Below, one piece after another: positions 1-64,000 of a stretch of 64,000 nt of DNA. A model generated the notes under the pieces. It was not told the origin of the DNA. It searched no databases and was given only the letters and a program-made list of their open reading frames with translations. The position numbers were made by a program, and so were the translations under genes. Source of the DNA: an uncultured Pseudoflavonifractor sp. (lineage in GTDB: Bacteria; Bacillota; Clostridia; Oscillospirales; Oscillospiraceae); NCBI GenBank assembly GCA_947425785.1, contig CANEAY010000001.1, positions 1-64,000 on the forward strand, in the 5' to 3' direction. The first letter of the stretch is position 1. Every line of letters starts with the position of its first letter.

Positions 1-223
1 TATTTATAAAACCTTGTTTGGGGGTCGGGGGGGGTCTCAGCGATTGTGCTCGCCGCCTAAGATAACAACGCAAAGCGGTTTGCTGGCACATGTGAATTAA
101 TACGGTTCGAAGAACTGCGCAGGCTGCGGCCGCGGGGGGCGGGGGGGGGCGGGGTGATCGCCCCCCCCCGATCGGGTATAGGGGCGCGCCCCCCCCCCCG
201 GGCGCCCCGCCGCTGTTGTCTTT
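1..223. other. Low-complexity G/C-run window edge, no gene
   Basis: Bases 125-210 consist largely of G runs followed by C runs up to ten long, unlike anything else in the window. I see no ribosome site, no credible reading frame and no clear terminator for the TRAP operon that ends at 274. The pattern suggests unreliable sequence at a contig end, so nothing should be inferred from it. Confidence 0.6.
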
Positions 224-273
224 GTGTTCTGGGAAAAAAGAGAGGTCGTAATTGAGACTTATGAAACGTCGGG

Positions 274-1554
274 TCAAATTTGCCCGAACAGCCTGGGGAG
301 GAACAGTGTGATCTCGGGGAAGAGCATAAGAAGGATCACGGCAATAACGAAGATAAGAACCAGGGGGACGATCTTTCGAAAGGCTTCCGCCGAGGAGATG
401 TTTGTGATGCCGCAGGTGATAAAGACGCTGGAGCCGAAGGGCGGAGTGATGGTGCCGATGCACATCCAGATGATAAAGACCAGGCCGAAGTGAACGGGAT
501 GGATGTTCAAAGCGGTCACGGCAGGGGTCAGGATGGGCGTCAGGATGACCAGCGCGGGGGACACGGACATAAACATGCCCAGGATCAGCATAAAGCCGCT
601 GAAGGCCAGCCAGAACATGGTGGGGGTCTTGGCGAAGCCGATGATCCAGTTTGCCACGATGGTAGGAATATTGTTGCGGGTCAGGATGGTCGCGAAAGCG
701 GCCGCCGTAGTGATGATCATCAGGATGGCGGCAGAGGATTTCGCGGCCTGGAAAAGGATACGGGGCACATCCTTCAGCTTGAGCTCCTTGTACACGAAGA
801 TGCCGATGATCAGGCCATAGACCACCGAGACAGTGGCCGCTTCGGTGGCGGTGAACAGGCCGGAATAGATACCGCCCAGTATAATGACCGGCATCAGCAG
901 TGCCCAGATGGCCTCGATAAAGCTTTTTGCGATCTCCTTGGCGGAGTATTTCTGCGCCTTGCCGATTCCGTCTTTCTTGCACTTGAAATGTGCGTAGACG
1001 CAGTAGCACAGGCCGACCAAAAGGCCGGGGAGCACACCGGCGGTGAACAGGGCCGTCACCGAGGTGTGGGCCAGTACGCCGTAGAGCACCATGGGGATGC
1101 TGGGCGGGATCACGGAGCCCAGTGTGCCGGTGGAGGCCAGCAGGTCGGCAGTCCACGCCTTATCATAGCCCTTTTCCACCATGGAGGGGATCATGATGGA
1201 GCCGATGGCGGCCACCGTCGCCGGCGCGGAGCCGGACAGCGCCCCAAAGAACACGCAGGCCACGATGGCGACAATGGCCAGACCGCCGGTCATAAAGCCC
1301 ATCAGCTTTTCAAAGAAATTGACCAGCCGCTTGCTGATACCGCCGCCGGACATGAGCATTCCGGAGAGGATGAACAGGGGGATCGCCAGCAGGGCAAAGG
1401 ACTCGTTGGCAGAATACATATTCTGCACCACGGTGATGAGATCCCTGGGCGAAAAGACCGCGTAGGTCACGATGGAGGAGGCCAGCAGGGTGTAGATGAT
1501 GGGCACTCCGAGAAGCAGCAGAACAAAGAATACACTGACCATCAATGCGATCAT
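274..1554 (-). CDS. dctM: TRAP transporter large permease, DctM family
   Basis: This is the large membrane subunit of a tripartite ATP-independent periplasmic (TRAP) transporter, which moves an organic acid or related solute with a sodium or proton gradient. The 426-residue protein is hydrophobic throughout, with about 12 predicted membrane segments and DctM-type glycine/proline-rich repeats (for example GSVIPPSIPMVLYG and IGTITPPFGSSVF). The frame stays open upstream to 1632, but that extension runs inside dctQ; the ATG at 1554 begins directly at the first membrane helix (MIALMVSVFF). It lies 4 bases after the DctQ stop and closes the IclR/M24/TRAP operon. The substrate is unknown. Confidence 0.9.
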   Translation of the reverse strand: MIALMVSVFFVLLLLGVPIIYTLLASSIVTYAVFSPRDLITVVQNMYSANESFALLAIPLFILSGMLMSGGGISKRLVNFFEKLMGFMTGGLAIVAIVACVFFGALSGSAPATVAAIGSIMIPSMVEKGYDKAWTADLLASTGTLGSVIPPSIPMVLYGVLAHTSVTALFTAGVLPGLLVGLCYCVYAHFKCKKDGIGKAQKYSAKEIAKSFIEAIWALLMPVIILGGIYSGLFTATEAATVSVVYGLIIGIFVYKELKLKDVPRILFQAAKSSAAILMIITTAAAFATILTRNNIPTIVANWIIGFAKTPTMFWLAFSGFMLILGMFMSVSPALVILTPILTPAVTALNIHPVHFGLVFIIWMCIGTITPPFGSSVFITCGITNISSAEAFRKIVPLVLIFVIAVILLMLFPEITLFLPRLFGQI

Positions 1555-1558
1555 ACCA

Positions 1559-2116
1559 TCACTCCTCCTTTCCGGCGCCGCTCTGGTTGGGCAACGGCTC
1601 TTTTTTGATGATGCATCTGATGTCTCCGGCAATATTCGTTCCGCCCCACAGGGCGATGAGCGATCCGCCCACGGGGACAGACAGGTTCTGGATCCACAGC
1701 GGGAGATCCATTGCCGCGGAGGTCATGCCGGTCCGCTGCAGCTTGGGGATCAGCATGGCCGAGCAGTAGACGATGGCGACGCCGATGAAGACGGCCACAA
1801 CGTCGTTGAGCAGCTTGAAGAAGACCTTCTTATCGTCCGGCAAAAAGGAGGTAACAAAATCCATGGACATGTGCCCGCCTTCGCGCACACAGGCTCCGGC
1901 GCCGATCATGGTGGCCCACACGAAGGCGAAGGTGGCCAGCTCCTCGAATTTGCTGGAGAAGGGCAGGGGCGTAAAGCGGCCGATGACCTGCAGGAAGGTA
2001 GTGAGAACGATCGTCCCCAGGATGGCGACCAGCAGGACGTACTCGATCTTCTTTATGATGTTCAGAATGGATTGGATCACTTTCATAGCCAAATCACCAC
2101 ATTTCGCATTTTTCAC
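1559..2116 (-). CDS. dctQ: TRAP transporter small permease, DctQ family
   Basis: Small integral membrane subunit of the TRAP transporter, forming the membrane complex with DctM. Four hydrophobic segments are visible in 185 residues, with the family-typical FAFVWATMIGAG stretch after helix 2. Two starts are possible: GTG at 2116 preceded by AGAGAGG, and ATG at 2086 preceded by GTGGTGAT; the longer form is given. It sits between the binding protein and DctM, 57 bases downstream of dctP. Confidence 0.87.
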   Translation of the reverse strand: MKNAKCGDLAMKVIQSILNIIKKIEYVLLVAILGTIVLTTFLQVIGRFTPLPFSSKFEELATFAFVWATMIGAGACVREGGHMSMDFVTSFLPDDKKVFFKLLNDVVAVFIGVAIVYCSAMLIPKLQRTGMTSAAMDLPLWIQNLSVPVGGSLIALWGGTNIAGDIRCIIKKEPLPNQSGAGKEE

Positions 2117-2173
2117 GTTGGCCTCTCTGAACTGCCTGGAACAGCCATGCAGCTCAGAGGGAGAAACGGTCTC

Positions 2174-3208
2174 TTACTGTCGGCAATCCTCCACGGCCTT
2201 CTGGAACTCGAGGACCAGCTCCTCGCCGACGGAGGGATAATAGACCTCGGCCACGTTGGTCAGCGCGGTCTTCCAGGCCTCGATGTCTTCGGGTGTGCAG
2301 ACATAGACCTGCATCCCCTTCTCTTCCAGCTTGGTGATGTAATCGGTGTCCTCGGCGGCCAGCTTGTCGTTACAGACCTGGCAGCCCTTGTCAATGGCGG
2401 CCTTGAAGATGTCCTGGGTCTCAGCATCCATGCTGTTCCACAGATCCAGGTTCATACCCACCAGGGCGGGGCTCCAGTTATAGTTGATAACGGTGAGGTA
2501 CTTCTGCACATCATAAAAGCCCTTGGAGTAGATGGTGCTCAGGGCGTTCTGCTGCGCATCGGCAGTTCCCTGCTGCAGGGCCACATAGAGCTCGCCAGAG
2601 CTGATGGAGACGGGGTTGAAGCCCAGCATTTTTGCTGGGTCGATAGCGGACTGAGCCTGGGGCGTGCGCAGCTTGATGTCCTTGCAGTCGGCGGGGACTT
2701 TGATCTCCTTGACATTGTTGGTGATCTGGAAGAAGCCGTTTTCCACAATGCCCAGGGCCTTCATGCCCTTGCCTTCCATCCGGTCCAGCATACCCTGAAC
2801 CACCTCGGTCTCACAGACCCGCCAGATGTGGTCGCGGTCATCGAACTGGAAAGGGATGGAGAAGGCGCCCCACTCGGCAGAGGCCAGAGAAGCGGGGGTC
2901 ACGCACATGTCCAGGGTACCGGCGTAGGTCTGCTCGGTCATAGTCTTTTCGCTGCTCTCGGACAGGGAGGCGTTGGGGTAAACGTCGATCTTATACTTGC
3001 CGTTGGTGTTCTTGTAGACCTCTTCGGCGATGGTGTCAAGGCAGACCGTCCAGCCGGTACCGGGATCGGTGGGGGAGGAGGCGCGCAGGGTGATGGTCTC
3101 CGCGTTGTCTTTGCCACCGGGGGTGCTCGTGTCGCCGCCGCAGCCGGAGAGGAGGGAAGCGGACAGGGTCAGGGCCAGGAACAGTGCGGTCTTTCTGGTG
3201 AGTTTCAT
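2174..3208 (-). CDS. dctP: TRAP transporter solute-binding lipoprotein, DctP family
   Basis: Extracytoplasmic substrate receptor for the TRAP transporter. A type II signal peptide with lipobox LLSGC anchors it to the outer face of the membrane. The 344-residue body has DctP signatures: an early GWTVCLDTIAEEV helix, an FSIPFQF segment, KLRTPQA followed by MLGFNPVSISSGELYVALQQGTADAQ, and a C-terminal helical tail. Upstream are two M24-fold proteins, so the imported solute is probably processed by them. The ligand cannot be read from sequence. Confidence 0.9.
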   Translation of the reverse strand: MKLTRKTALFLALTLSASLLSGCGGDTSTPGGKDNAETITLRASSPTDPGTGWTVCLDTIAEEVYKNTNGKYKIDVYPNASLSESSEKTMTEQTYAGTLDMCVTPASLASAEWGAFSIPFQFDDRDHIWRVCETEVVQGMLDRMEGKGMKALGIVENGFFQITNNVKEIKVPADCKDIKLRTPQAQSAIDPAKMLGFNPVSISSGELYVALQQGTADAQQNALSTIYSKGFYDVQKYLTVINYNWSPALVGMNLDLWNSMDAETQDIFKAAIDKGCQVCNDKLAAEDTDYITKLEEKGMQVYVCTPEDIEAWKTALTNVAEVYYPSVGEELVLEFQKAVEDCRQ

Positions 3209-3268
3209 AACTATTCTCCTTTTCTTTTTCGTTTTTGGGACTTTGGATTTGGATCATTAAAAATGCTG

Positions 3269-4408
3269 TTACGCCGGGGAAACAAAAAGATCATCGGGGC
3301 TTTCCATCACAGCCTCATAGCCAGTCTCCGTCACAAGGTAGGATTCGCCCCAGAAAATACCGCTGGGCAATTTGTCGTTCAGGATGGTGGGGTGGATGAT
3401 GACCAGCATTCCGGGCGTCAACGGACGGGTGTTGTCCTCGCTCAGCCGCTCTTCGTTCAGGTCGATGGCCGCGATGTGGCCGCAGGGCATGCTGAGACGG
3501 TAGCCCCGCCCCTCAATGTATTCGCGCATCTTTTTGACAAGCTCGCCCACCGGGACGCCGGCCTTGAGGATGCTTTTGGCGGCTCCGATGGCGCCCACAG
3601 AGACACTGCGGAATTCGTCCAGGTCGGGATTGGGGGTGCCCACGCTGATGGTGCGCACGATCTGCGTCCAGTAGCCGTTGTAGCGGGGGGTGATCTCCAT
3701 GGCCACGCTGTCACCCGTCTCAATGACCCTGTTGATGGAAGCGGTATTGTGCAGTGTGGGAAGCTCGTTCTTTTCCGCGGAAAACCGGCCGGAGGTGATG
3801 AGCATAAAAGACTCCTCCATACCCAGCTTCTGCATGGCCCGGTCTGCCGCCGCGATCACCTCGTTCTCCCGGGTGCCGGCCCTTGCGGCCTCGCACAGCG
3901 CCTTGTAGCCTGCGTCGGCGATCTTGCCGCAGATGCGCTGCGCTTCAATTTCTTCATCGCTCTTTTCTGTGCGCAGTGCGAAGACCTGCTGGGAGACGTC
4001 CACCAGCTCAAGCCCGGGCATGGCGGCCTGCAGCCTGTGCATCCAGGTGGAGGGCAGGATCTCGAAGAAGACGCCCAACTTTCCCTTTGTGATATTGTGG
4101 GCCTTCAGGATGTCCACAACGCCGTCGATCTGGTCGCCGTTGATGATGGCCTCGCGGACGAAGGAGCTTCGGATCAGGTTGAGCCGCCCCATCTGGTTGT
4201 TTACCACGCCGGTGATCTCGCCGTCGGGGGTAATGACCGCGCTGGAAAGATAAAAGAAGACCCGGTTGTCGGTGAAATACCGGAAACATCCGAAGGCGTT
4301 CGTGCCGACAGTCCCGTTTCCGATGAGGTAGATGGCCTCCAACCCCTCATCCCTGATCAGCCGGACCGCGGCATCCAGCCTTCTTTTGCGCTCGCTTTCG
4401 CTGAACAT
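3269..4408 (-). CDS. M24 (pita-bread fold) protein lacking most metal ligands, copy B
   Basis: The 379-residue protein has an N-terminal creatinase-like domain (about 10-150) and a C-terminal M24 domain (about 155-375), the layout of Xaa-Pro peptidases and creatinase. Aligned by motif, the five metal ligands of active M24 peptidases (D, D, H, E, E) are here E238 (VAMEI), Q249 (YWTQIVRT), H311 (CGHIAAIDL), H339 (IIHPTI) and G354 (FWGES). Only the histidine is kept, so a dinuclear-metal aminopeptidase is unlikely. Creatinase is the known precedent for a metal-free M24 hydrolase and is a reasonable model, but the substrate is unknown. It lies 17 bases after a paralogue with the same changes, upstream of a TRAP transporter. 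Confidence 0.8.
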   Translation of the reverse strand: MFSESERKRRLDAAVRLIRDEGLEAIYLIGNGTVGTNAFGCFRYFTDNRVFFYLSSAVITPDGEITGVVNNQMGRLNLIRSSFVREAIINGDQIDGVVDILKAHNITKGKLGVFFEILPSTWMHRLQAAMPGLELVDVSQQVFALRTEKSDEEIEAQRICGKIADAGYKALCEAARAGTRENEVIAAADRAMQKLGMEESFMLITSGRFSAEKNELPTLHNTASINRVIETGDSVAMEITPRYNGYWTQIVRTISVGTPNPDLDEFRSVSVGAIGAAKSILKAGVPVGELVKKMREYIEGRGYRLSMPCGHIAAIDLNEERLSEDNTRPLTPGMLVIIHPTILNDKLPSGIFWGESYLVTETGYEAVMESPDDLFVSPA

Positions 4409-4424
4409 AACTACGCCTCCTCTC

Positions 4425-5555
4425 TTACAGTACGAGCAGCTCGGTGCTGCAGGCGTTCATGCGCACGGAGCCGTTGTCGGTGACCAGGTAGGGGTCGCCC
4501 CAGAAAATGCTGTAATCCATGTCGCCCAGGACCATGGTGGGATGGAGCACAAAGTTCATGCCCTTTTGAATGACCAGCTCGCTCTCCAGAGAGCCCCGTC
4601 CCCCCTCGTCCAGATCCAGTCCGATGATGTGGCCAAAGGGCAGCTTGGGGATATATCCGTGCTCCTGGGTGAACGCCCACAGCGCCTTGAGGATATCCTC
4701 AAGCCTGGCCCCGGGCCTGAACATTTCAACGGCAAAGTCGATGGCTTTCAGCTGGAGGGTATGGGCCTTCTTCAGATCCTGGTTCAGCTCACCCACACAT
4801 ACGGTGCGGGCCAGCTGCGTCCAGTAGCCCTTGTATTTCGGCGTGATCTCCATGCCGATGCAGTCGCCGTTCTGTACGATGCGGTCGTCAGGCCAGCTGA
4901 AGGGCCGGATGCAGGGTAGCTTGTTGTCCGTATAGGAAAATACTCCGTTGGACATCAGCGTGAATGTCTCCTCCGCCCCCGCCTTTTTCATGGCGTAGTC
5001 CATCTCGGCGTGCAGGTCGCTCATGCGTACCCCGGGCTTTGCCATGGCGCACACCGCCTCATAGGCCGCGTCCGTCATCTTGGCGCATTCCCTGATGCAC
5101 TCGATCTCGTAGTCGCTGTGTACGCTGCGCAGCGCGAAGATCTCCTGAGTCACATCCACCAGCTCCGCATGGGGGAATTTCTCCCTGAGAGCCAGTTCCC
5201 AGTTGGCGGGGAGCATCTCCAAAGAGACCCCCAGCCTGCAGACCTTCTGCTCGGAGAGCACGGTAAGTACACTGCCCAGAATGTCGGGGCCCAGACGAAC
5301 ATCCTCAAAACCCTTGTTGTGGACGCCGTCCAGGTGAAGGATAGAACCGACACAGATGGCCATGGGTTTTTCGGGGCGGGCCACCAGCGCCTGCAGGTGA
5401 TAGTAGGTGCGGTGGTCGGAAAAGTACCGGAAACAGCCGTAGGCGAGGGGGCCGACGGCGCTGTTTCCGACAAGGGCGACCGCGTCAAGCTCCAGCTCGC
5501 CCATGATCCCTCCCAGCGCCGCTTGCCGCTGCCTCAGCTCTTTGACAATGTCCAT
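4425..5555 (-). CDS. M24 (pita-bread fold) protein lacking most metal ligands, copy A
   Basis: Paralogue of the next gene, 376 residues, with a creatinase-like N-terminal domain and an M24 C-terminal domain. The metal-ligand positions read E236, Q247, H309, H338 and G353, the same replacements as in the other copy, which shows they are conserved rather than random decay. The start at 5555 (ATGGAC) is preferred over earlier ATGs at 5612 and 5564: AAAGGATG lies 9 bases upstream, and the N-terminus then aligns residue for residue with the paralogue. It follows the IclR gene in the same operon. Two copies may form a heterodimer, since M24 proteins of this type often dimerise; that is inference. 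Confidence 0.8.
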   Translation of the reverse strand: MDIVKELRQRQAALGGIMGELELDAVALVGNSAVGPLAYGCFRYFSDHRTYYHLQALVARPEKPMAICVGSILHLDGVHNKGFEDVRLGPDILGSVLTVLSEQKVCRLGVSLEMLPANWELALREKFPHAELVDVTQEIFALRSVHSDYEIECIRECAKMTDAAYEAVCAMAKPGVRMSDLHAEMDYAMKKAGAEETFTLMSNGVFSYTDNKLPCIRPFSWPDDRIVQNGDCIGMEITPKYKGYWTQLARTVCVGELNQDLKKAHTLQLKAIDFAVEMFRPGARLEDILKALWAFTQEHGYIPKLPFGHIIGLDLDEGGRGSLESELVIQKGMNFVLHPTMVLGDMDYSIFWGDPYLVTDNGSVRMNACSTELLVL

Positions 5556-5608
5556 AAACTTCATCCTTTCTTTCTCTTGCATTTTTTGAGCACCGGGCCA
5601 GATGACCA

Positions 5609-6370
5609 TCAAAGGAAATTGTACTTCTGCAGAAGATCCTGAACGGACTGGATAAAACCGGGATTGTTGATCTCGGAGAACCGTGAGATCGCGATGGAAA
5701 AATTGGCGGCCAGATCGATCTGTTTGCCCTTCCTGTGCACCGGGATAGAGATCACGGCCAGATTATCCGTCAGCTCGGCATACATGGTGGCATATCCCCG
5801 CTCCCGGGTCTGCTCCAGCTCCTTCTTCAGCTCGTCTGCGTCCGTGATGGAATACTTGGTGTAGGGCAGCAGCGGATTGCGGGAGAGCCACTGCTCCAGC
5901 TCTTCCTCGGACAGGCAGGAGAGGAACAGCTTGCCCGCCGCAGTGCAGTGGCAGGGGTGCGCCGCCCCAGGGATGGCCAGCTTCGCGCGGAACCTCATCT
6001 CCTTTCCGGCGGAGATGAGGTTGACGCAGGAGTCCTCGCAAAACGCGGTCAGCGATGCGCCGCAGTCCGCGCCCAATTTGAGGATAAAGTAGTTGAGAAA
6101 GGGGAGCGCTTTCGCCACATAGGGGTCATTTTCCATGATCCTGCCGGACATGACATACATTTTGTAGGTGGCGCAGTAGTCTTTGTTCTCCCGCTGCACC
6201 ACATAGCCGGACTCCTTCAGTACGGTGAGGATACGGTGCGTGGTCGCCGGAGCAAGGCCCACACTCTGGGCGATCTCCTGCAAAGAAGAACTGCGGGGCG
6301 CTGCACTGATATACTCCAGCACATCGAGGGTCTTCTTTGTCAGATTGGTCGGGTTTTTGGCTGTATCCAA
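5609..6370 (-). CDS. IclR-family transcriptional regulator
   Basis: Likely controls the M24/TRAP operon that follows it on the same strand. The N-terminus (about 12-65) is an IclR winged helix-turn-helix (SLQEIAQSVGLAPATTHRIL); the C-terminal 180 residues are the IclR effector domain, with the CHCTAAGKLFLS and ERGYATMYAEL motifs. The frame opens at an ATG at 6454, but the TTG at 6370 is preceded by GGAGGG at 8 bases and the best promoter would start transcription near 6434, so TTG is chosen. The predicted product is 253 residues, the usual IclR length. A palindrome between promoter and start suggests autoregulation. Confidence 0.88.
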   Translation of the reverse strand: MDTAKNPTNLTKKTLDVLEYISAAPRSSSLQEIAQSVGLAPATTHRILTVLKESGYVVQRENKDYCATYKMYVMSGRIMENDPYVAKALPFLNYFILKLGADCGASLTAFCEDSCVNLISAGKEMRFRAKLAIPGAAHPCHCTAAGKLFLSCLSEEELEQWLSRNPLLPYTKYSITDADELKKELEQTRERGYATMYAELTDNLAVISIPVHRKGKQIDLAANFSIAISRFSEINNPGFIQSVQDLLQKYNFL

Positions 6371-6388
6371 TTCGGCACCCTCCAAAAA

Positions 6389-6417
6389 TGAAATAGAAAT
6401 TTCAAAATATTTCGAAA
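6389..6417. promoter_or_regulatory. Putative IclR operator (GAAAT/ATTTC palindromes)
   Basis: TGAAAT-AGAA-ATTTCA at 6389-6404 is a perfect inverted repeat, followed by the palindrome TTTCGAAA at 6410-6417. The GAAAT...ATTTC arms resemble the published E. coli IclR site. It lies between the predicted transcription start and the TTG start of the iclR-like gene, a typical repressor position. Confidence 0.5.
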
Positions 6418-6440
6418 GAAAAACTTCTTTGCGCCCACCA

Positions 6441-6469
6441 AGCGTACCACGCATATGGGGAAATGTAAA
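6441..6469 (-). promoter_or_regulatory. Promoter of the IclR/M24/TRAP operon
   Basis: On the minus strand TTTACA (6469-6464) and TACGCT (6446-6441) are separated by 17 bases, giving a start near 6434, upstream of the palindromes and the TTG start. Confidence 0.45.
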
Positions 6470-6496
6470 TAGTAATGGCTTGTTTTCTGCGTTTTT

Positions 6497-6541
6497 AATA
6501 AAAAATACCCCTAAAATGGAATTTTAATTCCATTTTAGGGG
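6497..6541 (-). terminator. Rho-independent terminator behind the tRNA
   Basis: A 14-16 bp perfect stem (CCCCTAAAATGGAATT and its complement, 6508-6541) is followed on the minus strand by TATTTTTTATTA. It ends the tRNA-Thr transcript. Confidence 0.8.
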
Positions 6542-6576
6542 TGGGCAAGGAAGGCTTTTGGATCTTGGCCATAAAA

Positions 6577-6633
6577 TACCCAGACAGCTTGATGCCGTAA
6601 GCGTTTCGCCATTGACACCTGCCTGTCTGGGTA
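6577..6633 (-). other. Long-loop inverted repeat just 3' of the tRNA
   Basis: An 11 bp stem (TACCCAGACAG with CTGTCTGGGTA) encloses a 35-base loop and begins 3 bases after the tRNA 3' end. In the minus-strand transcript the stem is followed by TTTTAT. It may be a processing structure or first-stage terminator; its role is unknown. Confidence 0.5.
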
Positions 6634-6636
6634 CTT

Positions 6637-6712
6637 TGGAGCTGCTGGCCGGACTTGAACCGGCGACCTGCTGATTACGAATCAGCTGCTCTACCAACTG
6701 AGCCACAGCAGC
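6637..6712 (-). tRNA. tRNA-Thr (anticodon CGT)
   Basis: The minus strand folds into a complete 76-base cloverleaf: a 7 bp acceptor stem (GCTGCTG/CAGCAGC), D arm GCTCAGTTGGTAGAGC, anticodon stem GCTGA/TCAGC with loop TTCGTAA, T arm GCCGG-TTCAAGT-CCGGC, discriminator T and encoded CCA. The anticodon CGT reads threonine ACG codons. It has its own promoter and terminator. Confidence 0.96.
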
Positions 6713-6787
6713 AAATGAAATTGTAATCTCTCAAAAGGAAATGCTCTACAGCCGCTTCGCGGCACTAACTTGCCTCAACGGATAAAA

Positions 6788-6816
6788 ATTTTATCATATT
6801 TTTTCCCCCTCGTCAA
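6788..6816 (-). promoter_or_regulatory. Promoter of tRNA-Thr
   Basis: Minus-strand TTGACG (6816-6811) and TAAAAT (6793-6788) have a 17-base spacer. The start would be near 6781, leaving a 70-base leader that contains a GCCGC-TTC-GCGGC hairpin. The -35 box overlaps the stop codon of the DUF624 gene. Confidence 0.7.
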
Positions 6817-7445
6817 TCCTGAAAGGGCGAGTTTTTATCCCGAAGAGGGAAAGCTAAGACCAGGCCGGGCAAAACGGCCCCTACGGTCAGGGTGAGCGGG
6901 ACTGCGGCGGGGAAGAGCAGGAGCTGGGCGGCGATGAGCCCAAGGGCAATGACCACCGCCAGGATGCTGGCGGGCAGATCGGTCAGAAAGTCCAGCCAGG
7001 CGCTGCGCAGCGCGTCTGCCGGGGCGGCGGGCCAGGTGAGGGCGGGGAAGAGGTGGAGCCCCACGCCCCACAGGAGCAAAAGCCCGGCGGCCGCCAGGCC
7101 CGCCAAGGCCAACAGGAGGCCGCCCAGGGCAAAGTAATACCAGACGGCGGTGATGAGCAGGATATTCAGGCTCAGGAAGAAGAGACCCCAGGCCATTTTG
7201 GGCAGGAACCTGGCCCGGAGGGCAGACCAATAGGACTCCAGCAGCTTCACCGGCGCATCCTTCACCAGCTGTTCCATCACATAGCCCATGGCCGACAGGG
7301 CGGGGCCGATGGTGAACAGGGGCAGGCAGGTGAGCAGGAACAGGAAATTCAGCCCCACCCAGTTGGGGAAGGTCTGGGTCAGCACGGTGATATACCAGCG
7401 CAGGCCCCGCTGGGCCGCCGGCCCCTTCTCCTGATGTTTGCCCAT
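6813..7445 (-). CDS. DUF624 (YesL-like) membrane protein
   Basis: A 210-residue membrane protein with about five hydrophobic helices and the DUF624 opening, in which an aromatic FPNWVGLNFLFLLTCLPLFTIG stretch begins helix 1 (shown here in outline, about residues 27-48). YesL/DUF624 proteins have no established activity but commonly accompany carbohydrate ABC transporter operons, as here, where it diverges from one. The frame opens at 7571, but ATG 7445 has GGGAGA 8 bases upstream, and the earlier part lies over the promoter. Its promoter carries a LacI-type half-operator, so it is probably co-regulated with the sugar operon. Confidence 0.8.
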   Translation of the reverse strand: MGKHQEKGPAAQRGLRWYITVLTQTFPNWVGLNFLFLLTCLPLFTIGPALSAMGYVMEQLVKDAPVKLLESYWSALRARFLPKMAWGLFFLSLNILLITAVWYYFALGGLLLALAGLAAAGLLLLWGVGLHLFPALTWPAAPADALRSAWLDFLTDLPASILAVVIALGLIAAQLLLFPAAVPLTLTVGAVLPGLVLAFPLRDKNSPFQD

Positions 7446-7508
7446 AATGCCATCTCCCTGTATCTTTCTCTGATCTCCGCCGAAAAAGGCCCCGGAGAAG
7501 ATAGAACT

Positions 7509-7537
7509 ATTGTAACGTTTCCAATCCGAAAAAGCAA
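7509..7537 (-). promoter_or_regulatory. Promoter of the DUF624 gene with overlapping LacI-type site
   Basis: Minus-strand TTGCTT (7537-7532) and TACAAT (7514-7509) are 17 bases apart. The sequence TTGTAACGTTTCCAA (7510-7524), an imperfect version of the palindrome at 7675, covers the -10 box. Confidence 0.65.
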
Positions 7538-7631
7538 GGGCGGCAGGGGAGAAACCTTCGTGATATTTCACAATTTCCGGGAACGCGTTTTAATAGAACC
7601 TACAAATCTATGGGTTTTCGTCAAAAAATAC

Positions 7632-7660
7632 TTGCCTTTCCCGGCGGGATGACTTATGAT
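7632..7660 (+). promoter_or_regulatory. Promoter of the sugar ABC operon
   Basis: TTGCCT (7632-7637) and TATGAT (7655-7660) are separated by 17 bases. Transcription would begin near 7667, directly before the operator palindrome. Confidence 0.75.
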
Positions 7661-7674
7661 GCGGTATAGAAGGA

Positions 7675-7690
7675 CTGGAAACGTTTCCAG
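7675..7690. promoter_or_regulatory. LacI-family operator palindrome
   Basis: CTGGAAACGTTTCCAG is a perfect 16 bp palindrome with the central CG usual for LacI/GalR sites. It sits just after the predicted start of the ABC operon, where a bound repressor would block transcription. The LacI-type gene at 10879 is the obvious regulator. Confidence 0.75.
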
Positions 7691-7737
7691 AACATCCGGC
7701 AGAAATCGTCAAACATATTTTGAAGGAGGAATACACA

Positions 7738-9042
7738 ATGAAAAAGAGTTGGCTCGCACTGGCGCTCACCGGCGCAATGACCATCGGCCTGCTGGCCGGC
7801 TGCGGCGGCGGAGACGCCAAGACCCCCACCGGCGGCGGCGACGGCAAGGGCAGCGTCTACTACCTGAACTTCAAGCCCGAGCAGGACGGCGACTGGCAGA
7901 ACCTGGCCAAGGCCTATACCGAGGAGACCGGCGTCCCCGTCACCGTGGTCACCGCCGCCTCCGGCCAGTATGAGACCACCCTCATGGCCGAGATGGGCAA
8001 GACCGAGGCGCCCACCCTCTTCCAGGTCAACGGCCCTGTGGGTCTCCAGAACTGGAAGGACTACTGCTACGACTTCACCGGCTCCAAGGTGCTGGGCGAG
8101 CTCACCAGCGAGGACTTCGCCCTGAAGAACGGTGACGAGGTGGCGGGCATCGGCTACGTCATCGAGACCTACGGCATCATCGTCAACACCAAGCTGCTGG
8201 ACAAGGCTGGCTACTCCGTAGACGACATCCAGAGCTTTGCCGACCTGAAGAAGGTGGCCGACGACATCCAGGCCCGGAAGGACGAGCTGGGGGTCAAGGG
8301 TGCCTTCACCTCCGCCGGTATGGACGGCTCCTCCGACTGGCGCTTCAAGACCCACCTGGCCAACCTGCCCATCTACTTTGAGTACCAGGCCGACGGCATC
8401 GGCGCCACCGAGGCCATCAAGGGCTCCTTCCTGGACAACTACCGCCAGATCTGGGATCTCTACATCACCGACGCCACCTGCGCCGGGGCCGACCTGTCCG
8501 CCAAGACCGGCGACGACGCCGTGGCCGAGTTTGTCAACGGCGAGGCCGTCTTCTATCAGAACGGCACCTGGGCCTATGGCGACGTGAACTCCCTGGGCGA
8601 CGACAGCCTGGCCATGATCCCCATTTATGTGGGCGCGGGGGACGAGGCCAAGCAGGGCCTGTGCACCGGCACCGAGAACTATTGGTGCATCAACAAGAAC
8701 GCCAGCGAGGCTGACATCCAGGCCACCCTGGACTTCCTCTATTGGTGCGTCACCTCCGACAAGGGCACCAGCGCCATCGCCAACGACATGGGCTTCGTGG
8801 CCCCCTTCAAGGCCGCCAAGGAGTCCGCCAACCTCTTCGTCAAGCAGGATGCCGAGCTCACTGCCGCCGGCAAGGCTCCCGTGTCCTGGAACTTCACCAC
8901 CATGCCCTCCGAGGAGTGGAAGAACGGCGTGGGCAGCGCCCTCACCGCCTACGCCGCCGCCCCCTCCGACGCCGCTTGGGACGCCGTGGTCTCCGCCTTC
9001 GTGGACGGCTGGGCCTCCGAGTACAAGCTGGCCAACGGCTGA
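7738..9042 (+). CDS. Carbohydrate ABC transporter substrate-binding lipoprotein
   Basis: Extracellular receptor of a CUT1-type sugar importer. The signal peptide ends in lipobox LLAGC, and the 434-residue protein has an MsmE/MalE-type fold: an early VYYLNFKPEQDGDW strand, the NGPVGLQNWKDY segment, GEAVFYQNGTWAYGDVNSLG and a helical C-terminus. ATG 7738 is chosen because AAGGAGGA lies 7 bases upstream. Two permeases, a LacI regulator and MalQ follow, pointing to an alpha-glucan or maltodextrin-like substrate. No ATPase is encoded, so a shared MsmX-type ATPase elsewhere is likely. Confidence 0.9.
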   Translation: MKKSWLALALTGAMTIGLLAGCGGGDAKTPTGGGDGKGSVYYLNFKPEQDGDWQNLAKAYTEETGVPVTVVTAASGQYETTLMAEMGKTEAPTLFQVNGPVGLQNWKDYCYDFTGSKVLGELTSEDFALKNGDEVAGIGYVIETYGIIVNTKLLDKAGYSVDDIQSFADLKKVADDIQARKDELGVKGAFTSAGMDGSSDWRFKTHLANLPIYFEYQADGIGATEAIKGSFLDNYRQIWDLYITDATCAGADLSAKTGDDAVAEFVNGEAVFYQNGTWAYGDVNSLGDDSLAMIPIYVGAGDEAKQGLCTGTENYWCINKNASEADIQATLDFLYWCVTSDKGTSAIANDMGFVAPFKAAKESANLFVKQDAELTAAGKAPVSWNFTTMPSEEWKNGVGSALTAYAAAPSDAAWDAVVSAFVDGWASEYKLANG

Positions 9043-9067
9043 ACACACGGCAAGACCTGAATACGCC

Positions 9068-9100
9068 AAAAAGGGGCGGGCTGCTGCCCGCCCCTTTTTT
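9068..9100 (+). terminator. Attenuating hairpin between binding protein and permeases
   Basis: AAAAAGGGGCGGGC-TGCT-GCCCGCCCC followed by T6 is a textbook intrinsic terminator placed inside the operon. Partial read-through would give more binding protein than permease; it may also protect the upstream mRNA end. Confidence 0.8.
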
Positions 9101-9151
9101 CAAGGAAGCCCTTGAGAGAGAAAGTTGTTATTTTTGGAGGTGGAACCCCCT

Positions 9152-10003
9152 ATGGAACGAGCGTTAAAGCGCTGGTCGCCCCTGTTTATCCTGCCGACCC
9201 TCCTGGCCTTTGCCATCGGCTTCATCTACCCCTTTGTGGAGGGCGCCTATCTGTCCCTGTGCCAGTTCACCACCGTGCGGGACGCCAAGTTCATCGGCCT
9301 GGGCAACTACATCCGGGCCTTTGGTGACAGCCAGTTTCTGGATTCCTTCTGGTTTACCGTAGCCTTTACAGTGGTGTCGGTGGTGCTCATCAACGTCATC
9401 GCCTTCCTTTTCGCGCTGATGCTGACGAAGAACCTGAAGGGAACCAACATCTTCCGCACCGTGTTCTTTATGCCCAACCTCATCGGCGGCATCGTGCTGG
9501 GCTATATCTGGCAGATCCTCATCAACTGTGTGCTGTCCCTTGTGGGTAAGCCCCTGCTGGCGCTGAACGCCACGGCGGGCTACTGGGGCCTCATCATCCT
9601 CATGTGCTGGCAGCAGATCGGCTATATGATGATCATCTATATCGCCGGGCTCCAGGCGGTGCCCGACGACCTGACCGAGGCGGCCCAGATCGACGGGGCT
9701 ACCCCCCTTCAGACCCTGCTGCGGGTGAAGCTGCCTATGGTGATGCCCTCCATCACCATCTGCACCTTCCTCACCCTCACCAACGGCTTCAAGCTCTTCG
9801 ACCAGAACCTGGCCCTCACCGCCGGCGAGCCCAACCACGCCACCGAGATGCTGGCCTACAATATCTATAATACCTTCTACGCCCGCTCCGGCCCCCAGTG
9901 GAAGGGCATGGGCCAGGCCAAAGCAGTTCTGTTCTGTATTCTGGTAGTGGCCATCTCCATGCTCCAGCTCAAGGCCACCCGTTCCCGGGAGGTGCAGCAG
10001 TAA
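9152..10003 (+). CDS. Carbohydrate ABC transporter permease, MalF/MsmF type
   Basis: First membrane subunit of the CUT1 sugar importer, 283 residues with six predicted helices. The cytoplasmic EAA loop that docks with the ATPase is visible as EAAQIDGATPLQTLLRVKLP. ATG 9152 has GGAGG 11 bases upstream, a slightly long spacing. The stop codon overlaps the start of the next permease by one base (TAATG), so translation is probably coupled. Confidence 0.9.
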   Translation: MERALKRWSPLFILPTLLAFAIGFIYPFVEGAYLSLCQFTTVRDAKFIGLGNYIRAFGDSQFLDSFWFTVAFTVVSVVLINVIAFLFALMLTKNLKGTNIFRTVFFMPNLIGGIVLGYIWQILINCVLSLVGKPLLALNATAGYWGLIILMCWQQIGYMMIIYIAGLQAVPDDLTEAAQIDGATPLQTLLRVKLPMVMPSITICTFLTLTNGFKLFDQNLALTAGEPNHATEMLAYNIYNTFYARSGPQWKGMGQAKAVLFCILVVAISMLQLKATRSREVQQ

Positions 10004-10845
10004 TGACAAAAAAGAAAACCGCCGTCAACGGCCTTTTGATCGCCCTGCTCACAGCGCTGAGTGTCGCCTGGGTCTACCCGGTGTTCATGATCCTGATGAA
10101 CACCCTGAAGACCGAGCGCGCCATCACCACCTCCACCGCCTTCCTTCTTCCCACGGCGGAGACCTTCGCGGGAGTTCAGAACTATGTCAGTGCCATCGTC
10201 TCCCAGGGATTTTTACAGGCCCTGGGCTATAGCCTGCTCATCACCTTCACCTCGGTGGCCCTCATCCTGATCTGCTGCTCCATGTGCGCATGGTATATCA
10301 CCCGGGTCAAGGGCTGGGTGAGCAAAATTCTCTATTTTCTCTTTGTACTGTCCATGGTGGTGCCCTTCCAGATGGTCATGTTCACCCTGTCCTCCACGGC
10401 GGACATGCTCAAGCTGAACACCCCCTGGAACATCTGCGTCATCTACCTGGGCTTCGGCGCGGGCCTGGCGGTGTTCATGTTCTGCGGCTTTGTCCGCTCG
10501 GTGCCCCTTGAGGTGGAGGAGGCCTCCATGATCGACGGGTGCAATCCAGTGCAGACCCTCTTCCTCATCGTCCTGCCCATGCTCAAGCCCACCCTGGTGA
10601 GCGTGGGCATCCTGGAGGCCATGTGGGTGTGGAACGACTACCTGCTGCCCACTCTGGTATTGGACATCAAGAAATATATGACCATCCCCATGCTCATCCA
10701 GCGCTTCCGGGGCTCCTTCGGGCGGGTGGAGATGGGCCCCATGATGGCCTGCATCATGCTCACCATCATCCCCATCATCATCGTCTACCTGGCCGGACAG
10801 AAGTATATCATCAAAGGGGTTGCCGCCGGCGCTGTAAAGGGATAA
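10003..10845 (+). CDS. Carbohydrate ABC transporter permease, MalG/MsmG type
   Basis: Second membrane subunit, 280 residues and six helices, with the EAA loop EEASMIDGCNPVQTLFLIVLP and the family-typical ending IIKGVAAGAVKG. The frame extends upstream to 9898 but the ATG at 10003 overlaps the previous stop codon, the normal arrangement for such pairs. Confidence 0.9.
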   Translation: MTKKKTAVNGLLIALLTALSVAWVYPVFMILMNTLKTERAITTSTAFLLPTAETFAGVQNYVSAIVSQGFLQALGYSLLITFTSVALILICCSMCAWYITRVKGWVSKILYFLFVLSMVVPFQMVMFTLSSTADMLKLNTPWNICVIYLGFGAGLAVFMFCGFVRSVPLEVEEASMIDGCNPVQTLFLIVLPMLKPTLVSVGILEAMWVWNDYLLPTLVLDIKKYMTIPMLIQRFRGSFGRVEMGPMMACIMLTIIPIIIVYLAGQKYIIKGVAAGAVKG

Positions 10846-10878
10846 AATAGTCGAAGATCATCGAAAGGGGGGAGAGCC

Positions 10879-11919
10879 ATGCCCATGACCATCAAGGATA
10901 TCGCCCAGCGCTCGGGCTACGCCGTGGGCACGGTCTCCCGTGTCCTCAACGGCCACCCCGACGTCAGCGACGCGGCCCGGGAGCGCATCCTGGCCGTGGT
11001 GGCGGAGACCGGCTTCCGCCCCAATGACACCGCCCGGCACCTGAAACAGCGGGGCAGCCGGGAGGTGGCCATTATCGTCAAGGGCGCGGGCAACCTCCTC
11101 TTCGCCCGTATTTTGGAGGAGGCCCAGCGGCTTTTGAAGGCCGACCACCGCCCCGCGGCGGTCTATTACCTGGACGAGAATGATGACGAGGTGGAGCAGG
11201 CCCTGCGGGTGTGCCGGGAGCTAAAGCCCCTGGGCTTTCTCTTCCTGGGCGGCAACCGGGACAACTTCAAGCGCTCTTTTGAACACGTGACCCTGCCCAG
11301 CGTCCTGGTGACCACCCGGGCGGATACTCTGGGCTTTCCCAACCTCTCCAGCGTCTCCACCGACGACGTGGAGGGCGCCGCCCAGGCGGTGGGCTGCCTG
11401 CTGGACGCAGGCCACCGGCAGGTGGGGGTCATCGGCGGCGAGAGCTGCGTGGCCGCCCCGGCCATGGGCTGCAACACCAGCCAGCTGCGCCTCATGGGCT
11501 GTCAGCAGGCCTGCGCCCGGCGTGAGGTGCCCTTCGAACCCCAACGCCAGTCCGTCATCGCCCCCTACTCCATGGAGGGGGGCTACCAGGCCACAGTGCA
11601 GCTTTTGGAGCAGTTCCCCGGCTTCACCGCCATCTTCGCCATGTCCGATGTCATGGCCATCGGCGCCATCCGGGCCCTCCACGACCGGGGCGTCCGGGTT
11701 CCCCGGGACGTGTCGGTGATGGGCTACGACGGCATCGAGCAGGCGGGCTACTGCGTGCCCCGGCTGGCCACCGTGTGCCAGAACTGGGAACAGCTGGCCC
11801 GGCGGGGGGTGGAGATCCTCCTCCGCCAGGCCGAGGGCGGCGGCGCCGTCCACGAGATCGTCCCCTTCCGCCTCTCCCTGGGGGAGAGCGTGGGGAAATG
11901 CGCGGAAAACACTCATTGA
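10879..11919 (+). CDS. LacI-family transcriptional regulator
   Basis: Probable repressor of the sugar operon and the divergent DUF624 gene. Residues 4-55 form the LacI helix-turn-helix and hinge (IKDIAQRSGYAVGTVSRVLN); residues 62-340 are a periplasmic-binding-protein-like sugar sensor, with the DDVEGAAQAVGCLLDAGH and PRDVSVMGYDGIE motifs. It is encoded behind the permeases with GGGGGGAGAG before ATG 10879. Two CGTTTCC-containing operators upstream of the operon fit its family. The likely inducer is the imported oligosaccharide or a breakdown product. Confidence 0.9.
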   Translation: MPMTIKDIAQRSGYAVGTVSRVLNGHPDVSDAARERILAVVAETGFRPNDTARHLKQRGSREVAIIVKGAGNLLFARILEEAQRLLKADHRPAAVYYLDENDDEVEQALRVCRELKPLGFLFLGGNRDNFKRSFEHVTLPSVLVTTRADTLGFPNLSSVSTDDVEGAAQAVGCLLDAGHRQVGVIGGESCVAAPAMGCNTSQLRLMGCQQACARREVPFEPQRQSVIAPYSMEGGYQATVQLLEQFPGFTAIFAMSDVMAIGAIRALHDRGVRVPRDVSVMGYDGIEQAGYCVPRLATVCQNWEQLARRGVEILLRQAEGGGAVHEIVPFRLSLGESVGKCAENTH

Positions 11920-11933
11920 CAGGATGGATGACC

Positions 11934-13418
11934 ATGCGAAACAGCGGCGTACTGATGCACCTGACCAGCTTAAGCTCCCCCTACGGCATCGGCACCATGG
12001 GCCAGGCGGCCCGCGACTTTGCCGACTTCCTGGCCCAAAGCGGCCAGACCTATTGGCAGATCCTGCCCATGGGCCCCACCAGCTATGGGGACTCCCCCTA
12101 CCAGAGCTTCTCCACCTTTGCCGGCAACCCCTACCTCATCGACCTGGACGAGCTGGCGGCCCAGGGCCTTCTGGAGCCTGGGGAGTACCGGGAGGAGAAC
12201 TGGGGGGACGACCCCCAAAGCGTGGACTACGGCCTTCTCTATGAAAAGCGCTATCCCGTCCTCCGCAAGGCGGTCTCCCGGCTCCGGGAGCACCTTCCGG
12301 CGGACTATCCCCTCTTCCTGGCGGAGAACGCCCAGTGGCTGCCCGACTACGCCCTCTACATGGCCCTGAAAGACGACAACGGCGGCCGCCCCTGGCTGGA
12401 GTGGCCGGAGCCCCTCCGCCGCCGGGCTCCCACCGCCCTGGAGGCGGCCCGCAAGTCCCTTGCCGGCAAGGTGGCCTTCTGGCAGGGGGTGCAGTACCTC
12501 TTCTTCCGCCAGTGGCGGGCCTTGAAAAAATACGCCAACGGCAAGGGCGTCCTCTTCATCGGCGACCTGCCCATCTACGTGCCCCTGGACTCCGCCGACG
12601 TGTGGGCCAGGCCCGGCCAGTTCCAGCTGGACAGCGGGCTGCGGCCTGTGGAGGTCTCCGGCTGCCCCCCCGACGGCTTCACCGCCGACGGCCAGCTCTG
12701 GGGCACCCCCCTCTTCGACTGGGACAAGATGGAGGGGGAGGGCTACAGCTGGTGGATCGAGCGCATCCGCCGCCAGCGGGGCTTCTGCGATGTCCTGCGC
12801 ATCGACCACTTCCGCGGCTTCGAGGCCTATTACGCCATCCCCTACGGGGAGGAGACCGCCCGTAACGGCCACTGGCGGCAAGGCCCCGGCCTCAAGCTCT
12901 TCCGGGCGGTGGAGCACGCCCTGGGCCGCCAGGACATCATCGCCGAGGATCTGGGCTTCCTCACCGACGGGGTGCGCCAGCTCATCCGGGACACCGGCTT
13001 TCCCGGCATGAAGGTGCTCCAGTTCGCCTTCGACAGCCGGGAGGAGAGCGACTACCTGCCCCATAACTATGACAGGCACTGTGTGGCCTATGTGGGCACC
13101 CACGATAACGATACCGCCCTGGGCTGGCTGGAGAGCTGTTCCCCCGAGGACCGGGCCTTCGCTGTGGACTACCTGAAACTCACCGAAGGGGAGGGGTACC
13201 ACTGGGGGCTCATGCGGGGGGCCTGGGCCTCCCCGGCGGAGCTGGCGGTGGTCACCGCCCAGGATCTGCTGGGCCTGGGCCATGAGCACCGGATGAACGA
13301 GCCCTCCACCCTGGGGACGAACTGGAAGTGGCGCGCTCTGCCCGGGGCCTTCACCCCGGAGCTGGCGGAAAAGCTTCGGCACGAGACCGGGCTTTACCGC
13401 CGCCTTCCCAGAGAATGA
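11934..13418 (+). CDS. malQ: 4-alpha-glucanotransferase (amylomaltase, GH77)
   Basis: Cytoplasmic disproportionating enzyme that transfers alpha-1,4-glucan segments between maltodextrins, releasing glucose and making longer chains for phosphorylase. The 494-residue protein shows the GH77 order: an HLTSLSSPYGIGTMG opening, GDLPIYVPLDSADVWA, RIDHFRGF with the nucleophile aspartate, IIAEDLGF with the acid/base glutamate, and GTHDNDTALGW with the transition-state aspartate. ATG 11934 is preferred over 11928 because AGGA is 9 bases upstream. It is 14 bases behind the LacI gene, tying the operon to maltodextrin use. Confidence 0.95.
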   Translation: MRNSGVLMHLTSLSSPYGIGTMGQAARDFADFLAQSGQTYWQILPMGPTSYGDSPYQSFSTFAGNPYLIDLDELAAQGLLEPGEYREENWGDDPQSVDYGLLYEKRYPVLRKAVSRLREHLPADYPLFLAENAQWLPDYALYMALKDDNGGRPWLEWPEPLRRRAPTALEAARKSLAGKVAFWQGVQYLFFRQWRALKKYANGKGVLFIGDLPIYVPLDSADVWARPGQFQLDSGLRPVEVSGCPPDGFTADGQLWGTPLFDWDKMEGEGYSWWIERIRRQRGFCDVLRIDHFRGFEAYYAIPYGEETARNGHWRQGPGLKLFRAVEHALGRQDIIAEDLGFLTDGVRQLIRDTGFPGMKVLQFAFDSREESDYLPHNYDRHCVAYVGTHDNDTALGWLESCSPEDRAFAVDYLKLTEGEGYHWGLMRGAWASPAELAVVTAQDLLGLGHEHRMNEPSTLGTNWKWRALPGAFTPELAEKLRHETGLYRRLPRE

Positions 13419-13426
13419 GCAACGAA

Positions 13427-13467
13427 CAAAGCACCGCCGCCTTCTGCAAGAAGGCGGCGGTGCTTTG
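13427..13467 (+). terminator. Long hairpin ending the sugar operon
   Basis: An 18 bp perfect stem (CAAAGCACCGCCGCCTTC and complement) with a TGCAA loop follows the malQ stop by 8 bases. The trailing sequence TTGACTTT has a weak U-tract, so termination may be partial. Confidence 0.75.
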
Positions 13468-13551
13468 TTGACTTTCCCTCTGCGGGATGGTAAATTAGGA
13501 AATAACAGGATTACAATAAAAATTTACCATCAACAGAAAGAGGGAAAAAGA

Positions 13552-16515
13552 ATGAAAAAAAGGATCTTGGCGCTTTTTCTGACCCTGACCATGGCCCTGA
13601 CCCTGCTTCCCACCACGGTCTTTGCCGCAAAAACGAACAGGCTGAGCGGCCTGAAAGATCATGAGGTGCTGGCCGTGCTGCCCTATACTCTTCAGCGGCC
13701 CGCCCGCCCCACCAAGGTGGAGCAGATCGGCTTCCAGGTCGGCCTTGGTGACTCCAGAGAAGGCTGGCTCCTTTCTTCCATAAGCATAGACAGCGCATTT
13801 GAGGAGCTTCTGGCTCTCACCGACAGTCTCATCGCCGGCAAGACCACCGACACTGAGAAGGTGAAGGCCATCTTCGACTGGGTGTCCCAAAATATAAAAT
13901 ACGATATCAACAGAGGGAGCGTGGAGAATGACTCGACTGGCGGCCCCGTTTATACCTATGTCGTAAAGCGGGGTGTCTGTCAGCATTACGCCGTCCTGTG
14001 CTTGTTCATGTGTACCATAGCGGAGATCCCGGCGGCCTTTATCTTCGGAAAATCGTCCAGCTCCGATCAGCCGGGCGGCGGTCATGCTTGGAATGCGGCC
14101 TTTGTGGACGGCGATTGGCTATTCTTTGACGCCACTTGGCGTCTGTGGGATATGGCTCCGGACTATCACGATATCTCGGGAGACTTTGACTGCTATGATG
14201 GCACATTCGAACTGCAAGGTACCTCGGACGACGATGGGAATGTATCCTTGACCTTTAGAAATCGCAAGGGCTTTGAGTCTCCCGCCAGCGTGACCGTCCC
14301 CTCCTACGGTGTGACCAATGTGGCTGGGTTTGACTCCTATCACGGCGGCGGCTCCCTGACCGAGATGACCCTCGTTGACACTGTCACTACCATTGATACC
14401 GCGGCCTTCAGCGGCTGCGCCAATCTGACCAAGGTGACCATCCCCAACAGTGTGACTTGTATTGGATCGCAGGCCTTCTCCGGCTGTACCTCACTGAAAC
14501 AGCTGACCATCCCCGATAGTGTGACCAGCCTCGAGGACGGGCTGTTCATGCGCTGCACCAGCCTGACCGACGTGAACATTCCCAGCCGCGTGACCGCCAT
14601 CGAAAATAGTATGTTCTATGAGTGTTCCAGCCTGGAAAAGCTGACCATTCCCAACAATATCACCGCCATCGGAAGCCATGCCTTTATGCGCACCGGCCTG
14701 AAGGACATCACCATTCCGGGCAGCGTGGCCTCCATTGGCGAGCAGGCCTTTATGGAGTGTGCCGATCTGGAGACCGTGAAGCTTAACGATGGTCTCAAAA
14801 CCATCGGGAAGCTGGCCTTCTTTCAGTGTACCAATCTGAAAAAGGCCGACCTTCCCGACAGCGTCACCAGCATTGACAGCAGCGCCTTCTCCGAGTGTCC
14901 CAACCTGCCCAGAAGGGACACCATCCCCGGCGGCGTCACCGAAATTGAGGCCTATGCCTTCCGTGGCAATGACGAGCTGGTCAGCTTTGTCATTCCTGAC
15001 CATGTCACAAGGATCGGCCACCAGTCCTTCAAGGACTGTAAAAATCTGAAAAGCGTGACCATTCCCGAAAGTGTCACCACCATTGATATGGAGGCGTTTA
15101 GCGGCTGCACCAGTCTGGAGAGTATCACCCTCCCCAGCGGCGTCACCACCATCGCGTCCAATGCGTTCTCCAACACCGGTCTGACCAGCGTGACCATTCC
15201 CGACACGATCACCAGCATTGGAAATAATGCCTTCGCCTCCTGCAAGAACCTGACCAGTGTGACCATCCCCGCCAGCGTGACTGAAATTGGCGATCAGGCG
15301 TTTCAGAGAACCCCCTGGCTGACTGCCTGGCTGAAGGAGCAGGGGGAATTTGCAGTCATGAATCACATTCTGATCAAGTATCAGGGGGCTGGCGGCGCAG
15401 TTTCCATCCCCAGCGGCGTGACTGCCATTGGGGGCGGTGCGTTCAGCTACAGCGGCGTGACCAGTGTTGTCATCCCCGACAGCGTCACCAGTATTGGGGA
15501 TAATGCGTTCTCCTACTGCTCCAAGCTGGCCAGTGCTACCATTCCCAACAGTGTTACCAAGATCGGGGACAATGCGTTCTCCAACTGCACCAGCCTGACC
15601 GGCGCAGCCATTCCAAACAGTGTCACCAGTATCGGGCTGCAGGCGTTCATGGACTGCACCGGTCTGACAACTGTGATCATCGGCAGCGGCGTCACTTCCA
15701 TCGGGGCCCGTGCGTTCTCCAACTGCAAGAACCTGACGGCCGTGATCCTTCCCACCGGCATTACCAGTATAGGCCCTTCCGCATTCTCCCGCTGTGAAAA
15801 GCTGGCCAGCGTGGTCATCCCCGCCAGCGTCACCAAGATCGAGAGTGATACCTTCTCCAAGTGTCCCAGCCTGCTCAGCGTGACCATCCCCAACAGCGTC
15901 ACCAGCATACACTATTCAGCCTTCTCCGGCAGCGGCGTGAGGAATGTATTCTACACCGGCTCAAAGGAGGAGTGGAAGGCCGTTGACCTGGGAGCAAAAA
16001 ATGCTCTGGACTCCGCCGACGTCGCCATCCATTATAATAGTCCCATGCCGGACATCGTGGTACCCGAAATGCCCGTCCAGTCTGTCCAGCTTGCCTATCC
16101 CTCCACCCAGTCTGTCCTGGTGGACGGCCTTCCCGTGGAGTTCCAGTGCTACGCCCTGAAGGATGTCAACGGCAACGACACCAACTATATCAAGCTGCGT
16201 GACATCGCCTCCATCCTCTCCGGCACCGCCGTCCAGTTCGAGGTGGGCTGGGACGGCGCGGTGAACATCGAGACCGGCAAGGGCTATACCCCCAACGGTT
16301 CCGAGATGTCTACCCCCTTCTCCGGCCCCCGGGCCTATGAGGCTGCCGCCGCCCCCACCAACATTAACGGCGTCAAGGCCGGCCTGGATGCCATCGTTCT
16401 CAAGGACGACCAGGGGGGAGCCTTTACCTACTACAAGCTCCGTGACCTGGGCGCCGCCCTGAACTTCAAGGTGGACTGGAGCGCCCAAAAGGGCATCTTC
16501 ATTGAGACGAGATAA
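13552..16515 (+). CDS. Secreted transglutaminase-like, leucine-rich-repeat (BspA type) surface protein
   Basis: A 987-residue secreted protein. Residues 1-25 are a signal peptide (ending VFAA). Residues 85-200 resemble a transglutaminase/protease core with a plausible triad C143 (RGVCQHY), H178 (GGGHAWNA) and D193 (FFDATW). About residues 270-815 hold more than twenty BspA-type LRR_5 repeats of 23-24 residues with the pattern TIPxSVTxIGxxAFxxCxxL. Residues 840-987 look like a copper-amine-oxidase-N/stalk domain (NYIKLRDIA, YYKLRDLGAAL). There is no LPXTG or SLH anchor. BspA-like proteins of other bacteria bind host or microbial surfaces; that role is inferred. ATG 13552 follows GAGGGAAAAAG. 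Confidence 0.85.
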   Translation: MKKRILALFLTLTMALTLLPTTVFAAKTNRLSGLKDHEVLAVLPYTLQRPARPTKVEQIGFQVGLGDSREGWLLSSISIDSAFEELLALTDSLIAGKTTDTEKVKAIFDWVSQNIKYDINRGSVENDSTGGPVYTYVVKRGVCQHYAVLCLFMCTIAEIPAAFIFGKSSSSDQPGGGHAWNAAFVDGDWLFFDATWRLWDMAPDYHDISGDFDCYDGTFELQGTSDDDGNVSLTFRNRKGFESPASVTVPSYGVTNVAGFDSYHGGGSLTEMTLVDTVTTIDTAAFSGCANLTKVTIPNSVTCIGSQAFSGCTSLKQLTIPDSVTSLEDGLFMRCTSLTDVNIPSRVTAIENSMFYECSSLEKLTIPNNITAIGSHAFMRTGLKDITIPGSVASIGEQAFMECADLETVKLNDGLKTIGKLAFFQCTNLKKADLPDSVTSIDSSAFSECPNLPRRDTIPGGVTEIEAYAFRGNDELVSFVIPDHVTRIGHQSFKDCKNLKSVTIPESVTTIDMEAFSGCTSLESITLPSGVTTIASNAFSNTGLTSVTIPDTITSIGNNAFASCKNLTSVTIPASVTEIGDQAFQRTPWLTAWLKEQGEFAVMNHILIKYQGAGGAVSIPSGVTAIGGGAFSYSGVTSVVIPDSVTSIGDNAFSYCSKLASATIPNSVTKIGDNAFSNCTSLTGAAIPNSVTSIGLQAFMDCTGLTTVIIGSGVTSIGARAFSNCKNLTAVILPTGITSIGPSAFSRCEKLASVVIPASVTKIESDTFSKCPSLLSVTIPNSVTSIHYSAFSGSGVRNVFYTGSKEEWKAVDLGAKNALDSADVAIHYNSPMPDIVVPEMPVQSVQLAYPSTQSVLVDGLPVEFQCYALKDVNGNDTNYIKLRDIASILSGTAVQFEVGWDGAVNIETGKGYTPNGSEMSTPFSGPRAYEAAAAPTNINGVKAGLDAIVLKDDQGGAFTYYKLRDLGAALNFKVDWSAQKGIFIETR

Positions 16516-16528
16516 GTAAAAAGACAGT

Positions 16529-16565
16529 AAAAACGGCCTCTTTCGCGAAGAAAGAGGCCGTTTTT
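16529..16565. terminator. Bidirectional terminator between convergent surface-protein genes
   Basis: AAAAACGGCCTCTTTC-GCGAA-complement with A5 on one side and T5 on the other can terminate both the plus-strand repeat protein and the minus-strand SLH gene ending at 16636. Confidence 0.85.
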
Positions 16566-16574
16566 GACCCAGTT

Positions 16575-16608
16575 GTTGTACGTTTTTGGGGCCAAAGTTG
16601 TACGTTTT
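16575..16608. repeat. Two copies of GTTGTACGTTTT
   Basis: The 12-base sequence occurs at 16575-16586 and 16597-16608, 22 bases apart, in the gap between two convergent genes. No function is apparent. Confidence 0.5.
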
Positions 16609-16635
16609 CAGCCCCGGCCGCTCCCGCTTTTTCGC

Positions 16636-19341
16636 TCACTCATTTTCTGGCTCGAAGATGATGTTTCCCATCTTAAGCTCTGCGCCGTAAGCATTCATCT
16701 CACCTGTGGAGGGGTCGGCGGCGTAGAATACGCATATGACTTGCGGCATAGAACTGCCTGTTTCAAAACCGTCCAGCCAGGCCCTCGGCACGTACAGCCT
16801 TCCGTTCCAATCGCTCTCCCAATGGCCTTCCGAGACGCCGTCGATCCAATTTTGCGATGTGCGGAAGATAGCCATGACCTGCTCATATTTCTCGGTGGGA
16901 ACGGGATCGTTGGCGGGATCGGTCTTATCCACAAAAGTTCCTGTGGCAGATTTGACAACGAGTTGGAGCGTTCTGGGCGGCCCCTGCCAAAGCTCGTCAG
17001 GGATGTTGTCTGTGGGAGCGAAGATGCGGAACGTTCCTTGCCCTGTCATATCAAAGGTCCTCTCCTGGGCAAGCTCGGGCAGCTCACTCCCTTTAAGCTC
17101 CGGGGATACCGTCACTGTGACCTCTCCAAGTTCCAGGTCGTAGGACAGCTTTGCCTTGAGCATAGCGAAGATAAATTGGCTGGCAGAGTCTGTCAGATCC
17201 AAACGCCAGCTCACATGTCCGTCTTCTGGAACGGTCTGATAGTCAAAGCGGCACAGTCCTGCGCTGGCGCCCAGACCGGCGCCGCCCTTTTTCTTTATTT
17301 CGGTTTTGACGGTAACGCAGTAGCTTACGTCCTTATGGCACATCAGATCCCCAACTTCCACTGTGACCCACCTTCCGCTGCTGTCTACGAAAGGCGCTTT
17401 TTCCAGAGTGGGGATCGGGATCGTACCGGCGTCCAGGGCATTATGGACTTCTATGGCCCTTACGCTGGATGGATAGACTTTTCCCAGAATGGTCATGTCA
17501 CAGCAGTAGTAGATATTTCCTTCGGTTTGGGTGTCTGCGGCGGGAATGGTGTACTCCTTGCCTGTGGCCCCGGGAATGGGAGCCTTTTCATTTCCGCTGG
17601 CATCGCCGCATTTATACCACTGATAGGCAAAGTTGTCCGGGCCCACCAAAAGATTGTTCCAATAACTGACTTTAAGAACTGCGGAGCCCCCCAAATCTAC
17701 TGCCGCTGGAGCCACTACGGTCACTCCGCTGACCGGATCCTGATGTTGGGTCTTTTCATAGACCATCGTCACGACCCAATTATCGCCGTTCTTTTCTGAC
17801 TTGGCGGGGGTAAAGGCGCTGCCGTTGCCGTCGGTGACGCTGATCTGCACCGTGTCCTCAAAGACATAGCCGCTGGTGGGCTTCAGGGTCACCACCGCTT
17901 GATAGGCATGGTCGGCGGTGAAGGTGTCCCTGGCTGTGCTGTCCTCCTTCCAGCGGTAAGTGGGGGCGGAGCCGTCGGCGTTGAACCACTCCGTCTTGGC
18001 GCTGCAGCCCTTATCCAACACGTCGGCAGTGTCGGGAACATTGCCGAAGCTGGGGGCGAGGAGCTGAAGGCTTACTTTGGTAAGGGTGATGGGCTTGGAG
18101 GGGGTGGAACTGCCGCCGGAAGAGCCGCCTCCGCCGGAGGTGCCGCTGCCGGAACCGCTTCCGCCGGGGGAACCGGCGGCGCCCTTATTGTCGATCTTGA
18201 CCCCGGCGTCGTTGGTCACCTTGTTCACCTTGCCCTCCACGGTGATCTGGGCGTCCTCTGCAGCGGAGGTGACCTCCAGGCTGGAGATGGTGGAGCCTTT
18301 GGCAACAGTGACCTTGGCGCTGTCATTGACAGAGACGGTATCCACCTTTTCCGTGTTGATGGTCACCGGGGCGTCGCAGGCGATGATGACGCTGCCCAGC
18401 TCGCCGCCGTCCAGAGTGACGCCGTCTCTGCCGTCGCTGATGTAGACCATGGGGATGGTCTTGCCGGATTCGTTCACCAGGCGGATGCGGCCATTTGTGG
18501 TCTTGGTAACAATGATGTTCTTCACGGTGCATCCGGGCAGAATGTGAAAGGAGTTCTCCCCACAGCCCCGAAGGATGATGTCACCCTTTACGGTGACCTT
18601 TTCCAGGGACACATCACCGTTCCCTACGCCGTCGGCCACAATAAGGTCGCCCTCAATGGCCATGTCCTTGAGATGTACGTCCTGGGCGTTGACGATGAGG
18701 TTTCCGGCACAGTCGGCGGAGTATATCCCATCTTTATTTACAAAGGCGGCGGCCATACGGCTCAAAACAGTGGCCACTTCGGCTCTTGTAATGGGGTCGC
18801 CGGGATGGATGGCGTCCGCCTTATCGCCTTTGATATACCCGGCCTCCCTCATGGCGGCAGCATACCCTTTGGCCCAGTCGGCAATGTCCTCGTCGTCTGC
18901 AAAGCCGGGCGCGTTTTTGCTCTCCTCCAGGCAGAGGCTTCGGGCCAGAGCGGTAAAGGCCTCCTGCCGGGTCATAGAAACGGTGGGCAGCATCCGGCCC
19001 TCTTTGGAGCCCTGGAAGATGCCCTCGGCGGCCAGGTGGAGGATGTTCTGGGTATACCAGGCCTTATCCGGCACATCGGCAAAGGTGTTTTCCACTGTGT
19101 TTTGGTAGCCCATGACCCGGTCCAGCACTGCGGCCAGCTCTGACCGGGTGACGGGCGCATCAGGCCGGAAGGTGCCGTCAAGATAGCCCTTGAGCACGCC
19201 GCAGCTGCTCCAGGTCTCCACTGCCTCCTTGGCGTAATGGCCCTCCACGTCGGAGAAGCTCCTGTCCTCCGCGGCGCCGGCCGGCAGGGCCAGGGCGGCG
19301 GCCAGGGCCAGGGCCAGGAACAGAGATATCCCTCGCTTCAT
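16636..19341 (-). CDS. S-layer homology (SLH) domain surface protein
   Basis: A 901-residue exported protein with a signal peptide (residues 1-23, ending PAGAA). Three SLH domains (about 28-205; FSDVEGHYAKEAVETWSSCG and GYLDGTFRPDAPVTRSELA mark the first) should hold it to secondary cell-wall polymer. Residues 205-385 are a short-strand region (LKDMAIEGDLIVADG, VTVKGDIILRG) suggesting a beta-helix. A Gly/Ser-rich linker near 390-415 leads to two or three Ig-like domains and an unrecognised C-terminus. No enzymatic motif is seen; it is likely structural or adhesive. ATG 19341 is preceded by AGGAGTGAAAGGAT. Confidence 0.85.
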   Translation of the reverse strand: MKRGISLFLALALAAALALPAGAAEDRSFSDVEGHYAKEAVETWSSCGVLKGYLDGTFRPDAPVTRSELAAVLDRVMGYQNTVENTFADVPDKAWYTQNILHLAAEGIFQGSKEGRMLPTVSMTRQEAFTALARSLCLEESKNAPGFADDEDIADWAKGYAAAMREAGYIKGDKADAIHPGDPITRAEVATVLSRMAAAFVNKDGIYSADCAGNLIVNAQDVHLKDMAIEGDLIVADGVGNGDVSLEKVTVKGDIILRGCGENSFHILPGCTVKNIIVTKTTNGRIRLVNESGKTIPMVYISDGRDGVTLDGGELGSVIIACDAPVTINTEKVDTVSVNDSAKVTVAKGSTISSLEVTSAAEDAQITVEGKVNKVTNDAGVKIDNKGAAGSPGGSGSGSGTSGGGGSSGGSSTPSKPITLTKVSLQLLAPSFGNVPDTADVLDKGCSAKTEWFNADGSAPTYRWKEDSTARDTFTADHAYQAVVTLKPTSGYVFEDTVQISVTDGNGSAFTPAKSEKNGDNWVVTMVYEKTQHQDPVSGVTVVAPAAVDLGGSAVLKVSYWNNLLVGPDNFAYQWYKCGDASGNEKAPIPGATGKEYTIPAADTQTEGNIYYCCDMTILGKVYPSSVRAIEVHNALDAGTIPIPTLEKAPFVDSSGRWVTVEVGDLMCHKDVSYCVTVKTEIKKKGGAGLGASAGLCRFDYQTVPEDGHVSWRLDLTDSASQFIFAMLKAKLSYDLELGEVTVTVSPELKGSELPELAQERTFDMTGQGTFRIFAPTDNIPDELWQGPPRTLQLVVKSATGTFVDKTDPANDPVPTEKYEQVMAIFRTSQNWIDGVSEGHWESDWNGRLYVPRAWLDGFETGSSMPQVICVFYAADPSTGEMNAYGAELKMGNIIFEPENE

Positions 19342-19387
19342 ATCCTTTCACTCCTCACAAAGAATGGGAAGTTTTTGCTTATATCCC

Positions 19388-19416
19388 ATAATAACACTGA
19401 ACTTTTTTCAGCGCAA
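19388..19416 (-). promoter_or_regulatory. Promoter of the SLH gene
   Basis: Minus-strand TTGCGC (19416-19411) and TATTAT (19393-19388) are separated by 17 bases, just after the gerQ terminator. Confidence 0.65.
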
Positions 19417-19420
19417 GGAT

Positions 19421-19454
19421 AAAAGCGTCTCTTTCTTGGGAAAGAGACGCTTTT
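19421..19454 (-). terminator. Terminator of the gerQ operon
   Basis: A stem of AAAAGCGTCTCTTTC with its complement and a TTGG loop; on the minus strand it follows the gerQ-like stop by about 34 bases and ends in TTTT. Confidence 0.8.
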
Positions 19455-19488
19455 GAAAGAAAGGCCGTTAGCGGCGGTTTTACTTGAT

Positions 19489-19977
19489 TCAGCCCCAGCT
19501 GGAGTCGCCAACGCCGGAGCCCATGCCGAAACTCATGTCCATCCCGGGGGCGAAGCCGGGGGCCATGTCTGCGTCGGAAGCGTTCTGGCCCATAGGCTGC
19601 TGCCCCATCCCCTGCTGACCGAAGAGGGGATTATTCACCTGCCAGGGCCGGTTGCCCGGCAGATAGAAGGTGACGAACTTGATGGAAAAGATGTCGCAGG
19701 TCACAAAAGTCTGGCTCAGCTCTTGGTAGAGGGTCACTACGCTGGTGCCCACGGCATAGAGGACGCCTGCCTTCCTGGTGATGCTCTGGGTGCCGATGAG
19801 GAACTCAATGACCACATACTGGCCCAGATTGTCAGCGAGGAACTGCTGCATGGAGCCCTCCATGGCCGGGGTGTCAAAGTCCTGCTGGGGCGGGGTGGTG
19901 ATGGAGCCGCGCTCGGCGGCGCCCAACACCGAGGCCAGGGCCGGGTTTTGGGTGGGATCGGAATAAATTCTTGCCAT
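19489..19977 (-). CDS. gerQ: Spore coat protein GerQ-like
   Basis: In Bacillus, GerQ is a spore coat protein needed to place the cortex-lytic enzyme CwlJ. The 162-residue product has a variable N-terminus, a core at about 42-110 (MQQFLADNLGQYVVIEFLIG, then TRKAGVLYAVGTSVVTLYQ and DIFSIKFVTFYLPG) with the length and strand pattern of the GerQ domain, and a Met/Gly/Gln-rich tail. A cwlJ-like gene lies immediately upstream (19 bases), which strongly supports the call. I identify it by domain shape and context rather than by exact motifs. Confidence 0.68.
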   Translation of the reverse strand: MARIYSDPTQNPALASVLGAAERGSITTPPQQDFDTPAMEGSMQQFLADNLGQYVVIEFLIGTQSITRKAGVLYAVGTSVVTLYQELSQTFVTCDIFSIKFVTFYLPGNRPWQVNNPLFGQQGMGQQPMGQNASDADMAPGFAPGMDMSFGMGSGVGDSSWG

Positions 19978-19996
19978 AAGTTGAAATGCCTCCCTT

Positions 19997-20431
19997 TCAG
20001 GTGTCCGCGTACGCGGCGGTGGGGTTGTAGAAGCAGTGGTCGCCGATGCGGACTACAAAGGAGCCCACGGCGGATGGAAAATTGGGTCTGCAATCGGGGC
20101 TGTAAGGGTTGAAGAACCACAGGGCGGTGCCCAGGTTGGTCAGCCGGTGACCTGCCATGGCCCACTCGGCAATGTCCCAGTGGATCTGTTCCAGGGACAT
20201 ATTGTAGATGTTCTGGGCGTTATATTTTCCCCCTACGGTCTCCATGGCGCAGACGAACTGCCGGGGTTGGAAGATGACCTGCTTGACGGTTTTGTACTTG
20301 GCGTACTCGCCGTATGTAACATTTACCCGGTTCATCACCACCGAGGCCACTGCCTTCATGCCGTTTTCTCCCTCGCCCCCCGCCTCGCATTTGATGATGC
20401 GGGCCAGGGCCTCCAAGTCGGAATATGCCAT
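19997..20431 (-). CDS. cwlJ: Spore cortex-lytic cell wall hydrolase, CwlJ/SleB family
   Basis: Germination enzyme that cleaves muramic-lactam-containing cortex peptidoglycan. The 144-residue protein is essentially only the hydrolase domain, as in CwlJ, without the signal peptide and binding domain of SleB. Visible motifs are LARIIKCEAGGEGENGMKAV with the probable catalytic glutamate, SVVMNRV, and the C-terminal ALWFFNP. It is followed by the gerQ-like gene, whose Bacillus counterpart is required for CwlJ assembly. Expression should be late in sporulation, though I could not identify a sporulation sigma promoter with confidence. Confidence 0.88.
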   Translation of the reverse strand: MAYSDLEALARIIKCEAGGEGENGMKAVASVVMNRVNVTYGEYAKYKTVKQVIFQPRQFVCAMETVGGKYNAQNIYNMSLEQIHWDIAEWAMAGHRLTNLGTALWFFNPYSPDCRPNFPSAVGSFVVRIGDHCFYNPTAAYADT

Positions 20432-20453
20432 TGTCTCACTCCTTTGCCGGTGG

Positions 20454-20879
20454 TCAAACGGGCGGCAGGTCGTCGGCCTGGGCCAGCTCCATGGCGTTCA
20501 GTGCGCCGCTCTCCTCGAGAAGCAGGTCGTAAAAGCGCAGCAGGGCCGCCCCCAGCACCAGGGTGGAGGCCAGGGCGTTGACCTGGGCGGAATGTTTGGC
20601 GATGCCCGCTCTGGCCCGGCGCAAAGCGTCCAGGGACAGACAGAGGAAGAATCCCAGGGAGCCGATGACCAGCGCTGACGAGGCCCGCTTCAGGGAGAGG
20701 ACGGAGGAGGAGCTGTCCCCGGGATCCTCTCCCCGGAGAGCGGCCAGGAGCGCTCGGCGCTGTTGGCCCATCGACCAGAGGGAAAAGAGGATGGAAACGA
20801 TCAAAAGGAGGATAAAAAAGATGGCTCCATCCAACTGCTTCAACCCCCGTTGGAGCTCCCGGCGCTCTTCCATAGCCAT
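20454..20879 (-). CDS. Small membrane protein of unknown function, upstream of cwlJ
   Basis: A 141-residue protein with hydrophobic helices at about 20-36 (FFILLLIVSILFSLWSM), 65-80 and possibly 95-110, separated by a charged loop. I do not recognise a family. It ends 22 bases before cwlJ and is probably cotranscribed with the cwlJ-gerQ pair, so a role in the spore membrane or coat is possible. ATG 20879 follows GGAGAGG; the open frame to 21038 crosses the upstream terminator and is not used. Confidence 0.65.
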   Translation of the reverse strand: MAMEERRELQRGLKQLDGAIFFILLLIVSILFSLWSMGQQRRALLAALRGEDPGDSSSSVLSLKRASSALVIGSLGFFLCLSLDALRRARAGIAKHSAQVNALASTLVLGAALLRFYDLLLEESGALNAMELAQADDLPPV

Positions 20880-20946
20880 GACCACCTCTCCGCCCGCTTC
20901 AGCCCATTCTACGCCCTTTTGCCCCAAAGGGTGCGCCGCCGAAAAG

Positions 20947-20984
20947 AAAAAAGCTCTGCTTCCACTGGGAAGCAGAGCTTTTTT
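20947..20984 (-). terminator. Terminator behind the M13 peptidase gene
   Basis: AAAAAAGCTCTGCTTCC and its complement around an ACTG loop, with A6/T6 on the two sides, 18 bases after the peptidase stop on the minus strand. Confidence 0.85.
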
Positions 20985-21001
20985 GTGTGAAGAAGGGAGG
21001 T

Positions 21002-23362
21002 TTACCAAACGCTCACCCGCTCCTCCGGGGCCACCCACATACCGTCGCCGGGCTGGATGTCATAGGTCTCATAGAATTCCGGCACGGTCTGCAGGGTGCG
21101 GTTGACCCGCAGTTTGTCCGGGGCGTGGACGTCGGCGGAGAGGAGGTAGAGCTGGGTCTGCCGGGAGGAGGTGGAAGCCCAGGCATTGGCCATGGCCCGG
21201 AAGAGGGTGTCATAGTCGGGGTCATCCAGGCGGCTGGCGGCCTCCACCACGCAGGCCACGGCCCCCAGGTCGGCCACATTCTCCGAGAGGGTCAAGCTTC
21301 CGCTGCAGGGAAGGCCGGGGGTGGCCTCCTGGCCGTCGTACCAAGCCACCACAGCGTCACATTTCTCCTGGAAGGCGGCGTAGTCCTCCGCTGTCCACCA
21401 ATCGGCGGCGTTGCCGTTCTCGTCGAATTTGGCGCCGTTGTTGTCGAAGGCGTGGGTGATCTCATGGGCGATGATGTAGCCGATGCCGCCCAGGTTTTCC
21501 TCCCGGCTGGCGTTCACGTCATACAGGGGAGACTGGAGGATGGCGGCGGGGAAGGTGATATCGTTGTTGTTGGCGCTGTAAAAGGCGTTCACCGTATCGG
21601 GGGAGGTGACCCAGCCGCTTTTATCCACGGGTCTGTCCTGGAAGGTCAGATACTCCGCCTTGGCCGCATTCTGAATGGCGGTATAGTTGGAGAAGAAGGA
21701 GCCGCCCTCCTTGGGGGAGCGGATGTCGGCGTCGTCCAGATAGGTCTCCCACTGGTCGGGATAGCCCACTTTCACTCCCATGGCATCCAGCTTTTTTATT
21801 GCCATGGCCCGGGTCTCCTCGCTCATCCAGTCCTGGGCCAGGAGCCGCTCTTTATAGATGGCGATGAATTCGTCGATCATACTCTCCACATCGGCCTTTG
21901 CCTCCGGGGAGAAGTAGGCGTCCACATAGGCCTGGGAGAGGTAGTCGGACAGCAGGCCCTGGACTTGGGCGGCGGCCAGCTCCTGGTCGCCCAGGCGGCC
22001 GGCAATACCGTAGTAGGTCTCCTGGAAATCGTAGGAGGCGTCGGTAAAGGCCTGGTTGAGGTAGCGGCCGGTGATGCTGACCAGGGCCTGACGGGCCAGA
22101 GCCTTCAAAGTATCCAGATGTGCCTCGTCGAAGAACTGGGCGGCGGCCTCCATGGCCCCCACATCGGTGACGGCGATGGTCTCCGCGGGCTTCAGGTCAG
22201 AGGCCTCAAAACAGGCGGTCATATCCACGTTGGGGAAGAGGTCTTGGAGCTCCTCCATGGTGTAGAGGTTGTAGATCTTATCCACGTTGCCCTGGTCTTG
22301 GGGAGGCAGGGAGGCGGCGGCCACAGCGGCCTCGGCCTCATAGACCAGCTCCGCCCCGGCCTGGGACTCCGCCTCGTCCAGGCCGGAGAGGGTGAAGAGG
22401 GTGGTCAGGTAGGTGAGGTAGGCGTCCTTTTGCTCCGGGGTGCCGTTGATGTAGAAGTCCTGATCCAGAATGGGGAGGAAGGGGCTGAAAATGACGCTGT
22501 ACCGGGTGGAGTCCTTCAAGTCGATGGTGAGACCGAAACCCAGAAGGGTGGAGAAGGAAAGCTCTTTCTCCATGAGGGCGTCTGCCTCCATCAGCTCCGC
22601 CAAAGTCCCGGCGTTCTCGATGGCGTCCAGATACTTCTGGATGGGCTTCACCCCGGCCTTTTCACGGCCAGCCGTGTCGGTGACGGTGTGGTAAAGGGCG
22701 GCGATCTTGGCCTCGGGGGTGCCCTTTTTCTGGGGGGTGGAGACGATGTCGGTGATGAGCTGGGCCACCTGGCTGTTGACCTCATAGGACAGGCCGTAGA
22801 GGACGCCGTTGATGCTCCAGCCGGCGGGGATGGCGGAGGAATCCAGCCAGTCCTTGTTGACGGCGGCGTAGAAATCATCCTTCAGCTCGGTGCCCATCAG
22901 GGCGTAGACCCGGCGGATGAGGATGTCCAGCTCGGCCTGGGTCACCGGGGTGTCGGGGGAGAGGCGGCCATCCCCGGTGCCGGCTACGATGCCGGCGTTA
23001 AAGACGCCGGCAAGGGCGGGCTTAGCCCAGTCGGGCACGTCGTCAAAGGCTGTGGCGGGGAAGGCGTTCCGGGCGTTGGCGCCCTCCGGGATAGGCAGGC
23101 CGCCGAAGGCCCGCTCCAGCATGGCCAGGGCCTCCGCCCGGGTGGCTGTCCGCTCCAGGTGGAGCTGGCCCATGTCGTCCCCGTGGAGGATGTCCTCGGC
23201 TGTGACGCCGGGGCAGTAGTCGGCGGCAGCAGACAGGAGGGTGTCCCGCACCTGTGCCCGGGTCAGGGCTTCCGGCTCCTGGGCAAAGGCGGCGGGGCAG
23301 AGGGAGAGGGCCAGGGCGGCGGAGAGAAGAGCGGCGGTGAGCCGCCGTTTCTTTTGAAACAT
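21002..23362 (-). CDS. Surface-anchored M13 family metallopeptidase with N-terminal SLH-like repeats
   Basis: A 786-residue exported zinc endopeptidase of the neprilysin/PepO family. After a signal peptide (ending AAFAQ), about residues 35-170 form SLH-like repeats (TATRAEALAMLERAFGG, GDGRLSPDTPVTQAELDILI) that would tether it to the wall. The catalytic half carries the zinc motif HEITH inside IIAHEITHAFDNNGA, the third zinc glutamate in SENVADLGA, and an NAFYSANNNDITFPAAILQ segment. M13 enzymes cleave oligopeptides; here it may feed peptide uptake. ATG 23362 has GGAG 8 bases upstream; an earlier ATG at 23398 falls on the promoter. Confidence 0.9.
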   Translation of the reverse strand: MFQKKRRLTAALLSAALALSLCPAAFAQEPEALTRAQVRDTLLSAAADYCPGVTAEDILHGDDMGQLHLERTATRAEALAMLERAFGGLPIPEGANARNAFPATAFDDVPDWAKPALAGVFNAGIVAGTGDGRLSPDTPVTQAELDILIRRVYALMGTELKDDFYAAVNKDWLDSSAIPAGWSINGVLYGLSYEVNSQVAQLITDIVSTPQKKGTPEAKIAALYHTVTDTAGREKAGVKPIQKYLDAIENAGTLAELMEADALMEKELSFSTLLGFGLTIDLKDSTRYSVIFSPFLPILDQDFYINGTPEQKDAYLTYLTTLFTLSGLDEAESQAGAELVYEAEAAVAAASLPPQDQGNVDKIYNLYTMEELQDLFPNVDMTACFEASDLKPAETIAVTDVGAMEAAAQFFDEAHLDTLKALARQALVSITGRYLNQAFTDASYDFQETYYGIAGRLGDQELAAAQVQGLLSDYLSQAYVDAYFSPEAKADVESMIDEFIAIYKERLLAQDWMSEETRAMAIKKLDAMGVKVGYPDQWETYLDDADIRSPKEGGSFFSNYTAIQNAAKAEYLTFQDRPVDKSGWVTSPDTVNAFYSANNNDITFPAAILQSPLYDVNASREENLGGIGYIIAHEITHAFDNNGAKFDENGNAADWWTAEDYAAFQEKCDAVVAWYDGQEATPGLPCSGSLTLSENVADLGAVACVVEAASRLDDPDYDTLFRAMANAWASTSSRQTQLYLLSADVHAPDKLRVNRTLQTVPEFYETYDIQPGDGMWVAPEERVSVW

Positions 23363-23399
23363 GGAAAGGACTCCTTTCGGATAAGGGAATAATGCCATA

Positions 23400-23408
23400 A
23401 TTATATCA
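23400..23408 (-). promoter_or_regulatory. Extended -10 promoter of the M13 gene
   Basis: The minus strand reads TGATATAAT, an extended -10 element, 38 bases before the start codon. The -35 region is poor. Confidence 0.45.
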
Positions 23409-23470
23409 CATACGGGGAAAAAGGAAATAGAAAATTATATTCCTTCTAATTCTTTCTCTCCCATTTGCCC

Positions 23471-23499
23471 TTGTGCCGAAAAAGCGAAAGTGGTATAAT
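23471..23499 (+). promoter_or_regulatory. Promoter of pyrE
   Basis: TTGTGC (23471-23476) and TATAAT (23494-23499) have a 17-base spacer, with the start codon 34 bases beyond. No room remains for a PyrR attenuator. Confidence 0.65.
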
Positions 23500-23532
23500 A
23501 TCTTGACAATTTTCGGCAGGAGGAGAACGACC

Positions 23533-24204
23533 ATGACCTATCAGGAGGAATTCATCACCTTTATGGTGCGCTCCGGGGTGCTCACCTTTGGAGATTTCAC
23601 CACCAAGTCGGGCCGCAAGACCCCCTACTTCATCAATACCGGAAACTATAAGACCGGCGCCCAGGCGGCCAAGCTGGGAGACTACTATGCCGCCTGCATC
23701 CAGCAGAACCTGCCCGATGGGGTGGACTGCCTGTTCGGCCCCGCCTATAAGGGCATCCCCCTGGCGGTGACGGCGGCGGCCTCCCTCTACCGCAATTACG
23801 GCCGTGACCTGCCCTACTGCTTCAACCGCAAGGAGGCCAAGGATCACGGCGAGGGGGGCGGCATGGTGGGCTACAAGCCCCGGGAGGGCGACCGGGTGGT
23901 CATCGTGGAGGACGTGGTCACCGCCGGCACTGCCGTGCGGGAGACCATCGAGCTGTTCAGACAGGTGGCTGATGTGAAGTTTGCCGCCCTTATGGTGTCG
24001 GTGGATAGAATGGAGCGGGGCACCGGGGAGAAGACCACCATCCATGAGCTTCAGGAGGACTATGGCATTCAGGTCTTCCCCATCGTCACCGTCCGCCAGG
24101 TCATGGAGTTCCTCCATGGCCGGGAGATCGACGGCAAGGTCTATATTGACGACGCTATGCTTGGCCGTATGGAAGACTATCTGGCCCAGTACGGCGGAAA
24201 ATAA
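23533..24204 (+). CDS. pyrE: Orotate phosphoribosyltransferase
   Basis: Converts orotate plus PRPP to orotidine 5'-monophosphate, the fifth step of de novo pyrimidine synthesis. The 223-residue cytoplasmic protein has the type I PRPP loop VVIVEDVVTAGTAVRET, the substrate segment SGRKTPYFINTG and the flexible loop FNRKEAKDHGEGG. ATG 23533 follows GGAGGAGAACGACC; the longer frame from 23473 overlaps the promoter. Other pyr genes are not nearby. radC follows after 16 bases. Confidence 0.95.
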   Translation: MTYQEEFITFMVRSGVLTFGDFTTKSGRKTPYFINTGNYKTGAQAAKLGDYYAACIQQNLPDGVDCLFGPAYKGIPLAVTAAASLYRNYGRDLPYCFNRKEAKDHGEGGGMVGYKPREGDRVVIVEDVVTAGTAVRETIELFRQVADVKFAALMVSVDRMERGTGEKTTIHELQEDYGIQVFPIVTVRQVMEFLHGREIDGKVYIDDAMLGRMEDYLAQYGGK

Positions 24205-24220
24205 AGAAAGGGGGCGCGTC

Positions 24221-24901
24221 ATGTCCATCCACAGTGGGCACAGACAGCGGATGAAGGGGGAATTTCTGGCCCGGCCGGAGTCCTTTCCCGACCACAAGCT
24301 GCTGGAGCTGATCCTCTTCTATGCCGACCCCAGGGGCGACACCAACCCCACCGCCCATGCCCTTTTGGAGCGGTTTGACTCCCTTACCGGCATCCTGGAC
24401 GCCCAGCCGGAAGAGCTGATGAAGACACCGGGCATCGGGGAACACGCCGCCGTTCTGCTGAAGGCGGTAAAGGAGCTTTCCGGCCGCTACTTGACCGGGC
24501 GGACAGATATGGAGAATATCGTGGCCTCTGTCAAAGACGTCTACGGCCTTCTGCGGCCCTACTTTTTCGGGGCCAGGAACGAGCGGGTGTACCTTCTCTG
24601 TATGGACGGGAAGGGAAAGAGCCTGGGAGTGCGGAAGATCTCCGAAGGCAATTTGAACGTGGCCGAGGTCACCACCCGGGGCGTGGTGGAGGCCGCCCTC
24701 TCCCTCAATGCGGCCCAGGTGGTGCTGGCCCACAACCATGTCTCCGGGCTGGCCATCCCCTCTGTGGAGGACAAGGCCACCACCGGCTATCTGTATCGGG
24801 TGCTGAAGACGGTGGGCGTTGAGCTGATAGACCACCTGGTTTTTGCGGACGATGATATGGTGTCCATGAAGGACAGCGGTGTGGAATTCCAGCGGGAATA
24901 A
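24221..24901 (+). CDS. radC: RadC-family JAB/MPN domain protein
   Basis: A 226-residue RadC protein. The N-terminus has a helix-hairpin-helix-like segment (ELMKTPGIGEHAAVLLKA, about 63-80) and the C-terminal half is a JAB/MPN domain with the complete metal motif HNHVSGLAIPSVED (HxH-x7-S-x2-D). Despite the historical name, a direct DNA repair role is doubtful; the activity of chromosomal RadC is unsettled. The start at 24221 follows GAAAGGGGGCGCGTC. It is probably cotranscribed with pyrE. Confidence 0.9.
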   Translation: MSIHSGHRQRMKGEFLARPESFPDHKLLELILFYADPRGDTNPTAHALLERFDSLTGILDAQPEELMKTPGIGEHAAVLLKAVKELSGRYLTGRTDMENIVASVKDVYGLLRPYFFGARNERVYLLCMDGKGKSLGVRKISEGNLNVAEVTTRGVVEAALSLNAAQVVLAHNHVSGLAIPSVEDKATTGYLYRVLKTVGVELIDHLVFADDDMVSMKDSGVEFQRE

Positions 24902-24929
24902 AAAGAGGGTACTTTTCCGCAGAAAGTCC

Positions 24930-24958
24930 TTGCAATCGAACAAATGTTTTGATATACT
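24930..24958 (+). promoter_or_regulatory. uvrB promoter with embedded LexA (SOS) box
   Basis: TTGCAA (24930-24935) and TATACT (24953-24958) are 17 bases apart. Nearly the whole spacer is CGAACAAATGTTTT (24937-24950), which fits the Gram-positive LexA/DinR consensus CGAACRNRYGTTYC at all but the last base. LexA bound here would block the promoter, so uvrB should be DNA-damage inducible. Confidence 0.8.
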
Positions 24959-24988
24959 GAAAAAAACTGCTGTCAGGAGGTGAAGTGT

Positions 24989-26956
24989 GTGCCGGAATTT
25001 AAGGTCGTCAGCCCCTTTGAGCCGGGGGGAGACCAGCCGGAGGCCATTGAGGCCCTGTCCATGGGCGTGGAAAACGGCTTGACGGAGCAGACCCTTTTGG
25101 GCGTCACCGGCTCGGGAAAGACCTTCACCATGGCCAAGATCATCGAGAAGGTACAGCGGCCCACCCTGGTGCTGGCCCACAACAAGACCCTGGCGGCCCA
25201 GCTGTGCGCCGAGTTCAAGGAGTTTTTCCCCAACAACGCGGTGGAGTATTTCGTCTCCTACTACGACTACTACCAGCCGGAGGCGTACATTCCCCACACC
25301 GACACCTTCATTGAAAAGGACTCCTCGGTGAACGACGAGATCGACCGGCTGCGTCTCTCTGCCACCGCTTCCCTTATTGAACGGCGGGACGTGATCGTGG
25401 TGTCGTCGGTGTCCTGCATCTACGGCCTGGGCGAGCCGGAGGACTACGCCCACATGATGATCTCCCTGCGGGTGGGGGAGGAGTTCAAGCGGGAAGAGCT
25501 GATGCGCCGCCTCATTGAGGATCGCTACGAGCGCAACGACATCGCCTGGGAGCGGAATATGTTCCGTGTCCGGGGGGACACCATTGAGATCTGGCCCGCC
25601 TACTGGCGGGACACCGCCATCCGGGTGGAGTTCTTTGGGGATGAGATCGACCGCCTCAGCGAGATCAATGTGGTCTCCGGGGCGGCCATCCGCCGGCTGG
25701 AGCACATCCCCATCTATCCCGCCAGCCACTATATCACCCCCCGGGACAAGATGGCCGCCGCCATCCAGGAAATTTACCGGGAGCTGGAGGAACGGGTGGC
25801 CTTCTTTGAGAGCAGCAATATGCTGGTGGAGGCCCAGCGGGTCAAGCAGCGGACTATGTACGACATTGAAATGCTCCAGGAGCTGGGCTTCTGCTCCGGC
25901 ATTGAGAACTACTCCCGGCCCATCTCCGGCAGGCCGGTGGGGTCGCCGCCCTACACCCTGCTGGACTATTTTCCCAAGGACTTCCTCATGTTCATCGACG
26001 AGAGCCATGTGACCCTGCCCCAGGTGCGGGCCATGTATAACGGCGACCATGCCCGAAAGACCACTCTCATCGATTACGGCTTCCGTCTGCCCTGTGCTTT
26101 TGATAACAGACCGTTGAAATTTGAGGAATTTGAACAGAGGGTAAACCAGATCATCTACGTCTCCGCTACCCCGGCGGAATATGAGCGCAGCCGCTCCGGC
26201 CAGATCGTGGAGCAGGTCATCCGCCCCACCGGCCTTTTGGATCCCAAGGTGGAAGTCCGGCCGGTGGAGGGCCAGATCGACGATCTGCTGGGAGAGATCA
26301 ACCAGCGCACCGAGCGGGGAGAGCGGGTACTGGTCACCACCCTCACCAAGAAGATGGCGGAGGACTTGACCGGCTACCTGCGAAACGCCGGGGTGAAGGT
26401 GCAGTATATGCACCACGATGTGGACACCATGGAGCGGCAGGAGATCATCCGGGACTTGCGCCTGGGCACCTACGATGTGCTGGTGGGTATCAACCTTCTG
26501 CGGGAGGGCCTGGATCTGCCCGAGGTGAGCTTGGTGGCCATCCTGGACGCGGACAAGGAGGGGTTTTTGCGCAGCGAGACCTCCCTTATCCAGACCATCG
26601 GCCGGGCGGCCCGAAACGCCGACGGCCTGGTGGTGATGTATGCCGACAGCATCACCCCCTCCATGCGCTCCGCCATCGATGAGACGGAGCGCCGCCGGGC
26701 GAAACAGGACGCCTTCAACAGGGAACACGGCATCGTGCCCAAGACCATCGTCAAATCCGTCCGGGACGTGGTGAACCTGTCCCAGGGCGAGGAGGAGGCC
26801 GCCAAAGCGGTGCGCCTGAAGAACAACATGAGCAAGAAGGAGCTGGAGGCCGCCATCGCCAAGCTGGAGAAGGAGATGAAAGAGGCTTCCAAGCGTCTGG
26901 AGTTCGAATACGCCGCCGTGCTGCGTGACCGCATCATTGAGCTGCGTGGGAAATAA
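24989..26956 (+). CDS. uvrB: Excinuclease ABC subunit B
   Basis: Damage-verifying helicase-like subunit of nucleotide excision repair; it receives damaged DNA from UvrA and recruits UvrC. The 655-residue protein shows Walker [11 protein letters not shown], the beta-hairpin [10 protein letters not shown] that threads between strands, the DESH box ([10 protein letters not shown]), helicase motif VI (QTIGRAARN) and a C-terminal UVR domain that contacts UvrC. The GTG at 24989 lies 8 bases after AGGAGG; the frame's first GTG at 24980 is inside that ribosome site. uvrA is encoded 2.2 kb downstream rather than adjacent. Confidence 0.97.
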
Positions 26957-26987
26957 AAAAGTAAAACCAAAAAGGGGTATGAAAACG

Positions 26988-28004
26988 ATGAAATATGTTG
27001 AATTGGGCAAGACCGGTCTGAAGTGCGCCATTGTCTCCTTTGGCGGCATCCCCATCCAGCGCTCCGACGCCGCCAACACCATGGCGGTGGTGGACGCGTT
27101 GGAAAAGCACGGCATGAACTACATTGACACTGCCCGGGGCTATACGGTCTCCGAGGAGTATCTGGGCGCCGCCCTCAAGGGCCGCCGGGAGAAGTTCCTC
27201 CTGGCCACCAAGTCCATGGCCAGGGACTACGAGAGCATGAAGAAGGACGTGGAGACCAGTCTGCGCAACCTCCAGACCGACTATATCGAGGTCTATCAGC
27301 TCCACAACCTGCCCCTGGGGGATTTTGACAAGGTCTTTGGCCCCGACGGGGCCTACCGGGCTTTGGCCGAGGCCAAGGCGGCGGGGAAGATCGGCCACAT
27401 CGGAGCCACCTTCCACTCCCTGGACGCCATGCGCAAGGCGGTGGAGGAGCACGCCGACAAGCTGGAGACCGTCATGTTCCCCTGGAACATTGTGGAGAAC
27501 CAGGGGGAGGAGGTGCTGCGGCTGGCCCGGGAGAAGGGCATGGGCACCATCTGCATGAAGCCCATGGCCGGCGGCAACCTCACCGATTGGGAGCTGGCCC
27601 TGCGTTACATTGCCGACTCCGGGGTCATGGACATCTCCATCCCCGGTATGGGCGATGTTCAGGAGGTGGAGCGCAACGCCGCCGCCGCGGAGAAGCTCTC
27701 CCCCCTGACGCAGGAGGAGAAGGCCCGGTGCGAGGTCATCCGTAAGGAGCTGGGCACCACCTTCTGCCGCCGGTGCGGCTACTGCGCCCCCTGCACGGTG
27801 GGCATCAACATTCCCTCCGCCTTCCTCTTCAACAACTATTTCAAGCACTACGAAGGTCTGGCGGATTGGGCCACGGCCCGGTATGGCGCCATGGAACAGA
27901 AGGCCTCCGCCTGCGTCGAGTGCGGCCTGTGCGAGAGCCGCTGCCCCTACGAGCTGCCCATCCGGGAGATGCTCAAGGACGTGGCCAAGACCTTCGGCCA
28001 GTAA
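26988..28004 (+). CDS. Aldo/keto reductase with C-terminal 4Fe-4S ferredoxin-like domain
   Basis: A 338-residue predicted oxidoreductase. Residues 1-250 are an aldo/keto reductase barrel with catalytic residues in IDTARGYTVSEEYLG (Asp, Tyr), LLATKS (Lys) and YQLHNL (His). The C-terminus has clustered cysteines, CRRCGYCAPC and CVECGLCESRC, resembling a 4Fe-4S domain, so electrons may pass between NAD(P)H and a ferredoxin-type carrier. The family is common in anaerobes but the substrate is unknown. ATG 26988 has AAAGGGG 10 bases upstream; ATG 26979 is too close to it. Confidence 0.88.
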   Translation: MKYVELGKTGLKCAIVSFGGIPIQRSDAANTMAVVDALEKHGMNYIDTARGYTVSEEYLGAALKGRREKFLLATKSMARDYESMKKDVETSLRNLQTDYIEVYQLHNLPLGDFDKVFGPDGAYRALAEAKAAGKIGHIGATFHSLDAMRKAVEEHADKLETVMFPWNIVENQGEEVLRLAREKGMGTICMKPMAGGNLTDWELALRYIADSGVMDISIPGMGDVQEVERNAAAAEKLSPLTQEEKARCEVIRKELGTTFCRRCGYCAPCTVGINIPSAFLFNNYFKHYEGLADWATARYGAMEQKASACVECGLCESRCPYELPIREMLKDVAKTFGQ

Positions 28005-28015
28005 GGAGAAGGCAT

Positions 28016-28330
28016 ATGGCGACGAACCCGGAATTTGTGGAATATCTCTGCGATCAGCTGGAGGGCCTGGGGGCCATCCGCTCCCGAAAAATGTTCGGGG
28101 AGTACATGATCTACTGCAACGATAAGCCTGTTATCATTGTCTGCGATGACCGGCCCATGGTGAAGATGCTCCCCATTTTGGAACCTTTGCTGAAGGATCA
28201 CCCCACCGCCCCGCCCTATGAGGGGGCCAAGGCGCACTATGTGCTGGACTCGGACGACCGGGAGACGCTCCGGGAGGCGGTGCGCCTGGCGGAGGAGGTC
28301 ACGCCGGTGCCCAAGAAGCGCAAAAAATAG
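28016..28330 (+). CDS. TfoX N-terminal domain protein
   Basis: A 104-residue single-domain protein of the TfoX_N family (IRSRKMFGEYMIYCNDKPVI is the core motif). Proteobacterial TfoX/Sxy regulates competence, but stand-alone TfoX_N proteins in Firmicutes have no proven function. It ends in a basic tail (PKKRKK). ATG 28016 follows AAGGAGAAGGCAT, 11 bases after the aldo/keto reductase stop, suggesting one transcript. Confidence 0.82.
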   Translation: MATNPEFVEYLCDQLEGLGAIRSRKMFGEYMIYCNDKPVIIVCDDRPMVKMLPILEPLLKDHPTAPPYEGAKAHYVLDSDDRETLREAVRLAEEVTPVPKKRKK

Positions 28331-28354
28331 GCGGCAGCTGGAAGGAGGGGACCG

Positions 28355-29137
28355 ATGACGACTGTACTTGTAACTCTAAAAGAGAAGTGGCGGATCATGG
28401 CTCTCTTCCGGCGGGGATGCCTGGTCATACAGGCGGTTTTGCTCTTTCTGTTTACGATCCTGTATTTTAACGCCGGACGGCAGCAGGGGATCGTCAGCCG
28501 GGATAGATTTTTCTCAAGGAGCATCCAGGATGACGCCATGGTCTACACCGGCAGACAGGATGGCCGCAAGACCATTTACAAGGTTTGGGAGACCGATGCC
28601 GGTTACACGGTAGAGTGTCAAGTGGAGGGGCAGTCCTTCGGCCCATACCAGGTGGATCGGGTCTCTGCCGACGGGATGTCTCTGGGTGACTGGGGCTATA
28701 TGGACGGCGGTATAGAGATCTGGGCGGAAGGCGAATTGCTGTTCCGCGGGGCTTACCGCCGCACCACCGGAAACAGTATTTTGCTGGACGAAAAGGGAGA
28801 ATTCTACTACGATTGGGGAAAGGCCTTTGATCGTCCGGCCACAGGATCCATCGAGCCGCCCAATGCCCTTACTCTCTTTTCCTTTACCGTAGGGGCAGAG
28901 CTGACCCACCGGGGCTACTGGCCCTGCTATGGTATGGGGCTTCTGATAGCTGCCTTGAATATGGTGACGCTTCTCTTTCCTGACGAACTGTTCCGCTGGC
29001 GTATGAGCTTGCGTATCTCCCGCTGGGAAGATGCGGAACCTTCGGCTTGGGAACGGTTCGGCCGACATGTTGGCTGGATCCTTCTGCTGTTTGCCTCTCT
29101 GTTCTGTTTTCTCGTGGGCCTGCTGGCCACGGTATGA
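28355..29137 (+). CDS. Membrane protein of unknown function
   Basis: A 260-residue protein I cannot place in a family. One helix near residues 22-40 (CLVIQAVLLFLFTILYF) is followed by a roughly 130-residue soluble region rich in strands and acidic/aromatic residues, then two helices at about 188-206 and 237-258. The soluble part probably faces outward. It lies between the TfoX-domain gene and uvrA and starts with GGAAGGAGGGGACC before the ATG. Confidence 0.6.
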   Translation: MTTVLVTLKEKWRIMALFRRGCLVIQAVLLFLFTILYFNAGRQQGIVSRDRFFSRSIQDDAMVYTGRQDGRKTIYKVWETDAGYTVECQVEGQSFGPYQVDRVSADGMSLGDWGYMDGGIEIWAEGELLFRGAYRRTTGNSILLDEKGEFYYDWGKAFDRPATGSIEPPNALTLFSFTVGAELTHRGYWPCYGMGLLIAALNMVTLLFPDELFRWRMSLRISRWEDAEPSAWERFGRHVGWILLLFASLFCFLVGLLATV

Positions 29138-29173
29138 TCCCGCTTTTCAATATCCCGAAAAGGAGAACCTTCC

Positions 29174-31996
29174 ATGCAAGACCAGATCATCGTTCAGGGC
29201 GCCCGCGCCAACAACCTGAAAAATATCGACGTGACCATCCCCCGGGACAAGCTGGTGGTGCTCACCGGCGTGTCCGGCTCCGGCAAGTCCTCCCTGGCCT
29301 TCGACACCATCTATGCCGAGGGCCAGCGGCGGTATGTGGAGAGCCTGTCCTCCTATGCCCGGATGTTCCTGGGACAGATGGAGAAGCCCGACGTGGACTC
29401 CATCGACGGCCTCAGCCCCGCCATCTCCATCGACCAGAAGACCACCTCCAAGAACCCCCGGTCTACGGTGGGCACGGTGACGGAAATTTACGATTATCTC
29501 CGCCTTCTCTGGGCCCGGGTGGGCACCCCCCACTGCCCCAACTGCGGCAAGGAGATCAAGCAGCAGACCATCGACCAGATCATCGACCAGGTGATGAAGC
29601 TGCCCGAGGCCACCCGTATCCAGGTCATGGCCCCTGTCATCCGGGGGAAAAAGGGAGAGCACCAGAAAATTTTTGAGGATGCCCGGAAGTCGGGCTATGT
29701 CCGTGTCCGGGTGGACGGCTCCCTTTACGACTTGAGCGAAGAGATCGCTTTGGACAAGAACAAAAAACACAGCATTGAGATCGTAGTTGACCGCCTGGTC
29801 ATCCGGGAGGACATCGCCCAGCGGCTCACCGACAGCGTGGAGGTGGCCGCCGGCCTGTCCGGGGGCCTCATCATCGTCAATATCGTGGGGGAGGATCGGG
29901 ATATCTCCTTCTCCCAGAACTACGCCTGCGAGGACTGCGGCATCTCCATTGAGGAGCTCACCCCCCGGATGTTCTCCTTCAACAACCCCTTCGGCGCCTG
30001 CCCCACCTGCACCGGCCTGGGGGTACAGCTGAAGGTCGACCCGGAGCTCATCATCCCCAACAAGGAGCTGTCCATTCTGGACGGGGCCATCACCGCCAGC
30101 GGCTGGAGCAACATCAAGGGGGACTCCATCTCCCGGATGTACTTTGAGGCCCTGGCCAAGAAGTATAAGTTCAAGCTCACCACCCCGGTCAAGAACTTGA
30201 GTGCCGAGGTCATGGACGTGATCCTTTACGGCACCAAGGGGGAGAAGCTGAAGCTGACCTACGACCGGGCCAATGGCCAGGGTACCCTCATGCAGGCCTT
30301 TGAGGGCATCTGCAACAACCTGGAGCGCCGCTACCGGGAGACCCAGTCCGACGGGATGCGCCGGGAGCTGGAGGAGTGTATGTCGGAGAAGCCCTGTCCC
30401 GACTGTCACGGCAAGCGCCTGCGCCGGGAATCCCTGGCGGTGACGGTGGGGGATGAGGACATCGACGCCTACTGCCACAGGTCGGTGACCCAGGCTCTGG
30501 ACTTTATGGAAAAGCTCACCCTCTCGGAGCAAAAGACCCTCATTGCTGGGCAGATCGTGAAGGAGATCAAGTCCCGGCTGGGCTTTTTGAAGTCGGTGGG
30601 TCTGGAATACCTGACCTTGAGCCGCTCTGCCGGGACGCTGTCCGGCGGCGAGAGCCAGCGGATCCGCCTGGCTACGCAGATCGGCTCCTCCCTCATGGGG
30701 GTTCTCTATATTTTGGACGAGCCCTCCATCGGCCTCCACCAGCGGGACAACGACAAGCTGCTGGAGACCCTGTGCCACTTGAGAGACCTGGGCAATACCC
30801 TGCTGGTGGTGGAGCACGACGAGGATACCATGCGTGCCGCCGACCATATCATCGACGTGGGCCCCGGCGCCGGAGTCCACGGCGGCCGCATCGTGGCCCA
30901 GGGCACGGCGGAGGAAGTGATGGCCAGTCCCGAGTCCCTGACGGGGGCCTACCTCTCCGGGCGGCTGTCCATCCCCGTTCCCAAGGAGCGGCGGAAGGGC
31001 AGCGGCAAGTTCCTCACCGTCCGGGCGGCGGCGGAGAACAACCTGCGGGGGGTGGACGTGTCCATTCCCCTGGGCACCTTCACCTGCGTCACCGGCGTGT
31101 CCGGCTCCGGCAAGTCCTCTCTGGTGAATGAAATTTTGTATAAACGGCTGGCCGCTGACCTGAACCGGGCCAAGACCCGGCCGGGCAAGCACGCCGCCAT
31201 CGAGGGGGAGGAGTACCTGGACAAGGTCATCAACATCGACCAGTCCCCCATTGGCCGCACCCCCCGCTCCAACCCGGCCACTTATACCAACCTCTTCAAC
31301 GACATCCGGGAGCTCTTTGCCTCCACCCCCGACGCCAAGGCCAGGGGCTACGGCCCGGGCCGGTTCTCCTTCAACGTCCGGGGCGGACGGTGCGAGGCCT
31401 GTCAGGGCGACGGCCTTCTCAAGATCGAGATGCACTTCCTGCCCGATATCTATGTCCCCTGCGACGTGTGCCACGGCAAGCGGTACAACCGGGAGACCCT
31501 GGAGGTGCGCTACAAGGGCAAGAACATCTATGAGGTGCTGGAGATGACGGTGGATGAGGCCCTGCCCTTCTTCGAGAACCTGCCAAAGATCTACAACAAG
31601 CTGCTGACCCTCTCCCAGGTGGGCCTTTCCTACGTGAAGCTGGGTCAGCCCTCCACCGAGCTCTCCGGCGGCGAGGCCCAGCGGGTGAAGCTGGCCACAG
31701 AGCTGGCCAAGCATGCCACCGGCCGAACCATCTATATTCTGGACGAGCCCACCACCGGCCTGCACAGCTATGACGTCCACAAGCTCATCGACGTGCTCCA
31801 GCGTCTGGTGGATGTGGGCAACACCGTGGTGGTCATCGAGCACAACCTGGACGTGGTAAAGACCGCCGACTATCTCATCGACCTGGGCCCCGAGGGGGGC
31901 GACGGCGGCGGCAGCATCGTCTGCACCGGCACCCCCGAGGAGGTGGCCCAGTGCCCCCAGAGCTACACCGGCCACTACCTGAAACGGATGCTGTAA
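29174..31996 (+). CDS. uvrA: Excinuclease ABC subunit A
   Basis: DNA-damage sensor ATPase of nucleotide excision repair that loads UvrB. The 940-residue protein contains two ABC modules, with Walker [11 protein letters not shown] twice, ABC signatures [12 protein letters not shown] and [12 protein letters not shown], and Walker [13 protein letters not shown] and [12 protein letters not shown]. Zinc-finger cysteine pairs are visible (CEDC/CPTC and CEAC/CDVC). ATG 29174 follows AAGGAGAACCTTCC. No LexA box was seen directly upstream, unlike uvrB. Confidence 0.97.
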
Positions 31997-32011
31997 AGAG
32001 GAGGCTTCCCT

Positions 32012-33142
32012 ATGGGCGCCTGGGGGACGGGCTTTTACAGTGACGATTACACCATGGATGTGCGGGATAACTACCTGGATCTTCTGCGGAAAAAGGTGCC
32101 GCCCGAGGAGGCGGTATCCCAGATGGAGGCCCAGTGGAGACCGAATCGGGATGGGGAGCAGGGCTACCTTTTCTGGCTCACCATTGCCTTTCTCCAGTGG
32201 GAGTACGGTCACCTTCTCCAGGAGCGGCGGGAGAAGGCCCTGACCATTCTCTCCGGCCCTGTCGACCAGGAGCGGTGGAGGGAGGCCAGCTCCAAGGATC
32301 AGCAAAAACGCCGGGAGGTCATGGAGAAGCTGGCGGCCAAGCTCCAGGGGGAGCCGGAGAAGGTCAAAAAACTCCGCCCCTATACCCATAAGCGCCTGCC
32401 CTGGCAGGCGGGGGATGTGCTGTCCCTCCGGCTGGGGCGGGAGTGCGAGCCCTGGCATGGGGGGACTTACGCCTGGCCCTTTGACGACCTGTATACCGCG
32501 GTGGTGGTCATGGACGTCTGGGAAGAGGACATCGGGGACATTTATGACATCCCCGTGGTGGCGGGCTACTATTGGTTGGGGGCGGAGGAGGCCACTATGG
32601 ATGCCCTGGAGGGGATCCCCTTCCTCCGGGGAGATGACTGGTTTCGGGGCCGGGAGGAGCAGAAACGGTATCTCTATTCAGCGAATATTCCCTATCGGAT
32701 GGATCGCCTGTGGTACGACCTGAAAAAGATCGGCCATTTGGAGGAGCTTCCCATTTTTCCACCGGAGGAATGGGACTATGAAAAGAAAACCAACGGCTGG
32801 GGGCTCATAAACCAGATGCTTGTCATGGAATGGCTCCTGGAGGGCCGAACTATCCCCCACCGCTCCACCTGGTCAGATCCGGAGGCGGATCGGGAGCGGG
32901 CCTGGCGGCGGGCCCAGGCCTATTTCAAGGGCAGCGACAGCTCCAGCAAGGCCCTGCTGGAGCGGATGCGGGTCTTTCTCTTTGAAGGAATCGGTGAGGA
33001 GGAACTGCAAAAGAAGAAGCAGGAGGAGTGGGAAGGGCTCCAAAAACGGTACACCGATCCCATCCACCAAAAACGCCTATGGGTAGCCATCTTCCAGGGG
33101 GAGGAGCCGCCCTTCCTGATTCGGAAAGGGAAGGAGACGTGA
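32012..33142 (+). CDS. DUF4259-like protein
   Basis: A 376-residue cytoplasmic protein opening with MGAWGTGFYSDDYTMDV, which resembles the start of DUF4259 and related proteins (MGxWGxGxxxxD). The rest is rich in Trp, Glu and Arg; a middle section (about 125-200) is a strand-rich domain around RLPWQAGDVLSLRL. There are no membrane segments. Function is unknown. It begins 15 bases after the uvrA stop with its own GAGGAGG. Confidence 0.6.
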   Translation: MGAWGTGFYSDDYTMDVRDNYLDLLRKKVPPEEAVSQMEAQWRPNRDGEQGYLFWLTIAFLQWEYGHLLQERREKALTILSGPVDQERWREASSKDQQKRREVMEKLAAKLQGEPEKVKKLRPYTHKRLPWQAGDVLSLRLGRECEPWHGGTYAWPFDDLYTAVVVMDVWEEDIGDIYDIPVVAGYYWLGAEEATMDALEGIPFLRGDDWFRGREEQKRYLYSANIPYRMDRLWYDLKKIGHLEELPIFPPEEWDYEKKTNGWGLINQMLVMEWLLEGRTIPHRSTWSDPEADRERAWRRAQAYFKGSDSSSKALLERMRVFLFEGIGEEELQKKKQEEWEGLQKRYTDPIHQKRLWVAIFQGEEPPFLIRKGKET

Positions 33143-33199
33143 TCGAGTGGCTGCGATCCACAGATGGAAGAAAAAACAGGAACGATCGGGAGGCACACT

Positions 33200-33607
33200 A
33201 TGATCTATTATTTGGATAAAGCGGAAAATCCCACCATCCCAGTGCCTCATGACTGTATGATCGAGAGCATCTCCCTTTTCAATGATTTTCTCATTTTGGA
33301 CTTTGAGCAGGACATAGCGATCCATGATTCTGTACAGTTTATTTGCCCGAACGCCAAATCATTGACCATAAAAATACACTTGATTGATGATATCTTTAGT
33401 GTTTATCAAGAGAAAATACGGAAATTTCCCAAATTCAAAAAATCCTATGAGGAGATCGGCTTGGATCGGCTGGTCAGCCTTGTGAAACAGAAAAGCCTTG
33501 CTTATCTTTATCACTATGTGGCCTATCAGTCCTTGATCATAAATCTAGATGCCGAGTTCATCCTGTATTCGCAGGCGGACTATATTGAATATATTTGGAA
33601 AACGTGA
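33200..33607 (+). CDS. Hypothetical protein, AT-richer than its neighbours
   Basis: A 135-residue soluble protein without a recognised domain, beginning MIYYLDKAENPTIPVPHDCM. The start at 33200 has GGGAGG 6 bases upstream; an earlier ATG at 33164 lacks one. The gene is visibly AT-richer than flanking genes, which suggests separate origin. Its size and position after a DUF4259-like gene recall immunity-type proteins, but no toxin gene is present, so I assign no function. Confidence 0.6.
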   Translation: MIYYLDKAENPTIPVPHDCMIESISLFNDFLILDFEQDIAIHDSVQFICPNAKSLTIKIHLIDDIFSVYQEKIRKFPKFKKSYEEIGLDRLVSLVKQKSLAYLYHYVAYQSLIINLDAEFILYSQADYIEYIWKT

Positions 33608-33710
33608 TGCAGTGTCCACTTTGCCCTGTTACCTGAAATTTTATCAAATGTTTATACACACCCCACCAAGACCGTGGTAGAATATAGGAAACAGAAAGGG
33701 GGGGAGGCGC

Positions 33711-34211
33711 TTGGACATTCTCAACTGGCTGGAGACCACCGTGGGGGGTGAGTTTATATTTACTCTCCTGGTCTCCATGGTGCCCATCATAGAGCTGCGG
33801 GTGGGCATTCCCTTCGGGGTGGGCCTGGGCCTTCCCTACCCGGTGGCCTTTATCGCCGCCGTCATCGGCAATATCCTGCCCGCCCCCTTCATCATCGTCT
33901 ATATCCGCCGCATCTTCCAGTGGATGCGCCGGCGGCTGCCCCGGTTCAACGGCATGGTGGACGCCCTGGAGCGAAAAGCCCATCTGAAGGGGAAAAAGGT
34001 AAACAAATATAAATATCTGGGGTTGATGCTCTTTGTGGGCATCCCCCTTCCCGGTACCGGGGCCTGGACGGGGGCCCTGGCCGCCGCCTTTTTGGATATG
34101 CCCCTGCGCAAGGCCATGCCCTCTATCATCCTGGGGGTCATCCTGGCGGGACTCATCATGACGGGGCTGACCCATCTGGGCTTTGACCTGTTTACCGCTG
34201 TTATGGCCTGA
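33711..34211 (+). CDS. COG2426-type small membrane transporter-like protein
   Basis: A 166-residue membrane protein with four or five helices, of the family annotated as putative small multidrug export proteins (COG2426). Typical are MVPIIELRVGIPFGVGLGL near the N-terminus, GNILPAPFIIVYIRRI and FVGIPLPGTGAWTGALAAA. The export annotation of the family is weak. The start is TTG at 33711 behind GGGGGGAGG; no better ATG exists before the first helix. Confidence 0.82.
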   Translation: MDILNWLETTVGGEFIFTLLVSMVPIIELRVGIPFGVGLGLPYPVAFIAAVIGNILPAPFIIVYIRRIFQWMRRRLPRFNGMVDALERKAHLKGKKVNKYKYLGLMLFVGIPLPGTGAWTGALAAAFLDMPLRKAMPSIILGVILAGLIMTGLTHLGFDLFTAVMA

Positions 34212-34223
34212 AAGACACCCTTT

Positions 34224-34256
34224 TTCACCTTTCCCCGTAGACTGGGGAGAGGTGAA
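34224..34256 (+). promoter_or_regulatory. Hairpin that masks a ribosome-binding site
   Basis: TTCACCTTTCCCC pairs over 13 positions (one G-U) with GGGGAGAGGTGAA around a 7-base loop. The right arm is the ribosome site of the ATG at 34262, so folding would hide it. There is no U-tract, so it is not an ordinary terminator. Confidence 0.55.
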
Positions 34257-34261
34257 GTGTT

Positions 34262-34603
34262 ATGCGGGCAATTTTGGAAGTTTTGCTCTCCCTTTTGGCG
34301 GTATTCGGCCTTTTGAGTCTGGGCTGGCTGGCCTTTGGCCGCCTGCTCTCCCCGGCGGGCGGAGAGGGCTGCTGCGTGGTCATACCCACCCGGGGAAGGG
34401 GTGACGGCCTGGAGCAGGCAGTCACCGGGATGCTCTGGCTCCGGGGCGGGGGTCTGATGAACGCTCCCATCCTCCTGGTGGACTGCGGCCTCAATGACGA
34501 GGGCAGGGCGGTGGCCGCCGCCCTTTGCCTTCGGGAGCCGGGACTTGGGCTGTGTCACATTTCAGAGCTCTCGGTTTATATAAAACAGTTGCCGGAGGAA
34601 TGA
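34262..34603 (+). CDS. Small membrane-anchored protein, glycosyltransferase-2-like fragment
   Basis: A 113-residue protein with one N-terminal helix (about 4-25) and a short cytoplasmic part. The sequence CVVIPTRGRGDGLEQAV and the later ILLVDCGLNDEGRAVA resemble the first strands of a family 2 glycosyltransferase, but DxD and the rest of the fold are absent. It may be a remnant or a small non-catalytic protein. Its ribosome site lies inside a stable hairpin. recD2 starts 23 bases after its stop. Confidence 0.55.
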   Translation: MRAILEVLLSLLAVFGLLSLGWLAFGRLLSPAGGEGCCVVIPTRGRGDGLEQAVTGMLWLRGGGLMNAPILLVDCGLNDEGRAVAAALCLREPGLGLCHISELSVYIKQLPEE

Positions 34604-34626
34604 TCCTGACGAAGGAAGGTGCCCCC

Positions 34627-36837
34627 ATGGATGAATTCCCTAACTGCATAGAGGGCGCCGTGGACACGGTGGTCTACCAGAATGAGGAGAACGGCTACAC
34701 CGTTCTCCGGCTGGACGTAGGGGAGGAGGAGCCCGTCACCGTGGTGGGCTGTATGCCCAGGGTGGCCCCCGGCGAGAGCCTGTGGGCCCAAGGCCAGTGG
34801 ACACGTCACGCCACCTACGGTACCCAGTTCAAAGCGGAGGTGGCCCGCCGGGGGATGCCCCAGGGGGAGAAGGCCATATTCGACTATCTGGCCTCCGGGG
34901 CGGTGAAGGGCATCGGCATGGCCACCGCCCGGCGGATGGTGGAGGAGTTCGGCGAGGTGGCCCTGGACGTGCTGGAGCGCACCCCGGAAAAGCTCACCGC
35001 CATCAAGGGCATCACCAAAAAGCGGGCGGAGTCCATGGGGGAGGCATTTCGCCTCCAGATGGGGATGCGCCGCCTGTTGGACTTCCTGTTGGAGCACAGT
35101 TTGCCCCCCCAGCTGGGGATGCCCCTCTACCGCCGCTTTGGGGATCGGGCGCTGGAGGCGGTGGAGGCCAACCCCTACCTGCTCTCCGAGGGGGAGATGT
35201 CCATTCCCTTTGCCCAGGCGGACAAGCTGGCCCTGGAGTTGGGCTTTGCCGGCGACCATCCCCAGCGTTTGGAGGCGGGAGTGGCCTTTGTGCTCCAGCA
35301 CAACCTGGATAACGGCCACACCTTCCTGCCCCGGCAGAAGCTGCTGCAGGCGGCAGCCGCCCTTTTGGGGACGCCCGACCCGGAAAGCCTGGAGGACGCT
35401 CTGGAAGTCCTCCTGGAGCGGGGGGCGGTGATCGAAGAGGCGGCGGCGGGGGAGGACGCCTGCTACCTGGCCCTGTTCCACAAGGCGGAGACCATTGTGG
35501 CAGAGCGGATCTCCGCTATGAGCCGCAGCGAGCTGTGTCCCCCCGAGGATATGGAGGGGCTTATTACCCGCATGGAGAAGGAGCAGGGCATCACCTACGC
35601 TCCCCAGCAGCGGTCGGCGGTGGAGATGGCGGCCCGGTGCCAGGTCATGCTCCTCACCGGCGGCCCCGGCACGGGCAAAACCACCTCCCTGAAAGGCATC
35701 TTGTCCCTATTTGAGGGCATGGGTCTGGAGACCGCCCTGGCCGCCCCTACAGGCCGGGCGGCAAAGAGAATGGGGGAACTGTGCGGCGCGGAGGGCACCA
35801 CCATCCACCGCCTGCTGGAGACCCGCTTCGATCCCAAGGTGGGCGATCTGGTCTTTGCCCACAATGAGGATAACCCCCTGAAGGCCGACGCGGTCATTGT
35901 GGATGAGACCTCTATGGTCGACATCATATTGATGGCGGCCCTCCTGTCCGGCCTTCGGGAGGACTGCCGCCTGGTGCTGGTGGGCGACCCGGATCAGCTC
36001 CCCTCCGTAGGGGCGGGAAATCTGCTCTCCGACCTGATCCGCAGCGGCAAGGTGCCCATGGTGCGGCTGACCGAGGTGTTCCGCCAGGCGGCCCAGAGCG
36101 CCATCATCCGTTCCGCCCACCAGGTGAACCAGGGGGTGGCCCCTGTCCTGAAAAACGACAGCGCCCAGGACGTGTTCTTCCTGCGCCGGGCCGACCCCGC
36201 TCTGGCGGAGGAGACCATTGTGGAGCTGGTGGGCAAGCGCCTGCCGGAGAATATGGGCATCCCCTCCCACCAGATACAGGTGCTCTCTCCCACCCGGAAG
36301 TACGCCGGGGGCACCGCCAGCCTCAACCAGGCACTCCAGCAGGCCCTGAACCCGCCGGCGGAGGACAAGGGGGAGCGGAAATTCGGCCCTTATATCTTCC
36401 GGCAGGGCGACCGGGTCATGCAGGTGAAGAACAACTACGACGTACTCTGGAAAACGTCCGGCGGCCTGGAGATGGGCATGGGAGTTTTCAATGGGGATGT
36501 GGGCCACATCACAGAGGTGGACAACCGCCGGGAGATCATCACGGTGGACTTCGAGGGCCACATCGTGGAATACTCCCCCGATATGCTGGGAGAGCTGGAG
36601 CCTGCCTATGCCATGACCGTACATAAATCCCAGGGCAGCGAGTACCGGGCGGTGGTGCTCACCGCTTTGGATACCGCCCCCCGTCTGCTCACCCGGGGCG
36701 TGCTCTACACCGCCATCACCCGGGCCAGGGAGCTGCTGGTCATCGTGGGGGAGGAGGGGGTCATCGCCCGGATGACCGCCAACAACCGCCAGTCCAAACG
36801 GTATTCCGGCCTGCGGTGGCGGCTGGCGGAGGGATGA
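34627..36837 (+). CDS. recD2: RecD2-type ATP-dependent DNA helicase
   Basis: A 5'-3' superfamily 1B helicase implicated in replication-fork and mismatch-repair functions in Gram-positives; unlike E. coli RecD it acts without RecBC. The 736-residue protein has the long N-terminal extension with helix-hairpin-helix segments (LASGAVKGIGMATARRMVEE, KLTAIKGITKKRAE), Walker A LLTGGPGTGKTT, Walker B VIVDETSMVD, GDPDQLPSVGAG, and motif VI near YAMTVHKSQGSEY. ATG 34627 lies 7 bases after GGAAGG; the longer frame from 34525 overlaps the upstream gene. Confidence 0.94.
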   Translation: MDEFPNCIEGAVDTVVYQNEENGYTVLRLDVGEEEPVTVVGCMPRVAPGESLWAQGQWTRHATYGTQFKAEVARRGMPQGEKAIFDYLASGAVKGIGMATARRMVEEFGEVALDVLERTPEKLTAIKGITKKRAESMGEAFRLQMGMRRLLDFLLEHSLPPQLGMPLYRRFGDRALEAVEANPYLLSEGEMSIPFAQADKLALELGFAGDHPQRLEAGVAFVLQHNLDNGHTFLPRQKLLQAAAALLGTPDPESLEDALEVLLERGAVIEEAAAGEDACYLALFHKAETIVAERISAMSRSELCPPEDMEGLITRMEKEQGITYAPQQRSAVEMAARCQVMLLTGGPGTGKTTSLKGILSLFEGMGLETALAAPTGRAAKRMGELCGAEGTTIHRLLETRFDPKVGDLVFAHNEDNPLKADAVIVDETSMVDIILMAALLSGLREDCRLVLVGDPDQLPSVGAGNLLSDLIRSGKVPMVRLTEVFRQAAQSAIIRSAHQVNQGVAPVLKNDSAQDVFFLRRADPALAEETIVELVGKRLPENMGIPSHQIQVLSPTRKYAGGTASLNQALQQALNPPAEDKGERKFGPYIFRQGDRVMQVKNNYDVLWKTSGGLEMGMGVFNGDVGHITEVDNRREIITVDFEGHIVEYSPDMLGELEPAYAMTVHKSQGSEYRAVVLTALDTAPRLLTRGVLYTAITRARELLVIVGEEGVIARMTANNRQSKRYSGLRWRLAEG

Positions 36838-36846
36838 ATTGAAGAC

Positions 36847-36884
36847 AAAAAAGGCCCCAGGCGGTGACGCCTGGGGCCTTTTTT
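36847..36884 (+). terminator. Terminator of recD2
   Basis: GGCCCCAGGCG-GTGA-CGCCTGGGGCC flanked by A6 and T6, 10 bases after the stop codon. Confidence 0.9.
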
Positions 36885-36942
36885 ACGGCGGTGACGGACT
36901 TCCTGAATATTCCAGAAAAAGGTATTTTATTCCGGGGAATGC

Positions 36943-36971
36943 TTGACAAAAAAGGATCCGCTTATTAAAAT
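36943..36971 (+). promoter_or_regulatory. Strong promoter of the tandem M20 genes
   Basis: TTGACA (36943-36948) and TAAAAT (36966-36971) are separated by 17 bases. Upstream at 36905-36912 is the palindrome GAATATTC within a longer imperfect inverted repeat, a possible regulator site. Confidence 0.8.
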
Positions 36972-37011
36972 AAACCACACATAAGCACAAAAATGTGACA
37001 GGAGGATGGTT

Positions 37012-38172
37012 ATGGAACAGTTCTACGAACAAATTCGCAATTACATCGACGCCCACCGTCAGGAGATGCTGGATCTGTGGCGCGACCTGGTAAATACCGA
37101 GAGCGGCCCGGCCCAGAAGGAGGGCGTGGACGCGGTGAACGCCCTGCTGCGCAAGGAGATGGAGGCCTGCGGCATTTCGGTGCAGTCCATCCCCATGGAG
37201 AAGGTGGGCGACATCCTGGTGGCCCAGTGGGACAACGGCAGCCAGCTGCCCCCCATCCTGCTCATCGGCCACATGGACACAGTCTTTAAGCCCGGCGCCG
37301 CCACCGAGAACCCCTTCCGCATCGACGCCGAGGGCAAGGTTCACGGCCCCGGCTGTCTGGATATGAAGGGGGGCGTGGTCATCGCCCTCTACGCCGTTAA
37401 GGCCCTTCAGTCGGTGGGATATGACAAGCATCCTGTCATGTTTGTCCTGGCCGGAGATGAGGAGACCCTCCACCAGAACTCCAACGCCCAGGAGGTCATG
37501 GGTCAGGTGATGAAGGGGGCCTGCGCCGCCTTCAATTTTGAGACCGGCTATCCTGACGAGGGCATCGTGGTGGGCCGCAAGGGCGGCAGCATCGTGGTTT
37601 TCGACATCGAGGGCGTGGCCGCCCATTCCGGCATCGCCCCGGAGAAGGGCCGTTCCGCCATTGCCGAGGCGGCCCACAAGATCCTGGCCATCCAGGCCCT
37701 CAACGACATCCCCCGGGGAAAGCTCATCAACTGCGGCCTTGTTTCCGGCGGCATCGGGGAGAATACCATCCCCGGCGCCTGCTCCATCCGCTGCGGCCTT
37801 CGGTTCCCCACGGTGGCCATTAAGGAAGAGCTGATGGCCGACTGCAGGGCCATCGCCGACACGGTGAGCATCGAGGGCACCAAGACCACCATGCGGGTGG
37901 AGATGGTCATGGATCCCATGGAGCGTACCGAGGGCGTTCAGAAGCTCTACGAGCTGGTGGAGGAGACCGCCCGCGATATGGGCTACGGCGAAGTCCATCC
38001 CTTTGAGGTGGGCGGCGTGTCCGATTCCTCTGTGGCTGTGGTGGCGGGGGTGCCTACCGTCTGCGCCATGGGCGTGAAGGGTGAGTTCAACCACACCGAG
38101 CGGGAATATGCCCAGATGGAGAGCCTGTTTACCCGCACGGCTCTGGCCGCCGCCTGTATTGCAAGGATCTGA
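37012..38172 (+). CDS. M20 family zinc peptidase, carboxypeptidase G2-like, copy 1
   Basis: A 386-residue cytoplasmic di-zinc hydrolase of the glutamate carboxypeptidase branch, which typically removes C-terminal glutamate or cleaves N-acyl amino acids. Metal and catalytic motifs are intact: LIGHMDTVF (H and catalytic D), GCLDMKGG (bridging D), AGDEET (general-base E and ligand E), FETGYPDEG, and a late histidine in EFNHTERE. ATG 37012 has GGAGG 6 bases upstream; ATG 37006 abuts it. A close paralogue follows after 22 bases, with near-identical DNA in the first 90 bases of the genes, a recent duplication or gene conversion. Confidence 0.9.
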   Translation: MEQFYEQIRNYIDAHRQEMLDLWRDLVNTESGPAQKEGVDAVNALLRKEMEACGISVQSIPMEKVGDILVAQWDNGSQLPPILLIGHMDTVFKPGAATENPFRIDAEGKVHGPGCLDMKGGVVIALYAVKALQSVGYDKHPVMFVLAGDEETLHQNSNAQEVMGQVMKGACAAFNFETGYPDEGIVVGRKGGSIVVFDIEGVAAHSGIAPEKGRSAIAEAAHKILAIQALNDIPRGKLINCGLVSGGIGENTIPGACSIRCGLRFPTVAIKEELMADCRAIADTVSIEGTKTTMRVEMVMDPMERTEGVQKLYELVEETARDMGYGEVHPFEVGGVSDSSVAVVAGVPTVCAMGVKGEFNHTEREYAQMESLFTRTALAAACIARI

Positions 38173-38194
38173 ATAAAAAGGTGTGAACAAGACC

Positions 38195-39355
38195 ATGGAA
38201 CATATTGACGCCATTCGCGGTTATATCGACGCCCACCGCCAGGAGATGCTGGATCTGTGGCGCGACCTGGTGAACACCGAGAGCGGCCCCGCCCAGAAGG
38301 AGGGGGTCGGCGCGGTGTGCCGCCGGCTCTGCGCCGAGATGGAGGCCTCGAGGATACATACCAGGACTGTCCCCATGGAGGACGGTTCTAATGTGCTGGC
38401 AGCGGACTGGGATAACGGCAGTCAGGAGGCTCCTATCCTCCTCATCGGCCACATGGACACCGTGTTCCAGCCGGGAGCGGCGGTGAAGAACCCCTTCCGC
38501 ATTGATGCCGACGGCACCGCCCATGGCCCCGGCGTCCTGGACATGAAGGCGGGGCTGGTCATCGCCCTCTATGCTGTGAGGGCGCTCCAAAGTGTGGGCT
38601 GGGCAGGGCGCAATATCCGCTTCCTCTTTGCCGGGGACGAGGAGACCGCCCACAAGAATTCTGACGCCAAGGCAGTCATGGCCCGGGAGGCCCGGGGCTG
38701 TGCCGCCGCCTTTAATTTTGAGACGGGGTACCTGGATGACGGCATCGTGGTGGGCCGCCGGGGTGCCGCCATCGTCAACTTCCATGTCACCGGCGTCTCC
38801 GCCCACTCCGGCATTGAGCCGGAGAAGGGCCGTTCGGCTATTTTGGAGGCCTCCCACCGCATCATCGCCCTGGAGGCCCTCAACGATATCCCCAGAAGCA
38901 AGCTGCTCAACTGCGGACTTATCACCGGCGGGGAGAGCTCCAATACGGTGCCTGACAGCTGTACCATCACGGCGGCCCTCCGCTTTCCCACCATCGCCAT
39001 CAAGGAGGAACTGCTGGAGGATTGCCGCCGCATCGTGGAGGCGCCCTCTGTTGTACCGGACACCGCCGTCACCATGACGTTGGGCGGGGTGTTTGACCCC
39101 ATGGAGCACACCGAGGGCGTCCAGAAGCTCTATGAACTGGTGGAGGAGACCGCCCGGGAGATCGGTTACGGCCCTGTCCACCCCTTCGAGGTCAGCGGTG
39201 CCTCCGATTCCTCCATCTCGGTGAATGAGGGGGTGCCCACCGTCTGTGCCATGGGCGTCCGGGGGGCCTTCAACCACATCGAGCGGGAATACGCGGTGGT
39301 GGAGTCCCTGTTCCAGCGCACCCTTCTGGCCGCCGCCTGCATCATGCGGGTGTAA
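38195..39355 (+). CDS. M20 family zinc peptidase, carboxypeptidase G2-like, copy 2
   Basis: Tandem paralogue of the preceding gene, the same length (386 residues) with the same motifs: LIGHMDTVF, GVLDMKAG, AGDEETAHKNSD, FETGYLDDG and AFNHIERE. A GTG at 38183 could also start translation; ATG 38195 matches the paralogue's N-terminus better, though its ribosome site (AAAAAGG) is rather far. Divergence is concentrated in residues 20-60 and 90-110, which could alter substrate choice. The gene converges on the regulator at 39381 with only 25 bases between and no obvious terminator. Confidence 0.9.
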   Translation: MEHIDAIRGYIDAHRQEMLDLWRDLVNTESGPAQKEGVGAVCRRLCAEMEASRIHTRTVPMEDGSNVLAADWDNGSQEAPILLIGHMDTVFQPGAAVKNPFRIDADGTAHGPGVLDMKAGLVIALYAVRALQSVGWAGRNIRFLFAGDEETAHKNSDAKAVMAREARGCAAAFNFETGYLDDGIVVGRRGAAIVNFHVTGVSAHSGIEPEKGRSAILEASHRIIALEALNDIPRSKLLNCGLITGGESSNTVPDSCTITAALRFPTIAIKEELLEDCRRIVEAPSVVPDTAVTMTLGGVFDPMEHTEGVQKLYELVEETAREIGYGPVHPFEVSGASDSSISVNEGVPTVCAMGVRGAFNHIEREYAVVESLFQRTLLAAACIMRV

Positions 39356-39380
39356 GAAAGCGGGCCAGGACGACTTTGGA

Positions 39381-40718
39381 TCAGTCCCTCTCCTGCCGCC
39401 CCGCGATCACGGTGTCGGGGAGGGTGATCTTCATCACCCGGGCAGGACGGCCCTTGCCGCTGGAGCGCTTTCCCACGGTGAAGACACAGCCGGCCTCCTC
39501 CAGCTGCGCCAGGATGCGGTTGACACTGCGGGAGGTGATGCCCAGCTTCTGGGCAAGCTCCTCCGAGGTGGTGACGTTTCCATCCCGCACCAGGATCTGG
39601 GCGAGGCGCTCCAGGGTATCGACGCCCACCTTGACCCGCCGGGCAAAAAAGGAGGAGCTGCCGTGCTCCAGGCTGCCCGCGTCGGTGTGGGAGATGACCT
39701 CGGCCAGCTGCATATCGTCCTCCACCAGGTAGGAATTGCTGCGCCGGTCATTTTGGGAAGCGTTCAGCGCCATGGAGGCTCTGGACTTTGCCTCCAGCAT
39801 GGTGCTGCCGATCCCCATGCCCACCCAGACCTTATAGTTGGGAGTACGGCGGCCAAACTGGAGCAGCTCCTGGTGGGCGCCGCTTCTCAGGAAGCCGTTG
39901 ATGAGCATATCCCGGCTGGTGGCGATAAAAAACAGCTCGGAGCCGTGCTCAAAGACGGCGGCCCCCATGCGCTGGGCAACGCTGAACAGCCGCTCCTTAA
40001 ACTCATTTTGATATCGGACTTTTTCCCACTCCCGGATGTCCAGATCCCGTTCGTCATCAAAGATATAGTCATAGCGGATGCTGATGACGGCCAGCTTGCC
40101 GTGGTTGCCCTGGGCGGAGAAATGGCGGATCTGGAGCAGATATACCTGCTCCCGGATGATCTCTTCGGCGGGGTAGGTGCGTACGCAGGGGATGCCCTCC
40201 GCCTGAAGCGGGGCCTGGATGTGCTCCATACTTGTGAAACACACCGAGGTCAGACCCTGCTGAAAGCAATCGCGGTGGAATTCCAGCAGGGCCTTTTCAT
40301 AGCCGGGCAGCTCGAAGTCGTAGGGGGCCTGGTAAAACCGTGTGTCCTTAATGCCGATGGACTCCAATACCTCGGTGAGCAGGGAGGGGTCATAGCGGTC
40401 TACGCTGATGCCCTTCAGGTCGTTGCCGCAGATGGTGGTGGCCTCCAGAAAAGCCTGGAGGGCGGCGGTGCGGCTGTGGGGCAGATAGCCCCAGGGGATG
40501 GTGGGGGCCAGCCGCTTGCGGGTATAGGCATAGTTGGTGGGGCCGGAAAAGAGGATGGCGTCTACGTCCTTATCTCTTTGGAGCTGGTCTGCCAGCTCCA
40601 CCGTTTCTTCAAAAAATTCCGTGCAGGAATACACCGGCTCCACATCGGCAATGTCCCGTTCCAAAACCCTGCGGATGAAGCTGACTGTGGTTTCCGGCCC
40701 GGTAACGGCAATTTTCAT
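39381..40718 (-). CDS. Three-domain transcriptional regulator (PrpR_N-like sensor, GGDEF-like middle, C-terminal winged helix)
   Basis: A 445-residue putative regulator set between the two peptidase groups. The N-terminal 200 residues (MKIAVTGPETTVSFIRR, AILFSGPTNYAYTRKRL, VCFTSMEHIQAPLQAEGIPC) look like a PrpR_N-type ligand sensor. About 212-345 resembles a degenerate GGDEF/cyclase-like domain (KLAVISIRYDYIF, VWVGMGIGSTMLEAKSRA) without a GGDEF signature. Residues 375-440 form a winged helix (TSEELAQKLGITSRSVNRIL). The order differs from PrpR-type sigma-54 activators, as no AAA domain is present. ATG 40718 has AGGAGG 7 bases upstream. Direct repeats at its own promoter suggest autoregulation. 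The family name is uncertain. Confidence 0.7.
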   Translation of the reverse strand: MKIAVTGPETTVSFIRRVLERDIADVEPVYSCTEFFEETVELADQLQRDKDVDAILFSGPTNYAYTRKRLAPTIPWGYLPHSRTAALQAFLEATTICGNDLKGISVDRYDPSLLTEVLESIGIKDTRFYQAPYDFELPGYEKALLEFHRDCFQQGLTSVCFTSMEHIQAPLQAEGIPCVRTYPAEEIIREQVYLLQIRHFSAQGNHGKLAVISIRYDYIFDDERDLDIREWEKVRYQNEFKERLFSVAQRMGAAVFEHGSELFFIATSRDMLINGFLRSGAHQELLQFGRRTPNYKVWVGMGIGSTMLEAKSRASMALNASQNDRRSNSYLVEDDMQLAEVISHTDAGSLEHGSSSFFARRVKVGVDTLERLAQILVRDGNVTTSEELAQKLGITSRSVNRILAQLEEAGCVFTVGKRSSGKGRPARVMKITLPDTVIAGRQERD

Positions 40719-40736
40719 GCGGTTTCCTCCTGACTT

Positions 40737-40764
40737 ATTTCGGACGTAAAAATGGATTTCGGAC
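40737..40764. promoter_or_regulatory. Direct-repeat operator candidate, ATTTCGGAC x2
   Basis: ATTTCGGAC occurs at 40737-40745 and 40756-40764, 19 bases apart (about two helical turns), on either side of the expected start of the regulator transcript. This suits a repressor binding as a tandem dimer. Confidence 0.6.
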
Positions 40765-40767
40765 ACT

Positions 40768-40796
40768 ATTTTACACCTATTAAAGATGCTGTGCAA
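40768..40796 (-). promoter_or_regulatory. Promoter of the three-domain regulator
   Basis: Minus-strand TTGCAC (40796-40791) and TAAAAT (40773-40768) are 17 bases apart, giving a start near 40761. Confidence 0.7.
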
Positions 40797-40833
40797 GCGG
40801 TATTCTAAATTACTGTTAAAAATGGTTAAAATT

Positions 40834-40852
40834 TTTATTGCTGTGCAATAAA
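40834..40852. promoter_or_regulatory. Perfect palindrome upstream of the PepT-like operon
   Basis: TTTATTGC-TGT-GCAATAAA is a perfect 19-base inverted repeat; its right half TGCTGTGCAA recurs in part at 40787-40796. It is a candidate binding site controlling the plus-strand peptidase operon, whose promoter I could not define. Confidence 0.5.
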
Positions 40853-40857
40853 CGAGC

Positions 40858-40886
40858 GCATGGTTTTGCCGGAGGTAAAACCATGC
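40858..40886 (+). promoter_or_regulatory. Leader hairpin with short upstream frames before the PepT-like operon
   Basis: GCATGGTTTT and AAAACCATGC form a 10 bp stem presenting GCCGGAGGT in the loop. The loop GGAGG could serve an ATG at 40883, opening a 17-codon frame that overlaps the true start at 40914. This may be a translational control leader. Confidence 0.4.
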
Positions 40887-40913
40887 TGAAAGTAAAAGCC
40901 GGAGGAGAGAACA

Positions 40914-42047
40914 ATGAGAAATCAAAGAATGTATGATGAGTTTTTGGAGCTGGTACAGACCGACTCCGCCTCCGGCAAGGAGGACGCCATTGCCGTCAAG
41001 CTGACCCGGAAGCTGGAGGAATTGGGCTTCACCGTCACCATGGACGACGCCGGGCCCAAGTTCGGCGGCGTGTGCGGCAACCTCATCGCCGTCCGTGAGG
41101 GAGAACTGGAGGGAGCGCTGATGCTCTCCTCCCACATGGATCGTGTCCCCAACGGCTTCGGTATCAAGCCGGTGGAGAAGGATGGGGTGCTCTACTCCGA
41201 CGGTACCACCATCCTGGCCGCCGACGATATTTCCGGCGTGTGCGCCATTTTGGAGGGCCTGCGCTGCACCATCGGTTCTGGCAGGCCCCTGCCCCGTCTG
41301 GAAGTGGTCTTCACCATCCAGGAGGAACTGTGCCTGGGCGGCGCCAAGGTCATGGATCCCAGCGTCCTGAAGGCCCATGTGGGCTATATTTTCGACTCCC
41401 CCGGCGGCGCGGGCCGCTTTATCAACGGCGCTCCCGGCCGGTATATTTTGAAGGCGGAGATCACCGGCAAGCCTGCCCATGCGGGCAACGCCCCGGAGAA
41501 GGGCATCGACGCCGCCAAGACCATGGCGGACATCATCTCCACCCTGAAGCAGGGACGGGTGGATGAGATCACCACCTCCAATTTCCCCCACCTGGAGTCC
41601 GGCGTTGGCTCTGCCAACATCAACGTGGTCAGCGACCACGCCCTCATTGAGGGGGAGGCCCGGAGCCGGGATCTCCAGCGGCTTTTAGACTATGTGGAGT
41701 ATTTCCGTGCCCACTGCCAGAAGGTGGCCGACGAGCACGGGGCCAAGATCAAGGTGACCACCGAGGAGAACTTCCTGCCCTTCCTCATCACGGAGGAGGA
41801 CGAGTCCATGGTCATCGCCAAGGCGGCCTGCGACAAGCTGGGCCTGCCCTTTGAGACCGCTGTTCTGGGCGGCGCCTTCGACGGCAATATCCACAATGCC
41901 CGGGGCATGGCCTGTATCGGCGTGGCCACCGGCTACGCCAAGAACCACACCACCGAGGAGCAGCTGACCCTGGAGGACTTCTTCCGCTCCGGCCAGCTGT
42001 GCGCGGCCCTTATCGAGACCTTTGCCGACAGATGCAAGGCGCAGTGA
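40914..42047 (+). CDS. PepT-like M20 peptidase, copy 1
   Basis: A 377-residue cytoplasmic zinc peptidase of the PepT-like subgroup of M20, related to tripeptide aminopeptidases. Visible are SSHMDRVPNG (metal His and catalytic Asp), TILAADDISGVC (bridging Asp), TIQEELCLGG (base and ligand Glu), a dimerisation lid (KPAHAGNAPEKGIDAA), EGEARSRD, and the final metal histidine region GYAKNHTTEE. The start follows GGAGGAGAGAACA. It is the first of three tandem homologues upstream of a carrier and a gamma-glutamyltransferase-like gene. Confidence 0.9.
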   Translation: MRNQRMYDEFLELVQTDSASGKEDAIAVKLTRKLEELGFTVTMDDAGPKFGGVCGNLIAVREGELEGALMLSSHMDRVPNGFGIKPVEKDGVLYSDGTTILAADDISGVCAILEGLRCTIGSGRPLPRLEVVFTIQEELCLGGAKVMDPSVLKAHVGYIFDSPGGAGRFINGAPGRYILKAEITGKPAHAGNAPEKGIDAAKTMADIISTLKQGRVDEITTSNFPHLESGVGSANINVVSDHALIEGEARSRDLQRLLDYVEYFRAHCQKVADEHGAKIKVTTEENFLPFLITEEDESMVIAKAACDKLGLPFETAVLGGAFDGNIHNARGMACIGVATGYAKNHTTEEQLTLEDFFRSGQLCAALIETFADRCKAQ

Positions 42048-42066
42048 GACAGAGGGAGGGCCTGCT

Positions 42067-43188
42067 GTGAGAAATGACAGGATGCTGGAGGAGTTCATTG
42101 AGCTTGTCTCCATTGATGCAGTCTCCGGCCAGGAGCTGGAGATCGCCAAAAGGCTCACCGCCAAGCTGGAGGAGCTGGGTTTTACCGTTACCATGGATAA
42201 GGCCGGGGAGGTCTTTTCCGGCAACTGCGGCAACTTGACCGCCATCCGCGAGGGGGAGCTGGACGGCGCACTCTTCCTCTCCTCCCACATGGACCGGATG
42301 CCCAACGGCTTCGGCATCAAGCCGGTGGAGAAGGATGGGGTGCTCTGCTCCGACGGCACCACCATCCTGGCCGCCGACGATATCTCCGGCGTGTGCACCA
42401 TCCTGGAAGGGGTGCGCCGGGCCATCGCCTCGGGCAAGCCCCTGCCCCGGCTGGAGATCCTGTTCTCCGTTCAGGAGGAGACCAATTTTGGCTCCAAGGC
42501 GGCGGACTACAGCGTGTTCCAGGCCAAGATGGGCTATGTTTTTGACGCTGCCGGCCCCACAGGACAGTTCATCAACGGAGCGCCCGGCGGCTATGACCTG
42601 GATGTATACATTACGGGAAAGGCAGCCCATGCGGGCAGCGCCCCGGAGAAGGGGATCAACGCCGCCAAGGTGCTGTGCGACATCGTTTCCAGCCTGCCCC
42701 AGGGCCGCATCGACGCCGAGACCACTGCCAATTATCCCATCTTGAGCACCGGGACAACGGCCCGGAATGTGATCTGTGACCAGGCCCACATCGCCGGCGA
42801 GGCCCGGAGCCGGGATCCCAAGAAGCTGGCGGACTACATAGAACGGTTCAAGACCACCTGCCAGGACATTGCCCAACGGCATGGAGCGGGTGTGGAACTG
42901 AAGATCGTGGAGGAATACCCCGCCTTTCTCGTGGAAGAGGATCACCCTCTTCTGACCATGGCCAAGCAGGTGTGCGGCCGGCTGGCGATTCCCTTTACGG
43001 TGATAGCCGGAGGCGGGGCCATGGACGCCAATATCTACACCGGGAAGGGCATCCCCTGTGTTGGCGTGGCCACAGGCTATACCAAAAACCACACCAGGGA
43101 AGAGCAGATGGTGCTGGCGGACTTTTTCAAAGCCGGTGCGCTGTGTGAGGCTCTTATCGAGGACTTTGCGGAGAGTCTGAAAAAATAA
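42067..43188 (+). CDS. PepT-like M20 peptidase, copy 2
   Basis: Second tandem homologue, 373 residues, with SSHMDRMPNG, TILAADDISGVC, SVQEETNFGSK, the lid AAHAGSAPEKGINAAK and GYTKNHTREE all retained, so it should be active. GTG 42067 is chosen because GGGAGGG is 8 bases upstream and the protein then begins RNDRMLEEF like its neighbours. It starts 19 bases after the first copy. Confidence 0.9.
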   Translation: MRNDRMLEEFIELVSIDAVSGQELEIAKRLTAKLEELGFTVTMDKAGEVFSGNCGNLTAIREGELDGALFLSSHMDRMPNGFGIKPVEKDGVLCSDGTTILAADDISGVCTILEGVRRAIASGKPLPRLEILFSVQEETNFGSKAADYSVFQAKMGYVFDAAGPTGQFINGAPGGYDLDVYITGKAAHAGSAPEKGINAAKVLCDIVSSLPQGRIDAETTANYPILSTGTTARNVICDQAHIAGEARSRDPKKLADYIERFKTTCQDIAQRHGAGVELKIVEEYPAFLVEEDHPLLTMAKQVCGRLAIPFTVIAGGGAMDANIYTGKGIPCVGVATGYTKNHTREEQMVLADFFKAGALCEALIEDFAESLKK

Positions 43189-43229
43189 GTGAGCACGACC
43201 CCCAATCAAAAACAGGAGGTTTTGTAAGA

Positions 43230-44360
43230 ATGAGAAATGAGGCAATGCTGAAGGATTTCATCGAGCTGGCGACGACCGACGCTGTCTCCGGTCAGGAGGA
43301 CAAGGTGGCGGACATCCTGGTGAAGAAGCTGGAGGCCATGGGCTTCACCGTGACCCGGGATGATGCCGGCCCCAAGCTGGGCGGCAACTGCGGCAACGTC
43401 ATCGGCATCCGTGAGGGCGAGCTGGACGGCGCGCTGCTGTTCTCCTCCCACATGGATCGGATGCCCAACGGCTTTGGCATCAAGCCGGTGGAGAAGGACG
43501 GCGTCCTCTACTCCGACGGCACCACCATCCTGGCCGCCGACGACCTGGCCGGTGTGTGCGGCATCCTGGAGAGCTTCCGCCAGGTCATCGCCTCCGGCAA
43601 GCCCCTGCCCCGGCTGGAGGTGGTCTTTACCGTCCAGGAGGAGCCCGGCGTCTGGGGCTCCCGTGCCGACGTGCTGGACACCTCTGTATTTAAGGCCAAG
43701 ATGGGCTACGTCTTTGACGCCACCGGCGACATCGGCCGCTTTGTGGTGAAGGGCCCCGGCCGCTACACCATCGACGTGGAGCTCACCGGCAAGCCCGCCC
43801 ACGCCGGCGCCGATCCCGAGAAGGGCATCGACGCGGCCAAGGCCATGGGCGAGATCCTCTTCACCCTCAAGACCGGCCGTCTGGACTTCGAGACCGTGTC
43901 CAACTTCCCCATCGTCCACGGCATCACCGCCCGGAACTCCGTGTGTGACAGCGCCGGCTTCAAGGGCGAGGCCCGCAGCCGCGATCCCGAGAAGCTGGAG
44001 AAGTACATGAAGTACTTTGACGAGCACTGCCGGAAGATCGCCGCTGAGCGGAACGTGGGCATCGACATCGTCACCGAGCTGAGCTATCCCACACTGAACA
44101 TCGCCGAGGATGAGCCTGTGCTGATGCTGGCCAAGAAGGCCTGTGATAAGCTGGGCTTCAAGTTCAATCCCGAGGCCGGCGGCGGCGGAATGGACGCCAA
44201 CAACCTCACCGGCCGCGGCATCCGCTGCGTGGGCTGTGGCTGCGGCTACTCCAAGAACCACACCCGGGAGGAGTACCTGGTGCTGGAGGAGTTCTTCAAG
44301 CTGGGCCAGCTGGGCACCACCCTCATTGAGCTCTTTGCCGAGGAGTGCAAGGCCAAATAA
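43230..44360 (+). CDS. PepT-like M20 peptidase, copy 3
   Basis: Third tandem homologue, 376 residues, with intact SSHMDRMPNG, TILAADDLAGVC, TVQEEPGVWGS, KPAHAGADPEKGIDAAK and GYSKNHTREE motifs. It begins with AGGAGG before ATG 43230. Codon use is strongly biased to C/G-ending codons, as in the carrier that follows, suggesting high expression. Triplication with retained catalysis suggests specialisation for different peptides. Confidence 0.9.
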   Translation: MRNEAMLKDFIELATTDAVSGQEDKVADILVKKLEAMGFTVTRDDAGPKLGGNCGNVIGIREGELDGALLFSSHMDRMPNGFGIKPVEKDGVLYSDGTTILAADDLAGVCGILESFRQVIASGKPLPRLEVVFTVQEEPGVWGSRADVLDTSVFKAKMGYVFDATGDIGRFVVKGPGRYTIDVELTGKPAHAGADPEKGIDAAKAMGEILFTLKTGRLDFETVSNFPIVHGITARNSVCDSAGFKGEARSRDPEKLEKYMKYFDEHCRKIAAERNVGIDIVTELSYPTLNIAEDEPVLMLAKKACDKLGFKFNPEAGGGGMDANNLTGRGIRCVGCGCGYSKNHTREEYLVLEEFFKLGQLGTTLIELFAEECKAK

Positions 44361-44450
44361 TTTCCCTTTGGTTTTTACCGCCTGTTTTGAGAGAGGGCGG
44401 GCGGCGAAAATATAAAACTGTTTTTGAGAAAAAATGGAGGTAGAAACAAA

Positions 44451-45659
44451 ATGTCACAGTATCAAGCAGTATTTATGATCCTGTTGGTCTTCTTTGTGGG
44501 CGACCTGATCGGCGCTCTCACCAAGGCCAAGATCTCGTCCATGTTCGTCATCATGATGGGCTTCCTGGTCCTGTTCCTGACCGGCGCTTATCCCGCCGAC
44601 ATCATGACCACTTCCGGCTTCGCCGCCGTGGCTTCCCTGGGACAGTATTTCCTGCTGTTCAACATGGGCACCACCGTGGACATCCCCACCCTGAAGCGTG
44701 AGTGGCGCACCGTGGTGGGCGCCATGATCGGCATGGCCGCCGCCATTGCCGGCTGCTGCGTGGCCATCCCCATCATCGGCAAGGACTTCGCTCTGGCCGC
44801 CGCCCCCGTGGTCAACGGCGGTATCGTGGCCACCACCACTATGGTGGATGCCGCTACTGAGGCCGGCCTTCCCGCCGTTGCCGGTCTGGCCACCTTCATC
44901 TACGCCGTGCAGAAGTTCGTGGGCACCCTGCCCGCCTCCAACTGCGGCCTGAGCGTAGCCAACGAGGTGGTCAAGACCCTCCGCGACAAGCACGCCGCCG
45001 ACCCCAACTACAGCTGGTATGATGAGCAGGCCGGCGAGGGCGGTGCCGCCAAGAAGGCCCCCTTCTGGCAGGGCATCAAGCGCTACTACACCACCTTCAT
45101 CTGCCTGGGCATCGGCGCTGCCGCCATTGTCATCGCCGAGATGGTGGCCAAGGTCTTTAAGGGCACTCCCCTGAGCTTCATCAACATGTCCATCGTGTGC
45201 ATGGTGCTGGGCATCGTGGCCCGGAACACCGGCCTGGTGCCTCCCAGCATCATGGTCACCCAGGCCAAGGCCAACGGCTTCTTCTCCTTCCTGTCCCTGT
45301 GCACCATCATCCCCTCTCTCGCCAAGATCGACATCGGCATGATCCCCACCATCGGCTTCGCCACTGTGGTCGTCTTCGTGCTGGTCATGGCCTTCACCTT
45401 CGTGGTCTTCTTCCTCACTCCCGCCTGGAAGGTGGTGGGCAGCAAGAAGCTGTCCATTGGTATCGCCATGTGCCAGATGATCGGCTATCCCGGCACCGAG
45501 CTCATTGCCACTGAGATCACCAACGCCGTGGCCGAGACCGAGGAGGAGCGGGATGCCGTCACCGCCCGCATCCAGACCGCCTACGTCATCTCCGGCTTCA
45601 CCTCTGTGACCATTCTCTCTGTGGTCATCGCCGGCGTTCTGGCCAACTTCATCGGCTGA
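44451..45659 (+). CDS. GltS-like sodium:glutamate symporter family carrier
   Basis: A 402-residue membrane protein with about ten helices in two halves separated by a hydrophilic loop (about 178-205), as in GltS-type carriers. Glycine/asparagine-rich re-entrant-like motifs are APVVNGGIVATTTMVDAAT, LPASNCGLSVANEVV and, in the second half, QMIGYPGTELIATEITNAV. I assign it to the GltS/ESS-like group by topology and context; substrate could be glutamate or a small glutamyl compound. GGAGGTAGAAACAAA precedes ATG 44451. It follows the peptidases and precedes the gamma-glutamyltransferase-like gene. Confidence 0.62.
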   Translation: MSQYQAVFMILLVFFVGDLIGALTKAKISSMFVIMMGFLVLFLTGAYPADIMTTSGFAAVASLGQYFLLFNMGTTVDIPTLKREWRTVVGAMIGMAAAIAGCCVAIPIIGKDFALAAAPVVNGGIVATTTMVDAATEAGLPAVAGLATFIYAVQKFVGTLPASNCGLSVANEVVKTLRDKHAADPNYSWYDEQAGEGGAAKKAPFWQGIKRYYTTFICLGIGAAAIVIAEMVAKVFKGTPLSFINMSIVCMVLGIVARNTGLVPPSIMVTQAKANGFFSFLSLCTIIPSLAKIDIGMIPTIGFATVVVFVLVMAFTFVVFFLTPAWKVVGSKKLSIGIAMCQMIGYPGTELIATEITNAVAETEEERDAVTARIQTAYVISGFTSVTILSVVIAGVLANFIG

Positions 45660-45693
45660 TCGAGCTTACACAATTCGTAGCAAACCGACCGCG

Positions 45694-45736
45694 AAGGAGC
45701 CGGTCCTCCGGGGAACCGGGGGATCGGCTCCTTTTT
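45694..45736 (+). terminator. Terminator between carrier and gamma-glutamyltransferase-like gene
   Basis: A GC-rich stem (AAGGAGCCGGTCCTCCGG with its near-complement) followed by T5. The next gene may depend on read-through. Confidence 0.75.
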
Positions 45737-45761
45737 CCACTTGAAGAAAGGAAGTTTCCCT

Positions 45762-47390
45762 ATGCCTGAATTCAGCCCCCTCAAATATTCCTATCCCTCC
45801 CATCGGAACGTGGTCTACGCCAAGAAGGGTATGGCCGCATCCACCTCTCCCACGGCGTCTCAGGTGGGTATCGACATTATGAAGGCCGGGGGCAACGCCA
45901 TGGACGCCGCCATCGCCATGGCCACCGTCCTGCCCCTGGTGGAGCCCACCGGCAACGGCCTGGGCTCCGACTGCTTTGCCCTGGTGTGGAGCGCCAAGGA
46001 CAAAAAACTGTTTGGCCTGGACGGCTCCGGCTATTCCCCCAAGGCCCTGTCCGCCGAGGATGTAAAGAAGGCGGGATATGACAAGGTGCCCATGGAGGGC
46101 TGGCTGCCCGTCATGGTTCCCGGCGCTCCCAGCGCCTGGGCCGAGCTGCGCCGCCGCTTCGGCACCAAGTCCATGCCGGAGCTGATGGCTCCCGCCATCC
46201 AGTACGCCCGGGATGGCGCCTGTATCCCCGTCAATGTCTGGTACCAGTGGAAGGCGGAAGTGGCCCGCATCGGCGCCGCGGCCAAGAAGGATCCCAAAGT
46301 CTTTGGCCCCTGGATGGAGCACTTCACCAAGGACGGCAAGATGTTTGAACCCGGTGAGGTCTTCTATAACCCCGACTATGCCGACACTTTGGAGTCCCTG
46401 GCCGGGAGCGACTGCGACAGCTACTACAGCGGCGACATCATGAAGAAGATCGTGGCCTTCTCCAAGGAGACCGGCGGCTTCTTCGAGGAGAGCGACTTTA
46501 CCAGCTATAAGGCCCAGTGGGTGGAGCCCATCTCCATCAATTACAAGGGCTACGATGTGCTGGAGATGCCCCCCAACGGACACGGCATCACCGCCCTTAT
46601 GGCCCTGAAGATGCTGGAGAAGATGGACCTGGGCACCGACCGTGAGACTGCGGCGGCCTACCACAAGATGATCGAGACCACCAAGCTGGCCTTCGTGGAC
46701 ACCAAGAAGTTTGTGGCCGATCCCCGGTATATGAAGACCAAGGTGGAGGACATGCTCTCCGACCGCTACGCCGACCTGCGCCGGGCCCTCATCTCCGACA
46801 CCGAGGCCCTCTATCCCGAGGCCGGCGATCCCTCCTGCGGCGGCACCGTGTACTTCTGCACCGCCGACGGCGAGGGCAACATGGTCTCCTTCATCCAGTC
46901 CAACTACAACCGCTTCGGCTCCGGCATCCTGGTTCCCGGCACCGGCATCACCCTCCAGGACCGGGGCGCCAACTTCTCCATGGATCCCGCCAGCGACAAC
47001 TTCCTGGAGGGCGGCAAGAAGGCCTACCACACTATTATCCCCGGCTTCCTGTGCAAGGACGGGGAGGCCATCGGCCCCTTCGGCGTCATGGGCGGCTTCA
47101 TGCAGCCCCAGGGCCATGTCCAGGTGGTGGTGAACACCATCGACTTCCACATGAACCCCCAGGAGGCACTGGACGCCCCCCGGTTCCAGTGGGTGGGCGA
47201 GAAGAAGGTGCAGCTGGAGCGGGAGGTCAATCCCAGCATCGCCCAGCGGCTGGCCCAGATGGGCCACCAGGTGGAGATCGTCAATACCAATATCGGCATG
47301 GGCCGGGGCGAGATCATCTGGCGTATGCCTGACGGTACCCTCATCGGCGGCACGGAGCCCCGGGCCGACGGTACCATCGCCGCCTGGTGA
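45762..47390 (+). CDS. Gamma-glutamyltransferase-like Ntn hydrolase
   Basis: A 542-residue protein of the gamma-glutamyltranspeptidase family, which cleaves gamma-glutamyl bonds (glutathione, gamma-glutamyl peptides). The autocatalytic nucleophile threonine is at CGGTVYFCTADGEGN, where processing would yield the small subunit, and downstream motifs NRFGSGILVPGTGITLQDRG and the PQGHVQVVVNTIDFHMNPQEA region are typical. Unlike the enteric enzyme there is no signal peptide, so it should act in the cytoplasm on imported substrate. ATG 45762 has AAAGGAAG 7 bases upstream. The neighbouring peptidases and carrier suggest glutamyl-peptide salvage. Confidence 0.88.
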   Translation: MPEFSPLKYSYPSHRNVVYAKKGMAASTSPTASQVGIDIMKAGGNAMDAAIAMATVLPLVEPTGNGLGSDCFALVWSAKDKKLFGLDGSGYSPKALSAEDVKKAGYDKVPMEGWLPVMVPGAPSAWAELRRRFGTKSMPELMAPAIQYARDGACIPVNVWYQWKAEVARIGAAAKKDPKVFGPWMEHFTKDGKMFEPGEVFYNPDYADTLESLAGSDCDSYYSGDIMKKIVAFSKETGGFFEESDFTSYKAQWVEPISINYKGYDVLEMPPNGHGITALMALKMLEKMDLGTDRETAAAYHKMIETTKLAFVDTKKFVADPRYMKTKVEDMLSDRYADLRRALISDTEALYPEAGDPSCGGTVYFCTADGEGNMVSFIQSNYNRFGSGILVPGTGITLQDRGANFSMDPASDNFLEGGKKAYHTIIPGFLCKDGEAIGPFGVMGGFMQPQGHVQVVVNTIDFHMNPQEALDAPRFQWVGEKKVQLEREVNPSIAQRLAQMGHQVEIVNTNIGMGRGEIIWRMPDGTLIGGTEPRADGTIAAW

Positions 47391-47400
47391 TGACTGACAC

Positions 47401-47429
47401 TTGCAAACCTTCCGGGTTTGTGTTATCCT
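47401..47429 (+). promoter_or_regulatory. Promoter of the DUF1275 gene
   Basis: TTGCAA (47401-47406) and TATCCT (47424-47429) are separated by 17 bases. Confidence 0.6.
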
Positions 47430-47446
47430 TTTAGGCAGAACAAAGG

Positions 47447-47474
47447 CGGCCCCGCGTCTATGGGCGTGGGGCCG
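47447..47474 (+). other. Leader hairpin before the DUF1275 gene
   Basis: CGGCCCCGCG pairs with CGTGGGGCCG over 10 bp in the 5' leader. There is no U-tract, so it is a stable leader structure or a weak terminator for the preceding gene. Confidence 0.45.
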
Positions 47475-47528
47475 TTCTGCTGTCAATCGAAGCTGCAGAG
47501 AGACCAAGAAAAACTGGAGGAAGCATCT

Positions 47529-48218
47529 ATGGAGACCAAGCGTGTCCCCCTGGCGGAGAGCATGCTGTTTTTGACCGTCGTCACCTTTATGGGCGGATTT
47601 TTGGATACTTACATTTATACTGTGCGAAGCGGCTTTTTCCCCAACGGCCACACCACCAACATGGCCAAGGTGGGCATCGCCCTGGCCCAGGGGAATTGGA
47701 GCACCATGTTTCTGACCCTGCTCTTTCCCCTCTCCTGCGTTTTGGGCGTTGTGGTCAGCGAACTTGTCCGCACCACGGTAAAGGATCGGGATTGGCGGCG
47801 CATGGGGCTGATCCTGGAATTTTTGCTGCTGTGCGGCGTGGCCTTTGTCCCGGCCTGGGTGCCCGACCGGGCCATCAACGCCTTCGGCTGTTTCATCACG
47901 GCCTATCAGCTGTGCCTGTTCCGCAAGTGTGAGTTCGGCGTACATAACACCACCATCTGCACAGGGAACCTGCGCTCTATGGCCCAATTCTTTTTCTCTG
48001 CCCTGCAGGATAAGACGGCCTCTTCCTGGATGCGCTTTCTCAAGTACGGCAGCTTTCTCGTCACCTTTATCCTGGGCTCCGCCGCCAGCTTCCTGCTGTG
48101 CGGCGTGATGGATAAATACGCCTCCTTGGTAGGGGCGGCCATTGTGGCCGGGCTCTATGCGGCTATGGTGATGGATGATAAGAAAAATGCGGCGGAGGCC
48201 AAAGGTGTCCTTTCCTGA
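47529..48218 (+). CDS. DUF1275 (YoaK-like) membrane protein
   Basis: A 229-residue membrane protein with six predicted helices. The DUF1275 opening FMGGFLDTYIYTVRSGFFPNG and the later HNTTICTGNLRSMAQ stretch are characteristic. Function of the family is unknown. ATG 47529 has GGAGGAAGCATCT upstream. The downstream comF-like gene starts inside its last codons, so translation is coupled. Confidence 0.82.
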   Translation: METKRVPLAESMLFLTVVTFMGGFLDTYIYTVRSGFFPNGHTTNMAKVGIALAQGNWSTMFLTLLFPLSCVLGVVVSELVRTTVKDRDWRRMGLILEFLLLCGVAFVPAWVPDRAINAFGCFITAYQLCLFRKCEFGVHNTTICTGNLRSMAQFFFSALQDKTASSWMRFLKYGSFLVTFILGSAASFLLCGVMDKYASLVGAAIVAGLYAAMVMDDKKNAAEAKGVLS

Positions 48219-48849
48219 AGTGCTCCTTGACCTTCTCTTCCCACCTAAGTGCCCCTTCTGCGGCAAACTGCTGGAGAGGGGCGCTTTGCTCTGTCCGGAA
48301 TGTCAAAAGGAACTTCCCTGGCTGGAGGGCCCTGCGGGAGAGAGGACGGTGGAGCTGACGGAAGGATGCGTTTCGCCCCTGCGGTACGAGGGCCTGGTGC
48401 GGGAGGGCATCCATGCCTATAAATTTCACGGTAAGTCCGCCCGGAGCCGGGCCTTCGGCCTCCTCATCGCCCAGTGCGTCCGCGACCACGGCCTCGCCGC
48501 CGACGTGGTCTCCTGGCCGCCCCTGTCCCCAAAGCGGCTGCGCCGTCGGGGCTACGACCAGGCCGAATTGTTGGCGAAAGCAGTGGGGGCGGCCCTGGGT
48601 ATTCCCACAGTGCGCACCCTGAACAAGGAAGACCGCCCCGCCCAGTCCGGGCTGGAGGAGGAGGGGGAGCGCCGGGCCAACCTGCTGGGTGCCTATTCCG
48701 TCTGTTCCCCGGAAGAGATCCGGGGCAAAACGGTACTGCTCATCGACGATGTGGTCACCACCGGCTCCACCCTCTCCGAGTGCGCCAAGACCCTGCGTTT
48801 GGCGGGCGCGGAGAAGGTCATCTGCGCCGCATTGGCCCGGGCCAGGTAA
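48205..48849 (+). CDS. comF: ComF family phosphoribosyltransferase-like protein
   Basis: A 214-residue ComF homologue. The N-terminus carries a zinc-ribbon-like CPFC/CPEC pair (about residues 16-41), and the C-terminal half is a PRTase fold with PRPP loop VLLIDDVVTTGSTLSEC. ComF assists DNA uptake in naturally competent Firmicutes, but the gene is widespread in species not known to be competent. GTG 48205 is chosen: GGAGG ends 6 bases upstream. The frame opens earlier at 48175. It overlaps the DUF1275 stop by 14 bases. Confidence 0.85.
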   Translation: MSFPEVLLDLLFPPKCPFCGKLLERGALLCPECQKELPWLEGPAGERTVELTEGCVSPLRYEGLVREGIHAYKFHGKSARSRAFGLLIAQCVRDHGLAADVVSWPPLSPKRLRRRGYDQAELLAKAVGAALGIPTVRTLNKEDRPAQSGLEEEGERRANLLGAYSVCSPEEIRGKTVLLIDDVVTTGSTLSECAKTLRLAGAEKVICAALARAR

Positions 48850-48887
48850 CAAGTGGTGACAATTTGGTGAAAATTTTGCCTTTCCCG

Positions 48888-48916
48888 TTGAAATACGGAT
48901 GAAAACCCGATATAAT
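48888..48916 (+). promoter_or_regulatory. Promoter of mreB
   Basis: TTGAAA (48888-48893) and TATAAT (48911-48916) are 17 bases apart, a near-consensus vegetative promoter. Confidence 0.8.
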
Positions 48917-48941
48917 ACCTATATTCTAATGGGGTAAAAAA

Positions 48942-48966
48942 GCACAGCCGGTGAAGCCGGCTGTGC
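48942..48966 (+). other. Stable hairpin in the mreB 5' leader
   Basis: GCACAGCCGG-TGAAG-CCGGCTGTGC forms a 10 bp stem ending 23 bases before the start codon. With no U-tract after it, it is probably an mRNA-stabilising or regulatory leader element. Confidence 0.5.
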
Positions 48967-48989
48967 GGAAAGATATATGAGGTGCTTTT

Positions 48990-50015
48990 ATGTTCAGTAA
49001 AGATATCGGGATCGATCTGGGTACTGCCTCCATCCTGGTCTACGTCAAGGGCAAGGGCGTTGTCCTGCGGGAGCCCTCCGTGGTGGCCATGGACAAGAAT
49101 ACCGGCAAGCTGCTCAAGGTGGGCGCCGAAGCCCAGGCCATGCTGGGCCGTACCCCCGGCAACATTGTGGCCATCCGCCCCCTGCGGGAGGGCGTCATCT
49201 CCGACTACGACATGACCGAGCGGATGCTCAAGGAGTTTGTCCGCAAGGTGACTTCCTTTACCCTCTTTAAGCCCCGCCTCCTCATCTGCGTGCCCTCCGG
49301 CATCACCGAGGTAGAGGAGCGGGCCGTGGTGGACGCGGGCATCCAGGCCGGCGCCCGCCGGGCCTACCTCATTGAGGAGCCTGTGGCCGCCGCCATCGGC
49401 GCGGGCATCGACATCACCAAGCCCGACGGCCACATGGTGGTGGACATCGGCGGCGGCACCGCCGACATCGCCGTCATCTCCCTGGGCGGCGTGGTGGAGT
49501 CCGCCTCCATCAAGATCGCCGGCGATAAGTTTGACGAGGCCATCATCAAATATATCCGCCGCCGGCACAACGTGCTCATCGGCGAGCGTACCGCCGAGGA
49601 GCTGAAGATGCAGATCGGCTGCGTATTCCCCCCGGAGGAAGAGAAGAGCATGAGCCTGAAGGCCCGCAGCCTGATGACCGGCCTGCCCCAGGTATTCACC
49701 GTCACCTCCAGCGAGATGATAGAGGCTTTTGAGGAGCCCTCCACCCGTATCCTGGAGGCCATCCACGGCGTTTTGGAGCGCACCCCCCCCGAGCTGGTGG
49801 CGGACATCTCCAACAACGGCATCGTCATGACCGGCGGCGGCTCTCTGGTGCAGGGCTTCGACAAGCTCATCGAGTCCCACACCGGCATCGAGACCCATGT
49901 GGCCGACGACGCCATCTCCTGCGTGGCCTACGGCACCGGCAAGAGCCTGGAGAGCCTGGACAGTATGCAGGACGGCACCATCAACCTGTCCCGCCGCAAG
50001 CAGCTCAACGGTTAA
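48990..50015 (+). CDS. mreB: Rod shape-determining protein MreB/Mbl
   Basis: Actin-like ATPase that forms membrane-associated filaments guiding lateral wall synthesis. The 341-residue protein has the phosphate-1 loop IGIDLGTASILVYVKGKGVV, phosphate-2 VDIGGGTADIAVISLGG and the adenosine motif IVMTGGGSLVQGFDKL. A short MFSKD N-terminus may aid membrane contact. mreC and mreD do not follow; the gene stands alone with its own promoter and terminator, as Mbl/MreBH-type paralogues often do. Confidence 0.93.
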   Translation: MFSKDIGIDLGTASILVYVKGKGVVLREPSVVAMDKNTGKLLKVGAEAQAMLGRTPGNIVAIRPLREGVISDYDMTERMLKEFVRKVTSFTLFKPRLLICVPSGITEVEERAVVDAGIQAGARRAYLIEEPVAAAIGAGIDITKPDGHMVVDIGGGTADIAVISLGGVVESASIKIAGDKFDEAIIKYIRRRHNVLIGERTAEELKMQIGCVFPPEEEKSMSLKARSLMTGLPQVFTVTSSEMIEAFEEPSTRILEAIHGVLERTPPELVADISNNGIVMTGGGSLVQGFDKLIESHTGIETHVADDAISCVAYGTGKSLESLDSMQDGTINLSRRKQLNG

Positions 50016-50022
50016 AAGAGAT

Positions 50023-50057
50023 AAAAACGCCCTGTTCAGAAGAACAGGGCGTTTTTT
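50023..50057 (+). terminator. Terminator of mreB
   Basis: AAAAACGCCCTGTTC-AGAA-complement followed by T6, 7 bases after the stop codon. Confidence 0.9.
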
Positions 50058-50078
50058 GAAAAGAAGGAGGAAGGCGTT

Positions 50079-50972
50079 ATGAAGGCTCTGCTTGCCCTGT
50101 TTCTCTCCCTGGCTTTGGGCGTCTCCGGCTATGGGAACCAGTCTGTCCCGGAGGAGGTCAAGCCCTGGGAGGCCGATGCCAATTCCTATATCCTGGAGCG
50201 GCTGGACGCCTGCCTGGATGAGGAGGGCCGGTGGCAGGTGCGCTTCTGGATCTTCCCCGGCACCGGCCCCACCGGGGGAGAGCTGCCCGAGGAAGAGTAC
50301 GGCAACGCCCTGCGGGAGCTCATCTCCTCCTATGACTGGCGGGTGACGGAGGAGCTGGAGTACGACGAGGCCGCCGCCAACGCTTCGGCAGCCTACAGCG
50401 TCAGCATTGTTCCCTCCTACTCCGCCATAGTGGAGCACGCGGGCCCCATCCGCTTCTCCACGTATACCACCGGGCTTCAGATGAGCGTTTACGACGAGGA
50501 GACGGGGCAGTACGGTACGCTTTACTTCACGGCGGAGGGGGCGGAAGGCCTCTGCGCCGCTGTGGCCGACCTGTATCCCGGCTGGGACGCGGTGACGGGC
50601 TGCCGCACCCGGATCGCCCCCCAGGCCACCCGGGAGGAGACGGCCCGGGCCTATCTGGAGGCCACCTTCGCCGTCCTGCGGGAGAACGGCCACATCCTGG
50701 ACGCCAGGGTGGACAGCCTGGAGCTCATCCCACCGGAGTGGGACGGGCAGTCGCCGGGCAGTAACTACATGACCTATGACGACACTGTGGCCCTCCACTT
50801 CAGGGCGGCGTTTTCCTTCAAGCCTACCCGGCCGGAGCTTAGCTATTGGCAGGAACTGGGGGTAGGTGAGGACGGCTGGGCCAGCCTGGAATTTTCCAAG
50901 ATCGCCCTCAGTCTGTGGGAGGATGGGCTTTACGAGCTGGGCTGGTTCGAGGTGCCCATGGAGGAGTTTTGA
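50079..50972 (+). CDS. Exported protein of unknown function with altered lipobox
   Basis: A 297-residue protein with an N-terminal signal sequence (ALLALFLSLALGVSGYGNQ). The position where a lipoprotein would carry the invariant cysteine reads SGYGN, so it is either secreted or a former lipoprotein whose cysteine became tyrosine. The mature part is acidic and rich in Trp, Tyr and Glu, with no recognised domain. It is enclosed by terminators on both sides and has GGAGGAAGGCGTT before ATG 50079. Confidence 0.65.
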   Translation: MKALLALFLSLALGVSGYGNQSVPEEVKPWEADANSYILERLDACLDEEGRWQVRFWIFPGTGPTGGELPEEEYGNALRELISSYDWRVTEELEYDEAAANASAAYSVSIVPSYSAIVEHAGPIRFSTYTTGLQMSVYDEETGQYGTLYFTAEGAEGLCAAVADLYPGWDAVTGCRTRIAPQATREETARAYLEATFAVLRENGHILDARVDSLELIPPEWDGQSPGSNYMTYDDTVALHFRAAFSFKPTRPELSYWQELGVGEDGWASLEFSKIALSLWEDGLYELGWFEVPMEEF

Positions 50973-50988
50973 GCTGCCCATGACACAC

Positions 50989-51030
50989 AAAAAGGCCCTC
51001 TGAGGTGCGGAGCACCTCAGAGGGCCTTTT
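50989..51030. terminator. Bidirectional terminator between convergent genes
   Basis: AAAAAGGCCCTCTGAGGTGC pairs with its complement around GGA and ends in T4. It serves the exported-protein gene and murC, which converge here. Confidence 0.85.
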
Positions 51031-51041
51031 CCCATCAATGT

Positions 51042-52415
51042 TTATTCCTTCAGCAGGGCCTCACCGGCGGTGTAGATGTCGCCGGCGCCCACAGTGAGGA
51101 TGAGGTCGCCGGGCTGGGCCAGCTCCCGGAGCCGGGCGGTGAGGGCTTTCAGGGTGGGGAAGTACTCACTGCCGGGAATTTCACGGGCCAAGTCCTTGGA
51201 GGAGATACCCAGGTCGTTGTCCTCCCGGGCAGCGAAAATTTCCGCCAGCAGTGTCACGTCGGGCTTGGAGAGCACCTCCACGAACTCGTGGAAGAGGGCG
51301 TGGGTGCGGGAATAGGTGTGGGGCTGGAAGGCGCAGATGACCCGCTTGTAGCCCAGGCCCATGGCGGCGTTCAGGAGGGCCGCCACCTCGCTGGGGTGGT
51401 GGGCGTAGTCGTCGTAGACGGCGGCGCCGTTGTACATCCCCTTCTTCTCAAACCGGCGGCCCGCCCCACGGAAGGCGGCCAGGCCCTTCTCCACCGCCTC
51501 GTGGGGCACCCCCAGGGAGATGCAGGCGGCTGCGGCGGCCAGGGCGTTTCGCACATTGTGCTCGCCGGGAATTTGAAGCGTCACATGGGCAAAGCTCTCC
51601 CCCCGGCAGACCACGTCAAAGGTGGGAAGGCCGTGGTCATAGGAGAGGTTTTGGGCGTGGACGTCCCCCTCCTCCAGGCCAAAGGTGAGGATGGGACGGG
51701 TCTCCCCCTGGAGGGTGGTCATGGTGTTCTCGTCATCCCGGTTGGCCACGATGAGGCCGCTCTTTTCCGGCACCAGGTCGGCAAAGGCCCGGAAGGAGTG
51801 CTCCACGTCCTCCAAGTCCTTGAAGAAGTCCAGATGGTCGGCGTCCACATTCAAAATGACGGCAATGGTGGGGAAAAAAGAGAGGAAAGAGTTGCAGTAT
51901 TCGCAGCTTTCCAGTACAATAGTGTCGCCGTGGCCCACCCGGTGGCCCGCCCCCAGCAGGGGGAGGGTGCCGCCGATCATCACCGTGGGGTCGAGCCCCG
52001 CGGCCATGATGATGTGGGTGCACATACTGGTGGTGGTGGTCTTGCCGTGGGTGCCGGAGACGCACAGGGCATTCTTGTAGCCCTTCATGATGGCACCCCA
52101 GGCCTGGGCCCGCTCAAAGACGGGGATGCCCCGGGCCCGGGCCCCGGAAATTTCCGGGTTGTCGTCGTGGCAGGCGGCGGTGCGGATGACCAGCTCCGCC
52201 TCCCCCAGGTTCTCGGCGCTGTGTCCAATATAGATGGGGATTCCCAGGGAGCGCAGATGCTCCACTGTGGCGCTCTCCCGGGCGTCGGAGCCGGTGATGA
52301 CCATGCCCTGGCCGTGGAGCACCTCCGCCAGGGGGGCCATGGACACCCCGCCGATGCCCACCAGGTGGGCCCGGCGTCCGGGGGCCAGATAAGTCACGAT
52401 ATCAGAAGTTGTCAT
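51042..52415 (-). CDS. murC: UDP-N-acetylmuramate--L-alanine ligase
   Basis: ATP-dependent cytoplasmic ligase adding L-alanine to UDP-MurNAc, the first peptide step of peptidoglycan synthesis. The 457-residue protein has the N-terminal Rossmann motif HLVGIGGVSM, ATP loop CVSGTHGKTTTTSM, HLDFF and NVDADHLD in the central domain, and DDYAHHPSEV in the C-terminal domain. The open frame extends to 52814 over the divergent gene; ATG 52415 has AAAAAAGG about 10 bases upstream and fits the family length. Confidence 0.95.
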   Translation of the reverse strand: MTTSDIVTYLAPGRRAHLVGIGGVSMAPLAEVLHGQGMVITGSDARESATVEHLRSLGIPIYIGHSAENLGEAELVIRTAACHDDNPEISGARARGIPVFERAQAWGAIMKGYKNALCVSGTHGKTTTTSMCTHIIMAAGLDPTVMIGGTLPLLGAGHRVGHGDTIVLESCEYCNSFLSFFPTIAVILNVDADHLDFFKDLEDVEHSFRAFADLVPEKSGLIVANRDDENTMTTLQGETRPILTFGLEEGDVHAQNLSYDHGLPTFDVVCRGESFAHVTLQIPGEHNVRNALAAAAACISLGVPHEAVEKGLAAFRGAGRRFEKKGMYNGAAVYDDYAHHPSEVAALLNAAMGLGYKRVICAFQPHTYSRTHALFHEFVEVLSKPDVTLLAEIFAAREDNDLGISSKDLAREIPGSEYFPTLKALTARLRELAQPGDLILTVGAGDIYTAGEALLKE

Positions 52416-52449
52416 GCAAACACAACCTTTTTTCCATGTTTGGGATACC

Positions 52450-52478
52450 ATTATAGTGCACATACAGGAAATTGGCAA
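52450..52478 (-). promoter_or_regulatory. Promoter of murC
   Basis: Minus-strand TTGCCA (52478-52473) and TATAAT (52455-52450) are separated by 17 bases. Confidence 0.75.
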
Positions 52479-52526
52479 GGTAATTCTATACAAATGTCCG
52501 CAGGGATATACCGGGGAGGGATGGAA

Positions 52527-53510
52527 ATGGACTGGAGGGCGCTGACTGCCGGGGCACAGGAGTGCCTGGAGACGTTGACCGGGGCGGGGAAGGAGAGCTA
52601 TCCCGTGGGTGGCTGCGTCCGGGACTTGCTCCTGGGCCGGGTGCCCGGGGATGTGGACATCTGCACCGCCGCCCTGCCCCAGGAGGTGATGGCCCTCTTC
52701 CCCAACGCCGTTCCCACTGGCCTCAAGCACGGCACTGTCACCGTCCCCACTCCCAGCGGCAATATTGAGATCACTACCTTCCGCACCGAGGGGGGCTATG
52801 CCGATTCCCGGCACCCCGACGCGGTACGCTTTGGGGTGGGGCTCACCGAAGACCTGTCCCGGCGGGATTTCACCGTCAACGCCATGGCCCTGGCCCGGGA
52901 CGGGGCGGTCATCGACCCTTTCGGCGGCCGGGCGGACTTAGAGGGGAAGGTCATTCGCTGTGTGGGAGAGCCTGAAAGGCGCTTTTCCGAGGATGCCCTG
53001 CGGATGCTCCGGGCGGTGCGCTTTGCCGCCCAGCTGGGCTTCACCATCGAGGGGGAGACCCGCTCTGCCATGGCCCGGAATGCCTTCCGGGCCGCCAAAG
53101 TCTCCGGGGAGCGGATCAAGGCGGAGATGGAAAAAACCCTCCTCTCCCCGGCCCCGGAGCGGGTGGGGGAGCTGATGGAGCTGGGCCTGTTGTCCCACCT
53201 CTATGATTTCCCCAAAGAGGTTGACCTGTCCGGCTTGCGGGATGTCCCCGCCACCGCCCAGGCCCGGTGGCAGGGCTTCTGCGCTGCCACCGGCTTTCCC
53301 ATAACCGCCCTTCCCGTGGAACGCTCCCTCCGCCGGGCGGTGGAGCACCCGGAGGGGGCGGTCATCCCCACCTTGGCCCTGACAGGGGGAGACCTGATGG
53401 AGCTGGGCCTCCGTGGCCCGGAGATCAGCGCCGCCCAGAAAAAGCTGGCCCTCCATGTGCTGGCGCACCCAGAGGACAACACGAAGACGAGGTTAGAAAA
53501 ACTGCTATAA
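52527..53510 (+). CDS. cca: CCA tRNA nucleotidyltransferase (class II, short form)
   Basis: Adds or repairs the 3' CCA of tRNAs. The 327-residue protein contains the class II core: YPVGGCVRDLLLGR, the metal pair in GDVDICTA, RRDFTVNAMA, the FGGRADLEGKVIRCVGEPE segment and RRFSEDALRMLRAVRFAAQL for base selection. It is roughly 100 residues shorter than many clostridial enzymes and appears to lack an HD domain. ATG 52527 has GGGGAGGG 6-7 bases upstream; a nearby ATG at 52521 abuts it. The tRNA in this window already encodes CCA, so a repair role is plausible. Confidence 0.9.
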   Translation: MDWRALTAGAQECLETLTGAGKESYPVGGCVRDLLLGRVPGDVDICTAALPQEVMALFPNAVPTGLKHGTVTVPTPSGNIEITTFRTEGGYADSRHPDAVRFGVGLTEDLSRRDFTVNAMALARDGAVIDPFGGRADLEGKVIRCVGEPERRFSEDALRMLRAVRFAAQLGFTIEGETRSAMARNAFRAAKVSGERIKAEMEKTLLSPAPERVGELMELGLLSHLYDFPKEVDLSGLRDVPATAQARWQGFCAATGFPITALPVERSLRRAVEHPEGAVIPTLALTGGDLMELGLRGPEISAAQKKLALHVLAHPEDNTKTRLEKLL

Positions 53511-53526
53511 AAAGTCATATATTTGC

Positions 53527-53555
53527 TTGACATTATTGATAGAGAAAGATATTTT
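53527..53555 (+). promoter_or_regulatory. Promoter of the AT-rich nuclease gene
   Basis: TTGACA (53527-53532) and TATTTT (53550-53555) are 17 bases apart, in clearly AT-rich DNA. Confidence 0.7.
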
Positions 53556-53588
53556 TAAGTAGACAATGATATAAGTGGGGAGATTATT

Positions 53589-54650
53589 ATGGCATTTTTA
53601 CAAACAGTTTGGTCGTTGGATGGACATTGTCCACTGATGAAAGGAGAATTGAAGGAGCAAGAGTTAGAAAATCTGCTCTGTGAACATATTGAACTAATAA
53701 ACCCTGATTGGCTTGTAATTGGGCATCAGATAAAAATGGGAAGTGGTAGGCTTGACATGCTTTGTATGGAGTATGGCGGTGGACTGATTGTTGTTGAATT
53801 AAAAAGAGATAAAACCCCTCGGGATGTAACCGCACAGGTTATTGATTATGCGTCTTGTGTAGACCGTATGGAATTTGGCGAATTGTCGGAAATATATGAG
53901 AAACATGTAAATGGGAAAGAAAGTTTAACAGAAGCATATAAGAGAAAATATGAAGTCGAGTTGGATGAGGAAAATGCCACTGACAATGTAAAAATGGTAA
54001 TTATTGCGGCAGAGATGGATGCCAGTACGGAACGTATTGTCGCCTATTTGAACGAAAAATATGGTGTTGGTATCAATATATTGTTTTTTCAGATATTTCA
54101 AGATGGAGAGCAAAGGTATATCAGCAGAGCGTGGTTGCAGGAAGATAAAGAAGAGATTCGAGCAACAACTTCGATATCACCGAAGTGGAACAACGAATAT
54201 TACGTTTCGTTTGGAGAGGGTAGGCGACATTGGAGCGATGCCGTAAAATACGGTTTCATTTCGGGCGGTGGAGGAACATGGTATTCCAGAACATTGAAAC
54301 AGTTGGGGGAAGGGGATCGCGTTTGGGTCAATATTCCACACACTGGTTATGTCGGTGTTGGATATGTTAGTGAAAAGGCCGTGATGGCGAAAGACATTCG
54401 ATTCTTAATTGATGAAAAGGAATTGGGGTTCCAAGAACTAAAAACAGAAGGATTTTACTTACATTCATTAGATGATGCTGAAAAAGCAGAATATGTGGTT
54501 AAGATTCAATGGCTTAAGACAGTTACGGTTCAAGAAGCAGTGAAAGAATTAGGCTTTTTTGGAAACCAAAACACAGTCTGTCGCCCTCAGGACAAAAAAT
54601 GGGATTTTACAGTTAAGCGATTGAAGGAAATTTGGAATATTGAAGATTGA
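53589..54650 (+). CDS. NucS/DUF91-like PD-(D/E)XK nuclease with C-terminal PUA/EVE-like domain
   Basis: A 353-residue predicted nuclease. The N-terminal domain shows the PD-(D/E)XK pattern: D56 in GSGRLDML, E70 and K72 in IVVELKRD, then Q83 and Y87 in AQVIDYAS, as in DUF91/NucS-like endonucleases. About residues 198-270 (YGFISGGGGTWYSRTL, then GDRVWVNIPHTGYVGVGYV) look like a PUA/EVE-type nucleic-acid-binding fold; that match is tentative. The gene is far AT-richer than both neighbours and has its own promoter and terminator, which points to recent acquisition. A defence or repair role is possible but not shown. Confidence 0.75.
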   Translation: MAFLQTVWSLDGHCPLMKGELKEQELENLLCEHIELINPDWLVIGHQIKMGSGRLDMLCMEYGGGLIVVELKRDKTPRDVTAQVIDYASCVDRMEFGELSEIYEKHVNGKESLTEAYKRKYEVELDEENATDNVKMVIIAAEMDASTERIVAYLNEKYGVGINILFFQIFQDGEQRYISRAWLQEDKEEIRATTSISPKWNNEYYVSFGEGRRHWSDAVKYGFISGGGGTWYSRTLKQLGEGDRVWVNIPHTGYVGVGYVSEKAVMAKDIRFLIDEKELGFQELKTEGFYLHSLDDAEKAEYVVKIQWLKTVTVQEAVKELGFFGNQNTVCRPQDKKWDFTVKRLKEIWNIED

Positions 54651-54719
54651 CGAGACCAAGTATTCTCATCAACATGATATAGTTTTTTGAAAAATATAAG
54701 CAAGAGAATAAAGTATGTG

Positions 54720-54751
54720 AAAAGGACTGCACAAATCTCCGCAGTCCTTTT
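54720..54751 (+). terminator. Terminator of the nuclease gene
   Basis: AAAAGGACTGC and GCAGTCCTTTT pair around a 10-base loop; T4 follows within the stem end. Confidence 0.75.
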
Positions 54752-54808
54752 CATTCATTCCCCGCCCTTTCCCCGCATATACATAGCGGGAATGGGAGGG
54801 CGTTTTTT

Positions 54809-55087
54809 ATGGAGCGGAACCGAAAAAAAGAGGGCCTTCTGGAAAAGACCGCCCAGCTGTTGGAAGTCCCCGGCCAGGCGGTGGGCCTTCCCAAGGTGGA
54901 GCTGGTGGGCCGGGGAGAGCTGCGCATGGAGAACCACCGGGGCATTTTGGCCTATGGCCGGGAGGAGATATTGGTCAGCGGCGGCAAGCTCCTCATCCGG
55001 GTGCGGGGCAGCGAGCTGGAGCTGAAGGCCATGAACGCCGGAGAGCTGCTCATCACCGGAACCATCCTGGCGATAGAAGTGGAATAG
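54809..55087 (+). CDS. yqfC: Sporulation protein YqfC
   Basis: A 92-residue YqfC homologue (PKVELVGRGELRMENHRGIL and ILVSGGKLLIRVRGSELEL are the core strands). In Bacillus yqfC-yqfD are expressed in the mother cell under sigma E and are needed for efficient sporulation; biochemical function is unclear. GGGAGGG precedes ATG 54809. yqfD follows after 11 bases, the conserved arrangement in spore formers. Confidence 0.88.
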   Translation: MERNRKKEGLLEKTAQLLEVPGQAVGLPKVELVGRGELRMENHRGILAYGREEILVSGGKLLIRVRGSELELKAMNAGELLITGTILAIEVE

Positions 55088-55098
55088 GAGGGGCGGCC

Positions 55099-56301
55099 AT
55101 GGCGGTAAGGAACGTGATAAACCTGCTCCGGGGCAGCGTCCGCCTGGAGGTGACAGGCGCCTTCCCGGAGCGGTTCCTCAACCTGTGCGCCCAGCGGGGG
55201 ACGGCCTTTTGGGGGGTGGATTGGCCCGACAGCCACACCCTGCGCCTCACCGTGGCCTGGCAGGACAGGGCCGGTCTGGAGGAACTGGGAGAGCGGACGG
55301 GCTGCACTGTCTCCGAGGCGGGGAGGAAGGGAGTGCCCCCCTTCCTTCTGCGGTTCAAAAAGCGCTACGCCCTGCTGGCGGGGCTGGCCCTGGCCCTGCT
55401 GGCGGTGTGCTTCCTGGGGCGGTTCGTCATGGTGGTGGACGTGGAGGGCAATGAGCAGGTGCCCACCGCCGTCATCCTCACCGAGCTGCGGCGGCTGGGC
55501 CTTCGCCCCGGAGTCTACGGCCCCGGCCTCAACGTGAAGGACATCTCCAACGAGGCTCTCCTCCGGCTGGACGACCTATCCTGGATGGCGGTGAACCTCC
55601 ACGGCATCCGGGCCCAGGTGGTGGTGCGGGAAAAGACCCCCAAGCCGGAGATATTGGACGAGACCATCCTGGGTGACATCGTCTCCGAAGCGGCGGGCAT
55701 CGTCACCAGGGTGGAGGCCTGGGGCGGCGACCCGGCGGTGGAGGTGGGGGACACCGTCCTGCCCGGGGAGGTGCTCATCCGGGGCTCCATCCGCATGGAT
55801 CCCCCCCAGTACAGCGAGCGGGAGCCCCTGTGGATGCCCGTTCGGGCCATGGGCAGGGTGGAGGGGCGCACCTGGCGCACCCTCACCGCCTCTATCCCCC
55901 TGACAGCACAGGTCAAGGCCCTCACCGGCGACGAAAAAAGTGGCTGGTGGGCGACGATTTTAGGCCAAAGGGTGAATTTTTACCAAAACAGTGGAATTCC
56001 CTTTGAAAGATATGATAAAATAAGCAGGACATGGGAAGCAGACCTTCCCGGCGGCGCCCCCCTCCTCGTCCTGGGGCGGGAGACCTGGCGGGGCTATGAG
56101 ACGGCGGAGACCGCCATCGACCCCGCCGCCGCCCAGGCTATGCTGGAGGAGCGGCTGCTGGCGCGGCTCACCCAGCTCCTGGGGGACACAGGCCGGGAGG
56201 TGAGCCACAGCTTCGCCGCGGCGGAGGAGGACGGGTGCCTGAAGGTCACCCTCACCGCCGAGTGCGAGGAGGAGCTGGGCCGGTTCGTCCCGGCGGGCTA
56301 A
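55099..56301 (+). CDS. yqfD: Sporulation protein YqfD
   Basis: A 400-residue membrane protein with one helix near residues 93-113 (YALLAGLALALLAVCFLG) and a large extracytoplasmic part that resembles POTRA-type folds (VVDVEGNEQVPTAVILTELRRLG). Homologues are required for sporulation and pair with YqfC. The C-terminal region near residue 290 is visibly AT-richer for about 20 codons (WATILGQRVNFYQNS), which matches a conserved family segment, so it is not a sign of insertion. Confidence 0.9.
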   Translation: MAVRNVINLLRGSVRLEVTGAFPERFLNLCAQRGTAFWGVDWPDSHTLRLTVAWQDRAGLEELGERTGCTVSEAGRKGVPPFLLRFKKRYALLAGLALALLAVCFLGRFVMVVDVEGNEQVPTAVILTELRRLGLRPGVYGPGLNVKDISNEALLRLDDLSWMAVNLHGIRAQVVVREKTPKPEILDETILGDIVSEAAGIVTRVEAWGGDPAVEVGDTVLPGEVLIRGSIRMDPPQYSEREPLWMPVRAMGRVEGRTWRTLTASIPLTAQVKALTGDEKSGWWATILGQRVNFYQNSGIPFERYDKISRTWEADLPGGAPLLVLGRETWRGYETAETAIDPAAAQAMLEERLLARLTQLLGDTGREVSHSFAAAEEDGCLKVTLTAECEEELGRFVPAG

Positions 56302-56329
56302 CGTTACGATACAAAGGAGAACTTGCCAT

Positions 56330-57301
56330 ATGACAGAGCAGACCATTTCCATAGAGCGGCTGGAGGAGGCGGTGAACCTCTTCGGCTCCCTGGATGAAAA
56401 CGTGCGGCTGATGGAGAAGGAACTGGGCGTCTCGGTGGTGAACCGGGACGGCGAGCTGAAGATCTCCGGCGAGGACGCCGAGGCGGTGCTCCACGCGGTC
56501 CAGGCGGTGGAGGGCCTTTTGAAGGTCATCGGCCGGGGGGAGACCATCACCGAGCAGAACGTGCGCTACATCCTCAACCTGGTGAAGGCGGGCCACGCCG
56601 ACAAAATTGGCCAGCTGTCCAATGACGTGCTCTGCGTCACCGCCAAGGGCAAGCCCATCAAGTCCAAGACCCTGGGCCAGAAACGGTACGTGGAGGCCAT
56701 CCGCAAGAACCTGGTGACCCTGGGCATCGGCCCCGCCGGCACCGGCAAGACCTACCTGGCGGTGGCCGCCGCTGTGGCCGCCTTCCGGGCGGGGGAGGTC
56801 AACCGCATCATCCTCACCCGCCCCGCCGTGGAGGCGGGGGAGCGGCTGGGCTTCCTCCCCGGCGACCTCCAGAGCAAGGTTGACCCCTACCTGCGGCCCC
56901 TCTACGACGCCCTCTTTGAGATGCTTGGCCCCGAGACCTACCAGAAGTATGTGGAGCGGGGCAACATCGAGGTGGCCCCCCTGGCCTATATGCGGGGCCG
57001 CACCCTGGACGACTCCTTCATCATCCTGGACGAGGCCCAGAATACCTCCCGGGAGCAGATGAAGATGTTCCTCACCCGGATGGGCTTCGGCTCCAAGATC
57101 GTCATCACCGGCGACGTGACCCAGATCGACCTTCCCACCGACACCGTCAGCGGCCTGAAGGAGGCCATGCGGGTGCTCAAGGGGGTGGAGGACATCGCCA
57201 TCTGCACCCTCACCGGGGCCGACGTAGTGCGCCACGTCATCGTCCAGCGCATCATCAAGGCTTACGAACAGGACGAGGAGCGCCGGAAGGCCAAGCGGTG
57301 A
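56330..57301 (+). CDS. phoH: PhoH family ATPase
   Basis: A 323-residue PhoH-like P-loop protein, possibly an RNA-acting ATPase. Walker A is [13 protein letters not shown] and Walker [14 protein letters not shown]; the N-terminal 60 residues form a KH-like segment ([20 protein letters not shown]). In most Firmicutes phoH is followed directly by ybeY. Here a transposase gene begins 4 bases after its stop, and ybeY is displaced by 1.1 kb. Confidence 0.93.
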
Positions 57302-57305
57302 GAAG

Positions 57306-57848
57306 ATGGATGAGGAGAGAGCGGAGAGAAAACTGCTGCGATTGAAGGGCTATGATTACAGCGGGGCGGGGTACTATTTTATCACCATATGCACCCAGAA
57401 CCGCATCCCACTATTTTGGGATGTGAGGCGGGCGGGTTTGGAACCCGCCCCTACAAATGCTTTAAATACTTTTGGGGACATCGCCAAACAAACATGGCTG
57501 GAATTACCCCTCCATACCAACGGGATCCGTGTTGATAAATTTGTGGTGATGCCAAACCATTTTCACGGTATTGTGGTGATTGAAAATGGTTGCGTAGGGG
57601 CGGGTTCTAAACCCGCCCGAACACCAGTCACAGAAGCAATACGCCAATTTAAAACCTTCTCTGCTCGGAAAATCAATCAAATGCGGGGGACACCCGGTAA
57701 ACCCGTTTGGCAACGTGGCTTCTACGACCACATCATCCGCAGCGAACCGGACTACCTGCGTATCTGGAACTACATCGACACCAACCCTGCCAAATGGGCG
57801 GAAGATGAATATTATATCCCGCCATGCCCTGAAAGGGGACAGCCCTGA
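57306..57848 (+). CDS. REP-associated tyrosine transposase (RAYT, Y1 family)
   Basis: A 180-residue single-strand-type Y1 transposase related to IS200/IS605 TnpA. It opens with [20 protein letters not shown], contains the HUH-type metal motif [10 protein letters not shown], and ends with [19 protein letters not shown], which holds the candidate nucleophile tyrosine. RAYTs act on REP palindromes. Remarkably, two REP-like palindromes lie inside this frame and are translated as AGLEPAPTN and GAGSKPART. The start codon follows the phoH stop by 4 bases, so translation may be coupled. It splits the usual phoH-ybeY pair. Confidence 0.88.
57430..57454. repeat. REP-like palindrome inside the RAYT gene, copy 1
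   Basis: A 25-base element with 9 bp arms GGGCGGGTT and AACCCGCCC around TGG, followed by CTAC. It matches the reverse complement of the copy at 57594 at 24 of 25 positions. Confidence 0.8.
57594..57618. repeat. REP-like palindrome inside the RAYT gene, copy 2 (inverted)
   Basis: The inverse of the copy at 57430: GTAG, then GGGCGGGTT and AACCCGCCC arms around CTA. The two copies face each other across 139 bases and would let the gene transcript or single strand fold back on itself. Confidence 0.8.
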
Positions 57849-58021
57849 TCCCAACAGGCATGGGCCAGGTGGAGGCCAAGCTGGAGCCCCTGGTAGAAAG
57901 ACCACAGGCCGTGGGCCTGCACCGGGTCGCCAGCCATGTGCTCCGGCCAGAACTGGGGCGTGGGGGCGGGGACAAAATATCCGTACAGCTCGTCAATTAC
58001 ATCAGGGATGATTTCTTTCAC
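57812..58021 (-). CDS. Small protein divergent from the XRE-YbeY gene
   Basis: A 69-residue frame starting at GTG 58021 with GGAGG 8 bases upstream (MKEIIPDVIDELYGYFVP begins the product). It is rich in aromatic, His and Pro residues and has no known domain. A consensus minus-strand promoter lies 38 bases upstream, and an operator-like palindrome lies between, so it is very likely expressed and controlled by the XRE domain protein. The last 37 bases overlap the end of the RAYT gene, so the natural C-terminus may have been cut off by that insertion. Confidence 0.62.
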   Translation of the reverse strand: MKEIIPDVIDELYGYFVPAPTPQFWPEHMAGDPVQAHGLWSFYQGLQLGLHLAHACWDQGCPLSGHGGI

Positions 58022-58035
58022 AGGAAGCACCTCCA

Positions 58036-58073
58036 AACACGATAATATTATCGTGTTAATTATACACGATAAA
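58036..58073. promoter_or_regulatory. XRE-type operator: 22 bp palindrome plus third half-site
   Basis: AACACGATAAT at 58036-58046 is followed immediately by its exact reverse complement to 58057. A third half-site ACACGATAAA lies at 58064-58073. The palindrome covers the start region of the minus-strand promoter and the extra site lies in its spacer. Confidence 0.78.
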
Positions 58074-58087
58074 ACTATGCGTGTCAA
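58059..58087 (-). promoter_or_regulatory. Perfect consensus promoter of the small divergent gene
   Basis: On the minus strand TTGACA (58087-58082) and TATAAT (58064-58059) are exactly 17 bases apart, the full consensus at both boxes. Such promoters usually need a repressor, and the operator lies on top of it. Confidence 0.85.
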
Positions 58088-58105
58088 CAGAGGGGGAAAA
58101 GAAAA

Positions 58106-58813
58106 ATGATTTTTAATGAGAGACTGCGGGCGTTAAGAAAGGAAAAGGGCTGGACACAGCCTCAAACAGCGGAAAAATTGTCCATTGCCTATCGAAATTA
58201 TCAGCGCCTGGAGGCCGATGGGAATACCCCCAACTTTGCCAACCTGGTGCAGATCGCCGACCTGTTCGGCGTGTCTATGGACTATCTGGCGGGCCGGACA
58301 GACCGGCGGGAGGTCAACGGTTCGGCGGGGCATGATATCATCATCACCTCCGACCTGGCCGAGGATACCGCTGAGTTGGAGACTTTGCTCCGGAAGGTCA
58401 TCCCCGCCGCCCTGGAAGCCGAGGGGGTGGCCCTGCCCTGCGAGGTCAATGTGCTCCTCACCGGCAACGAGGGCATCCACGCCATCAACCTGGCCCAGCG
58501 GGAGGTGGATGCCCCCACCGACGTTTTGAGCTTCCCCATGCTGGAGCTTACGCCGGGGGACAAGCCCACCGAAGAGGACATGGAGCCCGGCTCCGGCCGG
58601 GTGCCCCTGGGGGACATGGTGCTGAACATCGACCGCATCCGCTCCCAGGGGGAGGAGTACGGCCACGGCTTCCGCCGGGAGGCGGCCTATCTGGCGGTAC
58701 ACTCCGTTTTACATCTGCTGGGCTACGACCACATGGACGAGGGGCCCATGAAAAAGCAGATGCGCTCGCGGGAGGAGGCCATCCTGGCCCAACTGGATAT
58801 TACAAGGGGATAA
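58106..58813 (+). CDS. ybeY: XRE helix-turn-helix regulator fused to YbeY endoribonuclease
   Basis: A 235-residue fusion. Residues 1-66 are an XRE/HTH_3 domain (RLRALRKEKGWTQPQTAEKL, LADLFGVSMDYLAGRTD-type ending). Residues 75-235 are a complete YbeY, the metal-dependent RNase for rRNA processing, with REVDAPTDVLSFPM and the zinc motif HSVLHLLGYDH. The frame is continuous: between the domains there is no ATG, GTG or TTG codon in frame until inside YbeY, so a separate YbeY start is not evident. AGAGGGGG precedes ATG 58106. YbeY normally follows phoH directly; here it follows the RAYT insertion. The fusion could couple YbeY levels to the XRE operator. Confidence 0.88.
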   Translation: MIFNERLRALRKEKGWTQPQTAEKLSIAYRNYQRLEADGNTPNFANLVQIADLFGVSMDYLAGRTDRREVNGSAGHDIIITSDLAEDTAELETLLRKVIPAALEAEGVALPCEVNVLLTGNEGIHAINLAQREVDAPTDVLSFPMLELTPGDKPTEEDMEPGSGRVPLGDMVLNIDRIRSQGEEYGHGFRREAAYLAVHSVLHLLGYDHMDEGPMKKQMRSREEAILAQLDITRG

Positions 58814-58820
58814 GAGAGAT

Positions 58821-59891
58821 ATGGAAGAGATGAGCGCCGGGCGGCTGCCGGAGAAGAAAAGAGACCTGAATTTAGACCTCATCCGGGGCCTGGCCGCCTT
58901 TTTGGTCATCGCCGTCCACTTTATCATGATGACCGAGTTCTACTACCAGACCATGACCGGCGGGGTCATGTACCTGCTGGGCGTGGTGCGCATGGCCTTT
59001 ATGAACTGCGTGCCCCTGTTCCTGCTGCTCACCGGGTACCTCTGCTGTGAGAAAAAGCTCTCCAAGGGCTACTACCTGGGGGTACTGCGGGTCATCGTGG
59101 CCTACCTGCTGTGCAGCGGGGTGAGCGTCCTCTACCGCTGGTGGCGGCTGGGGGAGGAGATGAGCCTTCTCCACGCCGGGCGCATGGTGCTGGACTACTC
59201 CGGCATCGCCACCGGCTGGTATATCGAGATGTACCTGGGCCTTTTCCTCCTCATTCCCTTCCTCAATATGCTCTGGAGGGGGGCGGAGAGCAGGGGGGCA
59301 CGGAAGGCCCTCATCGTCACCCTCCTGCTCCTGGTGAGCCTGCCGGTGCTGGTGAATGTGAAGTACAGCATTCTCCCCGACTGGTGGAAGGGCGTCTACC
59401 CCCTGGCCTACTACTTCCTGGGGGCCTGGTTCCGCACCTACGGTACCCGCATCTCCTGGAAGAAGGGCCTGCTGGGCTTCCTGTGCGCCATCTTTGCCGG
59501 GGGCGTCCTGGTCTACCTCACCAGCCGGGGGCAGATGTTCCAGTGGACGGAGGCCACCGACTGGGCGGGGCCCACGGTGGTCTGCTCCTCCTGCTGTCTC
59601 TTCCTGCTGCTGCGGCAGGTGAGGCTGGAGGGCCTTCCCAAGGGGGTAAAGTGGTGCATCGCCAAGGGCTCGGAGCTGTCCCTCAACATCTATCTGGTGT
59701 CCTGGTGCTTTGACAACGCCTTCTACCCCGTCATGTGGGAGAGGATACCCGTCTTTATGGATCGGATGGTCTGGTTCCCGGTGATGACCCTGGCGGTGTA
59801 CCTCTGTTCCGCCCTTGTGGCCCAGGTGCTGGAGTGGATCGGGAATATTATCGTCAAGGGGATAAAAAAGCCCCTTCAAAAATTGCTCTGA
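58821..59891 (+). CDS. Acyltransferase 3 family membrane protein
   Basis: A 356-residue multi-helix protein (about ten segments) of the acyltransferase-3 family that O-acetylates surface sugars or similar targets. The N-terminal RDLNLDLIRGLAAFLVIAVH motif includes the usual arginine and histidine. Members are diverse and the acceptor cannot be predicted. It starts 7 bases after the ybeY stop and precedes era, where dgkA and cdd stand in many Firmicutes. Confidence 0.85.
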   Translation: MEEMSAGRLPEKKRDLNLDLIRGLAAFLVIAVHFIMMTEFYYQTMTGGVMYLLGVVRMAFMNCVPLFLLLTGYLCCEKKLSKGYYLGVLRVIVAYLLCSGVSVLYRWWRLGEEMSLLHAGRMVLDYSGIATGWYIEMYLGLFLLIPFLNMLWRGAESRGARKALIVTLLLLVSLPVLVNVKYSILPDWWKGVYPLAYYFLGAWFRTYGTRISWKKGLLGFLCAIFAGGVLVYLTSRGQMFQWTEATDWAGPTVVCSSCCLFLLLRQVRLEGLPKGVKWCIAKGSELSLNIYLVSWCFDNAFYPVMWERIPVFMDRMVWFPVMTLAVYLCSALVAQVLEWIGNIIVKGIKKPLQKLL

Positions 59892-59907
59892 AAGAGAGGA
59901 TCACCTA

Positions 59908-60807
59908 ATGAGTACACAAAAGACCAAGGCCGGCATGATCGCCATCGTGGGCCGGCCCAACGTGGGCAAATCCACCCTCACCAACGCCCTGGTGGGGGAG
60001 AAGATCGCCATTGTCTCCAATAAGCCCCAGACCACCCGCAACCGCATCTGCGCCGTGGTGGACAGGGGGGGCAGCCAGTTCGTCTTCATGGACACTCCCG
60101 GCCTTCACAAGGCCCGCACCCGGCTGGGGGACTATATGGTGGGGGTGGTGCGCCAGAGCGTCAGCGACGTGGACGCCGCCCTCCTGCTGGTGGAGCCTAT
60201 CCCCCACGTGGGGGCCCCGGAGGAGGAGCTGATAAAGCGGCTGGAGGCCCTGAAGGTGCCCACCGTGCTGGTCATCAACAAGATAGACACCGTGAAGAAG
60301 GAGGAGCTTCTGGCCGTCATCGCCGCCTATACGGAACTCCACAGCTTCGCCGCCGTCATGCCCATCTCCGCCAGGGAGGGGGACGGGGTGAAGGCCCTGC
60401 TGGACGAGGTGGAGGGCTATCTCCCCGAAGGGCCCTGGCTCTTCCCGGAGGGGATGACCACCGACCAGCCGGAGCGGCAGGTCTGCGGCGAGATCCTGCG
60501 GGAAAAGCTCCTTCTCTGCCTGGACAAGGAGGTGCCCCACGGTACGGCGGTGGAGCTGACCAAATTTTCCGAGCGGGATGACGAGGTTATCGAGTGCGAC
60601 GCCACCATCTACTGCGAGAAGGAGTCCCACAAGGGCATCATCATCGGTAAAAAGGGCGCCATGCTCAAGAAGATATCCACCCTGGCCCGGGAGGACATGG
60701 AAAAATTCATGGGCACAAAAATTTATTTGCAGACCTGGGTCAAGGTCAAGGAAAACTGGCGGGATAACGTCAATCTCATCCATAACTTCGGCTACCGGGA
60801 AGATTGA
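59908..60807 (+). CDS. era: GTPase Era
   Basis: Essential GTPase that binds the 3' end of 16S rRNA and assists 30S assembly. The 299-residue protein has G1 GRPNVGKST, G2 QTTRNR, G3 DTPGLHK, G4 NKID and G5 SAREGDG, followed by a C-terminal KH domain (GIIIGKKGAMLKKI). Era and YbeY are functionally linked in rRNA maturation, which makes the nearby XRE-YbeY fusion notable. Confidence 0.96.
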   Translation: MSTQKTKAGMIAIVGRPNVGKSTLTNALVGEKIAIVSNKPQTTRNRICAVVDRGGSQFVFMDTPGLHKARTRLGDYMVGVVRQSVSDVDAALLLVEPIPHVGAPEEELIKRLEALKVPTVLVINKIDTVKKEELLAVIAAYTELHSFAAVMPISAREGDGVKALLDEVEGYLPEGPWLFPEGMTTDQPERQVCGEILREKLLLCLDKEVPHGTAVELTKFSERDDEVIECDATIYCEKESHKGIIIGKKGAMLKKISTLAREDMEKFMGTKIYLQTWVKVKENWRDNVNLIHNFGYRED

Positions 60808-60880
60808 CCTCAAAATTTCCCTGACATGATTTTTCCCGTTCTTCGCAAGCTAACTCCAGAGAAAAAAAGGAGGGCCTGCC

Positions 60881-60988
60881 ATGAGCGCCGAAACTGCCTG
60901 GAACATTTTCATTGCCACGGGACTGCCCGAGGCTTATACTGTCTACTGCCGACTGAAGGAGGAGGAGCGTCAGGCCAAAAGTGCCTGA
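60881..60988 (+). CDS. yqzL: YqzL-like small protein
   Basis: A 35-residue product (SAETAWNIFIATGLPEAYTV is its first part) with a strong ribosome site AAAAAAAGGAGG. In Bacillus a small gene, yqzL, sits between era and recO in the same place, and its product has a similar TWxxFxxTGxxxxY pattern. Function is unknown. Position and pattern together support the call despite the small size. Confidence 0.75.
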   Translation: MSAETAWNIFIATGLPEAYTVYCRLKEEERQAKSA

Positions 60989-61000
60989 CGCCCGGTACAT

Positions 61001-61753
61001 ATGGCGCATTTGGTGACCCGGGGCCTGGTGCTCCGGGAGGTCAATTACAAAGAGAGCGACAAGATCCTCACCATTCTGGCGGAGGGTCAGGGCAAGCGCA
61101 CCGTGAAGGCCCAGGGCTGCCGGCGGAAGAACAGTCCCCTGGCGGCCCCGGCCCAGCTTTTGGTCTATTCCGAGATGACCTGGTTCGATTACCAGGACCG
61201 CTGGAGCCTGAAGGAGGCCAACACCCTCAATGAGTTCCGGGGGGTACGGGAAGACCTCTGCAAGCTGGCTCTGGGCTCCTACTTTGCCGAGGTGGCGGAG
61301 ACGGTGGCCGAGGAGGGCCTGGAGACCCCGGGCCTTTTGAGCCTGGTGCTCAACTCCCTCTACGCCCTGGATAAGCTGGACTTTCCCCTGGAGCAGGTGA
61401 AGGCCGCCTTTGAGGTGAAGCTGTGCTGCCTGGCGGGGTATGAGCCTCTGCTGGACGCCTGCGCCGTCTGCGGCGAGGAGCCAAAGGAGCCCCGGCTGAA
61501 CCTCTCCGAGGGAGTGCTCCACTGTGCCCGGTGCCGGGAGGAGCTGGGGGAGGTGGGCATCTCCATGCCCCTGGACGCCGCCTCCCTGGCCGCTCTGCGG
61601 CACGTGGCCTACGGCGAGGCCAAGCGGCTTTTCTCCTTCCGGCTGGAGGGGGAGAGCATGGCCCGCTTCACCGGGGCGGCGGAGAGCTTCCTGCTGACCC
61701 AGCTGGAGCGGGGCTTCCGCACCCTGGATTTTTATAAGGGATTGATGGGATAG
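61001..61753 (+). CDS. recO: DNA repair protein RecO
   Basis: Recombination mediator that helps RecA load on SSB-coated DNA. The 250-residue protein has an N-terminal OB-fold (VTRGLVLREVNYKESDKIL), a helical middle and a zinc-binding cysteine set (CAVC, CARC). The start at 61001 has no clear ribosome site, so translation is probably coupled to yqzL, whose stop is 12 bases upstream. Confidence 0.93.
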   Translation: MAHLVTRGLVLREVNYKESDKILTILAEGQGKRTVKAQGCRRKNSPLAAPAQLLVYSEMTWFDYQDRWSLKEANTLNEFRGVREDLCKLALGSYFAEVAETVAEEGLETPGLLSLVLNSLYALDKLDFPLEQVKAAFEVKLCCLAGYEPLLDACAVCGEEPKEPRLNLSEGVLHCARCREELGEVGISMPLDAASLAALRHVAYGEAKRLFSFRLEGESMARFTGAAESFLLTQLERGFRTLDFYKGLMG

Positions 61754-61783
61754 AAAATTTTGGAGATCCCCCGCTGTTTCTTC

Positions 61784-61812
61784 TTGACAAATGAGTTAGC
61801 ATGTGCTATCTT
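61784..61812 (+). promoter_or_regulatory. Promoter of feoAB
   Basis: TTGACA (61784-61789) and TATCTT (61807-61812) are separated by 17 bases. Confidence 0.8.
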
Positions 61813-61834
61813 GATGAAGTTAGGATATGCTAAC
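61795..61834. promoter_or_regulatory. Twin inverted repeats, candidate iron-repressor sites
   Basis: GTTAGCATGTGCTATC (61795-61810) and GTTAGGATATGCTAAC (61819-61834) are two 16-base imperfect palindromes 24 bases apart. The first overlaps the spacer and -10 box, the second follows the start site. TTAGN6CTAA-type repeats fit a DtxR/IdeR-family metal repressor. Confidence 0.7.
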
Positions 61835-61851
61835 TCACGGAGGCGAAAGAC

Positions 61852-62067
61852 ATGACACTGGATAAAGGAACAGTGGGAGAGAACTACATTGTGGAAAAAA
61901 TGAACCTGCCCCAGCAGGTAGAGCACCGTTTGGAGGCCCTGGGCATGACCCTGGGCACCAGGGTGTCCGTGCTGGGCAGCAAGGATAAAGGCACCCTCAT
62001 CCTCAAGGTGCGGGGCACCCGGTTCGCCATGGGCCGGGGCATCACGGGAAGGATCGAGGTGGTTTGA
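61852..62067 (+). CDS. feoA: Ferrous iron transport protein A
   Basis: A 71-residue SH3-like FeoA domain (NLPQQVEHRLEALGMTLGTR, then VRGTRFAMGRGITGRIEVV). FeoA is a cytoplasmic partner needed for FeoB-mediated Fe(II) uptake. GGAGG lies 8 bases before ATG 61852. The stop codon is separated from the feoB start by one base. Confidence 0.92.
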   Translation: MTLDKGTVGENYIVEKMNLPQQVEHRLEALGMTLGTRVSVLGSKDKGTLILKVRGTRFAMGRGITGRIEVV

Positions 62068-62068
62068 C

Positions 62069-64000
62069 ATGGCCAGAGAGCTGACAGTGGCCTTCATCGG
62101 CAACCCCAACTGCGGCAAGACCACCCTCTTCAACGCCTACACCGGGGCCAACCTGAAGGTGGCCAACTGGCCCGGCGTCACCGTGGAGCGGGTGGAGGGC
62201 ACCATGAAGGATCATGGGCTGAACATCCGCCTGGTGGACCTCCCCGGCACCTACTCCCTCACATCTTACACCATGGAGGAGCAGGTCTCCCGTCAATTCA
62301 TCCTCTCCGACGAGGTGGACGTCATCATCGACGTGGTGGACGCCTCCGCCCTGGAGCGGAACCTCTACCTCACCCTCCAGCTCCTGGAGCTGGGCAAGCC
62401 GGTGGTGGTGGCCCTCAATATGATGGACATTGTGGAGAAGCGGGGCATGGAGATCGACCTGCACCGCCTGCCCGAGATGCTGGGCGCCCCCGTCATCCCT
62501 GTCTCCGGGCGGAAGCGGACAGGGCTGGAAGTGCTCATGCACGCCGCCGCCCACCACGCCGGGGCGGGGCGTCACGACCCCATCATCCATGAGCATGAGT
62601 GGCACAGCCACGGCAAGATGGCCCCCGGCAACAAGCACGAGAAATACGCTATGGTCTATGACGAGCTCATGGAATTCCGTATCGACGCCGTGGAGGAGGC
62701 CCTGAAGCGGAAATGGCCGGCGCTGGAGCCTGCCCGGTGGTACGCCATCAAGCTGCTGGAGGGGGACGAGGAGCTGTGCCGGGCCTATCCCGTGGATCTG
62801 CCCGGCATTTTGGACGAGAGCTGTGGGACGGACATCATCAACCAGAAGTATGACTTCATCGAGGAGATCATGGCGGAAGTGCTGGTGCACCGGGAGGAAA
62901 AGGCAGCCAGCACCGAGAAGGCCGACCGGGTGCTGACCCACCCCATTTGGGGCCTTCCCATCTTCCTGGGCATCATGGCTGTGGTGTTCTTCCTCACCTT
63001 CACCGTTGGCGACTTCCTGGCCGGTTACTTCGAACTGGGCGTGGAGTGGTTCTCCGGCTTTGTGGGGGACACCCTCACCGGCTGGGGGGTGGGGGAGCTG
63101 ATGGTGGCCCTCCTCACCGACGGCGTCATCGCCGGCGTGGGGAGCATCCTGACCCTCCTGCCCAATATCTTCATCCTCTTTTTGGCCCTGGCCTTTTTGG
63201 AGGACACGGGCTATATGGCCCGTGTGGCCTACATCATGGACGGCGTCATGGGCAAAATGGGACTGTCGGGAAGGGCCTTCCTTCCCATGGTGCTGGGCTT
63301 TGGCTGCTCGGTGCCCGCCATCATGGCCTCCCGGGCCCTGGAGAGCCGCCGGGACCGGTTCAAGGTCATGCTGGTGACCCCCTTTATGTCCTGCTCGGCC
63401 CGGCTTCCCATCTATATCCTCTTCTCCCAGCTCTTTTTTGACAAGTATGCCATGCTGGCGGCCTACTCCATGTACCTTATCGGTATCCTGGTGGCCCTGC
63501 TGGTGGCTCTGGTCATCCACACCGCCGAGCGGCGGGGGGGCAGGGAGCGCAATGACCTGCTCATCGAGCTGCCGGAGTACAAGATGCCCTCGGCCCGGAC
63601 AGTGGCGGTGTACGTGTGGGAGAAGGTAAAGGATTACCTCACCAAGGCGGGCACCATCATCTTTGTGGCCTCGGTGCTTTTGTGGTTCGTGCTGAACTTT
63701 GGCCCCGGGGGCTATACCGCCGCCATGGAGGAGAGCTTCGCCAGCCTCATCGGCCATGCCCTGGCCCCCATCCTGGCCCCGGCGGGGCTGGGCTTCTGGC
63801 CGGTGGTGGTGGCCCTTATTGCCGGGGTCTCCGCCAAGGAGGTGGTGGTGTCCTCCACCGCCATCCTCTTCCGGGTGGCCAACGTGAACTCTGCCGCCGG
63901 CATGGCGGCCGTCCACGCCGGACTCTCCGCCCTGGGCTTTGGGCCTCTCAACGCCTACTGCATGATGGTCTTCTGCCTGCTCTATGTCCCCTGTGCCGCC
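62069..64000 (+). CDS. feoB: Ferrous iron transporter FeoB (cut by the window end)
   Basis: N-terminal 644 residues of the Fe(II) permease. The cytoplasmic G domain shows G1 GNPNCGKTT, G3 DLPGTYSL and G4 NMMD. A histidine-rich stretch with nine histidines lies at about 158-190 (IIHEHEWHSHGK). The membrane core begins near residue 293; FGCSVPAIMASRA and PFMSCSARLPIYILFSQLFF are the two Gate motifs with their conserved cysteines. The gene runs off the window at 64000. It is cotranscribed with feoA behind iron-responsive-looking repeats. Confidence 0.95.
   Translation, partial: MARELTVAFIGNPNCGKTTLFNAYTGANLKVANWPGVTVERVEGTMKDHGLNIRLVDLPGTYSLTSYTMEEQVSRQFILSDEVDVIIDVVDASALERNLYLTLQLLELGKPVVVALNMMDIVEKRGMEIDLHRLPEMLGAPVIPVSGRKRTGLEVLMHAAAHHAGAGRHDPIIHEHEWHSHGKMAPGNKHEKYAMVYDELMEFRIDAVEEALKRKWPALEPARWYAIKLLEGDEELCRAYPVDLPGILDESCGTDIINQKYDFIEEIMAEVLVHREEKAASTEKADRVLTHPIWGLPIFLGIMAVVFFLTFTVGDFLAGYFELGVEWFSGFVGDTLTGWGVGELMVALLTDGVIAGVGSILTLLPNIFILFLALAFLEDTGYMARVAYIMDGVMGKMGLSGRAFLPMVLGFGCSVPAIMASRALESRRDRFKVMLVTPFMSCSARLPIYILFSQLFFDKYAMLAAYSMYLIGILVALLVALVIHTAERRGGRERNDLLIELPEYKMPSARTVAVYVWEKVKDYLTKAGTIIFVASVLLWFVLNFGPGGYTAAMEESFASLIGHALAPILAPAGLGFWPVVVALIAGVSAKEVVVSSTAILFRVANVNSAAGMAAVHAGLSALGFGPLNAYCMMVFCLLYVPCAA

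Follow-up and report, generated by a model that had tools for sequence, protein, structure and literature searches.

A predicted XRE repressor domain fused in frame to the ribosome-maturation RNase YbeY in Pseudoflavonifractor, and the divergent small gene beside it

YbeY is among the most conserved bacterial RNases. At positions 58106–58813 (+) of the window, a stretch of 64,000 nucleotides from an uncultured Pseudoflavonifractor sp., a complete YbeY shares one reading frame with an XRE-type helix-turn-helix (HTH) domain. The locus raises the question of whether this xre-ybeY gene is real and, if so, how the RNase came to carry such a domain and what the domain does there. If the partner is a repressor that binds specific DNA sequences, a single polypeptide would link ribosome maturation with transcription.

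The gene starts with ATG and comprises 235 codons with zero internal stops, encoding the HTH (residues 1–71), a short linker (residues 72–75), and a complete YbeY (residues 76–235). In particular, Pfam HTH_3 matches residues 7–61 (2.6e-11; 43.8 bits, cut-off 23), Pfam YbeY (PF02130) matches residues 88–230 (1e-37; 129.3 bits, cut-off 25), and the protein matches NCBIfam TIGR00043, rRNA maturation RNase YbeY (3.4e-39; 133.8 bits, cut-off 45). The sequence-only reading had claimed an uninterrupted 235-codon HTH_3–YbeY frame containing the motif HSVLHLLGYDH; ORF reading, Pfam, and NCBIfam confirm this, and the motif is present. Residues H199, H203, and H209 (H-x3-H-x5-H), which we take to be the three-histidine metal motif of YbeY, and R132, presumably its conserved arginine, are invariant across a 17-row YbeY alignment. 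An AF2 model has a mean pLDDT of 87.6 and shows two folded parts, with a weak stretch at residues 71–73. The predicted protein could plausibly bind both DNA and RNA.

The fusion is present in several separately deposited genomes. A genome-contig scan, seeded with peptides of the window protein such that distant fusions may escape it, found 147 relatives; in seven of the 79 loci fetched from the best 80 of these (L009, L010, L048, L011, L016, L014, and L015), the XRE and YbeY frames are continuous. Two of the seven belong to Pseudoflavonifractor sp. An184 and P. capillosus strain An827, apparently cultured isolates. Within the genus, 15/16 genomes match the fusion protein (two of them only in part, at residues 128–234 and 171–234), and 4/16, the window's included, show the fusion; genus genomes G001, G006, and G012 have the same identities as L048, L009, and L010, with which they are apparently one and the same, so they add no cases. 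In the family sample, 365/400 genomes match at 1e-30, and among the matches listed only three start at residue 1: the window, G001, and G012, the last two both in the window's genus. In the class sample, matches at 1e-28 come from 89/196 genomes, and the window's own is the sole match to begin at residue 1. Four other matches among these 196 genomes start at query residues 42–51 but contain 1–3 stops, and were rejected as fusions outside the family. Chance or assembly error is very unlikely: seven relatives, deposited separately, have the frame open too, and with the window these make eight open frames, on which we rejected sequencing or assembly error as the cause. The fusion is thus real rather than an artefact, as first proposed, and common to several species rather than a private accident. 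Nor did the check for a second intact ybeY find one: in the window's own genome (1.96 Mb, 39 contigs, 93.4% complete), the window's match is the only one of 10 to cover YbeY, and among the other matches one HTH match extends to query residue 114.

The fused HTH corresponds to one half, the XRE, of a cassette of two genes, in which an XRE gene (~71 aa) is divergent from a gene of ~58 aa. In the window, the small gene lies at 57812–58021 (−), with a GTG start and 69 aa (81% to L010 by tblastn, alignment A1). It encodes 58–60 aa in the fused relatives, and the window copy exceeds the conserved 58 by 11 aa, which extend into the 3′ end of a neighbouring RAYT gene. The small gene adjoins the fused XRE, divergently, in 8/8 fused loci (the window plus seven) and has Ka lower than Ks in 21/21 pairs from seven sequences. 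Its product has no named family among the libraries searched. Specifically, neither NCBIfam nor Pfam gives a hit for the L010 protein, Pfam gives none for the L011 protein, and DUF6809 (PF20648) gives weak hits for 3/21 small proteins (best E 0.002, accepted score not reached) and no Pfam match for the window's small ORF. A structure model of modest confidence (pLDDT 73.9) consists of two helices. The small gene is present in 30/400 family genomes (12/106 genera) and in 2/394 genomes of the order sample, both in the window's family. A viral or plasmid origin was rejected: viral contigs gave 26 pattern matches with 0 confirmed, and none was confirmed in phages or plasmids. An XRE-like frame is divergent to the small gene in 28/30 fetched family loci (all except L152 and L153); the XRE criterion in this survey was permissive, and a check of four among the most distant XRE showed HTH_3. 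At L133:1680-2201, the small gene has two tandem XRE beside it, which makes L133 a second instance of a cassette with multiple XRE genes.

Comparison with relatives places the insertion between ybeY and phoH, its natural upstream partner, at 56330–57301 (+; Pfam PhoH 9.3e-97) in the window. Between phoH and the cassette lies a RAYT-like gene (REP-associated tyrosine transposase; 57306–57848, +), which matches NCBIfam REP_Tyr_transpos at 6e-20 (71.6 bits, under the cut-off of 80). REP-like palindromes (GGGCGGGTT..AACCCGCCC) lie inside this gene at 57430–57450 and 57598–57618, and similar peptides (19 residues) are present in the RAYT-like ORFs of L010 and L012. In relatives without the cassette, the phoH–ybeY gap is 38 nt (L013) or the stop and start overlap (L019, L023, L030, and L033). 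A second, unrelated N-terminal fusion joins a CTCGHCRNF protein in frame to the same YbeY codon (L012:4572-5483, L017:4572-5489, and L018:4548-5486). The N-terminal part of this protein has no Pfam hit, and its relatives are separate genes just upstream of ybeY, with a start codon before YbeY (for example L021, L024, and L027). In phoH and phoH+YbeY trees, XRE-fused and CTCGHCRNF (DUF)-fused rows interleave on well-supported branches, forcing at least two changes per label, which may be one gain plus one loss; the YbeY tree alone forces only one. The native overlap, the CTCGHCRNF fusions, and the interleaved trees together point to the phoH–ybeY gap as a site of gene insertion followed by coupling or fusion. 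The lability speaks against the fusion being indispensable as such, and the arrangements of the gap speak for an easy mechanical route to fusion. The sequence-only reading had a mobile XRE gene landing upstream of ybeY. The acquisition of an XRE between phoH and ybeY stands, given relatives without it, but the whole XRE/small-gene cassette landed; presence and absence, together with the HTH exchange described below, suggest mobility, and no mobility gene of the cassette was identified.

An intermediate is seen in L130, where XRE and ybeY are unfused and have a TAATG in common, the XRE ending GRTERREVNQ. This arrangement is likely the pre-fusion state. Similar overlaps of the XRE stop with the next gene's start are present in 6/26 unfused cassettes, L130 among them, and the XRE tail codons REV, often GGGAGGT, might act as the ribosome-binding site of the gene that follows.

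The reading that we favour, and hold to be fairly probable, is that the gene encodes one bifunctional protein, both YbeY and the repressor of the small gene, which arose by cassette insertion and then fusion. A cassette of an XRE repressor gene and a divergent gene of ~58 aa would have entered the gap between phoH and ybeY and so displaced their native stop/start coupling; the XRE would first have been coupled to ybeY through overlapping stop and start codons, as in L130; and loss of the XRE stop and the ybeY start would then have given a single protein. Its C-terminal part would be the cell's only YbeY, and its N-terminal HTH would still bind operators overlapping a strong leftward promoter and repress the small gene. 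Transcription of xre-ybeY would probably come by read-through from phoH and/or from a weak promoter that overlaps operator 1. Candidate steps are represented among the relatives (native phoH–ybeY overlap, inserted cassette, common stop/start, fusion, and HTH exchange), so that the formation of the fusion and a repressor function on a ribosome-assembly enzyme become directly testable.

The divergent region between the small gene and XRE (56–84 bp) contains the elements that such a repressor would use. In the window, a leftward promoter, directed towards the small gene, has a −35 element TTGACA at 58082–58087 (−) and a −10 element TATAAT at 58059–58064 (−), a 12/12 match to the sigma-70 consensus with a 17-nt spacer, which is a consensus match and not proof of function. 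Two candidate operators flank its −10 element: operator 1, a perfect 22-bp palindrome at 58036–58057 (AACACGATAATATTATCGTGTT), reached by 0/100 mononucleotide shuffles; and operator 2, an imperfect dyad at 58065–58083 (CACGATAAAACTATGCGTG) in the −35/−10 spacer, where relatives carry a sequence matched to HTH type. The operator-like element suspected beside the XRE is therefore present, as a 22-bp palindrome with a second dyad. A single perfect dyad is not above chance everywhere: in shuffles, which for dyads and promoters preserve base composition only and not dinucleotides, a perfect dyad of equal length occurs in >10% for 18/35 regions.

We tabulated 34 cassettes, 8 from fused loci and 26 unfused (L031 and L127–L151); L152 gave no XRE, and L153, with a mis-set intergenic stretch, was left out of the promoter, operator-type, and downstream-gene tables. 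The leftward match is 11–12/12 in 7/8 fused loci and 8/12 in L048, which has lost the leftward −10 element and part of the divergent region. L011 and L016 each have three consecutive XRE genes, of which the third is fused to YbeY. Here the region beside the small gene, before the first XRE, has no dyad or promoter match, and promoter and operator precede the third, fused XRE; for these two loci, the promoter and operator-type tables used the region before the third XRE, and the dyad tests and downstream-gene table used the region before the first. Similarity of the operator spacer correlates with similarity of the recognition helix across 33 cassettes (Mantel r 0.58, reached by 0/5000 permutations, shared ancestry uncorrected; L146, which has no anchor, left out) and over 27 dereplicated cassettes (r 0.54, reached by 0/5000 permutations, again uncorrected for shared ancestry). 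By eye, fused and unfused cassettes have operator types in common (L014 with L140/L142, L015 with L127, and the window with L128). Together, the correlation and the common types suggest that fusion has left the HTH able to recognise its former class of site.

Substitution patterns indicate that the HTH half is conserved. The window, L048, L010, and L009 form six pairs, and in 6/6 the HTH half has the lower Ka (0.03–0.08, versus 0.12–0.20 in YbeY); a Ks printed as inf is saturated, and the accompanying zero ratios were unused. Recent transfer within the genus was rejected as an explanation of the conserved HTH, pS being higher in the HTH half than in YbeY in 5/6 pairs (slightly lower in L048–L010). 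The HTH has also been exchanged at its conserved tail. Specifically, L011 and L014 have identical YbeY proteins (Ks 0.04) and HTH parts only 53% identical, and the DNA of the two aligns collinearly as far as the GRTD segment of L011 XRE 1 (92.7%) and again from that of L011 XRE 3 onward (97.6%). The tandem genes of L011 (two XRE at 4714-5225 and the fused XRE at 5289-6023) represent three HTH types.

These patterns bear on the strongest alternative, a neutral ratchet in which translation of ybeY is coupled to whatever precedes it, the stop/start is easily lost, and the HTH is tolerated baggage whose frame stays open only for the sake of ybeY's translation start. Fusion of the quite different CTCGHCRNF gene to the same YbeY codon, and the lability of fusion on the trees, are what such a ratchet would produce. 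Baggage should drift, however, and the lower Ka of the HTH in every pair and the persistence of type-matched operator sequences argue against it; we regard the ratchet as unlikely.

The genes that follow the cassette elsewhere suggest an extension of the bifunctional reading. Among the 26 unfused cassettes, 22 lie ≤1.2 kb before a radical-SAM, rbfA, era, or ybeY gene: the first recognised gene within 1.2 kb after the XRE is radical SAM in 12, rbfA in 8, era in 1, and ybeY in 1, with none in 4. The table rests on four query proteins and the first forward match, such that an intervening gene is possible, and each gene name was verified for a single example (Era from its GTPase and KH domains). 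In three of the eight rbfA cases, the gene is >600 nt from the XRE. In L141, L149, L150, and L151, the cassette is 22–80 nt upstream of rbfA, another 30S maturation gene; in L145–L148, rbfA is farther away, at 180–898 nt. The cassette might thus be a self-anchoring sentinel. A repressor coupled or fused to ribosome-maturation genes (ybeY, era, and rbfA) would not be losable, and its level would report the making of the factor; when translation of the host operon falls, the repressor would drop and the consensus promoter would fire the small gene, with HTH and operator types swapped at a GRTDxREVN tail. We consider this speculative and somewhat less credible than the neutral ratchet, as it draws on neighbour pattern and promoter logic. 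Against it, nearly half of the unfused cassettes (12/26) precede the radical SAM gene, for which we know of no tie to ribosomes, and a small number of old insertions, passed down within genera, may account for the neighbour pattern.

A further alternative is that internal initiation still yields a separate YbeY and that the fusion is an overlapping arrangement only. From residue 50 onward, the in-frame start codons in the window are GTG 56, ATG 58, TTG 91, and TTG 94; GTG 56 or ATG 58 could in principle start a YbeY of 178–180 aa. An in-frame GTG lies near the junction in L010 (GTG 74), L011, L014, L015, and L016, an ATG is also present inside the first YbeY strand in L011, L014, and L016, and in the CTCGHCRNF fusion of L017 a GTG immediately precedes the YbeY H codon. 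In the window, however, no ATG, GTG, or TTG lies between residues 58 and 91, so the earlier claim of a junction devoid of in-frame starts holds for that interval, with GTG 56 and ATG 58 preceding it; in L048 and L009, no start codon lies between residues 58 and 100, and a start at residue 56–58 would retain part of the HTH tail. We therefore judge internal initiation improbable and infer a full-length product.

That the cassette mainly places ybeY under a self-repressing rightward promoter, the sequence-only reading's own proposal, is very improbable: a weak 10/12 candidate (TTCACA-18-GATAAT, 58017–58046, +) has its −10 element inside operator 1, and 10/12 candidates occur in L014 and L015 too, but rightward matches of at least 10/12 occur in 5/34 cassettes, with none found in L010, versus leftward matches in 32/34 (shuffled mean 8.0). 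Since the strong promoter points towards the small gene and away from ybeY, dependence of ybeY on an XRE promoter is the weaker reading. As to the source of xre-ybeY transcripts, no rightward terminator-like site was found in the scanned stretch between phoH and ybeY in the window or L010, which is compatible with read-through from phoH without demonstrating it.

The bifunctional protein resembles several known systems in part. Type II toxin-antitoxin modules usually have toxin and antitoxin in one operon; unlike these, the small gene and XRE are divergent. Among solved HTH structures, the closest in sequence is the ICEBs1 Xre regulator (7t8i, 2.5e-8), and, as with mobile-element XRE repressors (ICEBs1 and RstR), dyads lie beside a divergent promoter; the match to the RstR model NF041951 (64.2 bits) falls below its cut-off of 80 and does not place the protein in RstR. 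Unlike those repressors, the HTH is fused to a housekeeping enzyme, the gene divergent from it encodes a 58-aa protein that matches no named family, and no integrase or phage gene was recognised nearby (ORFs by eye, some scanned). YbeY–Era fusion proteins, with YbeY N-terminal, occur in some Clostridia, Selenomonadales, and Thermoleophilum, according to a review (PMC10582724). As in the fusions described there, YbeY is joined in frame to a partner encoded in the phoH–ybeY–era neighbourhood; here, in contrast, YbeY is C-terminal and the partner is a predicted DNA-binding repressor instead of a ribosome-assembly factor. A literature search for YbeY fusions, domain architecture, Era, and XRE returned no report of an HTH–YbeY fusion, and no paper on DUF6809 was found. 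Genes of DUF6809 divergent to XRE, as in L002 of the window's own genome, have the same layout as the cassette, but the cassette proteins are shorter (58–62 aa versus an 85-position model) and give no accepted hit. The L002 pair (1507-2059, contig C4) comprises an XRE ending GRSDER and a divergent DUF6809-like gene (1e-5; 26.7 bits, just below the cut-off of 27).
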